Shown here: positions 1-51,435 of the stretch, piece by piece | Position numbering within the stretch: the first letter of the stretch is position 1 | How the letters are laid out: each line of letters begins with the position of its first letter | NCBI RefSeq assembly: GCF_003574485.1 | Contig: NZ_KZ984700.1 | Coordinates: forward strand, 1 to 51,435 | From: Facilibium subflavum | GTDB taxonomy: Bacteria > Pseudomonadota > Gammaproteobacteria > Francisellales > Francisellaceae | Reading direction: 5' to 3' | Length of the DNA: 51,435 bases | Position numbers and translations under genes: made by a program | Notes under the pieces: generated by a model | Databases searched by the model: none | What the model was told of the DNA's origin: nothing | What the model saw: the letters and a program-made list of their open reading frames with translations, nothing else

Positions 1-754
1 ATTACCCTATTTACACCTCTACTACGAGCAAGTGCGACTACCATGCTAAACTTACCTCTAGATGTATAGGATCCAAGATAAGCATGCAGAAATAGCAAGG
101 TTCTCCCAAGTTCCAAAGCAATCAGTTCATCTACCCGCTACGGACTCAGACCCCGGCACCTCCACGCATACTCGCCTTTACGTATTGCGTAGTGCTGATT
201 TCAGGCATATGAAAACCTTGATCAGGTGCGACGATGGTATATTACGGGGCTCAATACCTTCACTCGCGTTGTGGCTGATAGACCGCCCTTACTACAGCTT
301 CATAATGTTCGTTACCTTGCATTATGTGTAGTTCGGTTCCAGACTGGTGGCTAGCCTTTTTCTGGGCTGGATTGTCCAGCTTGATTGCCTTAGCTTTGCT
401 TGGCGCACTCATATTATTCTATACTCCATCATTTTTTATTGGTTTCCTACACTCTAAATATAAAGTGCAGACTCATCATGCCGACAAAATAATGCCATGT
501 CCAGCGCTATCACAATAATTTTTTTTACTGCAGATAGAAACTGGTAATCTCACCAAAAGCAGACTTTAACGGATAACATTTTCTAATAACCTATAATGTA
601 GAGGAAGCGACATAGGAGCCCATAATCAAACCTCAAGCAGGATCAGGGCATTAATCCCAACTTGCACTAAGAGTTTCCTTAATAATATGAAAAAATGATG
701 CTTTTAGAAAAACTATTGTGTGACAGACTTATTTGCAAAACCGCTTCGTCAAAA
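1..754. other. Gene-poor stretch with a G+C-richer first part
   Basis: I see no convincing gene in this stretch. Bases 1 to about 355 are clearly richer in G and C than the rest of the window. They contain short open frames on the plus strand (62-331 and 324-518) that lack good ribosome binding sites and resemble no protein I know. Read on the minus strand the same bases are full of stop codons. The texture suggests a structured RNA or the worn edge of a mobile element, such as a group II intron or insertion sequence flank, but I cannot assign one. Bases 520-754 are AT-rich ordinary spacer downstream of hflC; no clear terminator is visible. Confidence 0.4.
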
Positions 755-1672
755 CTATTTTGCAGTGATGGCCTGCTGATTATCTTCTGTACTTAGCTGA
801 TTAAAGTATTGAAAAAACTTGCCTTCAGGTTTTAAAACAAAGACATCCTTTTCTTTATTGTTAAAGCTTTGCTGATAGGCCATCATAGCACGCCAAAAAC
901 CATAAAATTTCTCAGATTGACTGTAAGCCTTAGCATAGATTTCAGCTGCTTTAGCATCTGCTTTTGCTTTAATTTCCTTAGCATCACGATTGGCTTTTGC
1001 CATTGTGATCGTTACTGTTGCATCAGCATTGGCCTTAATACTCTCTGATTTCTGCTCACCCTCTGCACGAATAAGTGACGCTACTTTATGTCGCTCTGAG
1101 CGCATTCTTTGAAAAATAGAGTCTGTAACGGTGTCTGGCAAATCAATTTGTTTAATACGTACATCAACCACATCAATACCAATTTTTTTGGCTTGCTCTT
1201 GTACACTTTGGGTTAGTGTCTGCATTAACTCGTCACGATCGTTATTAATCAATCCCTTAATATCTGTCTTACCAACTTCAGCACGTAAAGATGATTCTAA
1301 AAATTGCTTCAATAGGACAGTTGCTCGATCATCATTACCTGAAACACTGCGATAAAATTGCGAAATATCACTGATTTTCCATTCCAGATATGCATCGATA
1401 ATAACATCTTTTTGCTCATTGGTAACAACCCTTGCCTCATCAATTAACAGGGTTTTCAGACGCATATCATATATTTTAACATCCTCAATAAAAGGAATTT
1501 TAAAATGCAGCCCTGGTTGATAAATTTTAACTTGTCCAGCCTTATTTTTATTTAACTCACCAAGCTTTAGTACCACTGCTTCATAACCTTGTGTCACACG
1601 AAATAACATGCTGTATAAAACGACTAAAACGGCAATAATAAGCACAATAAGTCCCATCATCTTATTACTCAT
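755..1672 (-). CDS. hflC: HflC, modulator of FtsH protease
   Basis: HflC is an SPFH/Band 7 inner-membrane protein that forms, with HflK, a large periplasmic-facing cage around the AAA protease FtsH and tempers its degradation of membrane proteins. The 305-residue product has one N-terminal membrane anchor (about residues 5-24), a Band 7 domain (about 25-200) and a long Ala/Lys-rich helical part (about 190-260) typical of the family. Its start codon overlaps the end of hflK by four bases, so the two are probably translationally coupled. Length and order (hfq-hflX-hflK-hflC) match the gammaproteobacterial operon. The usual downstream neighbours such as purA are absent here. Confidence 0.96.
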   Translation of the reverse strand: MSNKMMGLIVLIIAVLVVLYSMLFRVTQGYEAVVLKLGELNKNKAGQVKIYQPGLHFKIPFIEDVKIYDMRLKTLLIDEARVVTNEQKDVIIDAYLEWKISDISQFYRSVSGNDDRATVLLKQFLESSLRAEVGKTDIKGLINNDRDELMQTLTQSVQEQAKKIGIDVVDVRIKQIDLPDTVTDSIFQRMRSERHKVASLIRAEGEQKSESIKANADATVTITMAKANRDAKEIKAKADAKAAEIYAKAYSQSEKFYGFWRAMMAYQQSFNNKEKDVFVLKPEGKFFQYFNQLSTEDNQQAITAK

Positions 1673-2727
1673 TGCTCACCCCCATTTTCTTTCTGGCCTG
1701 ATACAGCAAAAGGCGTTGATTTCTCGCCATAAAATAGATTTTTTGCGCCATTTCCATCAATCACATACAACTTATTATTGCTAAAGATTGATGCCATTGT
1801 TTGATAATATAATTGATTTTCTACAATATTTGGCTGCTGCTTATACACTGGTAATAACTGATTAAAGCTTGCAACATCCCCTTCTGCCTCTAATACGATT
1901 TTTTGGCTATAAGCACGCGCTTCATCTAAAATACGTTGCGCTTTACCTTTTGCCACTGGCATAACTTTATTTGCATAACTGTAAGCTTCATTTTGTAAAC
2001 GCTCACGGTCTTCTCTTGCCTTAATCACATCATCAAACGCACTTTTCACCTCGTCAGGTGCCTTAGCAGGCTGCATAATAACCTCATTTACTAAAATCCC
2101 TGTTTGGTATTTCTTTAACAATGCTTTAAGTTCCTGCTCAACCTGAAGTGTAATCTGCGCACGTGATACCGTTAATATTTTCTCAAGCTTGTTTGCACCA
2201 ACCACTTGACGCACAGCGCTTTCAAGCGCCTGCCTTAATATTAATTCAGGCGAGGTAGTCGAAAATAGATAATGCTCCAGATCCCCGATACGGTACTGAA
2301 CTGAAAAAGAAACATGTACGATGTTTTCCTCAGAGGTCAACATGAGTTTATCAACACTAATCGTATTTAAAACCTGCACATCCTTTTTAATCACCTGGAC
2401 AAAGCCTGGTGGATACCAGTGAACACCAGGGCCTTCAATTCCTGAGAACTTGCCGAATTTTAATATCGCTGCCTGCTGTGCTGGCTGAATAACATAAATA
2501 CCAAATAAAGCCCATATAATGACAACCGCTGCAACCAATGCCAATAATATTTTTTTTATTGGTAGAGGTTCTTGCGATTTGGCGTTGCGCGAATAAATGC
2601 TTTTATTGTTTTGATCTCCATTATTATTGGAAGGCTTTTTCTTTCCAAAAAAACGTCGAATGGCTTCTTCAAGATCAGGCGGTCCCTGATCTGACCCTTT
2701 ATTATATGCGATAAATTTAAATCCCAT
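1669..2727 (-). CDS. hflK: HflK, modulator of FtsH protease
   Basis: HflK is the partner of HflC in the FtsH-HflKC complex. The 352-residue product begins with a polar Asn/Lys-rich segment (about residues 10-55, with the DQGPPDLEEAIRRFF motif typical of HflK), followed by one membrane helix (about 59-80), a Band 7 domain (about 80-265) and a helical tail. It lies 23 bases downstream of hflX and overlaps hflC by four bases, so it is read as part of the hfq operon. The region before its ATG has only a weak Shine-Dalgarno match, which would fit coupling to upstream translation. Confidence 0.96.
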   Translation of the reverse strand: MGFKFIAYNKGSDQGPPDLEEAIRRFFGKKKPSNNNGDQNNKSIYSRNAKSQEPLPIKKILLALVAAVVIIWALFGIYVIQPAQQAAILKFGKFSGIEGPGVHWYPPGFVQVIKKDVQVLNTISVDKLMLTSEENIVHVSFSVQYRIGDLEHYLFSTTSPELILRQALESAVRQVVGANKLEKILTVSRAQITLQVEQELKALLKKYQTGILVNEVIMQPAKAPDEVKSAFDDVIKAREDRERLQNEAYSYANKVMPVAKGKAQRILDEARAYSQKIVLEAEGDVASFNQLLPVYKQQPNIVENQLYYQTMASIFSNNKLYVIDGNGAKNLFYGEKSTPFAVSGQKENGGEQ

Positions 2728-2750
2728 GCATCAATACTTTAATTACGCTC

Positions 2751-4058
2751 TTATAAAGAGTCATCTTGACTAAAATTTGCCATTAACTCAAGCTTATTTG
2801 TTTGAGAAATATGAGTTAGATCACTTTTTGCAATATGAATGGCTAAATGATAGTCGCCACTTTCAGCAATTTGCTCTTTTTCCACAACACCTAATTGATA
2901 AAGCTGCGCCCTAATTTTAGTATGCTGAGGAGATAAAACAAGCACCCCTTTAAGCCACTGCTGATTAAAGAATTTTGCAATCGCCTCATAAAGGTATTCA
3001 ATCCCCTGACCTGTATAAGCAGACAAATAGACTTCTGATGGTTTATTTTGACGATAATAAACACCTGCATCAACGTTATCTAGAAGGTCAATCTTATTAT
3101 AAACTGGCAAAATCGGCTTTTTATCCGCATGAATCTGCGCTAATACCTGATGCACCTGTTCGATATATGCCAAATGCTCAGGATCAGCATAATCGATAAC
3201 ATGTACAAGCAAGTCTGCTTCAATTGCTTCTTCAAGCGTTGCACAAAACGCTTCAACTAAATCATGTGGCAAGTTACGAATAAAACCAACCGTATCAGAC
3301 AACACCACCTGACCCAACTTGGGAATATTCACCTGACGCAAGGTTGGATCCAAAGTTGCAAACAACTGGTCTTTTACGAAAACCTGTGCCCCGCTTATCT
3401 TATTAAATAAGGTTGATTTACCCGCATTTGTATAGCCGACAAAAGCAATCGTTGGAACACTGTGCTTTTTTCTTGAGGCTCGGCTTAAGCTGCGTTGTTT
3501 TTTAACCTTTTCCAGGCGTTTCTCAATTTGCGCAATACGCTGACGAAGCATTCTTCTATCTAGCTCAAGCTGTGTCTCACCTGGACCACCACGCACGCCA
3601 ATACCACCTTTTTGGCGTTCAAGATGTGTCCAACCACGAACAAGGCGTGTTGCCACATAGTTTAATTGTGCAAGCTCGACTTGCAGCTTTCCTTCATAGG
3701 TTTGTGCACGCTGAGAGAAAATCTCTAAAATCAAACGCGTACGATCAATAACCTTACAACCTAATACATTTTCAATATTACGTTCTTGAGAAGGGGTGAT
3801 ACTATGGTTAAATACAACAAGCTCAATGTCACAAGCTGCAAGCTGCTGTTTGATTTCATCGAGTTTTCCCCTGCCACAAAAATATTTTGGATCAGGATAA
3901 TTACGCTTGGCTGATACAGAAGAGATGACTTGCCAGCCGGCGGCATTAACCAGCCCGCAAAGCTCGTCAACCTGAGCATTCAACTCAGGTTTTGATGAGA
4001 AGTGAATATCAACAATAAGACAACGTTCACCAATATGATATTGCTGAAATATTTCCAA
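2751..4058 (-). CDS. hflX: HflX, ribosome-splitting GTPase
   Basis: HflX is a TRAFAC-class GTPase that binds the 50S subunit and splits stalled ribosomes, notably during heat stress. The 435-residue product shows the family order: an N-terminal HflX domain (about residues 15-110, with the PKYFCGRGKLDEI segment), a coiled-coil linker ending in the Gly-rich GGIGVRGGPGETQLE motif, then the G domain with P-loop GYTNAGKST, DTVGFIRNLP (G3) and NKIDLL (G4), and a C-terminal domain. The best start is a TTG codon at 4058, preceded by AAGGG about 12 bases upstream. It sits 25 bases below hfq, in the classical hfq operon order. Confidence 0.95.
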   Translation of the reverse strand: MEIFQQYHIGERCLIVDIHFSSKPELNAQVDELCGLVNAAGWQVISSVSAKRNYPDPKYFCGRGKLDEIKQQLAACDIELVVFNHSITPSQERNIENVLGCKVIDRTRLILEIFSQRAQTYEGKLQVELAQLNYVATRLVRGWTHLERQKGGIGVRGGPGETQLELDRRMLRQRIAQIEKRLEKVKKQRSLSRASRKKHSVPTIAFVGYTNAGKSTLFNKISGAQVFVKDQLFATLDPTLRQVNIPKLGQVVLSDTVGFIRNLPHDLVEAFCATLEEAIEADLLVHVIDYADPEHLAYIEQVHQVLAQIHADKKPILPVYNKIDLLDNVDAGVYYRQNKPSEVYLSAYTGQGIEYLYEAIAKFFNQQWLKGVLVLSPQHTKIRAQLYQLGVVEKEQIAESGDYHLAIHIAKSDLTHISQTNKLELMANFSQDDSL

Positions 4059-4083
4059 TGAAAATGTCGCCCTTTATTGTCAA

Positions 4084-4455
4084 TTAATTTTGGTTATTTT
4101 GAGAGGTTGTTTGCCCTTCGGCCAGGTTCTCTTCAAAAGACTCATCCTCAAACACCTCTTCCATTTGATCAAAATCTTCTTCTTGATTTTGCTCAGACAT
4201 CGGTGTTTGTTGCTGATTGTGATGCGGGTTGTAGTTGCTATAAACTAAACGTACGGCTTTTGCAGGAACAACAGTTGAAATAGCATGCTTGTAAACCATT
4301 TGGTTAACACTATTTCTTAGAACGATGGAAAACTGGTCAAATGCCTCGATAATACCTTGCAATTTAATACCATTTACTAAATAAATTGATACTGAAATCT
4401 TTTCTCTTCTTAACGCGTTTAAGAATGGGTCTTGCAAAGATGAGATTCTAGACAT
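4084..4455 (-). CDS. hfq: Hfq RNA chaperone with long acidic tail
   Basis: Hfq is the hexameric Sm-like protein that brings small RNAs and mRNAs together. Residues 1 to about 68 form the Sm core, with the Sm1 region ([22 protein letters not shown]) and Sm2 signature ([10 protein letters not shown]) intact. I place the start at the ATG at 4455 because AGAGGA lies eight bases upstream and the encoded start [13 protein letters not shown] matches other Hfq proteins; an in-frame ATG seven codons upstream is less likely. After the core comes a flexible tail of about 50 residues that is first His/Asn/Gln-rich and then strongly acidic. A tail this long is common in gammaproteobacteria, and acidic tips are known to help release RNA. 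Confidence 0.96.
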
Positions 4456-4662
4456 AATTTTATCCTCTTTTATCATTATTTTGTTTTTATAATCATTATT
4501 ATTACATCGAATTACCGATGAATAGTACTGCCAACACTATTAAACAACAAGGTCAAAGCAGTATATCCCGTGCATTCTATCACTATTTCAATCAATAAAA
4601 AAGGAAATAACGATGTGTTTTTGCACAAAAATGCAGCTGAATCGCTGATTTCATGCAAGCGA

Positions 4663-6069
4663 TTATCGTTCTCGCAAACTTTCTTCTAACCCTTTAATCA
4701 ATGGATGTAAAAAATAATCAATAATTCTTCTTTGGCCTGTTTTAATTTCGATGCGTACTGACATCCCTGGTATCAATCTAATGTTTTTATTGTTAACTGA
4801 CAAACGCTGCTTTGCCAGATGAATGCTCACTTTATAAATAAGTCCTAACCTTTCATCCTGAACAGCATCTTCAGAAATATCACGAACTTTGCCTTCAATG
4901 TAACCATATTCGGTAAAAGGAAAAGTATCAATTTTTACCACGACATCTTGCCCTTCATGGATATAACCAATATCCTGATTCGAAATGATCGCGGATACTT
5001 CTAAAATATCATCTTTTGGAATAATCTTTAACAAAACTTTTGCCGGTGATACCACCTCATTAATCGTATGAACCATTAGCTCATGTACATAGCCAGTAAT
5101 AGGGGCTTTAAGCATAAATTTATCATAAAGCCGTTTTTGTTTTTCCAAATTAGTTTGAAGCGAGCTGATCTTCTCTTGTGTCTGCTGTATTTCCTCTAAA
5201 GCATTGACAAAATATTCTGCTTTTTTTAGTGAAAGCTGGCTTTCTACGCTTTGCAAAACTGCTTGCTGCTCTTTCTTCTGCGCTTTTGTTATCGACAGCT
5301 GTTTTTGCTTCTCGATTAATGTTTGTTTAAGCTTTAAATACTCAGCTTTAGAGGTATAATTCTGCGCATATAAATGCGCGAGCATGTCATGCTGTTCTTT
5401 CACAATTGGTAACATCTCCTCAAGCATAGCAATCTGATTATCTGCTGAAACAATCTGATTTTGAACTTTTGCAATTTGTGATTTTAAGCTTGCAATCTGC
5501 GCAGCATATGCTTGCCATTTTTGCCATAACAAATGCTCACCAGTTGTGTTTCTTTCAGGTGCATTTTCTAAGAAAAAATAAATAATATCCTCTAATGTCA
5601 GTGATTTTTCTTCGCCACTTTTAAGCAGCTGATAAAAGGCTTGATTGACATATAGCGTTATTTTTTGCTGCTTTAGCTGTTTTGTTAAATAATCAATTTC
5701 ATTTTGTGTAAAACTCTGATCAAGCGCAATTAAAGCATCATTTTTATGTACCAATTGACCATTGTGCACAAAAATTTTGTGAACGGTCCCTTTCTCTAAA
5801 GACTGAATCACTTTAACCTGCCCACTTGGGACAAGCTTCCCTGCCCCGGTAATAACAATATCAAGTCTGCCTAAACATGCCCATAAGATCGCTAGTAAAA
5901 GCAATAAAGTCATACTCCACAGAATAATACGAGTCAGCGGATGTGGTGGGCGGTGTTGTATTTCTAACGCTGCTGGCAAAAAGCTTAATGTATCTTTCTG
6001 ACGGTGCTGGTCTTCATTAAGATATTTTCGACGCTGCCAATAATTTATAAAGCGCATTAATAATTTCAT
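4663..6069 (-). CDS. hlyD: Type I secretion membrane-fusion (adaptor) protein, HlyD family
   Basis: This protein links an inner-membrane ABC exporter to a TolC-type outer-membrane channel so that substrates leave the cell in one step. The 468-residue product has a cytoplasmic N-terminus, one membrane helix (about 46-67), a split lipoyl/barrel-sandwich domain (about 80-120 and 320-360), a long periplasmic alpha-helical hairpin rich in Gln, Lys and Glu between them (about 120-315), and a beta-barrel domain near the C-terminus with the GMSVRIEIKTG segment typical of HlyD. It begins 18 bases after the ABC transporter gene. No TolC gene and no RTX-type substrate lie in the window, so the cargo is unknown. 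The symbol denotes the family, not the haemolysin system itself. Confidence 0.92.
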   Translation of the reverse strand: MKLLMRFINYWQRRKYLNEDQHRQKDTLSFLPAALEIQHRPPHPLTRIILWSMTLLLLLAILWACLGRLDIVITGAGKLVPSGQVKVIQSLEKGTVHKIFVHNGQLVHKNDALIALDQSFTQNEIDYLTKQLKQQKITLYVNQAFYQLLKSGEEKSLTLEDIIYFFLENAPERNTTGEHLLWQKWQAYAAQIASLKSQIAKVQNQIVSADNQIAMLEEMLPIVKEQHDMLAHLYAQNYTSKAEYLKLKQTLIEKQKQLSITKAQKKEQQAVLQSVESQLSLKKAEYFVNALEEIQQTQEKISSLQTNLEKQKRLYDKFMLKAPITGYVHELMVHTINEVVSPAKVLLKIIPKDDILEVSAIISNQDIGYIHEGQDVVVKIDTFPFTEYGYIEGKVRDISEDAVQDERLGLIYKVSIHLAKQRLSVNNKNIRLIPGMSVRIEIKTGQRRIIDYFLHPLIKGLEESLRER

Positions 6070-6087
6070 TACATCACCTGAAATAAC

Positions 6088-8256
6088 TCATCCATTTACA
6101 AAATTACTATCAATTCTTTCCCCTTTCTTGAACGCTTCTTGTGTATGGTATTGCGCTTTATACAGGCTTGCATAATCACCTTGGCGTTGAAGTAAATCCT
6201 GATGTGTCCCAACTTCAGTAATCACACCATCTTTCAAATACATTATCTGATCACAGCAAGTCACTGAGCTTAAACGATGCGCAATAATAAAGACCGTCCT
6301 ATTTTCTGCTATAAATTGCATATTGGCTTGAATGATTCGCTCAGATTCATAATCAAGCGCTGAAGTTGCCTCATCAAAAATTAAAATTCTAGGATCATGA
6401 ATTAACGCTCTTGCAATTGCTAATCGCTGTTTTTGCCCACCTGAAAAATTCGCACCTTGTTCTTTTATGAGCGTCTCATAGCCATTATTAAGCGTGCAGA
6501 TAAATTCATGTGCACCAGAAAGCTTTGCTACATGTATCACATTATGTAAAGAAGCTCCTGGACATGTCAGTGCAATATTATCACGAACACTGCAGTTAAA
6601 TAAAAAATTCTCTTGTAAGACCACGCCAATATTTTGCCTAAGCCAGCTGATGTCAATTGCCGATAAATCAACGCCATCAATTAGTATTCTGCCTGATTCA
6701 GGAACGTATAACCGCTGAATGAGTTTTGTCAGCGTACTTTTCCCAGAGCCAGAACGCCCAACAATACCAATCATTTGCCCAGGCTTACTATCAAAGCTTA
6801 CCTGCTTTAAACAAAGTGGCATATCAGAATGATAACGAAAATTAACAGCTTTAAAGCAAACCTCGCCTTGAAAGGTATCTAGATTGTGTTTCGCAATTTT
6901 TTGTGACGTTTCAGGCAAAGCATTTAATACATCACCTAAACGTTGTAGCGAAATGCTGGCTTGTTGAAAATCCTGCCATAACTGAACAAATTTCAAAATA
7001 GGCGTTGTTACACGTCCTGCCAACATATTAAAGGCAATGAGCTGCCCAATTGTCAATTGCCCATTAATAACAGATTTCACACCAATAAAAATGATTAAAA
7101 GTGTTGTGATTTTACTGATAAACTGTGCGATCTGACCACTTATATTACTTAGATTACGTGCGCGAAAGTTTGTCTGTACATAGCTTGCTAGATTTTCTTC
7201 CCATTTGTGCTGCATCCGCGGTTCAATTGCTGATGATTTAATGGTCTGGATTCCCGTTAAAGATTCAGTGAGAAAGGCCTGGTTTTTAGCACCCTCTTTG
7301 AATGCTTTATCCAGGCGGTATCTTAAAATCGGGGCGATAAATATTGATAAACCCGCATAAAAAGGAATTGTTAGTAATACAACCAGGGTTAATGTGGGCG
7401 AATAAAACCACATCACTGAAAAAAACACAAAAGTAAACCCAAGGTCGATAATCAATATTAAGGCACTACTTGTTAAAAACTCCCGCATACTATCAAGCTC
7501 TTTAACACGCGCAACATTCTGGCCAATTTGTCTTGATTCAAAATAAGCCAAGGGCAAACTTAACAAATGCTTATAAAGTCTGCTGCCAAGCTCCACATCA
7601 ACACGGCTTGTCGTATGTGATAGCAAATAAGTACGAATCGCACCAAAAATAACTTCAAACAATGAAACGACCAAAAAGCCAATTGCCAATATTTCAAGGG
7701 TTGTCAAGGCTTGATGAACAACAACTTTATCCATCACAACCTGAAAAAACAAAGGTGTTACCAGCGCAAATAGCTGCAAAAAAAATGAGGCAATCAAAAC
7801 ATCACGAAAGATATGCCTGTATTTCCATAATGCTGGAATAAACCACCTTATACTAAACTGCTGCTGCTTTTTACTGTGATGTTTTGGCGTTAAGTAAATA
7901 ATCTCATTGGCAAAAAGTGCATTAAATGCATCTTCTGTTAAATGCTTTATTTGGCGGCTTAATGGATCAATGACTAAATATTCATTTTGCTGTTTTTTCA
8001 CACCTAAAACGACAAAATAGCCATCAACACCCAATGCAATAGCAGGCAAAAGCGAAAAATTGATTTTTTGCGCTGTGGTTTTGACATGTTTTACTTTGAA
8101 ATGATAGGATTTTATTGCACGCAATAAAGCCTGCTGTGATAAAGGTTCTGTACCATTACCATATTCGTGGTAAACCATTTGTTCATTAATAGCAATATGA
8201 TAAAGGCTTGCTATTTTGACAAAAGAAAAAATCCCTGAATCGCATCCCGACAACAT
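6088..8256 (-). CDS. hlyB: Type I secretion ABC transporter, HlyB type with catalytically dead C39-like domain
   Basis: An inner-membrane permease-ATPase that energises one-step secretion. Residues 1 to about 130 align with the C39-like domain of HlyB; the position of the peptidase cysteine is not in a peptidase motif, so the domain is probably a substrate-docking module and not a protease. A six-helix transmembrane domain follows (about 145-430), then the nucleotide-binding domain with Walker A GRSGSGKST (about 498-506), signature FSGGQKQRLAIARAL, Walker B RILIFDEATSALD and the H-loop IIAHRLSS. The length of 722 is close to HlyB (707). The start at 8256 has no good ribosome binding site, so it could differ by a few codons. 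It is followed 18 bases on by its adaptor. Confidence 0.93.
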   Translation of the reverse strand: MLSGCDSGIFSFVKIASLYHIAINEQMVYHEYGNGTEPLSQQALLRAIKSYHFKVKHVKTTAQKINFSLLPAIALGVDGYFVVLGVKKQQNEYLVIDPLSRQIKHLTEDAFNALFANEIIYLTPKHHSKKQQQFSIRWFIPALWKYRHIFRDVLIASFFLQLFALVTPLFFQVVMDKVVVHQALTTLEILAIGFLVVSLFEVIFGAIRTYLLSHTTSRVDVELGSRLYKHLLSLPLAYFESRQIGQNVARVKELDSMREFLTSSALILIIDLGFTFVFFSVMWFYSPTLTLVVLLTIPFYAGLSIFIAPILRYRLDKAFKEGAKNQAFLTESLTGIQTIKSSAIEPRMQHKWEENLASYVQTNFRARNLSNISGQIAQFISKITTLLIIFIGVKSVINGQLTIGQLIAFNMLAGRVTTPILKFVQLWQDFQQASISLQRLGDVLNALPETSQKIAKHNLDTFQGEVCFKAVNFRYHSDMPLCLKQVSFDSKPGQMIGIVGRSGSGKSTLTKLIQRLYVPESGRILIDGVDLSAIDISWLRQNIGVVLQENFLFNCSVRDNIALTCPGASLHNVIHVAKLSGAHEFICTLNNGYETLIKEQGANFSGGQKQRLAIARALIHDPRILIFDEATSALDYESERIIQANMQFIAENRTVFIIAHRLSSVTCCDQIMYLKDGVITEVGTHQDLLQRQGDYASLYKAQYHTQEAFKKGERIDSNFVNG

Positions 8257-8323
8257 TGTTTGTATATATCATGTTCAATGTAATTTCATTATAGTCGATG
8301 AAAAAAACTTATGATCAAAATAA

Positions 8324-9238
8324 TCAATTCAATAACCAATCTGTAAAATCAATCCCTAATCCTAATCCTGTATTGTAGTGATTATAGCTAATAAGGCTTT
8401 GCCCATATCCTGTAAAAACTTGAGCCATCCCGCGAAGACCATGGTAAATGGGGAAGCTCCAACTCAACTGCACAGCACCTCGTTTAAAACCGCTTTCAAG
8501 GTTGTTTCGCAACATAACGGTAAAAACATTATTATAAAGTCTATAAGATAGCTTGAGATTACCATGTCCCATATAATCTGTTATATCAGGATTATAGTCC
8601 TTTGACTCTAAAACACCATAAACCCGTAGCCAAGGCTGAACCTGGATCAGCCAATGATCAGCTGGTTTAAACGTCCAATTGGAAAAAACGCGATTCCAAC
8701 TGCGCTCATTTTCGCCACCTTTACCATTAGACTGATGCACAAAGCCAAGTGATACTGTTTTTAAACCAATGATATTATTACCGCTAAAACTGTATAACAA
8801 AAAAGTACTTGGCTCATAATCAGTCTCACGAAAGTATGCAGAATCATTATATGCCTGCCAGAAAGAGCGCTGTGTATAAGTAAAGTACCAAGAAAGTGGT
8901 GTTGCAAAAATATTGCGCCAAATACCTGCTTGAACCGAAATTTGAAAATTAACCTCTGTATTTTTATTTTTTTGGCCATCTGGCCCTGAAAATACTTGGG
9001 TTTGATTATTATTGTAATAAAAAGGCAATACATAATTGGGTTGATAGGCTGAAAACACATTTCCCCAGCCTGCTTGAGTTGAGCTTTCATTAGGCGTTAT
9101 ATTAACTTCTTTCCCATTTTTTTGTTGTACTGTTTGCATGCTATCAGAACCTATATTTTGAACCTTTTTTGCGCTACTTAGATTAACGCTAATACATAAC
9201 AAAAAGACGGCAAAAAACAGTTTCACTTTTTTGCACAT
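8324..9238 (-). CDS. pldA: Outer-membrane phospholipase A (OMPLA)
   Basis: PldA is a calcium-dependent beta-barrel hydrolase of the outer membrane that cleaves acyl chains from misplaced phospholipids. The 304-residue product has a cleavable signal peptide (about residues 1-23, LSSA at the end). The catalytic signature is clear: FVHQSNG with His168 and Ser170, then RSWNR with Asn182, which reproduces the spacing of His142/Ser144/Asn156 in the E. coli enzyme. The middle and end are alternating polar/aromatic strands of a barrel that ends in a hydrophobic strand. It lies between uvrC (84 bases) and the type I exporter (67 bases), all on the same strand, so one transcript is possible. In pathogens PldA homologues can contribute to membrane damage, but housekeeping lipid asymmetry is the default role. 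Confidence 0.93.
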   Translation of the reverse strand: MCKKVKLFFAVFLLCISVNLSSAKKVQNIGSDSMQTVQQKNGKEVNITPNESSTQAGWGNVFSAYQPNYVLPFYYNNNQTQVFSGPDGQKNKNTEVNFQISVQAGIWRNIFATPLSWYFTYTQRSFWQAYNDSAYFRETDYEPSTFLLYSFSGNNIIGLKTVSLGFVHQSNGKGGENERSWNRVFSNWTFKPADHWLIQVQPWLRVYGVLESKDYNPDITDYMGHGNLKLSYRLYNNVFTVMLRNNLESGFKRGAVQLSWSFPIYHGLRGMAQVFTGYGQSLISYNHYNTGLGLGIDFTDWLLN

Positions 9239-9322
9239 AGTGTGTCGCTCAATGATTTGTTTTAAAAAAGCCTACAAAGCTTATGGCAAAAGGTAAAGCA
9301 TACATACCAAAAATTTATGTTT

Positions 9323-11152
9323 TTAATGCAATGCATGCCAGATCATATCAGCCATTTTAGCACTAATGCCTGATACTTTGGCTATTTCGCTAGCTGAAGC
9401 GCTTGTTAAGCCTTGCCATCCGCCAAAGTGTGTTAATAAAGCTTTTCTACGCTTAGCACCGATTCCTGGAATTTGCTCTAAAATAGACTCTGTTTGTCTT
9501 TTAGCAACTTTTTTCCGTTGGCCGGTAATCGCAAAATCATGCGCACTGTCACGAATTTGTCGAAGCAGTAAAAAGGCTAAATCATACGCTGGCAAGTGAT
9601 AACCAGTTGAATCAAATCCACGATAGATCACTTCCTTTCCACTAATACGCTCAACCCCTTTTCCAAGGCTTACAAGCTGTATTGTATTTTGCAAATCAAA
9701 CTGCAATAGCGCCTGCTCTGCTTTATGCAACTGCCCCTTTCCACCATCAATGACAATAACATCTGGTAAATTATCCGCCTGAACGCCTGAGGATAACCGC
9801 CGATGCAATGCTTGTGAGATCGCCGTATAATCGTCTCCAGCCGTAACCCCTTCGATATTATATCGCCGATAAGCAGACTTTACTGGACCTTGCTTTTCAT
9901 AAACAACACATGAAGCAACTGTTGCTTCTCCTTGATGATGACTGATATCAAAACACTCAATACGTCTGATTTCTTCGATATTTAGCCATGTTTGTAATGC
10001 TGTAAATTTTGCAGCATATTGAGACAAAGACTGTAAGTTTGATTGTAGTTTCTGCTTGGCATTCACCATAGCAAGCTTTTGCCATTTTGCATTGATTCCT
10101 GTGGTCTTTATTAACCACTGAAGCTTTGCCCCTGCTTTTTTTTCAATCGCTGATAACAATGAAGATGATACCTTTGATCCCTCAGGTAAAATAACTTGTT
10201 CTGGCCAGAGGTTGCGGCTTTGATCAGATAAGTAATAATGTAAGAGAAATGCTGATATAACATCCTCTTTTTCTTGCAGCATATCAATGTCAATAAACCA
10301 ATGTCGATCATATTCAACTTTGCCTTGGCTTATTTCCAAAAGACTTACACAAGCTTTTTGCATAATTGATGCAATACCAATTACATGAAAACTACGCAAA
10401 CTAACCTGATCGATAATCTGCTGTTGCTGTATTTTCGTTAAAATTGTCAGCTGATCTCTTAACATGGCTGCTTTTTCAAAATCATGCTGTTCTGCAGCCT
10501 GGTGCATTTTATTTGAAACTTCTTCTAGCACACTGCTTAGTTTACCTTGAATAAAACGTTTTAATAAATCCACCTGCTCTGCATAGGTTTCTTTCGATAT
10601 TTTATTGACACATGGCGCACTGCAACGCTTTATTTGATATTGTAGACATGGCCGTGTACGTGCTTTGTAATAACTGTCTTCACATTGGCGAACCGGGAAG
10701 ATTTTCTGCAATAAAACAAGCGTTTCACGCATGGAAGCAAGCGATACATAAGGGCCAAAATAAGTGGCTTTTTTATCTGGTTTGCCGCGAAAGCCATAAA
10801 GCCTTGGAAAATCATGATGGCTAAGTGCCAAATAAGGATAGCTCTTATCATCTTTAAACAAGATATTATACTTAGGTTTATGCTTTTTAATTAAGCTACT
10901 TTCTAATAGATACGCCTCATATTCACTTGGCGTTACGGTAATATCAATATAGTGAATCTGCGCAACAAGACTTTGCGTTTTTAGATCCTTAGCACCTTTG
11001 CTAAAATAACTGTTAATCCGTTTATTTAAATTTTTTGCTTTACCCACATAGATAATATTGCCTTGTTTATCATACATGCGATAAACACCAGGATGTGTAC
11101 TGACATTCTTTAAAAACGATTCAAGATCAAATGTGAAATCATCTAAAAACAT
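9323..11152 (-). CDS. uvrC: UvrABC excision nuclease subunit C
   Basis: UvrC makes both incisions during nucleotide excision repair. The 609-residue product carries an N-terminal GIY-YIG nuclease domain (GVYRMYDKQGNIIYVGKAKNLNKR), a four-cysteine cluster region (about residues 155-180), a UVR motif (about 200-240, DFEKAAMLRDQL) that binds UvrB, an RNase H-like nuclease domain (ECFDISHHQGEATVASCVVY, with DVIVIDGGKGQL further on) and a C-terminal helix-hairpin-helix pair (LEQIPGIGAKRRKALL). This is full length for the family. It follows the response regulator gene, the same order as uvrY-uvrC in E. coli. The gap of about 100 bases is larger than in E. coli. Confidence 0.97.
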   Translation of the reverse strand: MFLDDFTFDLESFLKNVSTHPGVYRMYDKQGNIIYVGKAKNLNKRINSYFSKGAKDLKTQSLVAQIHYIDITVTPSEYEAYLLESSLIKKHKPKYNILFKDDKSYPYLALSHHDFPRLYGFRGKPDKKATYFGPYVSLASMRETLVLLQKIFPVRQCEDSYYKARTRPCLQYQIKRCSAPCVNKISKETYAEQVDLLKRFIQGKLSSVLEEVSNKMHQAAEQHDFEKAAMLRDQLTILTKIQQQQIIDQVSLRSFHVIGIASIMQKACVSLLEISQGKVEYDRHWFIDIDMLQEKEDVISAFLLHYYLSDQSRNLWPEQVILPEGSKVSSSLLSAIEKKAGAKLQWLIKTTGINAKWQKLAMVNAKQKLQSNLQSLSQYAAKFTALQTWLNIEEIRRIECFDISHHQGEATVASCVVYEKQGPVKSAYRRYNIEGVTAGDDYTAISQALHRRLSSGVQADNLPDVIVIDGGKGQLHKAEQALLQFDLQNTIQLVSLGKGVERISGKEVIYRGFDSTGYHLPAYDLAFLLLRQIRDSAHDFAITGQRKKVAKRQTESILEQIPGIGAKRRKALLTHFGGWQGLTSASASEIAKVSGISAKMADMIWHALH

Positions 11153-11258
11153 GATGGTAGTTATCTATTAATGGTTAGCTTTATATTCAACGTTGCCGTA
11201 TTTATTGAAAGATAATGAAGATAAATGTAGGCGATTTTTAATATAGATAAGGATACAG

Positions 11259-11909
11259 CTAAACCTTATCTTCTTCAACATCGATAAGTTTATGGCGTAT
11301 GGCAAGATGCGTTAACTCAACATCACTATCAATCCCTAATTTTTCAAATAAGCGATATCGATAACTGTTGACCGTTTTAGGACTTAAACACAGCTGATCA
11401 GCAACTTCATTGACTTTTTGCCCGCTGGTAATCATAATCAAAACCTGCATTTCGCGCTCTGATAAAGAGTCAAAAGGTGATTCATCCTCATGCGTTAAAT
11501 GCTTTAAAGCAAGTTGTTGCGCCACTTCAGGTGAAAGATAACGCCGACCAGAATGCACCATTTTGATTGCCTGAATCATCTCATCCACACTTACACCTTT
11601 AGTCATGTAACCTGATGCACCTGCTTGTAAAACGCGTGTTGGATAAGGCTCATCGCCATATACTGTCACCACCAGAACTTTTACATCCGGATGAGATTTT
11701 ACAATGCGTTTTGTTGCTTCCAACCCGCCCATACCAGGCATTTTCACATCCATTAAGATCACATCAGGCTTAACTTTAGGTACGATTTGAATCGCCTCCT
11801 CACCACTGGATGCCTCACCGACAATTTGTATATTCCCCACATCGCTTAAAAGTTTCTTAATTCCCAAGCGAACCAAATCATGGTCATCAACTAATAGCAC
11901 CTTAATCAC
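11259..11909 (-). CDS. uvrY: Response regulator of the UvrY/GacA/LetA family
   Basis: A NarL/FixJ-type regulator: receiver domain (about residues 1-120, acidic pair at 8-9, phospho-acceptor Asp54 in ILMDVKMPG, conserved Thr in VVTVYGD and Lys in TKGVS) followed by a LuxR-type helix-turn-helix (about 145-205, LSEREMQVLIMITSGQKVNEVA). It begins with GTG, six bases after a perfect AGGAGG. In relatives this protein, activated by BarA/GacS/LetS, switches on small RNAs that titrate CsrA. The position directly upstream of uvrC is the conserved gammaproteobacterial arrangement and supports the assignment. The sensor kinase and the small RNAs are not in this window. Confidence 0.93.
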   Translation of the reverse strand: MIKVLLVDDHDLVRLGIKKLLSDVGNIQIVGEASSGEEAIQIVPKVKPDVILMDVKMPGMGGLEATKRIVKSHPDVKVLVVTVYGDEPYPTRVLQAGASGYMTKGVSVDEMIQAIKMVHSGRRYLSPEVAQQLALKHLTHEDESPFDSLSEREMQVLIMITSGQKVNEVADQLCLSPKTVNSYRYRLFEKLGIDSDVELTHLAIRHKLIDVEEDKV

Positions 11910-12130
11910 TGTGCGCCTCCTAAAACTTTATCGCCTACAATTTTACATTATCACTAAACTACAATCTATTAAAGTGGTTTTTAGGGCTTATTTCCTAGCA
12001 CCTTTGTAAGAGTTTTTCCATAGTATAGCTGAAAATAAGTGAAGGTGTAGATACGATTAAGCATTAATTTTACTTGAATTTACCATTTTACTTTGTAAGA
12101 TAGGCAATATTCTAATCGTTAGCCAATTAA

Positions 12131-13234
12131 ATGATCACAACAAATCAACATCTGCATGCGCTTGCACAACAATTACAAAGTGAAGAGGCTATCGGGCTGG
12201 ATACCGAATTTTTCTGGCGTTATAGTTACTATCCCAAGCTATGTCTTATTCAAATATCAACCCCAGAGCAAGTCTTTTTAATCGACACACTTGCCCCTGG
12301 GCTTGACTTATCGATACTAACGCCTGTTTTTCAAAATCCAAATATTTGTAAAATCATGCATGCTGCTGATAATGATATTAAAATCATTAAACATGCGCTT
12401 AATACATCATTTGAAAATGTCTTTGATACACAGACAGCCATGGCTTTTTTAGGCAATCCACATCAAGTTTCTCTTCCACATTTGCTGTCTGAGTTAAATA
12501 TCGCCATTGTTGATAAGGAACAAAAACTATCTGATTGGCGCATACGCCCCCTAACAGATGAACAAATAACTTATGCTGTTGCTGATGTCGCTTATTTGCT
12601 CGAGGCCTACCACGATCTCCAACAAAAGCTTGAAAAAGCACAAAAGCAAGCCCATTTTATTGAAGAGATGGATCGCTGCTGCCAAAATGCTGGATTTTCT
12701 ACGCCTGAGCAAGCAGTAAAAAGGATGTTTCTGCGTATCAAATCACTTAGCAATGATAAAGCCCAGGCAAATTTAATCTCACTAGTGAAATGGCGTGAGC
12801 AATATGCACAAAAACATAATCTTGTTGTGCGCAACACACTTAACGACCAGATGCTAACCAAAATTGCCAAGCTCAATCCAAGCAATATTACACAGCTTGC
12901 CGATAGCAACATACTATCAAAACAGAAATTAAATCGTTATGCTTCTTTGGTTATGTCCGCACTTCATAAAGCATCCTCCCAAGATGATCTGCTTAGTGAA
13001 AGGCCAGCAATGCCCACGATAAGCAAAGAAACCCTCAATGATATTTATCAAAAATTACAAACGCTTTGTGAACAGCAAAATATTGCTGTCGAAATTGTTG
13101 CTGCTAAACAAGATCTTAAACTCTTTGTACAAAGCTGTCTAATGGACCCTGAAAATTTAAAAAGCAAACTTGCTGAAGGCTGGCGCTTTAAATTGTTTGG
13201 CAGTTTATTAATTAAGCACATATACCACTTGTAA
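12131..13234 (+). CDS. rnd: Ribonuclease D
   Basis: RNase D is a 3'-5' exoribonuclease of the DEDD family that helps mature the 3' ends of tRNAs and other stable RNAs. The 367-residue product has the first motif at Asp24/Glu26 (GLDTEFFW), a second at about Asp81 in MHAADNDIKI, and the third in ITYAVADVAYLL; an HRDC domain follows (about residues 205-290) and a shorter C-terminal helical domain. The length matches the E. coli enzyme (375). It is divergent from the uvrY-uvrC cluster and converges with the small-gene operon, leaving only about 20 bases between stop codons. The region upstream of the ATG has no strong ribosome binding site. Confidence 0.93.
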   Translation: MITTNQHLHALAQQLQSEEAIGLDTEFFWRYSYYPKLCLIQISTPEQVFLIDTLAPGLDLSILTPVFQNPNICKIMHAADNDIKIIKHALNTSFENVFDTQTAMAFLGNPHQVSLPHLLSELNIAIVDKEQKLSDWRIRPLTDEQITYAVADVAYLLEAYHDLQQKLEKAQKQAHFIEEMDRCCQNAGFSTPEQAVKRMFLRIKSLSNDKAQANLISLVKWREQYAQKHNLVVRNTLNDQMLTKIAKLNPSNITQLADSNILSKQKLNRYASLVMSALHKASSQDDLLSERPAMPTISKETLNDIYQKLQTLCEQQNIAVEIVAAKQDLKLFVQSCLMDPENLKSKLAEGWRFKLFGSLLIKHIYHL

Positions 13235-13255
13235 ATCATTTGGTAAATATTTGCA

Positions 13256-13405
13256 CTAATGCCTGATAATCTCACTTAGCTTTAAATCTAATGTCCTTGC
13301 AATCACAGAAATTGGCACGCCATCTTTAAGCATCTTTTCGGCTTCTATCAATCGTTCAGTTTTATTCAGCACGGTCTCAAAATTGTCTATTTTTGTCTTT
13401 CTCAT
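13256..13405 (-). CDS. Small putative helix-turn-helix protein (49 aa)
   Basis: A short frame of 49 codons, starting MRKTKIDNFETVL and ending SEIIRH. Its second half (AEKMLKDGVPISVIARTLDLKLSEII) has the residue pattern of a recombinase-type helix-turn-helix, with Gly, Ile and Leu spaced as in that fold. AAGGA lies 12 bases before the ATG and overlaps the stop codon of the 37-residue gene upstream; the two are 14 bases apart. This spacing argues that it is a real third gene in the row behind lexA. I do not know a named family, and a DNA-binding role is an inference from the motif only. Confidence 0.5.
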   Translation of the reverse strand: MRKTKIDNFETVLNKTERLIEAEKMLKDGVPISVIARTLDLKLSEIIRH

Positions 13406-13419
13406 CTTGAATTAATCCT

Positions 13420-13533
13420 TTATATACTACTATATAAGCGCTTACGCAAAGCTTTTGCACGCTGTCTGTAAAGCGCCTGTTTTCCAAGCTTCCCTTTCTT
13501 AAAAGCACAAATGTAGCTAAATAATAATTTCAT
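13420..13533 (-). CDS. Small very basic protein (37 aa)
   Basis: A frame of 37 codons starting MKLLFSYICAFKKGK, with a hydrophobic first third and a strongly basic remainder (about a dozen Lys/Arg). An AGGAGA sequence sits just upstream of the start at a good distance, and the gene begins 12 bases after the stop of the 95-residue gene. A hydrophobic-then-cationic peptide could be membrane active or bind nucleic acid; I cannot decide between them. Its place between two other small genes, each with its own ribosome binding site, is the main evidence that it is translated. Confidence 0.5.
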   Translation of the reverse strand: MKLLFSYICAFKKGKLGKQALYRQRAKALRKRLYSSI

Positions 13534-13545
13534 CAAACATCTCCT

Positions 13546-13833
13546 TTAAGCTGCCTTGTTATTATGATTAATCAATGCCAATACATTTGATATTACATCA
13601 TGTAAATCAAATGGTGTAACTGAGCTTACTCGCTTGACTGGTTTTTTGCGTAGTTTCCCTTGATGACTTAATAACACCTGAAATCCTTTGTAAGGGTTGA
13701 ATGTAATTTTTAAAAGGTGATTATCTTTTGCCTGCGCAGCAACACCTTGGTCAATTTTATAAAACTCACTGACTTCCCAATAAAATACGCATGGATTTGC
13801 ACATAAAAATGTTATTAATCGCTGACTGTTCAT
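13546..13833 (-). CDS. Unassigned 95-aa protein next to lexA
   Basis: A 95-residue protein of no family I recognise. It has a mixed alpha/beta look with a basic patch (LRKKPVKRV, about residues 61-69) and no signal peptide or membrane segment. A perfect AGGAGG lies nine bases before the ATG. It starts 69 bases after lexA on the same strand and heads a row of three small genes. Its upstream region carries the same 14-base motif seen before lexA, so it may have its own promoter under LexA control. In many gammaproteobacteria the gene after lexA is a damage-induced division inhibitor (sulA) or a mutagenesis gene; whether this protein does a similar job is unknown. Confidence 0.65.
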   Translation of the reverse strand: MNSQRLITFLCANPCVFYWEVSEFYKIDQGVAAQAKDNHLLKITFNPYKGFQVLLSHQGKLRKKPVKRVSSVTPFDLHDVISNVLALINHNNKAA

Positions 13834-13862
13834 TATTTACGACCTCCTTATACCTTTATCTA

Positions 13863-13876
13863 ACATAGCGCTATTA
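13863..13876 (-). promoter_or_regulatory. Candidate LexA operator before the 95-aa gene
   Basis: On the plus strand the sequence is ACATAGCGCTATTA, containing the perfect dyad ATAGCGCTAT. It lies 30 bases upstream of the 95-aa gene's start. The same 14 bases, with one change, occur 25 bases upstream of lexA. Read on the minus strand both contain TAATAG, which could be a -10 element overlapped by the operator. It differs from the E. coli SOS box, but LexA sites vary between lineages. Confidence 0.45.
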
Positions 13877-13902
13877 ATACTAAAAAAGTGAAATTTATAC
13901 GC

Positions 13903-14502
13903 TTAACTTAATAAATATGATTTATCAAAACGCACACCAAGATAAACCCCTTGTATCTTAATACGGCTGGCCGAATAAAGCATTGGTGTTAATTCATCGT
14001 TATGTGGAATAAGTGCAACCGTTGATTTATCCTGCATTACAAACTCTTTTAATGTCGCCTCTTCGTTATCAATTAATGCCACAACAATCTGGCCATCTCG
14101 TGCGATACTTTGTTTTTGAATCAGCACCAAATCACCATCTAATATTCCGCTATCTTTCATAGAGTCTCCTGAAATTTTCAGTAAATAGCGATCATTTGTT
14201 TGAATTAGCGAGCTAAAGTCAATGGTTTCAATCACTTCATACGCCTGTAAAGGCTGGCCTGCCGCAATGGTTCCTACAAGCGGTAAAAGTAACCTGCTGC
14301 TTTTTAGCACTTTTATATGTTTACGCTTGCCCTTTGGCGTTTCAATATAGCCTTTTTTTTCAAGGCTTTGAATATAATAATGAACACTGCCTTTTGACTT
14401 GATCCCAAGCTTGTGTGCAATATCGTTTAGCGTTGGCACTTCTTCTTGGTAGGCAAAATCTTGTATAATTTCTAAGACCTGCTGCTCTCTTTTCGTCAAC
14501 AT
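13903..14502 (-). CDS. lexA: LexA, SOS response repressor
   Basis: LexA represses DNA-damage genes and is inactivated by RecA-stimulated self-cleavage. The 199-residue product has a winged helix-turn-helix (about residues 1-65), the Ala81-Gly82 cleavage site in TIAAGQPLQA, and the Ser114/Lys152 catalytic dyad (SGDSMKDSG and EEATLKEF), with the same relative spacing as the E. coli protein. The recognition helix (SKGSVHYYIQSLEKKG) departs from the E. coli one (which reads SPNAAEEHLKALARKG), so a different operator sequence is expected. That fits the non-standard inverted repeats in its promoter region. Confidence 0.96.
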   Translation of the reverse strand: MLTKREQQVLEIIQDFAYQEEVPTLNDIAHKLGIKSKGSVHYYIQSLEKKGYIETPKGKRKHIKVLKSSRLLLPLVGTIAAGQPLQAYEVIETIDFSSLIQTNDRYLLKISGDSMKDSGILDGDLVLIQKQSIARDGQIVVALIDNEEATLKEFVMQDKSTVALIPHNDELTPMLYSASRIKIQGVYLGVRFDKSYLLS

Positions 14503-14526
14503 ATACTTCCCTGCTATTTTTACGAG

Positions 14527-14540
14527 ACATAGTGCTATTA
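14527..14540 (-). promoter_or_regulatory. Candidate LexA operator before lexA
   Basis: On the plus strand the sequence is ACATAGTGCTATTA, one base different from the motif at 13863-13876 and likewise 25-30 bases upstream of a start codon. On the minus strand a possible promoter is visible: TTGATG, 18 bases, then TAATAG, with the motif covering the -10. An autoregulatory LexA site is the simplest reading. Confidence 0.45.
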
Positions 14541-14561
14541 TGTTCTATTTTTTTAGAACAT
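14540..14561. promoter_or_regulatory. Inverted repeat ATGTTCT-N8-AGAACAT upstream of lexA
   Basis: A perfect 7-base inverted repeat separated by eight A/T bases, about 38 bases upstream of the lexA start and lying between the possible -35 and -10 elements. The position suits a repressor site. It is not the E. coli CTG-N10-CAG box. It abuts the shared 14-base motif, so it may be part of one larger operator or a site for another protein. Confidence 0.4.
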
Positions 14562-14591
14562 CAAGCAATTTATTAAAATTTTACTAAATTT

Positions 14592-15929
14592 TTAGAACAT
14601 CGACTTCCTTTTTATAGGCTTTGCTGTATTAATCCATTCTGCTGCTGCATATATTGGAGTGCCTAGAAAGAATAAAATCATCCCATAGTAAACAACTTCT
14701 TTACCTGAACCAACAATTGTCCACAATGAATAAGCACAAGCTAGAATGGCAATAATTACACTTGCATGGTAAATACGCGTTTGTGGGTTTTGCGCTTTAA
14801 TGACTAAAATATTCGCAATCGCCGTATAAAAATAAGGTATAAGCGCTGCTAATACCGCCATTAAAATGATTAAATTAAATTGTGCAACCAAGCTTTTTGA
14901 CATTGTCATCAACAATAGTATTGTCATCAAGACAGCTGAAAGCAGCAAACTAAAAACCGGGGCACCATGTTTATTTTCTATGGCAAAGATCGCAGGGAAT
15001 AAACGGCTTTTCGCAATTGATTGGGAAACAACAGCTGTTAACATCACCCAACCATTTAGCGTCCCCAAACAAGCAATAACCGCTGCCACAGCAATAACCA
15101 TACTACCATTTGGCCCTAGAATTTCAGCCGCAGCCAAGGCAAATGGTGCATTGGAATTTTGTAAATTTATCGCCGGCACCATTCCCATAATCACAACAGA
15201 GCTTGCAATATAAATAAATGCAGCAATCAAAACACCAGTGAGTGTTGCCAAAGGAATTGTCTTAGCAGGATTTTTAACACGACTTGCCGTCACTGCTGCT
15301 GACTCTAAACCAATAAATGCCCACAAGGTAAGTGATGCTGCCGAACTAAAGGCATCAAAATTTGCTTGTCCACTGATGTTAAAACCAGTATAAAATTGAG
15401 GGTGTATATACCACATTCCAACTACGATGATAAAAAGCAAAGGCAGGCTTTTCGCAATCATTGTGATGACTTGCAACCAGCCTACACTTCTGGCGCCCAG
15501 CATATTAAAAAAGGTTAAAAGCCATATAATACCAATGGCAGAGCCACCTGCAATAACATAGTTATTCAAAGCAGGAAAAAAATAGCTCATATAACCTACC
15601 ATGGCAATTGCAATTGCACAGTTTCCCACCCAAAGTGATGCCCAATAGCCAAAACCACTTTGAAAACCAAGAAACCGTCCCAACCCAACACGAACATAAA
15701 TATATGGCCCACCATCAACCTTAGGAACAAGACGGCTAAAGCTACAAAACACTAATGCCAATGCCGTTGAACCAAGTGCTGTGAAAACCCAGGCAAGAAT
15801 GCTAATACTACCAAATTTTGCCAGTCCTGATGGTAATAGAAAAATACCAGATCCCACCATATTTCCAGAGACAAGGGCCACAAGCATCCAAAAATTCATA
15901 TAATGCTTATCTTCCTGCACAATATTCAC
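14592..15929 (-). CDS. APC-family amino-acid/polyamine permease, AdiC-like
   Basis: A 445-residue inner-membrane carrier with about 12 hydrophobic segments. The start of helix 1, VSGNMVGSGIFLLPSGLA, matches the unwound substrate-binding segment of the basic amino-acid/polyamine antiporter branch (AdiC, CadB, PotE), and the segment FGYWASLWVGNCAIAIAMVGY continues the similarity. The later WAFIGLESAAV segment corresponds to helix 6 with the gating aromatic. The likely substrate is an amino acid or polyamine exchanged across the membrane; the exact pair cannot be told from sequence, and no decarboxylase gene is nearby. It follows the rplT terminator on the same strand. Confidence 0.85.
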   Translation of the reverse strand: MNIVQEDKHYMNFWMLVALVSGNMVGSGIFLLPSGLAKFGSISILAWVFTALGSTALALVFCSFSRLVPKVDGGPYIYVRVGLGRFLGFQSGFGYWASLWVGNCAIAIAMVGYMSYFFPALNNYVIAGGSAIGIIWLLTFFNMLGARSVGWLQVITMIAKSLPLLFIIVVGMWYIHPQFYTGFNISGQANFDAFSSAASLTLWAFIGLESAAVTASRVKNPAKTIPLATLTGVLIAAFIYIASSVVIMGMVPAINLQNSNAPFALAAAEILGPNGSMVIAVAAVIACLGTLNGWVMLTAVVSQSIAKSRLFPAIFAIENKHGAPVFSLLLSAVLMTILLLMTMSKSLVAQFNLIILMAVLAALIPYFYTAIANILVIKAQNPQTRIYHASVIIAILACAYSLWTIVGSGKEVVYYGMILFFLGTPIYAAAEWINTAKPIKRKSMF

Positions 15930-15950
15930 CTTTTTACATAAGTAATAGTC

Positions 15951-15985
15951 AAAAAAAAGGGTGTACCCTCAAGCACACCCCTTTT
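15951..15985 (-). terminator. Rho-independent terminator after rplT
   Basis: On the minus strand AAAAGGGGTGT and ACACCCTTTTTTTT pair around a 10-base loop, ending in a run of eight T. It lies about 40 bases after the rplT stop codon and 20 bases before the permease start, so it closes the ribosomal-protein operon. Confidence 0.85.
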
Positions 15986-16022
15986 AAAAGTTTTACGCTG
16001 TTATTTGCGTTGGTATAGCAAA

Positions 16023-16382
16023 TTATGCAGCCAGTGCTGCTTTTGCTTTTTCTACCAGTTCGGCAAATGCGTCTTTGTTGAATACCGCAAGCTCAGCAAG
16101 TACTTTACGATCTAGATCGATTTGCGCTTTCTTTAAGCCATTGATAAATTTGCTATAGCTTAAATCATGTTGACGTGCTGCTGCATTAATACGAACAATC
16201 CACAAAGAACGAAATTGTCTTTTTTTCTGTCTGCGATCACGATATGCATATTGACCTGCTTTAATAACAGCTTGCTTGGCAACACGGTAAACACGCGAAC
16301 GCGCACCATAGTAGCCCTTGGCCTGTTTTAATATCTTATTATGACGACGGCGTGCTTGAACGCCTCTTTTTACTCTTGGCAT
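16023..16382 (-). CDS. rplT: 50S ribosomal protein L20
   Basis: L20 binds 23S rRNA early in 50S assembly. The 119-residue product shows the basic N-terminal extension ([24 protein letters not shown]) and the compact C-terminal domain ([12 protein letters not shown]...[24 protein letters not shown]), at the standard length. It ends the thrS-infC-rpmI-rplT operon and is followed by a strong terminator. In E. coli L20 represses translation of rpmI-rplT by binding the leader; whether the same fold exists here was not tested. Confidence 0.98.
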
Positions 16383-16418
16383 AATTTACTCCACTTTAAA
16401 AAAACTTAGTTAATTGAA

Positions 16419-16616
16419 TTAAGCAAACGGTAATTGCTGATTAAGACTTGGTACATCAGCCTTAGCCACCTGATCCATTCCACGCAGATGACGCTTACGC
16501 TTAGTTGTCATCTTAGTATTAATATGGGCACGGTTTGCTGCACGATGCTTAAAACCACCCTTACCAGTTCTTTTAAAGCGCTTATGCGCACCTTTATTCG
16601 ATTTTAATTTTGGCAT
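16419..16616 (-). CDS. rpmI: 50S ribosomal protein L35
   Basis: A 65-residue, highly basic protein starting [18 protein letters not shown], the standard L35 opening, with the conserved HLRGM segment near the end. It lies between infC (57 bases) and rplT (36 bases) as in most bacteria. It buries itself in rRNA of the large subunit. Confidence 0.98.
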
Positions 16617-16673
16617 AATCTACTCCGCATTTTACCATTATTATTCAGGTATCTGTTTTAACGACAAATACAT

Positions 16674-17195
16674 TTATTTTTTCTTTGGTCCTAAAACCAT
16701 GATCATTTGACGACCTTCCATTTTCGGTCGGTGCTCCACCACGCCGTAAGGTTCTAAATCAGACTCCAAGCGCTTCAACATTTCCATGCCTAACTCTTGA
16801 TGTGCCAATTCACGCCCCCTAAAACGGACTGTGATTTTGACTTTATCGCCATTTTCTAGGAACTTTATCAGGTTGCGTAGTTTTACCTGATAGTCCCCAA
16901 CATCGGTACCAGGTCGAAGTTTAATTTCTTTGACCTGCATCTGTTTTTGCTTTTTCTTTGCAGCTGCTTTCTTTTTGCCCTGTTCAAATAGATATTTACC
17001 ATAATCCATTAACCGACATACTGGCGGTTTGGCTTGTGACACCATTTCCACCAAATCAACACCTGCTTCTTCAGCCTTTTCCAGCGCCTCTTTTAATGAG
17101 ACGATACCAATTTGTTCTCCATCCGCTCCAATCAAACGGACTTCTTTCGCCTTAATATTCTCATTAATTGGCGCTTTTTGGTCTGACTTGCTAAT
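16674..17195 (-). CDS. infC: Translation initiation factor IF-3 with AUU start
   Basis: IF-3 keeps the 30S subunit free and checks the start codon. The N-terminal domain begins [20 protein letters not shown] and the C-terminal domain contains [19 protein letters not shown]. No ATG, GTG or TTG begins the full N-terminal domain. An ATT codon at 17195 does, six bases after AGGAG, giving 173 residues, close to the usual length. AUU is the known start codon of infC in E. coli and lets IF-3 repress its own translation. Starting at the internal TTG (17135) would remove 20 conserved residues. It begins 15 bases after thrS. Confidence 0.95.
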
Positions 17196-17210
17196 TGTTC
17201 ACTCCTAATA

Positions 17211-19130
17211 TCAACTTGTTACCAAACCTTTTTTTGCCACCTCATCGCTCAATAGCTTACTAAACTCGCTGATCGATAATACACCAAGATCTGTGCCATC
17301 TTGTTTTCTGACACTGATTTGATCTGAAGCAGCTTCTTTTTCACCAGCGATGGCTATAAAAGGAACTCTTGCTAAAGTATGCTCACGGATTTTAAACCCA
17401 ATTTTTTCATTTCTCAAGTCAATTTGTGAACGAATGTGCATATTTTGCAATTTTGTCTGTATTTTCTGGATATATTCATCCTGTTTATTACTAACACCAA
17501 TTACGACAACCTGAGTTGAGGCAAGCCATACAGGCAATTTCCCGGCATAATGCTCAATTAACACACCAATAAAGCGCTCTAGAGAACCCACAATTGCCCG
17601 ATGAAGCATTACAGGCGTCTTTTTTTCGCTTTGTTGGTCAATAAATTTAGCGCCTAATCGCTCTGGCATTGAAAAATCCAGCTGAATTGTACCACATTGC
17701 CAGCTTCGACCAATGGCATCTTGTAAATGAAACTCAATTTTAGGACCATAAAAAGCACCCTCACCTGGCAAATAGTCAAATTTAACGCCATGGTTGGTTA
17801 ATGCATCTGCTAATGCCCTTTCTGATTTATCCCAAATTTCATCAGAGCCCACACGCGCATCTGGACGAAGTGCCAACTTAATATCATAATCATTAAATCC
17901 AAAATCACGATACACTTCAAAACACTGCTCAATCATTTGTGTGACTTCTGACTCAATCTGTTCTTCTGTGCAAAAAATATGTCCATCATCCTGTGTAAAG
18001 CTTCTCACACGCAAAAGTCCATGCAAAGCGCCTGAAGCTTCATTTCTGTGTACCACACCAAATTCTGCCATTCTCAAAGGCAGATCACGATAACTTCGCA
18101 ACTGACTATTATAAACTTGCACACAGGTTGGACAGTTCATAGGACGAAGCGCATATTCTCGGTTTTCAGAATGTGTCATAAACATATTATCTGCATATTT
18201 GGCTGCATGTCCTGATTTCTCCCACATTGAGATATCCGCAATCAATGGTGTACGAATTTCTGTACATCCATACTTTGTGTTTGAGGCTCGCATGTAATCT
18301 TCAACAACTCGCCAGATAGCAGTGCCCTTTGGATGCCAAAATGCGATTCCTGGGGAGTCTTCTTGAAAATGAAACAGATCCAGAGCTTTACCAATTTTTC
18401 GATGATCACGCTTTTCTGCTTCTTCTAAACGATGCAAATATGCCTTAAGTGCTTTTTTGTCTGCCCAACATGTCCCATAAATTCGTGTTAGCATTTCATT
18501 TTTTGCATCACCACGCCAGTAAGCACCAGCAACTCGCATTAGCTTAAATGCCTTAAGGTAACTTGTATTTGGCACATGAGGCCCTCGACACAAGTCAGTA
18601 AAGTCTCCTTGCGTATAAAGACTTAATTCCTCATTTTCAGGTAAATCGCGAATAATTTCCGCCTTATACTTTTCACCAATCGATTCAAAATAAGCAATCG
18701 CCTGATCACGTGTCATCGTACTTCTTATGACTTCTTGTGCTTTTTGCGCAAGCTCGTGCATCCGCTGTTCAATCTTTGACAAGTCTTCACTGCTAAATCC
18801 GCGCTTATAAGCAAAATCATAATAAAAACCATCTTCAATCACAGGACCAATTGTCACTTGTGCCGATGGAAATAATTGTTTAACTGCCTGGGCCAACAAA
18901 TGCGCACAAGAATGACGAAGGATTTCAAGTCCTTGGTTATCTTTAACCGTTAATAACTTGATTGCTGCATCATCTTGCACCATAAAAGACATATCTACAA
19001 GCTTGCCATCAACGACACCAGCAACAGCAGCTTTAGCAAGTCCAGGACCAATATCAAGCGCAATATCATAAACAGACACTGGCTTGTCAAATACTTTTTC
19101 CGAGCCATCAGGTAGGCTAATAACAGGCAT
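17211..19130 (-). CDS. thrS: Threonyl-tRNA synthetase
   Basis: Class II synthetase charging tRNA-Thr. The 639-residue product has the N-terminal TGS domain (about 1-62), the editing domain with [15 protein letters not shown] (about 72-80, the zinc/editing histidines), the catalytic core with zinc ligands around MNCPTC and [26 protein letters not shown] (motif 2), and the C-terminal anticodon-binding domain. It heads the thrS-infC-rpmI-rplT operon. E. coli ThrRS represses its own mRNA through a leader resembling the tRNA; the leader here (19131-19373) shows no obvious matching fold by eye. Confidence 0.98.
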
Positions 19131-19314
19131 TCATCACTCCACTTAATTTATCAAAAAAAACGACACTCACTTATATGATTTATAAACGATTACAGCGTTT
19201 CTTGTTTTACCCTTTTGTAAAATATTCCACACATGCTACGCACATCATATAGGTTTGCATTTTATCTATAATTATCTGGCTTGGCATTTTCAATGATTTG
19301 ACATATAAATGTCA

Positions 19315-19355
19315 AGAAAAAGCCAACGCTCGCAATCAGGCGCCGAAAAGGCTTA
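19315..19355 (-). terminator. Probable terminator after DAHP synthase gene
   Basis: On the minus strand AAGCC and GGCTT enclose an inner CGC/GCG pairing, and the outer stem runs into TTTTTC. It lies just downstream of the 19374 stop. The stem is interrupted, so efficiency is uncertain. Confidence 0.5.
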
Positions 19356-19373
19356 CATTTTTTCAAATACAGA

Positions 19374-20444
19374 TTAGTGCCCGCGTACTTCTTGAACTGC
19401 TTTAGCTAAATTAGCTAACATTTGAGTAGTCTCTTGCCAATCAACACAAGCATCTGTAATACTCTTACCATACTCAAGTGGTGTAACAAAAATCGACTGA
19501 TTCCCCGCTTTTAAATTACTCTCTATCATAACACCTAGAATATTTTTACTACCTTGCTTTATCTGCTGGCAAACTTCATCAACCACAACAATTTGCTTTT
19601 TATAGTCTTTATTGCTGTTGCCATGACTACAATCCACCATGACCTTATGTGGTAGTTTTGCCTCTTCCAACATCAAAGCTACTTTATCAACACATTCCTT
19701 TGAATAATTTGGCCCAGTCTTGCCGCCACGCAAAATCACATGGCTATCAGCATTTCCTTTTGTCTCAAAGATAGCGGTTGTCCCTTGCTTTGTCACCCCT
19801 AAAAAGTGATGCTTTGATTTAGCAGCTTTCACAGCATCCACAGCAATATCCAAGCTGCCTTTGGTCCCATTTTTAAATCCAATTGGGCATGATAAGCCAG
19901 ATGCCAGCTCTCGATGGACTTGGCTTTCTGTTGTTCTTGCACCAATAGCGCCCCATGAAATTAAATCTGAAATATATTGGGGGCTGACGACGTCTAAAAA
20001 TTCCGTAGCACAAGGCAAGCCCATATCCGAGATGTCTAAAAGTAACTGCCGCGCCATACGAAGGCCTTTATTAATCTTAAAGCTATTATCCAGATCCGGG
20101 TCATTGATAAGCCCTTTCCAGCCAACGGTCGTTCTTGGCTTTTCAAAATAAACGCGCATCACGATGATCAGCTGATCGCTATATTGTTTTGCAGCCTGAT
20201 ACAACAACTCCGCATACTCTTTAGCTGCTTTCACATCATGTACAGAGCAAGGCCCTACAACAACCACTAAACGATCATCTTGCCCATGCAAGCTTCTTTC
20301 AATTGCCTTTCTTGCGGTTATAACCGTACTAGCTGCAGATCTTGTTATTGGCTGATCTTCATGAATCACGCCCGCCGGCACCAATGTTTTTTGATCGCTA
20401 ATACGCATATTATCTGTCTTTTCTTGAAAATCAATCAACGTCAA
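19374..20444 (-). CDS. aroG: 3-deoxy-7-phosphoheptulonate (DAHP) synthase, class I
   Basis: First enzyme of the shikimate pathway, joining phosphoenolpyruvate and erythrose 4-phosphate. The 356-residue product follows the AroF/AroG/AroH family closely: VVVVGPCSVHD, MRVYFEKPRTTVGWKGLINDP, WGAIGARTTESQVHRELASGLSCPIGFKNGT, and DCSHGNSNKDYKKQ. The frame opens with TTG at 20444, just after GGAG; a second TTG lies two codons on and the first ATG (codon 13) would cut into the conserved start. Which of the three feedback-controlled isoenzymes it matches cannot be told by eye, so the symbol marks the family. No other aro gene is next to it. Confidence 0.9.
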   Translation of the reverse strand: MTLIDFQEKTDNMRISDQKTLVPAGVIHEDQPITRSAASTVITARKAIERSLHGQDDRLVVVVGPCSVHDVKAAKEYAELLYQAAKQYSDQLIIVMRVYFEKPRTTVGWKGLINDPDLDNSFKINKGLRMARQLLLDISDMGLPCATEFLDVVSPQYISDLISWGAIGARTTESQVHRELASGLSCPIGFKNGTKGSLDIAVDAVKAAKSKHHFLGVTKQGTTAIFETKGNADSHVILRGGKTGPNYSKECVDKVALMLEEAKLPHKVMVDCSHGNSNKDYKKQIVVVDEVCQQIKQGSKNILGVMIESNLKAGNQSIFVTPLEYGKSITDACVDWQETTQMLANLAKAVQEVRGH

Positions 20445-20555
20445 TTACTCCACTTTATTTGGAAACCTCCATACTATAGCATGCTTTATATGCATGCTTA
20501 AACTACTCGACAGGTGAAAATGATAAATATTTTAAAGAACAGAATGCAAACAGAG

Positions 20556-20730
20556 TTTTATATCCATCACAAATCATTTTATGGTGTTCGGTGTCGAAGA
20601 AGTTTTTGATCGTTTTGTACGATTGGCTTGCAGGTAATAGCAAGGACTATTGGTAAAACCACATCGCTTAAAAATGCAAGAAATTCGATGACAGAAATTC
20701 TGTAAAGTGGTTTATGGTGGGTATAAATAT
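20556..20730. mobile_element. Short non-coding element with degenerate terminal inverted repeats
   Basis: This ~175-base stretch lies in the 414-base gap between the DAHP synthase and tRNA-Val genes and holds no gene. Its ends match in inverted orientation: 29 bases at 20556-20584 against the complement of 20702-20730 agree at 21 positions, and seven of the eight mismatches are transitions. The right end also contains the perfect dyad ACAGAA-A-TTCTGT (20691-20703). The right end reappears near 35726 and at the end of the window. That is the structure expected of an aged miniature transposable element (MITE) or similar dispersed repeat. The rest of the gap (20445-20555 and 20731-20858) shows no feature I can name. 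Confidence 0.55.
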
Positions 20731-20858
20731 ACAAAAAAGCAACTCTCTTTCTAAATTAGAAATCTAAGCATTAAGCATTTAGTTTCTTTTATTTGAAAAA
20801 TTCATAACTTACAGCAACTAAATATTTTGCAATTAACTGCATAAGATCATGTTGTCAG

Positions 20859-20934
20859 TGGTGGGTGCTGAGGGGTTCGAACCCCCGACCCTCGCCTTGT
20901 AAGGGCGATGCTCTCCCAGCTGAGCTAAGCACCC
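20859..20934 (-). tRNA. tRNA-Val (anticodon TAC)
   Basis: A complete cloverleaf on the minus strand: acceptor arms GGGTGCT and AGCACCC, D arm (TTAGCTCAGCTGGGAGAGC), anticodon stem TCGCC/GGCGA around the loop CTTACAA with anticodon TAC, and T arm GGGTTCGAACCCC. The 3' CCA is encoded. It lies downstream of rpoZ but has its own promoter. Confidence 0.97.
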
Positions 20935-20948
20935 GACAACGAGATGAG

Positions 20949-20976
20949 ATTATAGAGCCTCGACAAATAAAGTCAA
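20949..20976 (-). promoter_or_regulatory. Sigma-70 promoter of tRNA-Val
   Basis: On the minus strand TTGACT, 16 bases, then TATAAT, close to consensus at both elements. The -10 ends 14 bases before the mature tRNA 5' end, so a short leader would be trimmed by RNase P. Confidence 0.85.
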
Positions 20977-21002
20977 TGCTTTCATTTCATTTTTTTAAAA
21001 AA

Positions 21003-21215
21003 TTAATAATCCTGCTGTTTGCGGATTTCATCTTTTGATATCACGCCTTCTGCAATTTCCCGAAGCGCAACAACAGTTGACTTATCGTTATCCCAGTCAA
21101 CACGCGGTTCTTCACCACTTAACATTAGATGGCGCGCCCTTTGGGCAGCTAATAGAATTAACTCAAAGCGGCTATCAATTTTATCTAAACAATCTTCAAC
21201 AGTAACACGAGCCAT
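21003..21215 (-). CDS. rpoZ: RNA polymerase omega subunit
   Basis: Omega is the small subunit that helps fold and hold the beta-prime subunit and forms part of one ppGpp site. The 70-residue product starts [30 protein letters not shown], a textbook omega opening, and ends with the REIAEG segment. It is shorter than E. coli omega (91) by lacking most of the C-terminal tail. The usual gammaproteobacterial neighbours gmk and spoT are not adjacent here. The ribosome binding site GGAGA lies before the ATG. Confidence 0.95.
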
Positions 21216-21349
21216 AATTATCTCCTTCGTTCAAAAGCTGCCCAGATTTTATAAGATTTTTTATAGTTTGCCAAGTACTATAGTACGGATGGATAAAATT
21301 ACGCTATGATTACAAACAAATAGACTTGGTAATCGTATAATAAAACCAA

Positions 21350-22336
21350 ATGGGTAAACGCAGACTATCAAAACAACAATTACGTAATATTAAACACAAA
21401 CAACAAACGCAACTAGTACAATCACCTGAGGGTACAATATTATTGGATGGTGTGGTAATTGCTCATTTTGGCAAACGAATTCAAGTTGAAGATAGCGAAG
21501 GAAAAACAATCTTGTGTAAATATCGCCAGAATATTGGAGATATCGTTGCAGGAGACAAAGTTTTATGGCAGCAAGAGCCAAATCATAGTGAAGGTATCAT
21601 ATATCAAGTATTGCCACGCACCAATATCCTCAAACGCCCAAGTAAATTATCAAAAAAGACGAAAAGCATGGCAGCAAACATCGATCAACTTGTAATTATG
21701 CTTGCAGTGGAACCTGCACCTATTGAACACTACATAGATCGCTATCTTGTCGCTGCTCACCATATGAATATTCATCCTGTTATTGTGATAAATAAAATAG
21801 ACCTTCTTAACCGAAGCGATAATAAAGCTCAAATCGCCGATATCACTCATTTATACCAAACATTGGGCTATGAAGTGTATCACCTATCTGCCATTACACA
21901 TGATAAATTTGATAAACTAAAATCCATGTTATCTGGAAAAACTTCCATTTTTGTTGGACAATCCGGAGTAGGGAAATCAGAGACATTAAATGCGCTTTTG
22001 GGCCAAATCATGGCAAAAACGGGAGACATCTCAGCACACAATAAACGTGGGAAACATACAACCACAACAGCATGTCTGTATCATTTAGACACGCATACGC
22101 ATATCATTGACTCACCAGGTATACGGGAATTTGGGATATGGCACTTAACTGAGGAAGATATTTTTAATGGATTTAAAGAATTTCACCTTTCTGGTCAGAC
22201 CTGTCAATTTCGAAATTGCGCGCATTTAAAAGACACAAAAGGCTGTGTTATTGATCAGGCACTTAAAGAAGGAAAGATTACGCCACAGCGTTTTATTAAT
22301 TATCACCGATTAATACAGGAAATCACATCGTCATAA
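21350..22336 (+). CDS. rsgA: Ribosome small-subunit-dependent GTPase A
   Basis: RsgA is a circularly permuted GTPase that checks late 30S assembly and releases RbfA. The 328-residue product has an N-terminal OB fold (about 30-95), then the permuted G domain with NKID (G4, 148-151) before the P-loop GQSGVGKS (203-210) and DSPGIREFG (G3), and a C-terminal zinc knuckle with Cys/His ligands in CQFRNCAHLKDTKGC. The order G4-G1-G3 is diagnostic. Its last 14 bases overlap the end of pdxT on the other strand. It diverges from rpoZ. Confidence 0.97.
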   Translation: MGKRRLSKQQLRNIKHKQQTQLVQSPEGTILLDGVVIAHFGKRIQVEDSEGKTILCKYRQNIGDIVAGDKVLWQQEPNHSEGIIYQVLPRTNILKRPSKLSKKTKSMAANIDQLVIMLAVEPAPIEHYIDRYLVAAHHMNIHPVIVINKIDLLNRSDNKAQIADITHLYQTLGYEVYHLSAITHDKFDKLKSMLSGKTSIFVGQSGVGKSETLNALLGQIMAKTGDISAHNKRGKHTTTTACLYHLDTHTHIIDSPGIREFGIWHLTEEDIFNGFKEFHLSGQTCQFRNCAHLKDTKGCVIDQALKEGKITPQRFINYHRLIQEITSS

Positions 22337-22862
22337 ATGCTTTATGTATTAATGTATCCTCTGATAATTCTGGATGAAAAGTCGCGGCTAAAATATTGTC
22401 TTTACGCAATAATACAGGTTTACCTTGATAATGAGATAACACTTCAATCGAAGTATCATTTACTTTATCAACAATTGGTGCTCTGATAAAAAAACCATTC
22501 ATTTTTTTCTGAGTACCATCAAGATCAACATCCAAAGGATAAATTCCACTGGCAAGCTGCCTTCCATAGCCATTTCGCGTAATTTCAACGTCCAAAAGCC
22601 CTAACTTCTGCAACAAAATAACGCCAGCGCAGGTTGCCAACGTTGGCACCTTCTGCGCTTTATGCATCAATGTTTCCCATAAATGGTGCTTTTGCAATAA
22701 ATATGTCATTGTTGTACTCTCACCACCTGGCAGGATAATTGCATCTGCTTTATCAAGCCCAGCTAGCGTTTTAATTAAAATACAATCATAGCCAAGTAAG
22801 GCAATCTTTTTTTGATGTGCCTCATAAGCACCTTGTAAAGCCAGAACACCCACGGTTTTCAT
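22323..22862 (-). CDS. pdxT: Pyridoxal 5'-phosphate synthase glutaminase subunit
   Basis: PdxT releases ammonia from glutamine and channels it to PdxS for vitamin B6 synthesis. The 179-residue class I glutaminase has PGGEST (46-50), nucleophile Cys78 in ATCAG, and the His163/Glu165 pair in TFHPEL. The family length is about 190. It lies six bases after pdxS, its obligate partner, and overlaps the end of rsgA tail to tail. The pair means this organism makes B6 by the DXP-independent route, unlike E. coli. Confidence 0.97.
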   Translation of the reverse strand: MKTVGVLALQGAYEAHQKKIALLGYDCILIKTLAGLDKADAIILPGGESTTMTYLLQKHHLWETLMHKAQKVPTLATCAGVILLQKLGLLDVEITRNGYGRQLASGIYPLDVDLDGTQKKMNGFFIRAPIVDKVNDTSIEVLSHYQGKPVLLRKDNILAATFHPELSEDTLIHKAFMTM

Positions 22863-22868
22863 TAATGA

Positions 22869-23744
22869 TCACCCTCTGGATGAGAAAATTTGATGCGGCA
22901 ATAAATCATCACAATTAATCCCAGTCATTGCTCCACCTAGGTCTTCTGAAACTTGCGCTAACATCAAAGGATCATTATAGTGTGCAACCGCACTAACAAT
23001 GGCCTCAGCACGTTTTTGTGGATTTGATGATTTAAAGATGCCAGAGCCAACAAAGACCGTTTCTGCACCTAATTGCATCATCATTGCAGCATCTGCAGGT
23101 GTTGCAATGCCGCCGGCAGAGAAATTAGGCACAGGTAATTTGCCATGTTTATGCACATATTGCACAAGCTCAAATGGTGCAGCTATTTTTTTTGCAATTG
23201 TCATCAACTCAGAAGAATCTGCAGTTTGCACTTCTTTAATCTGTTTATTCAATGCACGCATTTGCTTTACCGCCTGAACAACATCGCCTGTTCCAGCCTC
23301 ACCTTTGGTACGAATCAACGCCGCCCCTTCACCAATTCGACGCAAGGCTTCACCTAAATTGCTACAGCCGCAAACAAAAGGTACTTTAAATTGATGTTTA
23401 TCGATATGGTTTTGATCATCAGCTGGCGTCAGAACCTCGCTTTCATCCACAAAGTCAACACCTAAAGCTTCAAGAATCTGTGCTTCAACAAAATGCCCAA
23501 TACGCACCTTAGCCATTACAGGGATACTTACTGCATCCATGATCTCCTTAATAAGCCTTGGATCAGACATTCGCGCAACACCACCGTCTTTACGAATATC
23601 AGCAGGGACACGCTCTAGTGCCATAACAGCAACCGCACCTGCTTTTTCTGCAATTTTTGCCTGCTCTGCAGTCACAACGTCCATGATTACGCCACCTTTT
23701 AGCATTTCTGCTAACCCTATATTAATCTGCAATCTATCTGTCAT
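22869..23744 (-). CDS. pdxS: Pyridoxal 5'-phosphate synthase lyase subunit
   Basis: PdxS assembles PLP from ribose 5-phosphate, glyceraldehyde 3-phosphate and ammonia, as a dodecamer with PdxT on the outside. The 291-residue TIM-barrel protein has Asp22 in GGVIMDVV and the imine-forming Lys79 in [10 protein letters not shown], the [12 protein letters not shown] motif, and the phosphate-binding [17 protein letters not shown] and [10 protein letters not shown] segments. A GGAGAG ribosome binding site precedes the ATG. It forms a two-gene operon with pdxT. Confidence 0.98.
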
Positions 23745-24155
23745 TGATTCTCTCCAAATTTTCAGTCAATGATTAAATAATTTAACCAGCTACATACATT
23801 TATATCATTTGCACATCATTATGCATTAAGCATCAAGAAGCACAAGCAATAAATTTCCCCCACATACAATAGAGGAATTTATCGGCTGAAACAATGCATT
23901 TAACCTCGGTATTTTCATATTTTTTAACAGCATGGCTATTATACCGCAAATTTACTCAATACACATCTAGTACCGATATTTTCCAGAGCCAGACTAATAC
24001 CAAAATCAGAAAGCGTATAAGTATTACTTTGGCAATAAACACATGTAAACGCCATATCAATTTATCATATAACCTGGTTGTGTCAGGTTGCCTTTTTTAG
24101 CATAGTTGCACTATTATCATTAGATATAATCAGCCTTAATAAAGGATCTATATTT
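23745..24155. other. 411-base intergenic region with a hairpin
   Basis: The space between divergent pdxS and the glutamate-synthase-like gene holds no credible protein. The frame at 23894-24100 has no ribosome binding site and odd composition. A terminator-like hairpin at 24071-24098 points along the plus strand, although no plus-strand gene precedes it here, so a small RNA or a leader ending there is possible. A TATAAT at about 24126-24131 could be the -10 of the downstream gene. Confidence 0.4.
24071..24098 (+). terminator. Terminator-like hairpin in intergenic region
   Basis: AACCTG and CAGGTT pair around a seven-base loop and are followed by GCC and six T. It ends 57 bases before the next start codon. 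It could terminate a small RNA, or act as an attenuator for the downstream gene. Confidence 0.5.
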
Positions 24156-25748
24156 ATGTTCAAAATTTCCGAACGACGCAAATGGTATATTGGTTTTGGG
24201 ATTTGTTTTTTAATTATTCTAGCTTTGCTGTCACTTTTACACAGTTATATTACCATTAGCATTTTTCTAGGTATTATTTTACTGGTCGCAGTTTATGATC
24301 TATTGCAAAAAAAGCACACAATTTTACGCAATTTCCCTGTTTTAGGACATATGCGCTTTATTCTTGAGTTTTTCCGCCCTGAAATCCAGCAGTATTTTGT
24401 GGCAAGTAATGAAAGTGAACGCCCATTTGACCGCCAAACCAGGACACTTGTGTACCAACGTGCAAAAGGAATAAATGACACACTACCTTTTGGTACAGAG
24501 CGCAATATCACCTACCCTGGATATGAATGGGCACTTCACTCTTTATCACCTGCCCATCCAGATGACGTTGATCCACGCATTCAAGTTGGTAACAAGCAAT
24601 GCCGGCAGCCCTATCAATCTTCACGGCTTAATATATCGGCAATGAGCTATGGTGCACTATCTAAACACGCTATCATCGCACTAAACAAAGGTGCTAAGAT
24701 GGGAAACTTCTGCCATAATACTGGTGAAGGTGGATTGAGTGAGTATCATTTACAAGGCGGGGATTTAACCTTGCAAATCGGTACAGGGTATTTTGGTTTT
24801 CGCACGCCTGATGGTGATTTTGACCCAGACAAATTTGCCAGAAAAGCGAATCTTGAGGTTGTCAAAATGATTGAGATCAAACTTTCACAAGGCGCAAAAC
24901 CGGCACATGGTGGCGTTTTACCTAAAAGTAAGCTTACACCAGAAATCGCGCGAATCCGTGATGTTCCAATGGACAAAGATGTTTTATCCCCACCATCTCA
25001 TTCATCCTTTAGCACACCTGAAGGCTTATGTCATTTCATTGCACAAGTACGTGACTTATCTAATGGAAAACCGGTTGGTTTTAAGTTATGCCTTGGCAGA
25101 AGAACTGAGTTTCTCTCTATTTGCAAGGCAATGCTTAAAACTGGCATTTATCCAGATTTTATTACCATAGACGGCGCAGAAGGCGGTACAGGTGCCGCAC
25201 CTGAGGAATATGTCAACCACTTAGGCGTCCCATTAGAAGATGCCATTGCCTTTGTGCACAATGCACTTGTTGGTTGTAATATTCGAGAACATATTCGTTT
25301 GATTGCCAGCGGGAAAACTGCAACAGGATTTGATATGGTCAAGCGAATCTCATTAGGTGCCGATATCATAAATTCAGCACGAGCAATGATGCTATCTCTT
25401 GGCTGCATCCAATCAAAGCAGTGTGATAGAAACACCTGCCCAACAGGTGTTGCGACACAAAACCCAAGGCTTTATCGTGCCTTAGACGTCAATGATAAGG
25501 CAAAGCGCGTCTATAATTTCCATAAAGCAACGATGAAAAGTTTTTCAGAACTGGTTGGTGCCATTGGGTTAAAAGATCCAAGCGATTTATCTGCATCAAG
25601 GATCATGCGTCGTATTGATGAACAAACCGTAAAATCCCTGGACGAAGTTTACCAGTATATTAAGCCAGGCTGCTTGATTGATGGTGAAAACATCCCTGAG
25701 AAATATCTAAAATACTGGCACCAGGCAAGCGCGGAAAAATTTTCCTAA
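24156..25748 (+). CDS. FMN-binding glutamate-synthase-family membrane protein
   Basis: A 530-residue protein containing the FMN/iron-sulphur domain of glutamate synthase (GltB central region) without the glutaminase domain. Two N-terminal hydrophobic segments (about 10-55) suggest a membrane anchor. The core has ISAMSYGALSKHAI, HNTGEGGLSEYH, KPAHGGVLPKSKL, FITIDGAEGGTGAAPEEY and the cysteine cluster CIQSKQCDRNTCPTGVATQ that would hold a 3Fe-4S centre. I chose ATG 24156 because AAAGGA precedes it; the open frame extends 26 codons upstream without support. Stand-alone proteins of this type are common; their substrate is not settled, so glutamate synthesis is not assured. Confidence 0.85.
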   Translation: MFKISERRKWYIGFGICFLIILALLSLLHSYITISIFLGIILLVAVYDLLQKKHTILRNFPVLGHMRFILEFFRPEIQQYFVASNESERPFDRQTRTLVYQRAKGINDTLPFGTERNITYPGYEWALHSLSPAHPDDVDPRIQVGNKQCRQPYQSSRLNISAMSYGALSKHAIIALNKGAKMGNFCHNTGEGGLSEYHLQGGDLTLQIGTGYFGFRTPDGDFDPDKFARKANLEVVKMIEIKLSQGAKPAHGGVLPKSKLTPEIARIRDVPMDKDVLSPPSHSSFSTPEGLCHFIAQVRDLSNGKPVGFKLCLGRRTEFLSICKAMLKTGIYPDFITIDGAEGGTGAAPEEYVNHLGVPLEDAIAFVHNALVGCNIREHIRLIASGKTATGFDMVKRISLGADIINSARAMMLSLGCIQSKQCDRNTCPTGVATQNPRLYRALDVNDKAKRVYNFHKATMKSFSELVGAIGLKDPSDLSASRIMRRIDEQTVKSLDEVYQYIKPGCLIDGENIPEKYLKYWHQASAEKFS

Positions 25749-25752
25749 AAAC

Positions 25753-26928
25753 TTACTCAATCACATCACGAATCGGCATTTCCATCGACGCTTTCACAGT
25801 TTTTTTAACACCAGACAGTGACTCAAAGCTCTTACTATCCAAATCAAGATGGTAATGTAAGCGGCGATACAGCATAGCTAGTGATTCAGTGCTTACATCA
25901 CAGTTTAAGCAATATCTTTGTGCTTGTGTTAGCTGAATGTAACCACAAGCAACAAGCTTATCAAGCACCTGCTGTAAGTGCGACATACTGGCACCTAGGG
26001 CTTTTTGATTAATCTTGCTCAACGTATAGCTCTTTTTTTCTTTTTGTGCCTGTTGCAGCACCTTTAAAACCCGCAAAGCCAGATCAAACTTATCGCATTT
26101 TTTCTCTATCTTTTGCTGCCAGGGAACACTTAGCGCATGAACAACGACGGCACCTAATAGAAAAATCTGCCATGAAATAGCAACCCATAAAATAAATAAA
26201 GGTATGATTGCCAGCGCACCATAAAGCATTTCGTAGGTTGGCAGATAAAAAACATACCAGGCAAAAATCGTTTTGGCAACATCAAACAATACCGCCATAA
26301 ACGCACCGCCTAAGATGGCATGCCATAAGCGCACATTGGTAAATGGAACAACGGTATAAATAAAACTAAAAGCAATCAGGTTAAAGAAAAAAGGCAAGAG
26401 TTTTAATAGTGGGAAATACCCACCAATACCATCACCAATCCATTGCCAAGAAAGCAAATAAGAGCTCACCCCCAAACTGCTGCCGACAAAAATCGGCCCA
26501 AGCGTTAACACAGCCCAGTACAATAATATTGCCTGCATCAAGGGACGCTCTTTTTTAACATACCAGATATTATTGAGCACTTTTTCCAAAGCGCGCATCA
26601 TCATAATGCTAATAAATACAAGAACAATAACTGCTGTTACCGGAAGCCCTGCGCGCTTTTCCAAAAACATTTGTAAATAGGTATTTACGGTGACACCCGT
26701 GCTTGGCATTAAGTTTTGTAAAATAAATGCCTGAAATTGACTTTGAATGCTTTTAAATGCCGGCAGCATGCTTAGAATCGATAGTGATACGATCAATAAA
26801 GGCACCAGCGCAAAAAGGCTCGTCAGTGCTAATGTTGAAGCTTTAGCCAGGCAGTTTTGTTGTAAATATTCTTTAAACACCCATACCCAATATTGCAAAA
26901 ATCTTCTAAAATAGTGTTTATAATCCAT
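25753..26928 (-). CDS. yihY: YihY/virulence-factor BrkB family inner-membrane protein
   Basis: A 391-residue protein with about six membrane helices in the first 290 residues, matching the YihY/BrkB family (once misnamed RNase BN). Family features include STLALTSLFALVPLLIV near residue 40, VLNNIWYVKKERP, and GALAIIPLFILWVAISWQIFLLGA. The last 100 residues form a soluble domain with a winged-helix look (SKINQKALGASMSHLQQVLDKL). The start at 26928 is chosen for its GTGAGG ribosome site and because it restores the family N-terminus; the frame runs 39 codons further upstream, into the divergent wrbA gene. The molecular function of the family is unknown. Confidence 0.88.
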   Translation of the reverse strand: MDYKHYFRRFLQYWVWVFKEYLQQNCLAKASTLALTSLFALVPLLIVSLSILSMLPAFKSIQSQFQAFILQNLMPSTGVTVNTYLQMFLEKRAGLPVTAVIVLVFISIMMMRALEKVLNNIWYVKKERPLMQAILLYWAVLTLGPIFVGSSLGVSSYLLSWQWIGDGIGGYFPLLKLLPFFFNLIAFSFIYTVVPFTNVRLWHAILGGAFMAVLFDVAKTIFAWYVFYLPTYEMLYGALAIIPLFILWVAISWQIFLLGAVVVHALSVPWQQKIEKKCDKFDLALRVLKVLQQAQKEKKSYTLSKINQKALGASMSHLQQVLDKLVACGYIQLTQAQRYCLNCDVSTESLAMLYRRLHYHLDLDSKSFESLSGVKKTVKASMEMPIRDVIE

Positions 26929-26945
26929 AACCTCACTGTCCTTAA

Positions 26946-27536
<591 letters not shown>

Positions 27537-27741
27537 GCTTTATAAACGTTTCATTTTACCGTGGCAGCGGCACATGTTCCAAAAAGCCTATTTATGTTAA
27601 AATGATGCCAACACAAATGAAACATGCGCTAAATTATTTGACTTTCAAGCCTATCTCAACGAATATTTCACTTATTATAAAATTTGTGAAAATGCAGACA
27701 CTGTGAGTACGAATACTTTATGTAGCAAGGAAACATCTATA

Positions 27742-30700
27742 ATGACAACCACATACGACACACAGACAAAAGACCTACTTAGCTGCTATGAAAAAATGTA
27801 TAGCGCCAGAGCCATTGATGACCGAGAAGCTGAAATGGTAAACAGCGGGAAAGCAAACTTTTTAGCATCATCACGTGGCCATGAAGGTGCAATTATTTTT
27901 AACGCTTTCTTACACGAAGATGACTGGTTACACTGCCACTACCGTGATAAGCCTTTAATGCATGCCAGAGGCATGAAAGCAGAAATGTTTTTCTACAGCT
28001 CTCTTTGCAAAGCTGAAGGCATTTCAAATGGTCGCCAAATGGTTATTGGGGTTAGTGAAAAGGCTTTAAATATCGTTAGTATTATCACCCCTGTCGGCAA
28101 CCAGGCTTTACCTTCTTGTGGGATCGCGCAAAGTATTAAAGATGCCCCAAACAACCCAATTGTTTATTGCGGAATGGGAGATGGGACAACACAGCAAGGG
28201 GAAGTATTAGAAGCATTTGCCGAGGCAAAAAGACAGAATCTTCCTGTATTATTTGTTGTGCAAAATAATGAGCTTGCCATATCAACGCGAACACAAGGCA
28301 AAACCTTTTTCTCGATGCCCGATGGCAGCAAAAAGGATCAGTTTTATGATATCCCGATTACCTATTTGGATGGCACACGCCCATTAGAACAGTACCAGGC
28401 AATTAAATCTATTATCAAGGATATGCGCCAAAACCGCGCCCCACACATCATTGTTTTTGATGTTCCTCGACTAAATAGTCACTCTAATGCTGATGATCAA
28501 AGAATTTATCGCAGCAAAGAAGAACTGGAACAGTTAATAGCACAAGATCCACTTACTTTAAGTCGAAAGTACCTGCAAACACTTGGCATTACAGAAAATC
28601 AATTAAAGTCGATTGAAGCTGATTGCGATAAAATCATTGATGATGCTATGCATACAGCCTTACAAGGAAGCACGCCTGAGCCTTGCTTTGATGCAGAAAA
28701 ACCACTGCCTGCGCATTTACTCCCTGATCGTGAAGAGTACCGTGGCGACTTTTCCCAACAAACACGTTTAGGCATGGGAGCTGCCATGCGTGAAGTTTTT
28801 CGTCAACGATTACTTAATGATGAGCGGGTTTATTTATTAGGTGAAGATATTGAAGATGATAAAGGTGATGTATTTGGTGTGACCAAAGGCTTATCAACAC
28901 AATTTCCCGGACGCGTTGTTAATAGCCCCTTAGCAGAAGCAACCATTGTTGGGAAGTCTATTGGAATGGCACTAACCGGTAAACGCCCAGTTGCCTTTAT
29001 ACAGTTTGCTGATTTTATGCCACCGGCTTACAACCTGATATTTACCGAGCTTGCTACAATGCATTGGCGCTCAAACGGTGATTGGGATTGCCCTGTTATT
29101 ATCTTTGCAGCCTGTGGTGGCTATCGCCCTGGTCTGGGTCCATTTCATGCACAAACCAACGAAGGCACATTTGCACATATCCCAGGATTAGACGTTTACA
29201 TGCCATCTAATGCAGCAGATGCCGCAGGTATGTTAAATGCAGCCTTTGAATCTGATCGCCCCAGTGTATTTCTTTACCCTAAAAAGCTTTTGAACAATTC
29301 AAGCATTGATGATACAACATCAACCGATGTCAGCAAACAAATCATTCCTGTTGGTAAAGCAAGAATCGCAAAACCAGGAAGCGATATCACACTTGTTGGC
29401 TGGGGCAATACCGTAAGCCTTTGCCATGAAGTCGCTGACACACTGGAGACAGTTGGTGTTGATGCGGAGATTATTGATTTAAGAACCATTCGCCCTTATG
29501 ACTTAAAAAGCGTGTTGGCTTCAGCAGAAAAAACAGGACATTTAATCGTCACACATGAGGATAATCTAACCTGCGGTGTCGGTGGTGATGTTATTGCCTC
29601 AGTTGTTGAAAACGCGACAAGAAATATTAAAGTAAAACGTGTCACAAGAAGCGATACCTATGTACCGTGTAACTTTGATAACCAAATGCAAGTATTACCC
29701 TCTTTTGAGCGCATCTTAACCGCAGCTGCTGAACTGCTGGATTTATCCTTAAGCTGGGAAGTGCTTAAAAATAATGATGCTGGCAGTTATAATGTCGAAG
29801 TCATTGGTGCAAGCCCTTCTGATGAAAGCGTATTAATCACTGATTTATATGTGAAAATCGGAGATGAAATCAAGGTGGGTGATAAGCTGGTTGATCTAGA
29901 AGCCAGTAAGTCTGTTGGTGAAATACTGTCACCTAGTAATGGAACCGTTGAAGAGATTTACGTGGAAGAATCTGAGCGTGCAACAGTTGGCGATTTATTG
30001 CTGAAACTTCGCTTACCTCAAGGCAGTGTTAATCAGCAAAAAGAACAAAAACGCCCGATATTAAAGCGAAAAGTTCACAAAGAAGTAGTTCAAAAAAATA
30101 AACAACAAGGTGTTTATCCTGTGGGTATCAGCGCACCTTGCTTTAAAACAGGGGGCAAAAAAATTACCAATGATACACTTTTGGTGAACTTCCCTGAGCA
30201 TGCATCTGATGATATTATTAATCGCACTGGCATTGAAAGCCGCTTTTGGCTGGATAAGGGTGAAAGCATCGTTGATCTGGCTGCACAAGTTGCAAAAGAG
30301 TCACTTATCAATAGCCAATTAACACTTGCTGATATTGATATGCTGATTTGTGCAACCTGCACGCCTGATGAATTTCTATCGCCATCCATGGCATGTTTAG
30401 TATTAGAAAAACTTTATCACACTTTTGGCCAACACAATATTCCAGCTTATGACTTAAATGCGGCCTGTAGTGGCTACCTATTTGCATTACAAACGGCAAA
30501 GGATTATTTACAAATTCGCCCAAATAAGCGTGTATTAGTTATTACAGCAGAGTATATGAGCAAACGTGTCGATCAAAAAGACTTTGATACAGCCTTTTTG
30601 TTTGGTGATGCTGCCACAGCAACTATTGTCAATGGCGATGCACACCGCGATGATTCTCTGGCAATGATTGATGAGATTGCATTAACGAGTATTGCTGAGA

Positions 30701-31080
30701 ATGGTGAAACTTTGAATGTTCCTGCTGCTGAATGCCAATTTATTCAACTTGAAGGCAAAAAACTCTTCACTTTTGCAGTTAAGACAATGTCAATGATTAT
30801 GCATAAATGCTGCCAACAAAGCGGGATTGCATTAAATACGGTTGATCTTGTTATTCCACATCAAGCCAATCAACGCATCTCTAATGCCGTTGAAAAACGT
30901 TTAAAAATGCAACCAGGCACACTTTATAGTAATATTGCCCGTTATGGTAATACTTCCTCTTGCACCATTCCAATTGCATTGAGTGAAACATTAACAAAGC
31001 AAGGTAAAGATAAAAAAGTCGCCCTTTGTGCATTTGGCTCAGGATTTACGGCTGCAGCGGCTTTATTAACAACCAAGTAA
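27742..31080 (+). CDS. Four-domain fusion: 2-oxoacid dehydrogenase E1 alpha + E1 beta + lipoyl domain + KAS III
   Basis: A 1,112-residue single chain. Residues about 10-330 are an E1-alpha subunit with the thiamine diphosphate motif GDG...NN (146-176). Residues about 340-680 are E1-beta (LLGEDIEDDKGDVFGVTKGL, NSPLAEATIVG, GPFHAQTNEG). Residues about 690-760 are a lipoyl domain with acceptor Lys723 in LEASKS. After a basic Lys/Gln linker, residues about 790-1112 are a FabH-like condensing enzyme with Cys909, His1040 and Asn1070, spaced 131 and 30 apart as in E. coli FabH. No E2 acyltransferase or E3 domain is present. The parts suggest decarboxylation of a 2-oxoacid, acyl loading on the lipoyl arm and use as a condensation primer. 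The start is chosen for its AAGGAA site; a GTG 13 codons upstream is possible. No partner genes flank it. Confidence 0.88.
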   Translation: MTTTYDTQTKDLLSCYEKMYSARAIDDREAEMVNSGKANFLASSRGHEGAIIFNAFLHEDDWLHCHYRDKPLMHARGMKAEMFFYSSLCKAEGISNGRQMVIGVSEKALNIVSIITPVGNQALPSCGIAQSIKDAPNNPIVYCGMGDGTTQQGEVLEAFAEAKRQNLPVLFVVQNNELAISTRTQGKTFFSMPDGSKKDQFYDIPITYLDGTRPLEQYQAIKSIIKDMRQNRAPHIIVFDVPRLNSHSNADDQRIYRSKEELEQLIAQDPLTLSRKYLQTLGITENQLKSIEADCDKIIDDAMHTALQGSTPEPCFDAEKPLPAHLLPDREEYRGDFSQQTRLGMGAAMREVFRQRLLNDERVYLLGEDIEDDKGDVFGVTKGLSTQFPGRVVNSPLAEATIVGKSIGMALTGKRPVAFIQFADFMPPAYNLIFTELATMHWRSNGDWDCPVIIFAACGGYRPGLGPFHAQTNEGTFAHIPGLDVYMPSNAADAAGMLNAAFESDRPSVFLYPKKLLNNSSIDDTTSTDVSKQIIPVGKARIAKPGSDITLVGWGNTVSLCHEVADTLETVGVDAEIIDLRTIRPYDLKSVLASAEKTGHLIVTHEDNLTCGVGGDVIASVVENATRNIKVKRVTRSDTYVPCNFDNQMQVLPSFERILTAAAELLDLSLSWEVLKNNDAGSYNVEVIGASPSDESVLITDLYVKIGDEIKVGDKLVDLEASKSVGEILSPSNGTVEEIYVEESERATVGDLLLKLRLPQGSVNQQKEQKRPILKRKVHKEVVQKNKQQGVYPVGISAPCFKTGGKKITNDTLLVNFPEHASDDIINRTGIESRFWLDKGESIVDLAAQVAKESLINSQLTLADIDMLICATCTPDEFLSPSMACLVLEKLYHTFGQHNIPAYDLNAACSGYLFALQTAKDYLQIRPNKRVLVITAEYMSKRVDQKDFDTAFLFGDAATATIVNGDAHRDDSLAMIDEIALTSIAENGETLNVPAAECQFIQLEGKKLFTFAVKTMSMIMHKCCQQSGIALNTVDLVIPHQANQRISNAVEKRLKMQPGTLYSNIARYGNTSSCTIPIALSETLTKQGKDKKVALCAFGSGFTAAAALLTTK

Positions 31081-31096
31081 GTGTTTTTGAAAAGGT

Positions 31097-31120
31097 AAAA
31101 CCAACTAACTGCTGGTTTTT
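31097..31120 (+). terminator. Weak terminator-like hairpin after the fusion gene
   Basis: AAAACCA and TGGTTTT pair around a nine-base loop, ending in five T, 16 bases after the stop codon. The stem is short and AT-rich, so this is tentative. Confidence 0.3.
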
Positions 31121-31251
31121 CATAAAATTCACTATAATATATTGCATTGTATTTTATAACTGTTAGATTAGCTCCTATAAAAATTGCAATTAACGCCTTA
31201 TAGGAAATTTTGCTATAAGTTATGTAAAACACAAAAAATGAAGACATTATA

Positions 31252-33564
31252 ATGACAAAAAATTTAGTAATTGTAGAGTCTCCCGCTAAATCCAAGACGA
31301 TTAAAAAATACCTGGGCAAAGATTTTGAGATTCTTGCTTCTTATGGTCATGTCCGTGATTTAGAACCAAAAGAAACTTCTGTTGATATTGAAAATAATTT
31401 CAAAATGAAATATCAGCTTATTGAACGTAATAAGCGTCATGTGGATGCAATTAAAAAATCTGCTAAAGATGCGCAAAACATCTACTTGGCAACAGATCCA
31501 GATCGTGAGGGTGAGGCTATCTCATGGCATATTTATGAGCTATTAAAAAATGCGCGCTTATTAAAAGATAAGACCGTTCATCGTATTGCTTTTAATGAGA
31601 TCACTAAAAATGCGGTGACCGAGGCGGTAAAAAATCCACGTGATCTTTCTATGGATCTTGTTAATGCACAACAAGCACGCAGAGCACTTGACTTTCTTGT
31701 TGGCTTCAAGCTTTCTCCACTTTTATGGAAGAAAGTTCGTCGAGGGCTTTCAGCCGGACGCGTTCAAAGCCCAGCGCTTCGCATGATTGTTGAGCGTGAA
31801 CTGGAAATTGAGGCATTTGAATCACAGGAGTATTGGAGTATTACGGCTCAATGCCAGAAAAAGCGCAAATTTGATGCCAAACTAATACAGTTTGCAAATA
31901 ATAAATTAACGCAATTTTCTTTAACGACAGAAAACCAGACGAAAAGTGCTTTAGAAACAATTAAGTCAGATGCTAATGGTTCGCTTATTGTACAAAGTGT
32001 TGTTAAGAAACAAAAAAAACGTAATCCTTTACCACCATTTATTACCTCAACATTACAGCAAGATGCCGTTAGAAAGCTTGGCTTTACCACGAAAAAAACA
32101 ATGATGCTTGCCCAGCAATTATATGAGGGGATTGATCTAGGCAGTGAAGGTGCTGTTGGTTTAATTACCTATATGAGAACAGACTCTACTAATTTATCAA
32201 ATGATGCTGTAAATGATATCCGCGACTTTATTGAGCAAACTTATACTAATGCGTTGTTGCCAAGTAAGGTACGTGTTTACAAAACAAAAAACCAAAATGC
32301 TCAGGAAGCGCATGAAGCAATTCGCCCAACCTCTGTATTCAAACGTCCTGAAGATATAAAAGCGTTTTTAAGTGCAGATCAGTTTAAGCTTTATGATCTT
32401 ATCTGGAAACGTGCCGTTGCCTGCCAGATGGCACATGCGGTAATTGACACGGTAGCCGTTGAGTTAGTGACTGAAAATAAAGCACATATGTTTAAAACAA
32501 CGGGCTCAGTTATTGCAAAGCCTGGATTCTTAACTGTTTACCAGGAAGCAAAAGATGAGGATGCTAAAGATTCTGATGATGAAGCCGTGCTGCCAGAATT
32601 AAAACAAGGTGAGACGGTACAAGTGAATGATATTATTGCTAAACAGCACTTTACCGAGCCACCACCACGCTACAGTGAGGCCTCTCTAGTTAAAGCACTT
32701 GAAGAGTATGGCATTGGCCGACCATCAACTTATGCGACCATTATTTCAACCTTGCAACAGCGTGAATATGTTGAAGTAGACAAAAAACGCTTCAAACCAA
32801 CTGACGTTGGCCGTGTTGTGAATAGCTTCTTAACCAATTATTTCAAAAAGTATGTTGAATATAGTTTCACGGCAAAACTTGAAGATGAGCTTGATGATAT
32901 CGCAGAAGGCAAAAGTGAATGGATTCCTGTGTTAGAGCACTTCTGGCAGCCTTTTATTCGGAAAATTGAAGAAACTGACGCTTCGGTGAAAAAAAGTGAT
33001 GTAACGCAGGAAAAACTTGATGAGGATTGTCCAGAATGCGGACATAAGCTCTCTATCCGCCTGGGTCGAAGTGGCCGTTTTATTGGCTGTACCAATTACC
33101 CTGAATGTACTTATACCAGAGCAATAAAATCAGAAGAAACCGAAAAGGATGAAGCCACACCACAAGCACCTGAAATTGTTGAAGGCAGACAATGCCCACA
33201 ATGTGATTCAGATTTACACATCAAACAAGGGCGCTATGGTAAATTTATTGGTTGTTCCAATTATCCTAAATGTAAACACATGGAACCCCTTGAAAAACCA
33301 AAAGACTTAGGCATACAATGCCCTAAGTGTAAACAACATAATTTTGTTGAGAAAAAATCGCGCAAAGGGAAAGTATTTTATACCTGCAGTGGCTTTCCAA
33401 AATGTAAAAATTCATTCTGGTACCCACCTATTCAAGAAGAATGCCCTAAATGTAAAAGCCCAATCTTGCTGCATAAAATCACTAAGAAATACGGTGAACA
33501 AAAAGTGTGTCCAAATGAAGATTGCGATTTTGCAGTGGATTTAGGCAATCATTCAGAGGAATAA
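31252..33564 (+). CDS. topA: DNA topoisomerase I
   Basis: Type IA topoisomerase that relaxes negative supercoils. The 770-residue product begins with the TOPRIM domain (NLVIVESPAKSKTIKKYLG, ATDPDREGEAISWH), has active-site Tyr307 in LITYMRTDSTN, the FVGFKLSPLLWKKV-like segment and GIGRPSTYATII, and ends in four zinc-ribbon repeats with CxxC pairs (for example CPECGHKL, CPQCDSDL, CPKCKQHN, CPKCKSPI). The length and zinc-ribbon tail are typical for gammaproteobacteria, although E. coli is longer (865). Its last 16 bases overlap the end of the AraC-type gene on the other strand. Confidence 0.98.
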   Translation: MTKNLVIVESPAKSKTIKKYLGKDFEILASYGHVRDLEPKETSVDIENNFKMKYQLIERNKRHVDAIKKSAKDAQNIYLATDPDREGEAISWHIYELLKNARLLKDKTVHRIAFNEITKNAVTEAVKNPRDLSMDLVNAQQARRALDFLVGFKLSPLLWKKVRRGLSAGRVQSPALRMIVERELEIEAFESQEYWSITAQCQKKRKFDAKLIQFANNKLTQFSLTTENQTKSALETIKSDANGSLIVQSVVKKQKKRNPLPPFITSTLQQDAVRKLGFTTKKTMMLAQQLYEGIDLGSEGAVGLITYMRTDSTNLSNDAVNDIRDFIEQTYTNALLPSKVRVYKTKNQNAQEAHEAIRPTSVFKRPEDIKAFLSADQFKLYDLIWKRAVACQMAHAVIDTVAVELVTENKAHMFKTTGSVIAKPGFLTVYQEAKDEDAKDSDDEAVLPELKQGETVQVNDIIAKQHFTEPPPRYSEASLVKALEEYGIGRPSTYATIISTLQQREYVEVDKKRFKPTDVGRVVNSFLTNYFKKYVEYSFTAKLEDELDDIAEGKSEWIPVLEHFWQPFIRKIEETDASVKKSDVTQEKLDEDCPECGHKLSIRLGRSGRFIGCTNYPECTYTRAIKSEETEKDEATPQAPEIVEGRQCPQCDSDLHIKQGRYGKFIGCSNYPKCKHMEPLEKPKDLGIQCPKCKQHNFVEKKSRKGKVFYTCSGFPKCKNSFWYPPIQEECPKCKSPILLHKITKKYGEQKVCPNEDCDFAVDLGNHSEE

Positions 33565-34310
33565 AAATCTGAAGGCTTTTTGCCAGTCAAGCGCTTAAAC
33601 ATGTGAATAAAAGCACTGTCACTGTCATAACCAAGCTCTCTTGCAACAACAGAGGTTTTTTTCACAACAGCCAAACGCTTAATGGCAATTAGCGCTTTAT
33701 AGTTTTGTAACCATTGTGAAAAAGCCATTCCTGTTTCTTCTTTAAAAATTCGGCTTAGATGCCGAGTACTTAAATGTACAATCTCTGCAATATTATTAAG
33801 TTTAAGCGGTGTATCCAGATGTGTATTGATATAATGAAGCATCTTTTTAAGCCTTGGATGTTCAGGAATTGACAACTTATAAAAGTGCTCGTTTTGCAAA
33901 TCCAAAAGCTCAAAGGTCAGCACTTCTAAATACGCAAAACTAATATTCTCTGGTGTTGCTCTGGATCGTGTTAATTTTAGAATCAACTCTTTTAATAATC
34001 CGCTGACAAGTAACACCATCGTATTGCCTGGCAACTCTTGTGACTTGGTTTGTGTCAAATATAAATGATATGCCCTTGTCTTACTTTGCATCTGCCCGCT
34101 ATGTGCCATATTTGCAGGAATATAAATCAAAAAACCCGACGGAATAAGATAAACATTACTCCCCACAATAACCTTCATTAACCCTGTTTCAATATACGTT
34201 ATCTGCGCTTTGGCATGGCTATGCGCTTCAAACAGATTATCTTGATTTTCTTCTGTTACACCAAAAAGCGGCAAATGAGCATCATCAATAATCTGAATGG
34301 GTTCATTCAT
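33549..34310 (-). CDS. AraC-family transcription regulator with cupin sensor
   Basis: A 253-residue regulator: an N-terminal cupin-like sensor (about 20-90, with EAHSHAKAQITYIETGLMKV and PANMAHSG as the metal/ligand-type histidine segments) and a C-terminal pair of helix-turn-helix motifs (about 150-250, LNNIAEIVHLSTRHLSRIFKEETG and VARELGYDSDSAFIHMFKRLTGKKPSDF). This architecture is common in regulators that sit beside an exporter. It is divergent from the MFS transporter gene and the 143 bases between them carry inverted and direct repeats, so control of that exporter is likely. Confidence 0.92.
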   Translation of the reverse strand: MNEPIQIIDDAHLPLFGVTEENQDNLFEAHSHAKAQITYIETGLMKVIVGSNVYLIPSGFLIYIPANMAHSGQMQSKTRAYHLYLTQTKSQELPGNTMVLLVSGLLKELILKLTRSRATPENISFAYLEVLTFELLDLQNEHFYKLSIPEHPRLKKMLHYINTHLDTPLKLNNIAEIVHLSTRHLSRIFKEETGMAFSQWLQNYKALIAIKRLAVVKKTSVVARELGYDSDSAFIHMFKRLTGKKPSDFYSSE

Positions 34311-34328
34311 TTCATATTACCTTGTACT

Positions 34329-34377
34329 GCAAATATCATAACCTTATGATAGCAAATATTACATTTAAGCAAAATAT
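34329..34377. promoter_or_regulatory. Candidate operator between AraC regulator and MFS exporter
   Basis: The perfect inverted repeat TATCATAA-CC-TTATGATA lies at 34334-34351. Overlapping it, GCAAATAT occurs at 34329-34336 and again at 34352-34359, 23 bases apart (about two helical turns, as for AraC half-sites), with GCAAAATAT at 34369-34377. The array is 19 bases from the regulator's start and about 75 from the exporter's. Confidence 0.5.
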
Positions 34378-34453
34378 TGTCTTTATTATTATAATAAGCC
34401 TGATCAAAGAACGATACACTCATCACTTAAAAAAATAAATAAGGTTACGTTCT

Positions 34454-35896
34454 ATGACACCATTTAAAACAATTCTTCTTCTTAGCTATATCTGTATTGC
34501 TTCACTATCTGCAGCGATCATCACCCCTGGATTACATAGTATTCAGATACAATTTCAGCTAACAAGTGGTGCACTTAACTGGGTTATTTCTATTTTTTTA
34601 ATTGGTTATGTCATTGGTCAGCTAATTTATGGGCCATTATCAAACCGCTATGGCAGATTAACTGCATTACGAGGTGGCTTGGTTCTTAATTTAATTGGCA
34701 TTGTTATATCATTGCTTGCTGCTTATTTTTCCCTGTATAATTTGCTTTTAATCGGCAGGGTGATAACGGCACTAGGCGCCTCAGCAGGGCTATCGATAAG
34801 CTATACGCTGATTCACGAGTTATTACCTGAACAAAAAGCAAAACATGTACTATCCTTTGCTGTTCTTGCCTTCACCATTGGGCTGGCGATCTCAGTAACT
34901 GTCGGTGGTATTATTACACAATATTTTCATTGGTATGATTGTTTTTGGCTTTTACTGGCCCACGGTATTATCATGCTCGTATTAACCTGGCAATTTAAAG
35001 AGACACTTATTAATAAACAATCATTGCTCTTGCGGCATATTGGTTACAACTATCTTCAGGTACTTAAAAATGCAAAGCTCATCATTTTCTCTCTTTTGGT
35101 CAGCCTGCTTACCATTTTTTCATATGGATATTCAGCTGTAGCACCTTTATATGCGCAAAAGGTGCTGCACCTGCGCCCTGACACCTATGGTTATTGGAAT
35201 ATCATCAACACCGTGGGAATGCTTGCAAGCAGTTTTCTGGCAAGCTTCTTGCTAAAACGTTTAAGTGCTGAAAAAACAATCATGTTGCTTTTAGCGCTTG
35301 TAATGCCATTTATCTTTATACTGCTTGGCATTGCATTTATTAAAAGCGCAAGTACCTTATTATTTTTTGGGATTACCACCCTTTTATATTTAATCATGGG
35401 AGCAATAATGGGACCTGCAAGCTATTTGGCAACACATCATACAAAAGATAAAGCCAGCGCCAGCAGTATGATGTCTTTTATCAACATGGGTGTAGCAACA
35501 CTAAGCGTATCGATCATGGGTTATTTACCACTAAGTAGTATTGCGCAATTTGCAATAACACTATTGTTTATGTATCTTATTACAAGCACTTTTTCAGTTG
35601 CCTATATAAGCATAAGCAAGTTGAATAGCGCCAAGCTATTTCGTTCAGTCATCTCATTACGCATTACGCATTACGCATTACGCATTACGCATTACGCATT
35701 ACGCATTACGCATTACGCATTACGCATTTATACCCATCATAAACTATTTTTCAGTATTTCTGTCAACTCTAGTTTGGATTATTTAAGTGCTACTCACAAG
35801 ATAATAAGTCCCACCCTTACCATCTCCTGTAAATCTAACCTTGAGATTATAGACCTGATCACAGGCATTTACAGCCCATATCTCATTCCAAGATGA
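34454..35896 (+). CDS. MFS drug-efflux-type transporter (Bcr/CflA family) with repeat-extended tail
   Basis: An inner-membrane proton-driven exporter with about 12 helices in residues 1-385. The loop GQLIYGPLSNRYGRLTALRGG is the MFS signature A, and the start and motif C region (GLAISVTVGGIITQYFHW) fit the Bcr/CflA drug-resistance branch. From about residue 400 the frame runs through ten copies of a 7-base repeat, encoding LRITHYA three times and part of a fourth, then reads out for about 60 more residues and overlaps the next gene on the opposite strand by 114 bases. This tail is not part of the family. The functional protein probably ends in any frame near residue 400. Confidence 0.85.
   Translation: MTPFKTILLLSYICIASLSAAIITPGLHSIQIQFQLTSGALNWVISIFLIGYVIGQLIYGPLSNRYGRLTALRGGLVLNLIGIVISLLAAYFSLYNLLLIGRVITALGASAGLSISYTLIHELLPEQKAKHVLSFAVLAFTIGLAISVTVGGIITQYFHWYDCFWLLLAHGIIMLVLTWQFKETLINKQSLLLRHIGYNYLQVLKNAKLIIFSLLVSLLTIFSYGYSAVAPLYAQKVLHLRPDTYGYWNIINTVGMLASSFLASFLLKRLSAEKTIMLLLALVMPFIFILLGIAFIKSASTLLFFGITTLLYLIMGAIMGPASYLATHHTKDKASASSMMSFINMGVATLSVSIMGYLPLSSIAQFAITLLFMYLITSTFSVAYISISKLNSAKLFRSVISLRITHYALRITHYALRITHYALRIYTHHKLFFSISVNSSLDYLSATHKIISPTLTISCKSNLEIIDLITGIYSPYLIPR
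35655..35728 (+). repeat. Tandem 7-base repeat (CATTACG, about 10.6 copies)
   Basis: Ten perfect head-to-tail copies of CATTACG run from 35655 to 35724, followed by a partial CATT. They lie in the 3' end of the MFS transporter frame. As seven is not a multiple of three, gain or loss of one copy shifts the frame: one alternative would stop at a TAA 20-odd bases later and the other after about 20 codons. Copy number is therefore expected to vary by slippage. Confidence 0.95.
35726..35765 (+). repeat. Copy of the dispersed repeat end
   Basis: These 40 bases match the complement of 20691-20730 at 35 of 40 positions, starting ATTTATACCCATCATAAAC and ending TTTCTGTCA. The partner end of the element is not seen. 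It abuts the 7-base tandem repeat directly. Confidence 0.65.
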
Positions 35897-36442
35897 AATA
35901 GGCCTTGTTTGCCCTGCTTCTATGGTCTCCATTGACTTTACTTTTGGCAATACAGAAATATAACGTTTAATCGAAACAGGTGTTTTATTACAACCCAGTG
36001 CCACTAATTTTCCTGCCACAGCTTGCATAGTGTCTCGTTGAAGCAGATTATCTGCTAAACTTGCCTCCATTACTGCCCCTTTTGGCAGTGGCATATCATC
36101 AGCTAAAAAATAGTAAAGATCCTGACCTATCGCTTTTTGATAACTCACCTTCATCCTTTGTGACCGATAACACCCCTTTAAAACCCAGGACTCTTGCCAA
36201 AATAACTGACCTTGTTGGTAACGTGGATTTTTAACCACTCGAATATCAACGATTTCAGGGATCTTTTCGCATCTCGTTAAATAAAGAAATTTATAAGTCA
36301 GCATCTCAAAAACACCTGCTCTTAGCTTGATTATTTTTTCTTCTAGATCACTTGATAATCCTGCAAAGCCAATATTTATGCCAAGCAATAGCATTAACAT
36401 GAAAGCACAAAAAGTCTTGATACCCTGTTTGTCTTTTTTCAT
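35783..36442 (-). CDS. Exported protein with internal duplication (219 aa), unassigned
   Basis: A 219-residue protein with a signal peptide (about 1-27, ending GFA). The rest contains two copies of one module. In the first, Cys58, Trp82, Trp86, Cys91, Val99 and Tyr110-Tyr111 mark the pattern; in the second, Cys151, Trp185, Trp189, Cys194, Val202 and Tyr213-Tyr214 repeat it with identical spacing from the first Trp onward. Paired cysteines suggest one disulfide per module in the periplasm or outside. I do not recognise a family. It is followed by the repeat-rich end of the exporter gene on the other strand, and its own upstream region is short (68 bases to the DUF445 gene). Confidence 0.8.
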   Translation of the reverse strand: MKKDKQGIKTFCAFMLMLLLGINIGFAGLSSDLEEKIIKLRAGVFEMLTYKFLYLTRCEKIPEIVDIRVVKNPRYQQGQLFWQESWVLKGCYRSQRMKVSYQKAIGQDLYYFLADDMPLPKGAVMEASLADNLLQRDTMQAVAGKLVALGCNKTPVSIKRYISVLPKVKSMETIEAGQTRPISSWNEIWAVNACDQVYNLKVRFTGDGKGGTYYLVSST

Positions 36443-36510
36443 TGTGTAATCCTTGGTGAAAAAATAAGGTAGGTAATATCAAATTGTAGACAATAAATTC
36501 AAAAAATAAA

Positions 36511-37218
36511 TTATGATAAAAAGCTTGCGATTAAACCGATAATACCGCCGAATATTCCCCCCCAAATAACAAGCCAGCCTAAGTGTTTACGGATCATATC
36601 CTGGATAATTTTCTTGACCATTTTAGGCGTCAGTTGTGAAAGTCTTGCATCAATCATTTTCTCTAGTTTATCCGCAATAAACTGACTGTCCACAGCGCCC
36701 ATCAAAGACTTTATACCCGCTTGCGCCTTATCACTTTCTAACATTTCATATAATGCATCATGCATTTTCTGCTTAAAGCTATCACGCATTGGCTCTATTG
36801 CTTGAACGCCACCTAAAAAAGATTCAACCATCCCACCAAACTGGCTTGACATAATGGTATCGACAAATTTGTCAAATAATTGGTCATAATCGATCAACTC
36901 GCTCATTTTGCTTTGCAATATTTTATGATCCAAATGCAGCGTGCCTAATAAAAATTGCTGAACATTTTTTTCATTAAAGAATTGCGTCAACATCATATTT
37001 TTAATCGCTTTTTTAAATCCTTCAAACTGTTTTGGAATCACACCTGAGCCATAAACAAAAGGAATTTTATCAAATAGCATAATTATTGCCAGCCAATTGG
37101 TTAAGGCGCCTGATAGTGCATAAAAGCCAACTGCTTTTAGATGTGTGTCAGCCAAAATAATACCCAGAATACTTAATATTAAGGCAATAACATTGGTCAC
37201 CAAACTTTTATTTATCAT
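36511..37218 (-). CDS. DUF445-family membrane protein
   Basis: A 235-residue protein with hydrophobic segments at the N-terminus (about 7-48) and at the very C-terminus (about 215-234), and a soluble helical middle. The early ALTNWLAIIMLF and GSGVIPKQFEGFKKAIKNMMLTQF segments are characteristic of DUF445 (YheB/YjiN-like) proteins, whose function is unknown. It has a good AAAGGA ribosome site, and its ATG overlaps the stop codon of a 36-residue frame upstream (ATGA), which suggests coupling. Confidence 0.85.
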   Translation of the reverse strand: MINKSLVTNVIALILSILGIILADTHLKAVGFYALSGALTNWLAIIMLFDKIPFVYGSGVIPKQFEGFKKAIKNMMLTQFFNEKNVQQFLLGTLHLDHKILQSKMSELIDYDQLFDKFVDTIMSSQFGGMVESFLGGVQAIEPMRDSFKQKMHDALYEMLESDKAQAGIKSLMGAVDSQFIADKLEKMIDARLSQLTPKMVKKIIQDMIRKHLGWLVIWGGIFGGIIGLIASFLS

Positions 37219-37325
37219 ATAGATTTCCTTTGGTTTTTAAAACGAATCACATAATAAAAAAACCATGATAAAACGACAAGTATTAATTCAAAAACTAATG
37301 CACCACTACTGGATAAACCTTGCAT
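37215..37325 (-). CDS. Putative single-pass membrane microprotein (36 aa)
   Basis: A 36-codon frame starting MQGLSSSGALVFELIL, with one strong membrane helix (about residues 10-26) and a basic tail (RFKNQRKSI). Its TGA overlaps the ATG of the DUF445 gene. AGG lies five bases before the chosen ATG at 37325; another ATG is one codon upstream. No family known to me; the coupling overlap and clean helix are the evidence. Confidence 0.4.
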   Translation of the reverse strand: MQGLSSSGALVFELILVVLSWFFYYVIRFKNQRKSI

Positions 37326-37385
37326 CATTACCTGTGCGCTATATAATGGGAGGTTGTGTTTAAATGAAAGAGTGATAGATAATCG

Positions 37386-38279
37386 ATGAGTTGGCTGACA
37401 AAAATTATTCCCCAACTACGCTCAGATTCTGAAAAAAAAGAAATGCCTGAAGGCGTATGGCATAAGTGCTCATCATGTGGCACAATCTTATATCTACCAG
37501 ATTTAGAAGAAAACAAAATGGTATGTAGTCATTGTAATTATCATATGCGCATTGGTGCACGAAAGCGTGCCATGATGTTTTTGGATAAAGACAGTCCAAA
37601 CGAGTTATTTGGCAATATAAAGCCTAAAGATATCCTAAAATTCAAAGATACAAAAGCCTATAAAGACCGTTTATCTCAAGCACAGAAAAAGACCAAAGAA
37701 AATGATGCTTTGCTTGTGTTTGAAGGTACTATTAATAAGCTTCCTGTTGTTACGGCAATCTTTGATTTCACCTTTTTAGGTGGTTCTATGGGTTCTGTTG
37801 TTGGTGAGAAATTTGTACGTGCAGTTGATACGGCGATTGAAAAGCAACTACCACTTATCTGCTTTACGGCAAGTGGTGGTGCCAGGATGCAAGAGTCGTT
37901 ATTCTCACTAATGCAAATGGCAAAAACATCAGCGGCATTAGCGCGTTTAGCAGAGAAAAAACTGCCTTACATCGTTGTATTAACTGACCCAACGACAGGC
38001 GGTGTTTCGGCAAGCCTTGCCATGTTAGGTGATATCCATATTGCTGAGCCTAATGCATTGATCGGCTTTGCAGGCCCAAGAGTTATTGAACAAACGGTTC
38101 GTGAAACTTTGCCAGAAGGTTTCCAACGAAGTGAGTTCCTGCTTGAAAAGGGCATGATTGATATGATCGTGCCAAGACATTTGCTTGCTGACCAAATCTC
38201 AAGGCTTTTATCAAAACTCATGTACCAGAGACAAAATACACAACAACACAGCCTGCATGACGACAGTGATACAGCCTGA
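37386..38279 (+). CDS. accD: Acetyl-CoA carboxylase carboxyltransferase subunit beta
   Basis: AccD and AccA transfer the carboxyl group from biotin to acetyl-CoA, the first step of fatty-acid synthesis. The 297-residue product has the zinc ribbon (Cys28, Cys31, Cys47, Cys50) and the crotonase-like core with [30 protein letters not shown] and [18 protein letters not shown]. The length fits the family. It is followed by folC, which overlaps it, and tsaE; accD-folC is a conserved pair. The start has a weak Shine-Dalgarno. Confidence 0.97.
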
Positions 38280-39456
38280 ATCCCTTATCAATCATTTTTT
38301 TGACAATAGCTATCCTTGTTGTCAATTTAATGATATTTCTTTATTTATAAATGCACTTAATATTCAGCATAAGCCACATGTTATTACCATCACAGGTACC
38401 AATGGCAAAGGCTCAAGTGTTGCCGTACTTGAACATTTTTTTGAATACAATAATATAGATTATATAAGCCATACCTCACCACATCTGTGTGATTTTAATG
38501 AACGCATTCGACATAACGGCCAGCATATTGATGATATTGCATTAACAGCTATCTTAGATAAGCTTCTTCAGGTTTCTCACATACTGAAATTAAAACTGAA
38601 TTATTACCAAATTGCTTTTCTAGCTTGCTGTATTTATATGAATGAGAAAAAACCACAATGGCTTATACTTGAGGTAGGCATTGGCGGCAGACTTGACCCT
38701 GCAAATGTTTTTAATGCTGATATCGCTGTGATCACATATGCGGGCCTTGATCATACTGAAACCTTAGGTAATACTATTGATGAGATTGCCTGGGAAAAGG
38801 CACACATTGCCAGAACCTTCAAACCTGTGGTGCTCGGTGAGAAACTGCCTAAAAAGGCTATGGATTATTTAACTGAAATACAGGCAATAACTTATTATGC
38901 TCAATTGCCCAAAATATTTAAGCAAACCACCCTGCCTATCACAAGTCTTGCTTGTGCACTGACGGTGATTGATATCATCAAACAAAATACACAATATCGA
39001 TTACCTCAGAATATCCATCAGATTTCTATCAAAGGGCGTTTTCAAGTGTTGCAGAACTCCCCAACAATGATTGCCGATGTTGCACACAATATTGATGCTG
39101 TTAAAAACCTATTTAAGCGATTATCACCTTACCAAAAAAGCCATAAACGTATTATTGCTGTTTTTGCTGCACAAAAAACAAAAGATACCCAGGCGATTGT
39201 TCAATATACAAAAGATAAAGTTGATTTTTGGTTATTACCAAGCTTGCAGGCGATTGATCCACGATTTGACAGCGTGCAAGAACTCAAGCACAAAGACGAT
39301 CCACACCCTCATCTTATATTTAATAATTTTACTGACAGTTATGATTACTTAAAACAGATTATCACTGATCAGGATCTGGTGGTCGTTTTTGGCGCATTTA
39401 CCTTAATTGGAGCACTACTAAAAGCCTATGAAAAACAAAACCTATTATGCCAATGA
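38257..39456 (+). CDS. folC: Bifunctional folylpolyglutamate/dihydrofolate synthase
   Basis: FolC adds glutamate to dihydropteroate and to tetrahydrofolates. The 399-residue Mur-ligase-fold product has the P-loop ITGTNGKGS (45-53), the folate-loop [15 protein letters not shown], and [13 protein letters not shown] followed by [12 protein letters not shown] with its metal-binding His. The chosen ATG at 38257 lies inside accD, overlapping by 23 bases, so the two should be coupled. The upstream extension of the frame lies wholly within accD and is not needed. Slightly shorter than the E. coli enzyme (422). Confidence 0.95.
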
Positions 39457-39853
39457 TGATCAGAAAATGATTCACCTTGGCGAACAACTTGCCAGTCAAC
39501 TACACCCTGGTGACATTGTGTATCTTCAAGGTGATCTTGGTGCTGGGAAAACGACACTGGTAAAAGGAATACTATCAGGCCTTGGCCATAAAGCTTCTGT
39601 TAAAAGCCCAACCTATACCCTTGTTGAAAGCTATGAGCTGCCTGATTTACAAGTATACCATTTTGATCTATATCGTTTATCAGATCCAGAAGAGTTAGAG
39701 TGGATTGGTATTCGAGATTATTTTGATCAAAAAAATGCGATTGCATTGATTGAATGGCCTGACAAAGGCAAAGGATTTTTACCCAAACCGACTAAGGAAA
39801 TTTATCTTGATTACCAGCAGCCTGGGCGTAAAATTAAGTTTTGTATCCTTTAA
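39428..39853 (+). CDS. tsaE: tRNA threonylcarbamoyladenosine synthesis ATPase TsaE
   Basis: TsaE is the ATPase that resets the TsaD-TsaB complex during t6A37 formation. The 141-residue product has Walker A GDLGAGKTT (35-43), KSPTYTLVESYE, the Walker B-like YHFDLYRL and IEWPDKG. It starts inside folC (29-base overlap), so accD-folC-tsaE read as one operon. tsaE is often beside amiB or nnr instead, so the neighbourhood is unusual but not unique. Confidence 0.96.
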   Translation: MKNKTYYANDDQKMIHLGEQLASQLHPGDIVYLQGDLGAGKTTLVKGILSGLGHKASVKSPTYTLVESYELPDLQVYHFDLYRLSDPEELEWIGIRDYFDQKNAIALIEWPDKGKGFLPKPTKEIYLDYQQPGRKIKFCIL

Positions 39854-39947
39854 AACCCACACCAAACGCCTGTTTCTACTACTAGAAAGCACTACTGAAT
39901 ATTTCTCTAATATGTAGAAAACACTCAAATCAAGAAATTAAGTAAGC

Positions 39948-41690
39948 TTATATAGCCTCTACCTCACCAAGTTTATTATCAAGTGCTTGATAATAAGCCC
40001 GCGTATTATATGGAATCAATAGCTGCTTTGTATTTTCCTCTATATCCACAATACCAACAACAATTTCTCCCATTAATTTGGTCATATTAACTTGATGGCT
40101 GTTTTTAAGGGTTACACGTACTCGAGTCATGCTCTCCAGGCGCATTGAAACAATATTGTCAACCCCACCCAAACCGTCAATAATTGCCTGTATTACATTT
40201 GCATCCACTTGCTGACTTACTGCCACACTTTCATTGCCTTGTTGTTGCGCTTCAGCTGCTTTTGTTACCTTGGAAGCTGATATTGAGACATCAGTCATAG
40301 AAGGCAAAGCTTCATTAATCTCACCTGAAATCAAATCCGCTTCAGGCCCTAAAATAACCTGAACTGTTTTATTATCTGGAATGACAACACCTCTGGCACC
40401 CAATTTTTTTAGCTGTGCTTTATTAATTAATTCTGCATTATTAACACGCAATCGAAGCCTTGTCGTACAGGCATCAACATTTTCCAGGTTTGGCTTCCCT
40501 CCTAATGCTGCGACAAATGCATGCGCTCTTGAGGCTGCTTGTTCCATGATCTCTTCTTCTTGAATTTCTTCTTCAACTTCTCGCCCAATCGTCATTAAAT
40601 TAAATCGTTTGATAAAAAAGCTAAATAAGAAATAATAAACAACGGCGGTAACAAGACCTACCGGGATTAATAAAAGCGGGTGGGTATCCATCTTAAAGAA
40701 CAATACATAATCAATGAGTCCTGCTGAAAAAGTAAAACCTAATTTAACACCTAATAAATACATCACGACCAAAGACACACCTGTTAATACGGCATGTATT
40801 GCGTATAACACGGGTGCTAAAAACATAAAGCTATATTCAATTGGCTCTGTTACACCTGTTAAAAAGGCGGTTAACGCAATAGAAAACAGCATTCCAGCAA
40901 CTGCCTTTTGTTTATGCGTATGTGCATGACGATACATTGCAAAACAGGCTGCAGGCAGGCCAAACATCATGATTGGGAAGAAACCTGCCATAAAGGATCC
41001 TGCTGTTGGATCACCTGCCATAAAGCGTGCAATATCACCATGAACAGTCGCACCTGCTGCGGTGTGAAAACTTCCAAATTGAAACCAGACAAGGTTATTT
41101 AAAATATGATGCAAGCCAAACATTAATAAAATTCGGTTAAAAACACCATACAAAAATAAACCAATTGATCCTGACCCGATAAGCCAGTTACCAAAGGCAT
41201 TGATGCCATCTTGAACAGGCGGCCAGACGTAGCCAAATAAAAAGCCAATAAGTACGGCAACAAGCCCTGTGATAATCGGAACAAAGCGTTTCCCGCCAAA
41301 AAATGCCAAGTATTCCGGCAATTTAATCTCATAAAACCGGTTATACAAAACACCTGCAACAATGCCAATAATAATACCGCCTAATACACCAGTATTAATA
41401 TTGCTATCAAGGCTATTAATCACACTGTTCATAATAAAGAAACCAACCACCGCCGCCAGTGCTGCTGCACCATGGTTTTTCTTGGCAAACCCAAGTGCCA
41501 CACCTACGGCAAATAAAAGTGGCAGGTGCGAAAAAATTGCATCACCGGCATTGGCAATCGCTTTGATATTTAATAAATCAGGTTGGCCAAAGCGCAGTAA
41601 AATTCCGGCAATCGGTAATACCGCAATCGGCAGCATTAAGGCACGGCCAAGCTGTTGTAAATTCTGTAAATTAAAACGCTTCATTGTCAA
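39948..41690 (-). CDS. PTS sugar permease EIICB (glucose/N-acetylglucosamine family) with second EIIB-like domain
   Basis: The membrane component of a sugar phosphotransferase system. Residues about 1-365 are EIIC, with the glucose-superfamily features GLHHILNNLVWFQFG and LTGVTEPIEYSFMF. Residues about 385-465 are EIIB with phospho-acceptor Cys408 in VDACTTRLRL. After a Gln/Ala/Ser linker, residues about 495-575 repeat the EIIB pattern (GLGGVDNI...MTRVRVTLKN) but have Ser520 or so where the Cys should be. The 580-residue length exceeds ordinary EIICB by this extra domain. The HGDIARFMAGDPTAG segment resembles NagE-type carriers, so N-acetylglucosamine is a plausible substrate. Its phosphate donor is the gene just upstream. 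Confidence 0.88.
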   Translation of the reverse strand: MTMKRFNLQNLQQLGRALMLPIAVLPIAGILLRFGQPDLLNIKAIANAGDAIFSHLPLLFAVGVALGFAKKNHGAAALAAVVGFFIMNSVINSLDSNINTGVLGGIIIGIVAGVLYNRFYEIKLPEYLAFFGGKRFVPIITGLVAVLIGFLFGYVWPPVQDGINAFGNWLIGSGSIGLFLYGVFNRILLMFGLHHILNNLVWFQFGSFHTAAGATVHGDIARFMAGDPTAGSFMAGFFPIMMFGLPAACFAMYRHAHTHKQKAVAGMLFSIALTAFLTGVTEPIEYSFMFLAPVLYAIHAVLTGVSLVVMYLLGVKLGFTFSAGLIDYVLFFKMDTHPLLLIPVGLVTAVVYYFLFSFFIKRFNLMTIGREVEEEIQEEEIMEQAASRAHAFVAALGGKPNLENVDACTTRLRLRVNNAELINKAQLKKLGARGVVIPDNKTVQVILGPEADLISGEINEALPSMTDVSISASKVTKAAEAQQQGNESVAVSQQVDANVIQAIIDGLGGVDNIVSMRLESMTRVRVTLKNSHQVNMTKLMGEIVVGIVDIEENTKQLLIPYNTRAYYQALDNKLGEVEAI

Positions 41691-41703
41691 CTCCCCCTAA
41701 AGA

Positions 41704-44211
41704 TTAATTCATCAGTGTTTCTTTTACTAATTGGCGTACTTCATTGGCCTCTTCAAGTGCTAAAGCCTTTGCCGCAATCTCTTGGCACTTTTGAGCATCA
41801 AGCTGTCGAATAAGTGCTTTGTTTTCTGCCAGCATATTTTTTCGCATCGATAAGTGTGTAATACCAAGACCGATTAAAACGGCTAAAGCTTCTGTATCTG
41901 CTGCCATCATGCCGCATACAGACAGTTTTGTGTGATACTTTTGTGCTGCTTGTTGAATCTGCTGCAAGCTTTTTAACACAGCTGGATGTAAATGGTCTAA
42001 TTGTGTGGTTAAGGCATGGTGTTCTCTATCCATCGCCAATATATATTGCGTTAAATCATTGGTTCCTACCGACATAAAATCAACCTCTTTGGCAAAAATA
42101 TCCGCCTGCATCACAACACTTGGCACTTCAACCATAATACCAAGTGGCTGCTTAACCTTGGCTTTTAATTTTTGATGCTCTTCTAGATAAATCGCTTTGA
42201 CTTTCCTAAATTCTGAAATATTGGTCACCATAGGCAGCATAATATGCGCATTGCAATTTTCCGTACGGATAATCGCGCGTAATTGCGTTCTAAGTAACGC
42301 TTCATTTGCTAAGCTTAACCGAATACCTCGAACACCTAAAAAAGGATTTTCTTCTTTTGGCATCTTCAGATAATCTATTTGCTTGTCACCACCGGCATCT
42401 AAAGTCCGAATTATTACCGGTTTTTCCTGTGTTTTTTGCAAAATATCATTATAAATGACGAACTGCTCATCTTCACTTGGTGCATTATCACGATCATAGA
42501 AAATAAATTCTGTCCTAAAAAGCCCAATACCTTCAGCCCCAGAAGCAATAAAATCAGCACATTCATCTGATGATTTAATATTCATATAACATTGAATTTC
42601 TTTTCCATCCTTTGTTATTGCTTTGTATTTGGCTTCCTGTTTAGCCAACTGTAGTTTTTGATGATATGCATCAATAACCCGCTGATAATCGGCTTGTGTT
42701 TGTTCATCCGGTGAGACAATAAGCCTCTGACCGGTTGCATCCAAAATCACCTCATGGCCAAAATATTGTGTTAGACTACTATCTACTTGAACCAGCAAGG
42801 GGATATTTTTGTTATTTGCGATAATCGCCACATGTGAGCTTCGCCCGCCTTGAGCTGCGACTAACCCCACAACATTTGGATCAAGTTCCAGCACATCTGA
42901 TAAGGTAAACTCATCACTGTATAAAATAGTAGGCTCACTAAAAGTCTGTTTGCACTGTGACTGCCCTGTCAAATTATATAATATATGTTTTTGTATATCC
43001 TTTAAATCCGCAATACGCTCACTTAATAAGCTATTATGGGTATTATGTAAAATATCTACCGCTTTTTCAATCGATTGATCCCAGGCATATTCAGCCGTTT
43101 TACCTTGTTCAATCAAACTTTGTGTATTTTTTCTTACCAACTCATCATCCAATAGTTCAAGGTGTGCTTGTATCATCTGGACTGATGAGGGATCGTTCAC
43201 ATGGCTGAGCTTCTTTTGTAATGCCTGTTTATAATCAGTGATTGCTTTATCAAGACGTGTTAATTGTTGTGTTTTATCATCAGCAGATGTATCAAATGAA
43301 AATTCAACTGGCGAAAGCCTGTAAAGCTTTGCAATAGCAATGCCTTTGGAGGCACAAATGCCATAAAAAGTATTGCCTTGTACTTTACTTTCATGCTGTG
43401 CATGTCTATCTGCTTTATGTGCGTTATCTTCTATGGCACTGTCTTTGTCTTCAAACTGCAAGATTAAATCACTTACAATATCAACAGCTTGTTGTGCTTT
43501 TTCACCTGTTGCGGTGATATCAATTTCATCCTGATATTCAATGCCAAGCCCCATAATAGCAACAGGGCTTGCTAAAGTCGCTGCTTGATCACCTTTATAC
43601 AGGGTAACCTTTGCATCCAACTTTTTAACTGCATTGCTTAAAACAGCAGCAGGCCTAGCATGTAAGCCATTTTTGTTGTTAATTTTAACGCGCCTGGTAA
43701 CGAAAATATCTGCCGTATTCATAGCATCATTTTTTGATACTGGCTCAGGCAAATTTTTTTCTAAAGCTAACTTGAGAACCGGCAAACTTTTATCAACAAT
43801 GCCTTTGGTTAATGTCTTCAAAGAATCGCCATGATACTCAGAGATGATCACAGGTGTAATCAACGATTTTACAGAGGAAGATACAAAATCAACATCAAAC
43901 GAAAGGATTGGCGTATCAAGCACAACTTCCTGCCCCTCTTTGACTAAAACCTCGATACCTTGACCATCCAATGAAACGGTTTCTAACCCCAAGTGCACAA
44001 GAACATCATAGCCTTCTTCTGTATGTATGGTAATCGCATGTTTTGTCTTAGCAATGGTTTTCACTTTTCCCTTTACAGGTGCATACAAGATATTATCCAA
44101 TGGTTCAATTGCAAAACCATCGCCCACCATTTTCTCTGCAAACACGGGATCTGGTACTTGTTCAAGTGCAACAATATAACCCTTAACAGGTGAATAAAGC
44201 GTTAATGCCAT
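41704..44211 (-). CDS. Fused PTS EIIA(Glc)-HPr-enzyme I
   Basis: The whole phosphate relay of a sugar phosphotransferase system in one 835-residue chain. EIIA spans about 1-150 with His58 and active His73 in VLVHLGL; HPr spans about 168-255 with His184 in NGLHARPAAV; enzyme I spans about 278-835 with His460 in GGRSSHVAII, the PEP-site segments IGLFRTEFIFYDRD, RTLDAGGDK, FLGVRGIRLS, and MVEVPSVVMQA, and Cys in CGMMAAD. Order and partner match the NagF/PtsP-like donors of N-acetylglucosamine systems in pseudomonads. It is followed 13 bases on by the EIICB gene. Free HPr and enzyme I genes are not in the window. Confidence 0.93.
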   Translation of the reverse strand: MALTLYSPVKGYIVALEQVPDPVFAEKMVGDGFAIEPLDNILYAPVKGKVKTIAKTKHAITIHTEEGYDVLVHLGLETVSLDGQGIEVLVKEGQEVVLDTPILSFDVDFVSSSVKSLITPVIISEYHGDSLKTLTKGIVDKSLPVLKLALEKNLPEPVSKNDAMNTADIFVTRRVKINNKNGLHARPAAVLSNAVKKLDAKVTLYKGDQAATLASPVAIMGLGIEYQDEIDITATGEKAQQAVDIVSDLILQFEDKDSAIEDNAHKADRHAQHESKVQGNTFYGICASKGIAIAKLYRLSPVEFSFDTSADDKTQQLTRLDKAITDYKQALQKKLSHVNDPSSVQMIQAHLELLDDELVRKNTQSLIEQGKTAEYAWDQSIEKAVDILHNTHNSLLSERIADLKDIQKHILYNLTGQSQCKQTFSEPTILYSDEFTLSDVLELDPNVVGLVAAQGGRSSHVAIIANNKNIPLLVQVDSSLTQYFGHEVILDATGQRLIVSPDEQTQADYQRVIDAYHQKLQLAKQEAKYKAITKDGKEIQCYMNIKSSDECADFIASGAEGIGLFRTEFIFYDRDNAPSEDEQFVIYNDILQKTQEKPVIIRTLDAGGDKQIDYLKMPKEENPFLGVRGIRLSLANEALLRTQLRAIIRTENCNAHIMLPMVTNISEFRKVKAIYLEEHQKLKAKVKQPLGIMVEVPSVVMQADIFAKEVDFMSVGTNDLTQYILAMDREHHALTTQLDHLHPAVLKSLQQIQQAAQKYHTKLSVCGMMAADTEALAVLIGLGITHLSMRKNMLAENKALIRQLDAQKCQEIAAKALALEEANEVRQLVKETLMN

Positions 44212-44241
44212 AACGTGCCCCCACTTTGGCTTAATACTAAA

Positions 44242-44266
44242 ATGACATGTGAAAAAAGCATGTCAT
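44242..44266. promoter_or_regulatory. Inverted repeat upstream of the PTS operon
   Basis: ATGACATG and CATGTCAT are perfect 8-base arms around nine bases, 30 bases upstream of the EIIA-HPr-EI start. In the mRNA it would form a hairpin; in DNA it could be an operator. On the plus strand the hairpin is followed by a T-rich run, so it also resembles a terminator facing the other way, though no plus-strand gene precedes it closely. Confidence 0.4.
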
Positions 44267-44372
44267 ATTTTTATTTTTTTTATACATTACTCCTTATGTA
44301 ATTTTTTTTCAAGAAAATCTGCTAGAAAAATATCGAAGAATATTTGCCGATATTAAAACGTATTTGTCACAT

Positions 44373-44394
44373 CGCTGACAAGGCTTGTCAAGCG
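44373..44394. promoter_or_regulatory. Palindrome between PTS operon and DUF4870-like gene
   Basis: TGACAAG-G-CTTGTCA with CGC/GCG flanks (one base off centre), in the 235 bases between divergent genes. It shares TGACA/TGTCA half-sites with the repeat at 44242-44266, so both could bind one regulator. Confidence 0.35.
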
Positions 44395-44446
44395 GCATAT
44401 AAGCCTATAAAATATTCTCAAATTTGCCAAAGGATTTAAGCCTATC

Positions 44447-44827
44447 ATGAAAAATGAAACTTATGCGCGCGCCGTCTATATTCTTTATTTTATTGGTTTT
44501 TTTACAGGATTAACGGCGATTATCGGTGTTATTCTCGCGCATATAAAGAAAAATGAGCCAGATGTACCTTTCTGGCTTAAATCCCATTTCTCCTTTCAAA
44601 TAAAGACTTTCTGGTATGGTATTATTTATCTTATTATTGCCACTTTATTACTTGCCATCGGTATTGGGATTGTTGTTTATATCTGGTGGTTTATCTGGAC
44701 ACTAATTCACAGCATCAAAGGCTTTATTGCACTGGATAATCAATCAACCGTTACTGGCAAAGATGGTTTTTGGGGATTGGGTGAGTTTAACCTAAGTAAA
44801 CTGCCAGAGGAAAACATTACGCCTTAG
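44447..44827 (+). CDS. Small membrane protein, DUF4870/Tic20-like
   Basis: A 126-residue protein with about three membrane helices (about 10-31, 55-75, 77-95) and the motif [14 protein letters not shown], which with the N-terminal [11 protein letters not shown] segment resembles small DUF4870/Tic20-like proteins of proteobacteria. The function is unknown. It diverges from the PTS operon and its last 11 bases overlap the end of nadB. Confidence 0.75.
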
Positions 44828-46391
44828 CAGGTTTAATGATTGTCGGTCTTAAAAACCGCTTATCCTTTTGCTTGTAATCCAGGGTATAATGAAGGCCGCG
44901 ACTTTCTTTTCTTCTTATGGCAGACTCTACCATAAGCTCTGCTACAAGCACCAAATTTCGTAGCTCCAATAAGTCTCCTGTGATTTTAAAATCAGAGTAA
45001 TAATCAAAGACTTCCTGGCGCAATAGCCTTATACGGTTTGCCGCTCGCTGCAGGCGTTTATTACTGCGCACAATTCCCATAAAATCCCACATGCTACGAC
45101 GCAACTCTTTCCAGTTATGCCGTATGAAAATTGCCTCATCTGAATCTGTTACCAAAGCATCATCCCATTCATCAACATGTTGGCAAAGCGTTAAAGTTGA
45201 TAGCTGATTTTGAATATCTTTTGCCGCAGCAAAAGCATAAACAACACACTCTAATAGCGAATTACTCGCCATACGATTAGCACCATGCAATCCAGTATAA
45301 GTGACTTCTCCTGCAGCATATAAACCAAAAACATCTGTTCTTGCCTGATGATTCACCATCACACCACCGCATGTGTAATGTGCAGCAGGCACAACAGGGA
45401 TTTTATCTTTTGTTAAATCAAAACCATATTGCAGTAACTGCTGATAAATCATGGGGAAATGGCTTTGAATAAAATCAGAAGACTTATGGGTAATATCCAA
45501 AAACACATACTCAATACCATAGGTTTTCATTTGAAGATCAATGGCTCTTGCGACAATATCACGAGGTGCAAGCTCGGCACGTTGATCGATATCTAACATA
45601 AAACGATGTCCATTTGGCAGGCGAAGATAAGCACCTTCTCCTCGAAGTGCTTCACTTAATAAAAATGGACTGGTCCCTGGATGATATAAACAGGTTGGGT
45701 GAAACTGATTAAACTCCAAATTCGCAACACGGCAACCAGCTCGATGTGCAATTGCAATACCATCACCGCTTGAGACAACAGGATTGGTAGAATAACGATA
45801 AACGCGTGAAGCACCGCCTGAGGCAAGCATTGAAGCTTTTGCTAAAAAGGTTTCAACTTTACCTGTTGTCGTATTTAATACATATGCACCCACACAACGC
45901 TGGTTTTGTAAAATCATGTCAACCACATTGTAGTCTTCAAACACGCGAATGTTCGGATGTTTTTTAATCAATGAGACTAAGGTGTTTTGCACCTCTTTAC
46001 CGGTTGCATCCGCTGCATGTAGAATGCGTCTTTTTGAATGCCCACCTTCTCTTGTTAAATGAAAACCATTTTCACCCCTTTCATCCAATGTGAAGCTGAC
46101 ACCTTGATCAACAAGCCAATTCACACAATCTCTTGCATTTTCAACGGTGAATCGGACAGCCGCTTCATCACAAAGCCCATCACCGGCAATAAGGGTGTCT
46201 TGTATATGTGACTCAAGACAATCATCTTTATCCATAACAGCGGCAATCCCGCCTTGCGCATAAAGACTAGAGCCTTCTCCAAGCTTTGTTTTACATACAA
46301 TACTCACCTTTGCCTGATCAGCTAACCGTAATGCTGCTGTCAGCCCAGCCGTACCGGCTCCAATAATTAAAACATCCATTTGATGTTGCAT
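44817..46391 (-). CDS. nadB: L-aspartate oxidase
   Basis: NadB oxidises aspartate to iminoaspartate, the first step of NAD synthesis. The 524-residue flavoprotein has the N-terminal FAD site [18 protein letters not shown], the covalent-free succinate-dehydrogenase-like fold with [20 protein letters not shown], the [10 protein letters not shown] substrate loop, [25 protein letters not shown], and a helical C-terminal domain with the RKESRGLHY segment. M5 would also serve as start. nadA and nadC are not adjacent. Confidence 0.96.
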
Positions 46392-46474
46392 AAAGACATT
46401 ATCATCATATATGTAAGTGGCATGATTATAAGGTAATTTTATGCTTATTGCACATTTATCGCATTGATAGAATT

Positions 46475-46675
46475 TTATAGTTTGGATAGCTTGGTCATTT
46501 TAGCCAATAAAACTTTTTTCCCACCACCGGCTTTAAAGTCAATATGATAGCATTTATCATCGCCTTGACCTTCAGCCTTTAAAAACACCCCAATCCCAAA
46601 TTTTGGATGATTGACAAACTCGCCTACTTTAAATGGATTATCTTCTTTTTGTTGTTTGATAAATTCAAACGCCAT
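46475..46675 (-). CDS. Stand-alone Tudor-like domain resembling the C-terminus of PcrA/UvrD helicases
   Basis: A 66-residue protein. Residues about 12-64 ([20 protein letters not shown], then [11 protein letters not shown] at the end) match the small beta-barrel that ends PcrA/UvrD helicases and binds RNA polymerase. No helicase remains upstream; the sequence before the ATG is short and AT-rich. It may be a genuine small protein of the DUF3553 type or the relic of a helicase gene. The reading frame is clean, which favours a kept gene. Confidence 0.6.
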
Positions 46676-46762
46676 AAAAATACAATGGCTATGGAAAAAT
46701 ATTTTTTTTGAATTAAACTATTTCAATAAACTGTCCTTTAATTATAGAGGGAACTTCTTACA

Positions 46763-47497
46763 ATGGATATAGAGTTGCCAACTTTGTTTATTTTAGATGA
46801 TGATAAGGAATGCCTTTCTTTATTAAAAGATTATTTTGACCAGTTTTATCATGTTGAAATTTTCTCAGACCCACAAGAGTTTTTACATAGGTTTGATGAT
46901 GAATCGGGAAATTGTCGACTTTTACTACTAGACTTGAATTTAAAAACCAACCTTATGGGAACAGATGTGTATAAAGCAATCCTTAAAAAAAATAGAATTC
47001 CTACCATCGTAATTTCATCCCTGCTTGATCCTATTGATAAAGTTGTCTGTCTAGAGCTAGGAATAAATGACTATGTAACGAAGCCTTTACACTTAAGAGA
47101 ACTTCATGCAAGGATAAAAAATCTACTATCGATTTATCACCAGGACTCATTAAGTCATGTAAATGCAACCGAAAATAAGTTGAAAGAGCAGTATTCTTTT
47201 AGCCAGTTCATTTTAGATACACAAAAACGTTTATTAATTACTAAATCAGGGGAGAATATCGCATTAACAAAATCACTGTACACCTTGCTCGTTATACTTC
47301 TAGAGAATGCTAAATTTGTGATTTCACGAGAAAGTTTATTAGAAAAATTAGGGAAGGAGTATGATGTTTATGATCGCTCTATAGACGTTCAAGTGAGTAA
47401 TTTACGCAAAATACTGGCAAAATTTAGCGATGAAGAGTTGATCCAGACAAGGCATGGTATGGGCTATGTGTTTAATGCCAATGTTGTAAAAGAGTAA
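46763..47497 (+). CDS. OmpR/PhoB-family response regulator
   Basis: A 244-residue regulator: receiver domain (about 5-122) with acidic Asp12-Asp14, phospho-acceptor Asp57 in LLLLDLNL, Ser85 and Lys107 in VTKPLHLREL; then a winged-helix DNA-binding domain (about 140-242) with RSIDVQVSNLRKIL and TRHGMGYVF, the OmpR signature. A four-residue insert around 61-65 (TNLMG) enlarges the loop after the phosphorylation site. It lies three bases before the sensor kinase gene. The target genes are unknown; the exported protein at 50177 is a candidate. Confidence 0.92.
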   Translation: MDIELPTLFILDDDKECLSLLKDYFDQFYHVEIFSDPQEFLHRFDDESGNCRLLLLDLNLKTNLMGTDVYKAILKKNRIPTIVISSLLDPIDKVVCLELGINDYVTKPLHLRELHARIKNLLSIYHQDSLSHVNATENKLKEQYSFSQFILDTQKRLLITKSGENIALTKSLYTLLVILLENAKFVISRESLLEKLGKEYDVYDRSIDVQVSNLRKILAKFSDEELIQTRHGMGYVFNANVVKE

Positions 47498-47500
47498 AAA

Positions 47501-48751
47501 ATGCTTTACTCACTCAAACATGTCATTAAAGCGCCTATCCTTAGCTTTACCTTTATTGTTATAACTGTAGCAATTTTATTACAAACGACCATGGGTATCT
47601 ATTGGCTAACAAAATATCTACCTTCTGAGGCAAGCAAACAGGAAATTGTGAGGCTAACTAAAAATATTGAGTTCTTAAGTCATCATTTCTACTCAGAAAA
47701 AGAATTTGTCAACTATATTCATAGCCTGCAGAAACATCGAATTAGAGTAAGCGGATATATGCTTAAGCTCAGCCTGGGCAAAAAAAGCTTATGTCATTCC
47801 CACGAATCTGCGAATGTGGTTATAGCTTTAGATAATGAAAAGTGCTTTTTTTTCCGATATAACAACAACGTAGGCATTACGCTCCTATTTACTAAAGATG
47901 CCCCTGTCAATATAACAATATGGCTGCCTTTGCTTTCAGTATTACTTGCCATTATTTTGACGCTAATTTATATTTTTATTATCTATCAGAGCTATTTACA
48001 TAGTGTTTTTTACGTTAATTACTTACATAATTACAGCAGAAACATGGAAAAAGCTAAGCGAATTGAATCCCAATATTTTGATAAATTTTTATCTCATTTA
48101 AACCAAAAAATCATTTCATCGACAACAAACATTGAATCGATTATTAAATCACGCGCCAAGCTCTTAGCAACGACTTTACATGATATTCAAGGGCCTTTAA
48201 ACCGCATTCGATTACGAATGGAAATTGAAAAGGGAGAAATTCCTGACAAAGACGAAAAAGACTTTAATGAGATACACCATATATGCTCTAGTTTAGTTAT
48301 GTATGGTAAGAATGACTGGTTAACCACTGAGCCAAACCGATACTTTGATTTAATTCCATTGCTAGAAGAAATTATCACAGATTATCGATCAGTAGGACAT
48401 AATATTATTGCCCATGAGTTCTCACATAAATCTATATTCATTTATGGCAAGCAAAATGCACTAAAAAGAGCATTTAATAACCTCATTGATAATGCTTTCA
48501 GCCATGCAAGCATAGTCTCTTTAAGGCTGCATAAATTAAGACACAAGGTCATTGTAACTATTATTGATAACGGGCCGGGTATAGACGAAGAGATAATGCC
48601 TTTAATTTTAAATGTAGGATTATCTACAAAAGGGTCCTCTGGGATTGGGTTAGCTATTGTAAAGGAAATCTTAGATTTTCATAAAGCAGACATGAAAATG
48701 ACAAATACAAAGGATGGGCTAAAAATTGAAATTGAACTACCAGTACTCTGA
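47501..48751 (+). CDS. Membrane sensor histidine kinase, EnvZ-like layout
   Basis: A 416-residue kinase with membrane helices at about 12-35 and 140-163 enclosing a ~105-residue periplasmic sensor containing Cys98 and Cys115, possibly a disulfide. The dimerisation box holds His227 in TLHDIQGPLNRIRLRME; the usual HDLRTPL reads HDIQGPL here. The ATPase domain has NLIDNAFSHA (N box), IIDNGPGID (G1) and STKGSSGIGLAIVKEI (G2). It is three bases after its regulator, and its 3' end overlaps the next membrane protein by 26 bases, so the three are one unit. Confidence 0.92.
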   Translation: MLYSLKHVIKAPILSFTFIVITVAILLQTTMGIYWLTKYLPSEASKQEIVRLTKNIEFLSHHFYSEKEFVNYIHSLQKHRIRVSGYMLKLSLGKKSLCHSHESANVVIALDNEKCFFFRYNNNVGITLLFTKDAPVNITIWLPLLSVLLAIILTLIYIFIIYQSYLHSVFYVNYLHNYSRNMEKAKRIESQYFDKFLSHLNQKIISSTTNIESIIKSRAKLLATTLHDIQGPLNRIRLRMEIEKGEIPDKDEKDFNEIHHICSSLVMYGKNDWLTTEPNRYFDLIPLLEEIITDYRSVGHNIIAHEFSHKSIFIYGKQNALKRAFNNLIDNAFSHASIVSLRLHKLRHKVIVTIIDNGPGIDEEIMPLILNVGLSTKGSSGIGLAIVKEILDFHKADMKMTNTKDGLKIEIELPVL

Positions 48752-49892
48752 TATAATAAAGTCACTTATCTTGCTAGCTGCTTTTACGTTGCTATCTCTA
48801 ATGGTGTCAATAAATGAGTTTCAAGTTATTTATTATAATTTAGGCCTTGAAATTATTCCTGTTAATTTAGGAACGCAAGATATTATCTCAGTGTCTCCTT
48901 ATTTTGATTTATTCGATCTTATCACTGTTCCATTAATGCTACTAATAATTATTATAGTAGGTTTTTTATATGATCATTTGGGTTTCTGGCGGTTATTTTT
49001 GCCAATTGTAATTATGCTAATGATTACCATATATTTTACTGAAAGCATTGCATTTATGATTTTACTTACACCGCTTAACCGCCCCTTATTTATCTTAACA
49101 TTAGCACAGATAATTCGTTTTAATAAGGCAGTTAAACCCCGTATTTTTTTTATGACCCTGACCATTGCCTGTTATGTGTTTATATACCCAAAAACATGGG
49201 AGTTTTTCCTGTCAAAAGAATTAATAGATGTTTTAAGTAGCCACACATTTGAACTTTATTTCGACTTAGTAACATTGTTTATATTGACTCTTTCTAGTAT
49301 TGCTGTTATCTATTTTATTATGTTTTCGCGAAAACAGTTTAAAATAAAGAATCTACCTGTAAAGTTCTTCATCGCATGTCTTCGAATACGCCAGCTTACA
49401 TTTTCAAAACAGGAGATGCTTTTTATACTTTTATTATCGATTATAGTTTACTTGTCAAGGTACGCAATCACCCATATCATGCTAAAAAATACAACTAATT
49501 TTGATGTCAACTTATCTTTGGTTGAAGGTCTTGAAATTACATATATGCTTATTTTCTGCTTTTGGTTAAGAAAGAGTTATAGCCACAAGCTAAGACGCAA
49601 GCTACGCAGACTTTACGTGGGGATATTTTGTGCTATATTATTGCTATTACTACTTAGTGCATTTCCTTTAAGTGTATCTCTTGCAGAAGCTACCTATTAT
49701 CTATTCTACCCACTAATTGTTGCTGTATTTTTACCCATTTTATTCTACATTTTTTTAAACATAATAAAGCTTGAACAATGTAAGTTGCTAGGATTCCAAC
49801 TGGCGCTCTCATTTATACTGATTAGTATTATATGGCGACTTTCCTTCTTTATTGCACATTATTTAATACAGATAACTTTATTATTAATTTAA
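48726..49892 (+). CDS. Polytopic membrane protein of unknown family, coupled to the two-component system
   Basis: A 388-residue protein with about ten membrane helices and little else: the longest soluble stretch is a basic loop (about residues 280-300, KSYSHKLRRKLRRLY). No transporter or enzyme motif is visible. I place the start at a TTG (48726) inside the kinase gene, 11 bases after AAGGA; the first ATG, at about codon 26, would delete the first helix. Overlap with the kinase implies translational coupling, so it may be a sensor accessory protein or the system's output. Confidence 0.75.
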   Translation: MKLNYQYSDIIKSLILLAAFTLLSLMVSINEFQVIYYNLGLEIIPVNLGTQDIISVSPYFDLFDLITVPLMLLIIIIVGFLYDHLGFWRLFLPIVIMLMITIYFTESIAFMILLTPLNRPLFILTLAQIIRFNKAVKPRIFFMTLTIACYVFIYPKTWEFFLSKELIDVLSSHTFELYFDLVTLFILTLSSIAVIYFIMFSRKQFKIKNLPVKFFIACLRIRQLTFSKQEMLFILLLSIIVYLSRYAITHIMLKNTTNFDVNLSLVEGLEITYMLIFCFWLRKSYSHKLRRKLRRLYVGIFCAILLLLLLSAFPLSVSLAEATYYLFYPLIVAVFLPILFYIFLNIIKLEQCKLLGFQLALSFILISIIWRLSFFIAHYLIQITLLLI

Positions 49893-50176
49893 ACCTAAAT
49901 ATGACTTTCACATCTCTATATTGAGAACAAAGAAAGCTCTACAACCATAATTCAACTGTATTCGTCATTTTCCCATTATTAACCAAAGTTAAAAGCAGAA
50001 GGTTGAGCAACACGTGTCAATTTCATTGATGGTGTTTATTACTGAAATTTTTAAAGATAAATTGAATTTTTACATTTTTATTACAATTTCAATAAAAAAA
50101 TAGAGCACAAATTACTCATAATTAGATCGCTTATTAAAGCAACTAACTTAACAAATAACTAAAACTAGGAGTTAAT

Positions 50177-51250
50177 ATGAAAAAGGCTATTGCTATCATA
50201 ACGTTACTGACTGTTTCTTGGACTTATGCTGCACAGACAATGGAAACCGATAAACTGGTGAAAGCAGCAATTCAAGATGTGAATACCACCACTTTAAGCG
50301 GTAAAGTTACTAATATCAATCAATTCAACAGTGTTCTTGATAGTGCATCAAAAGGCAGTTATATTGCAGCAGGTATTGCAGCAGCAAACCTCATTACAAC
50401 ATTAGCACCACAATACACTGCGTTCACAAAAGATGCAACCTTGCAAAACATGCAAGCATCAAGTATGGCTTTTGGGCAAGCGGTTGTTAATGCAGCACAA
50501 AACTATCAAAAACTTGATGTGGTCGATCAATATATACAAAAAGCTACACAACAGTATAATGATTTTTGGAATTATCGTGTAGCGTTCTTAACGAGTTCTG
50601 ATGCAGCTGATGCAAAAGCTCAACAGATGAACTACTTTTTGAATTACCTAACATTAAATGGTATAAAATTAGCCTCAAAAGGCAAAAACATGCAAGAGGT
50701 TGCTGATAGTTATGCCGAGGCAAACCGTTTAGCCTACCAATTGCCTGTTGATGCCTACAATATTTATATGCAGTATAGAGACGACGCTCAAAAAATGCTT
50801 AACGTAAATCAGGATCAGCTTGTCTCAGAAATTCAAGCGTTACGTGCTAATGCACGTGTCCAAAACATTAGTCAAATTAGCGTTGATGTCAATAATGCGA
50901 TTGAGGCTGCCTTAAACAAAAAATATGAAATTCGCATATTTGGTTTTAAAGTAACAACTTTTAGCATCCCTAAAAAGTTAAAGGATTTTGTTCATAATGC
51001 GGAACAAAAAACAGGTGCTGCAGATGCATATCAAGCTCTACAATTTTTTATGATGCAAAACACTCAGGACGGTAAACCTTCTGCTGCAGTATACAGTGAA
51101 GTATTGAAAAATAAAGATACAAATAGTTTTGCTAAATTGATGGTAGTCTTAGCTAATAACTTATCTGCTCATTTTACGAGTTTAACACCAGAAGAAGCTT
51201 ATTACGCCATTGGTTACCAGTTAGCAAATCAACTGATTGCTAGAATGTAA
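50177..51250 (+). CDS. Exported alpha-helical protein of unknown function
   Basis: A 357-residue protein with a clear signal peptide (MKKAIAIITLLTVSWTYAA, cleavage around residue 19) and an AGGAG site six bases before the ATG. The mature part is rich in Ala, Gln, Asn and Tyr and predicted by eye to be almost all helix, with no cysteines or membrane segment (Ala-rich 60-75 may be weakly hydrophobic). I know no family with this sequence. A gap of 284 bases with no obvious gene separates it from the membrane protein, so it has its own promoter. A 25-base copy of the dispersed repeat follows at the window's end. Confidence 0.8.
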   Translation: MKKAIAIITLLTVSWTYAAQTMETDKLVKAAIQDVNTTTLSGKVTNINQFNSVLDSASKGSYIAAGIAAANLITTLAPQYTAFTKDATLQNMQASSMAFGQAVVNAAQNYQKLDVVDQYIQKATQQYNDFWNYRVAFLTSSDAADAKAQQMNYFLNYLTLNGIKLASKGKNMQEVADSYAEANRLAYQLPVDAYNIYMQYRDDAQKMLNVNQDQLVSEIQALRANARVQNISQISVDVNNAIEAALNKKYEIRIFGFKVTTFSIPKKLKDFVHNAEQKTGAADAYQALQFFMMQNTQDGKPSAAVYSEVLKNKDTNSFAKLMVVLANNLSAHFTSLTPEEAYYAIGYQLANQLIARM

Positions 51251-51410
51251 TATGACTACAGAATGAATACAAAGCCAAAAATTAAGTGGCAAACTTACAA
51301 TAACTTCATGTCATGCAGAGACTTTATAATAAATCGTATTGTAATCAGACAAAACTTGATGCATTGTATTTTTGTTTGCCATATCAGGGAGGCTTTTCTA
51401 CACCTTAGAT

Positions 51411-51435
51411 ATACCCATCACAAACTATTTTACAG
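51411..51435 (+). repeat. Third copy of the dispersed repeat end, cut by the window edge
   Basis: ATACCCATCACAAACTATTT and five more bases match the complement of 20702-20726 at 21 of 25 positions; all mismatches are C/T. The element continues beyond the window. Bases 51251-51410 hold no gene I can support. Confidence 0.6.

Follow-up and report, generated by a model that had tools for sequence, protein, structure and literature searches.

The window, by which we mean the whole 51,435-nucleotide stretch analysed here, contains on its forward strand an uninterrupted reading frame from a GTG at 27703 to a stop at 31080. Within it, ATG 27742 is the likelier start, as an AAGGAA lies about 10 nt 5' of it, so the span of 27742–31080 that a sequence-only reading of this DNA had given for the gene is right. 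That reading had also placed E1-alpha, E1-beta, lipoyl and KAS III domains in one chain lacking an E2, and both statements hold: Pfam matches to all four parts fall within the single frame, and the Pfam search of the fusion chain gave no match to the E2 acyltransferase domain 2-oxoacid_dh (PF00198), nor to the peripheral subunit-binding domain E3_binding (PF02817). The gene and its domains are as follows.

27727..27732, + strand: AAGGAA, likely ribosome-binding site for ATG 27742 (read in the sequence)
27742..31080, + strand: whole gene, 1112-aa E1-alpha/E1-beta/lipoyl/KAS III fusion (ATG 27742 preferred)
27790..28683, + strand: E1-alpha domain, residues 17-314; PF00676 (E1_dh), 2e-45
28774..29688, + strand: E1-beta domain, residues 345-649; PF02779, PF02780
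29794..30015, + strand: lipoyl domain, residues about 685-758; PF00364 (Biotin_lipoyl), 4e-11 at 695-756
30016..30114, + strand: linker from the lipoyl to the KAS III domain, residues 759-791, partly flexible (pLDDT <50 at 780-789)
30115..31077, + strand: KAS III domain, residues 792-1112; Z 42 to FabH structures; PF08545, PF08541

The Pfam matches in the E1-beta domain are Transket_pyr at 345-518 (5e-27) and Transketolase_C at 538-649 (9e-29), and those in the KAS III domain, ACP_syn_III and ACP_syn_III_C, together cover 903-1110 (1e-20 and 2e-23). An AlphaFold2 model of the whole chain has a mean pLDDT of 89.5, and FabH of Aquifex and of E. coli can be superposed on residues 792-1111 of it with Z of about 42, the superposition with 2ebd having Z 42.2 and 1.9 A over 306 residues; the VIA-align structure list behind these values covers the KAS III domain only, the E1 part having been compared by Foldseek, which matched the E1-beta of the model to Thermus, Geobacillus and human E1-beta. 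Across the fusions, the linker preceding the KAS III domain measures 35-65 residues (median 41).

A frameshift or assembly artefact is ruled out because the same single frame recurs in about 80 genomes, several spirochaete and planctomycete copies lying in large single contigs. The sequence-only reading had named a gene split into two frames in other strains as the finding that would speak against it, and had proposed a search for the architecture; that search brought up about 80 further copies, our scan of species genomes giving 80 fusion loci, nearly all of them full length (1,083–1,198 aa). Identity over the full length, 58-78% inside the window's family and 43-49% for the other phyla, likewise excludes chance, assembly error and frameshift as the source of the chain. 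The hosts are scattered over at least seven phyla and comprise Fastidiosibacteraceae, Neisseriales/Burkholderiales, Spirochaetota, Planctomycetota, Verrucomicrobiota/Kiritimatiellota, Sumerlaeota and a cyanobacterium (a Xenococcus), with matches in 39 of 148 genomes sampled from the spirochaete class and in 7 of 148 from the planctomycete class. Within the window's family, every genome of genera g1-g5 and none of genus g6 has the fusion, the nearest copies by this gene being those of Fangia hongkongensis (L042; 74% in the KAS part) and Cysteiniphilum (76-78% overall). The fusions form one group with support of 100 in both the E1 and the KAS III trees, in both of which Neisseriales copies branch among the copies of the window's family, and one from Accumulibacter among the spirochaete copies; the simplest reading of one group in both halves is a single fusion event, inheritance as a unit and later transfer.

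The E1 and lipoyl residues on which catalysis would depend were counted in 69 aligned fusions, and the KAS III residues in 79 fusion domains. The thiamine site at 146-176, K723, C909, H1040 and N1070, all picked out earlier from the sequence, are each present. In the dehydrogenase part they are the following.

28177..28269, + strand: thiamine diphosphate motif GDG...N, residues 146-176; G146, G148 and N176 in 69/69
28480..28482, + strand: H247, equivalent of H271-alpha (acyl transfer to lipoate; role from PMC2663715); 69/69
28936..28938, + strand: E399, equivalent of E59-beta (thiamine activation; role from PMC2663715); 69/69
29146..29148, + strand: H469, by alignment the equivalent of H128-beta (reductive acylation of lipoate; role from PMC2663715); 69/69
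29908..29910, + strand: K723, predicted lipoylation site; 69/69

Position 147 of the thiamine motif is Asp in 65 of the 69 and Glu in the other 4. C909, H1040 and N1070 of the KAS III part show no variation in these 69 either. In Geobacillus E1, H128-beta and H271-alpha have been proposed to serve the reductive acylation of lipoate (PMC2663715), and K723 sits, in the model, in a turn between strands 715-720 and 725-729, as in lipoyl domains. The fusion thus has the E1-alpha and E1-beta folds, the catalytic residues and the lysine-bearing lipoyl domain of the branched-chain 2-oxoacid and pyruvate dehydrogenases, but differs from them in being one chain with its own E1 group and with neither E2 acyltransferase nor peripheral binding domain.

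For the KAS III domain, we aligned the 79 fusion domains with E. coli FabH, a reference identical to PDB 1hn9 but for one residue, and with 30 FabH proteins of genomes that carry the fusion or are closely related to such genomes.

30211..30213, + strand: D824, replacing FabH Trp32 (CoA adenine stacking); Trp in 0/79 fusions and 29/30 FabH
30466..30468, + strand: C909, KAS III nucleophile; 79/79
30583..30585, + strand: F948, replacing FabH Arg151 (CoA adenine stacking); Arg in 0/79 fusions and 25/30 FabH
30859..30861, + strand: H1040, KAS III catalytic His; 79/79
30949..30951, + strand: N1070, KAS III catalytic Asn; 78/79, with a gap in one row

FabH Cys112, His244 and Arg249 are kept in all aligned rows and Asn274 in all but the one gapped row; Arg249, which we take to be an ACP-side residue, is thus retained in 79/79 fusions. 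The invariance of these residues together with those of the E1 and lipoyl parts argues that arm-loading and condensing chemistry are both under selection in one chain. In FabH, the adenine of CoA is sandwiched between Trp32 and Arg151 (PMC4606726). Only seven of the 79 columns strongly conserved in FabH are kept by none of the fusions, Trp32 and Arg151 being two of them; the Trp32 position is Asp in 64/79. Such counts are not independent, because the fusion copies are related. In 78/79 the gate residue, Phe87 in FabH, is replaced by Thr or Ser. We read the loss of the Trp32/Arg151 clamp with retention of Arg249 as indicating that free acyl-CoA is probably no longer the donor while docking of ACP remains, so that, judged by these binding-site residues, a strict need of the domain for acyl-CoA is unlikely. 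Nevertheless, R36, a pantetheine contact in FabH, is retained in 72/79, and the domain could therefore still accept some pantetheine thioester as donor; a Trp found in about 30/79 fusions at the FabH T28 position, four residues before Trp32, could stack a base in another way. The domain thus shares with FabH its fold, the Cys-His-Asn triad, Arg249 and about 27-35% identity, but is joined to a presumed acyl donor, lacks the clamp and scores 220 bits against the fabH model TIGR00747, below the cut-off of 292, the best NCBIfam match for the chain being the KAS III subfamily NF006829 (262 bits vs a cut-off of 249). It also forms a group separate from the FabH of the same genomes, with support of 100.

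The genome from which the window comes (2.87 Mb, 378 contigs, 97% complete assembly) was inventoried by protein and domain-family searches. The fusion was the sole match of the protein search for E1-alpha/beta, no further E1-alpha/beta being found in this genome, and the E1_dh family matched the fusion and a 960-aa protein that we read as SucA. The E2 domain occurs in exactly two proteins, read as AceF and SucB, beyond which no separate cognate E2 was found in this genome; the docking of a separate E2 had been named in the sequence-only reading as a finding that would speak against it, and no spare one came to light here. A relative of genus g6 lacking the fusion (G005) also has two E2s. With no other E1-alpha/beta and no E2 beyond these two, there should be no Bkd complex supplying branched acyl-CoA in this 97% complete assembly. 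LipA and a separate, normal FabH are present, and a standard FabH scores over the cut-off in 29/30 hosts searched. Many hosts outside the window's family encode additional E1/E2 sets, and within that family G010 has one further E1; the argument from missing E1/E2 is therefore limited to the window's genome and most relatives, and a CoA route is available in many hosts of other phyla.

In a quick E1-alpha/beta tree (concatenated, midpoint-rooted only), the fusion E1s lie apart from the pyruvate and branched-chain dehydrogenases and are sister to three Streptomyces E1s (SH-aLRT 100). Two of these directly precede a megasynthase that starts lipoyl-E2-ACP-KS (L162, L163), the third being on an unannotated record. 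The S. xanthii cluster, with an HMG-CoA-synthase-like cassette, a discrete acyltransferase and flavin-dependent oxidoreductases, resembles, by our own identification, that of pristinamycin II, of which the starter is isobutyryl (PMC6963833). This kinship points to lipoyl-fed loading, the Streptomyces donor being itself inferred, and weakly to branched 2-oxoacids. Among solved structures, the E1-alpha is nearest a Thermus branched-chain E1; the E1-beta profile matches include pyruvate dehydrogenase models, and the E1 pocket residues were not decisive for assignment of a substrate.

We consider it fairly probable that the fusion is a self-contained primer-making ketosynthase in which the acyl group would pass from the lipoyl arm to the KAS III cysteine independently of CoA. 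In such a scheme, the E1 halves would use thiamine diphosphate to decarboxylate a 2-oxoacid and would load the acyl group reductively onto a lipoyl arm presumably attached to K723; the arm would swing to the KAS III domain, where C909 may take the acyl group by thioester exchange, a step that would replace both an E2 domain and free CoA. C909, H1040 and N1070 would then condense the acyl group with malonyl-ACP, and the resulting 3-ketoacyl-ACP could be extended by housekeeping fatty acid synthesis while the cell's dihydrolipoyl dehydrogenase re-oxidised the reduced arm. A handover of acyl-lipoyl to the KAS III cysteine had been put forward in the sequence-only reading, and this part gains from the lost clamp, the want of another E1-alpha/beta or of an E2 beyond AceF and SucB in the window's genome, and the E1 kinship. 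For the substrate, the least certain part of the scheme, our first choice, at roughly even chances, is branched 2-oxoacids, giving iso and anteiso primers. That the fusions are a widespread, unrecognised family starting fatty acids from 2-oxoacids, with acyl-lipoyl rather than acyl-CoA as donor to a KAS III without its CoA site, and in the window's family the sole enzymatic source of branched primers, we think as plausible as its opposite. Fangia, Cysteiniphilum and Fastidiosibacter may have anteiso-C15:0, which we do not use as evidence; neither published fatty acids of these genera nor a fatty-acid profile of any host turned up in the open-access literature.

Alternatively, the same mechanism could act on pyruvate, yielding an acetyl primer and a CoA-sparing back-up for straight-chain initiation, a possibility that overlaps the scheme just described and fits the pyruvate dehydrogenase models among the E1-beta matches; the standard FabH already present in nearly all hosts searched, the gate opened to Thr/Ser and the nearness of the E1-alpha to a Thermus branched-chain E1 make it doubtful, if still a serious candidate. 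One could also envision that the fusion serves channelling only, with a separate E2 (AceF or another) making acyl-CoA that the KAS III domain uses like an ordinary FabH. The FabH-like fold and triad, the retention of R36 and the further E2s of many other-phylum hosts are compatible with this, but the clamp is lost throughout, the chain has no E2-binding domain and the window's genome offers only AceF and SucB, all of which render it improbable.

Some KAS III-like enzymes act as acyltransferases. The domain might likewise move the acyl group from the lipoyl arm to ACP or another thiol without decarboxylation of malonyl, replacing the ACP-loading E2 acyltransferase of the Streptomyces and quinocarcin-type systems (PMC6335953); we give this little credence given that the His and Asn of decarboxylative condensation are conserved throughout and that the domain scores above the curated cut-off of the KAS III subfamily model. 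Very unlikely, in our view, is a ketose phosphate donor as reported for QncN/QncL, with a glycolyl primer and a hydroxylated special lipid or metabolite as product: those ACP loaders have thiamine, transketolase-type and lipoyl parts in common with the fusion (PMC6335953), but both His of the 2-oxoacid dehydrogenases are invariant in the fusions and the nearest E1s, in the one cluster read, stand beside an apparently isobutyryl-primed pathway.

In the textbook account, type II fatty acid synthesis starts from acyl-CoA produced elsewhere, and we know of no earlier case of a ketosynthase acylated from a lipoyl arm, of which the fusion would be the first. The Bkd complex with FabH is a route to branched fatty acids (PMC10026030); the overall logic, from a 2-oxoacid to the first ACP-bound chain, is the same, but Bkd is a separate four-gene complex working through free acyl-CoA, whereas the fusion is one chain that probably does without CoA. 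The Streptomyces module has the nearest E1s and a lipoyl arm that apparently feeds an assembly line, but its arm is on a megasynthase with an E2-like domain, an ACP and a modular KS rather than a KAS III. Lipoyl-fed loading of ACP is already known in antibiotic synthesis, where the glycolic-acid loaders QncN/QncL/QncM and SclQ1-4 combine a thiamine enzyme, a lipoyl arm and ACP loading; as described, however, these have an acyltransferase domain, no KAS III and a proposed ketose phosphate donor (PMC6335953), and a Qnc-type E2-like acyltransferase passing acyl groups to ACP was not found in the fusion chain. All parts are of known kinds. Their order, in which a KAS III would accept the acyl group directly, and the wide occurrence of that order seem not to have been described: as the sequence-only reading had stated of characterised enzymes, no such order was found in the full text of an open-access library, NCBIfam, Pfam or the PDB.

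If the scheme is true, fatty acid synthesis could be entered independently of CoA through one polypeptide able to decarboxylate the 2-oxoacid, carry the acyl group and condense it. The gene has apparently been passed by transfer between spirochaetes, planctomycetes, verrucomicrobia and proteobacteria, many of which have not been cultured. Such an enzyme would account for branched lipids in a bacterium lacking a Bkd complex and would furnish a one-gene engineering tool for branched fatty acids; to our knowledge, E. coli has no Bkd complex of its own.

Comparison of gene neighbourhoods across phyla gave no conserved operon partner that would name the product, and the variation of neighbours by lineage suggests that the fusion protein probably works with housekeeping partners. 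Closer to the window, Fangia shares with it the upstream BrkB-like and WrbA-like genes and the downstream topA, and Cysteiniphilum shares topA too.

Within a genome of the window's own family (G010), a second copy lies in tandem with a full E1-alpha/E1-beta/lipoyl/KAS III fusion (locus L021 adjoins L015), and its chain stops right behind the lipoyl domain:

L021:1501-3834 (contig C24 of G010), truncated tandem copy, 778 aa, without KAS III

This copy may represent either decay or a putative E1-lipoyl subunit that would feed the KAS III of the adjoining fusion in trans.

Neighbouring genes recur beside fusions elsewhere. Seven spirochaete loci carry a short-chain dehydrogenase gene, a candidate 3-ketoacyl reductase, after a gap of 3-864 bp, and in many of them an aconitase-like gene lies upstream and divergent. 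At eight Pirellulaceae/planctomycete loci, the next gene begins at most 25 bp after the fusion gene and encodes two microcompartment shell (BMC) domains in one protein; no obvious microcompartment operon surrounds it in these eight loci.

L055, L068, L081, L093, L098, L109, L114, short-chain dehydrogenase, downstream of the fusion, same strand
L050:11310-11933, BMC-domain neighbour; equivalents in L058, L062, L063, L067, L072, L074, L076

At two Streptomyces loci, an E1-alpha/beta gene precedes a megasynthase beginning lipoyl-E2-ACP-KS, apparently a polyketide loading module derived from a 2-oxoacid dehydrogenase:

L162:11935-18165 and L163:7926-14152, E1-alpha/beta plus megasynthase

In the window itself, the central glutamate synthase domain (PF01645) is the sole recognised domain of a 556-aa protein (24078-25748).
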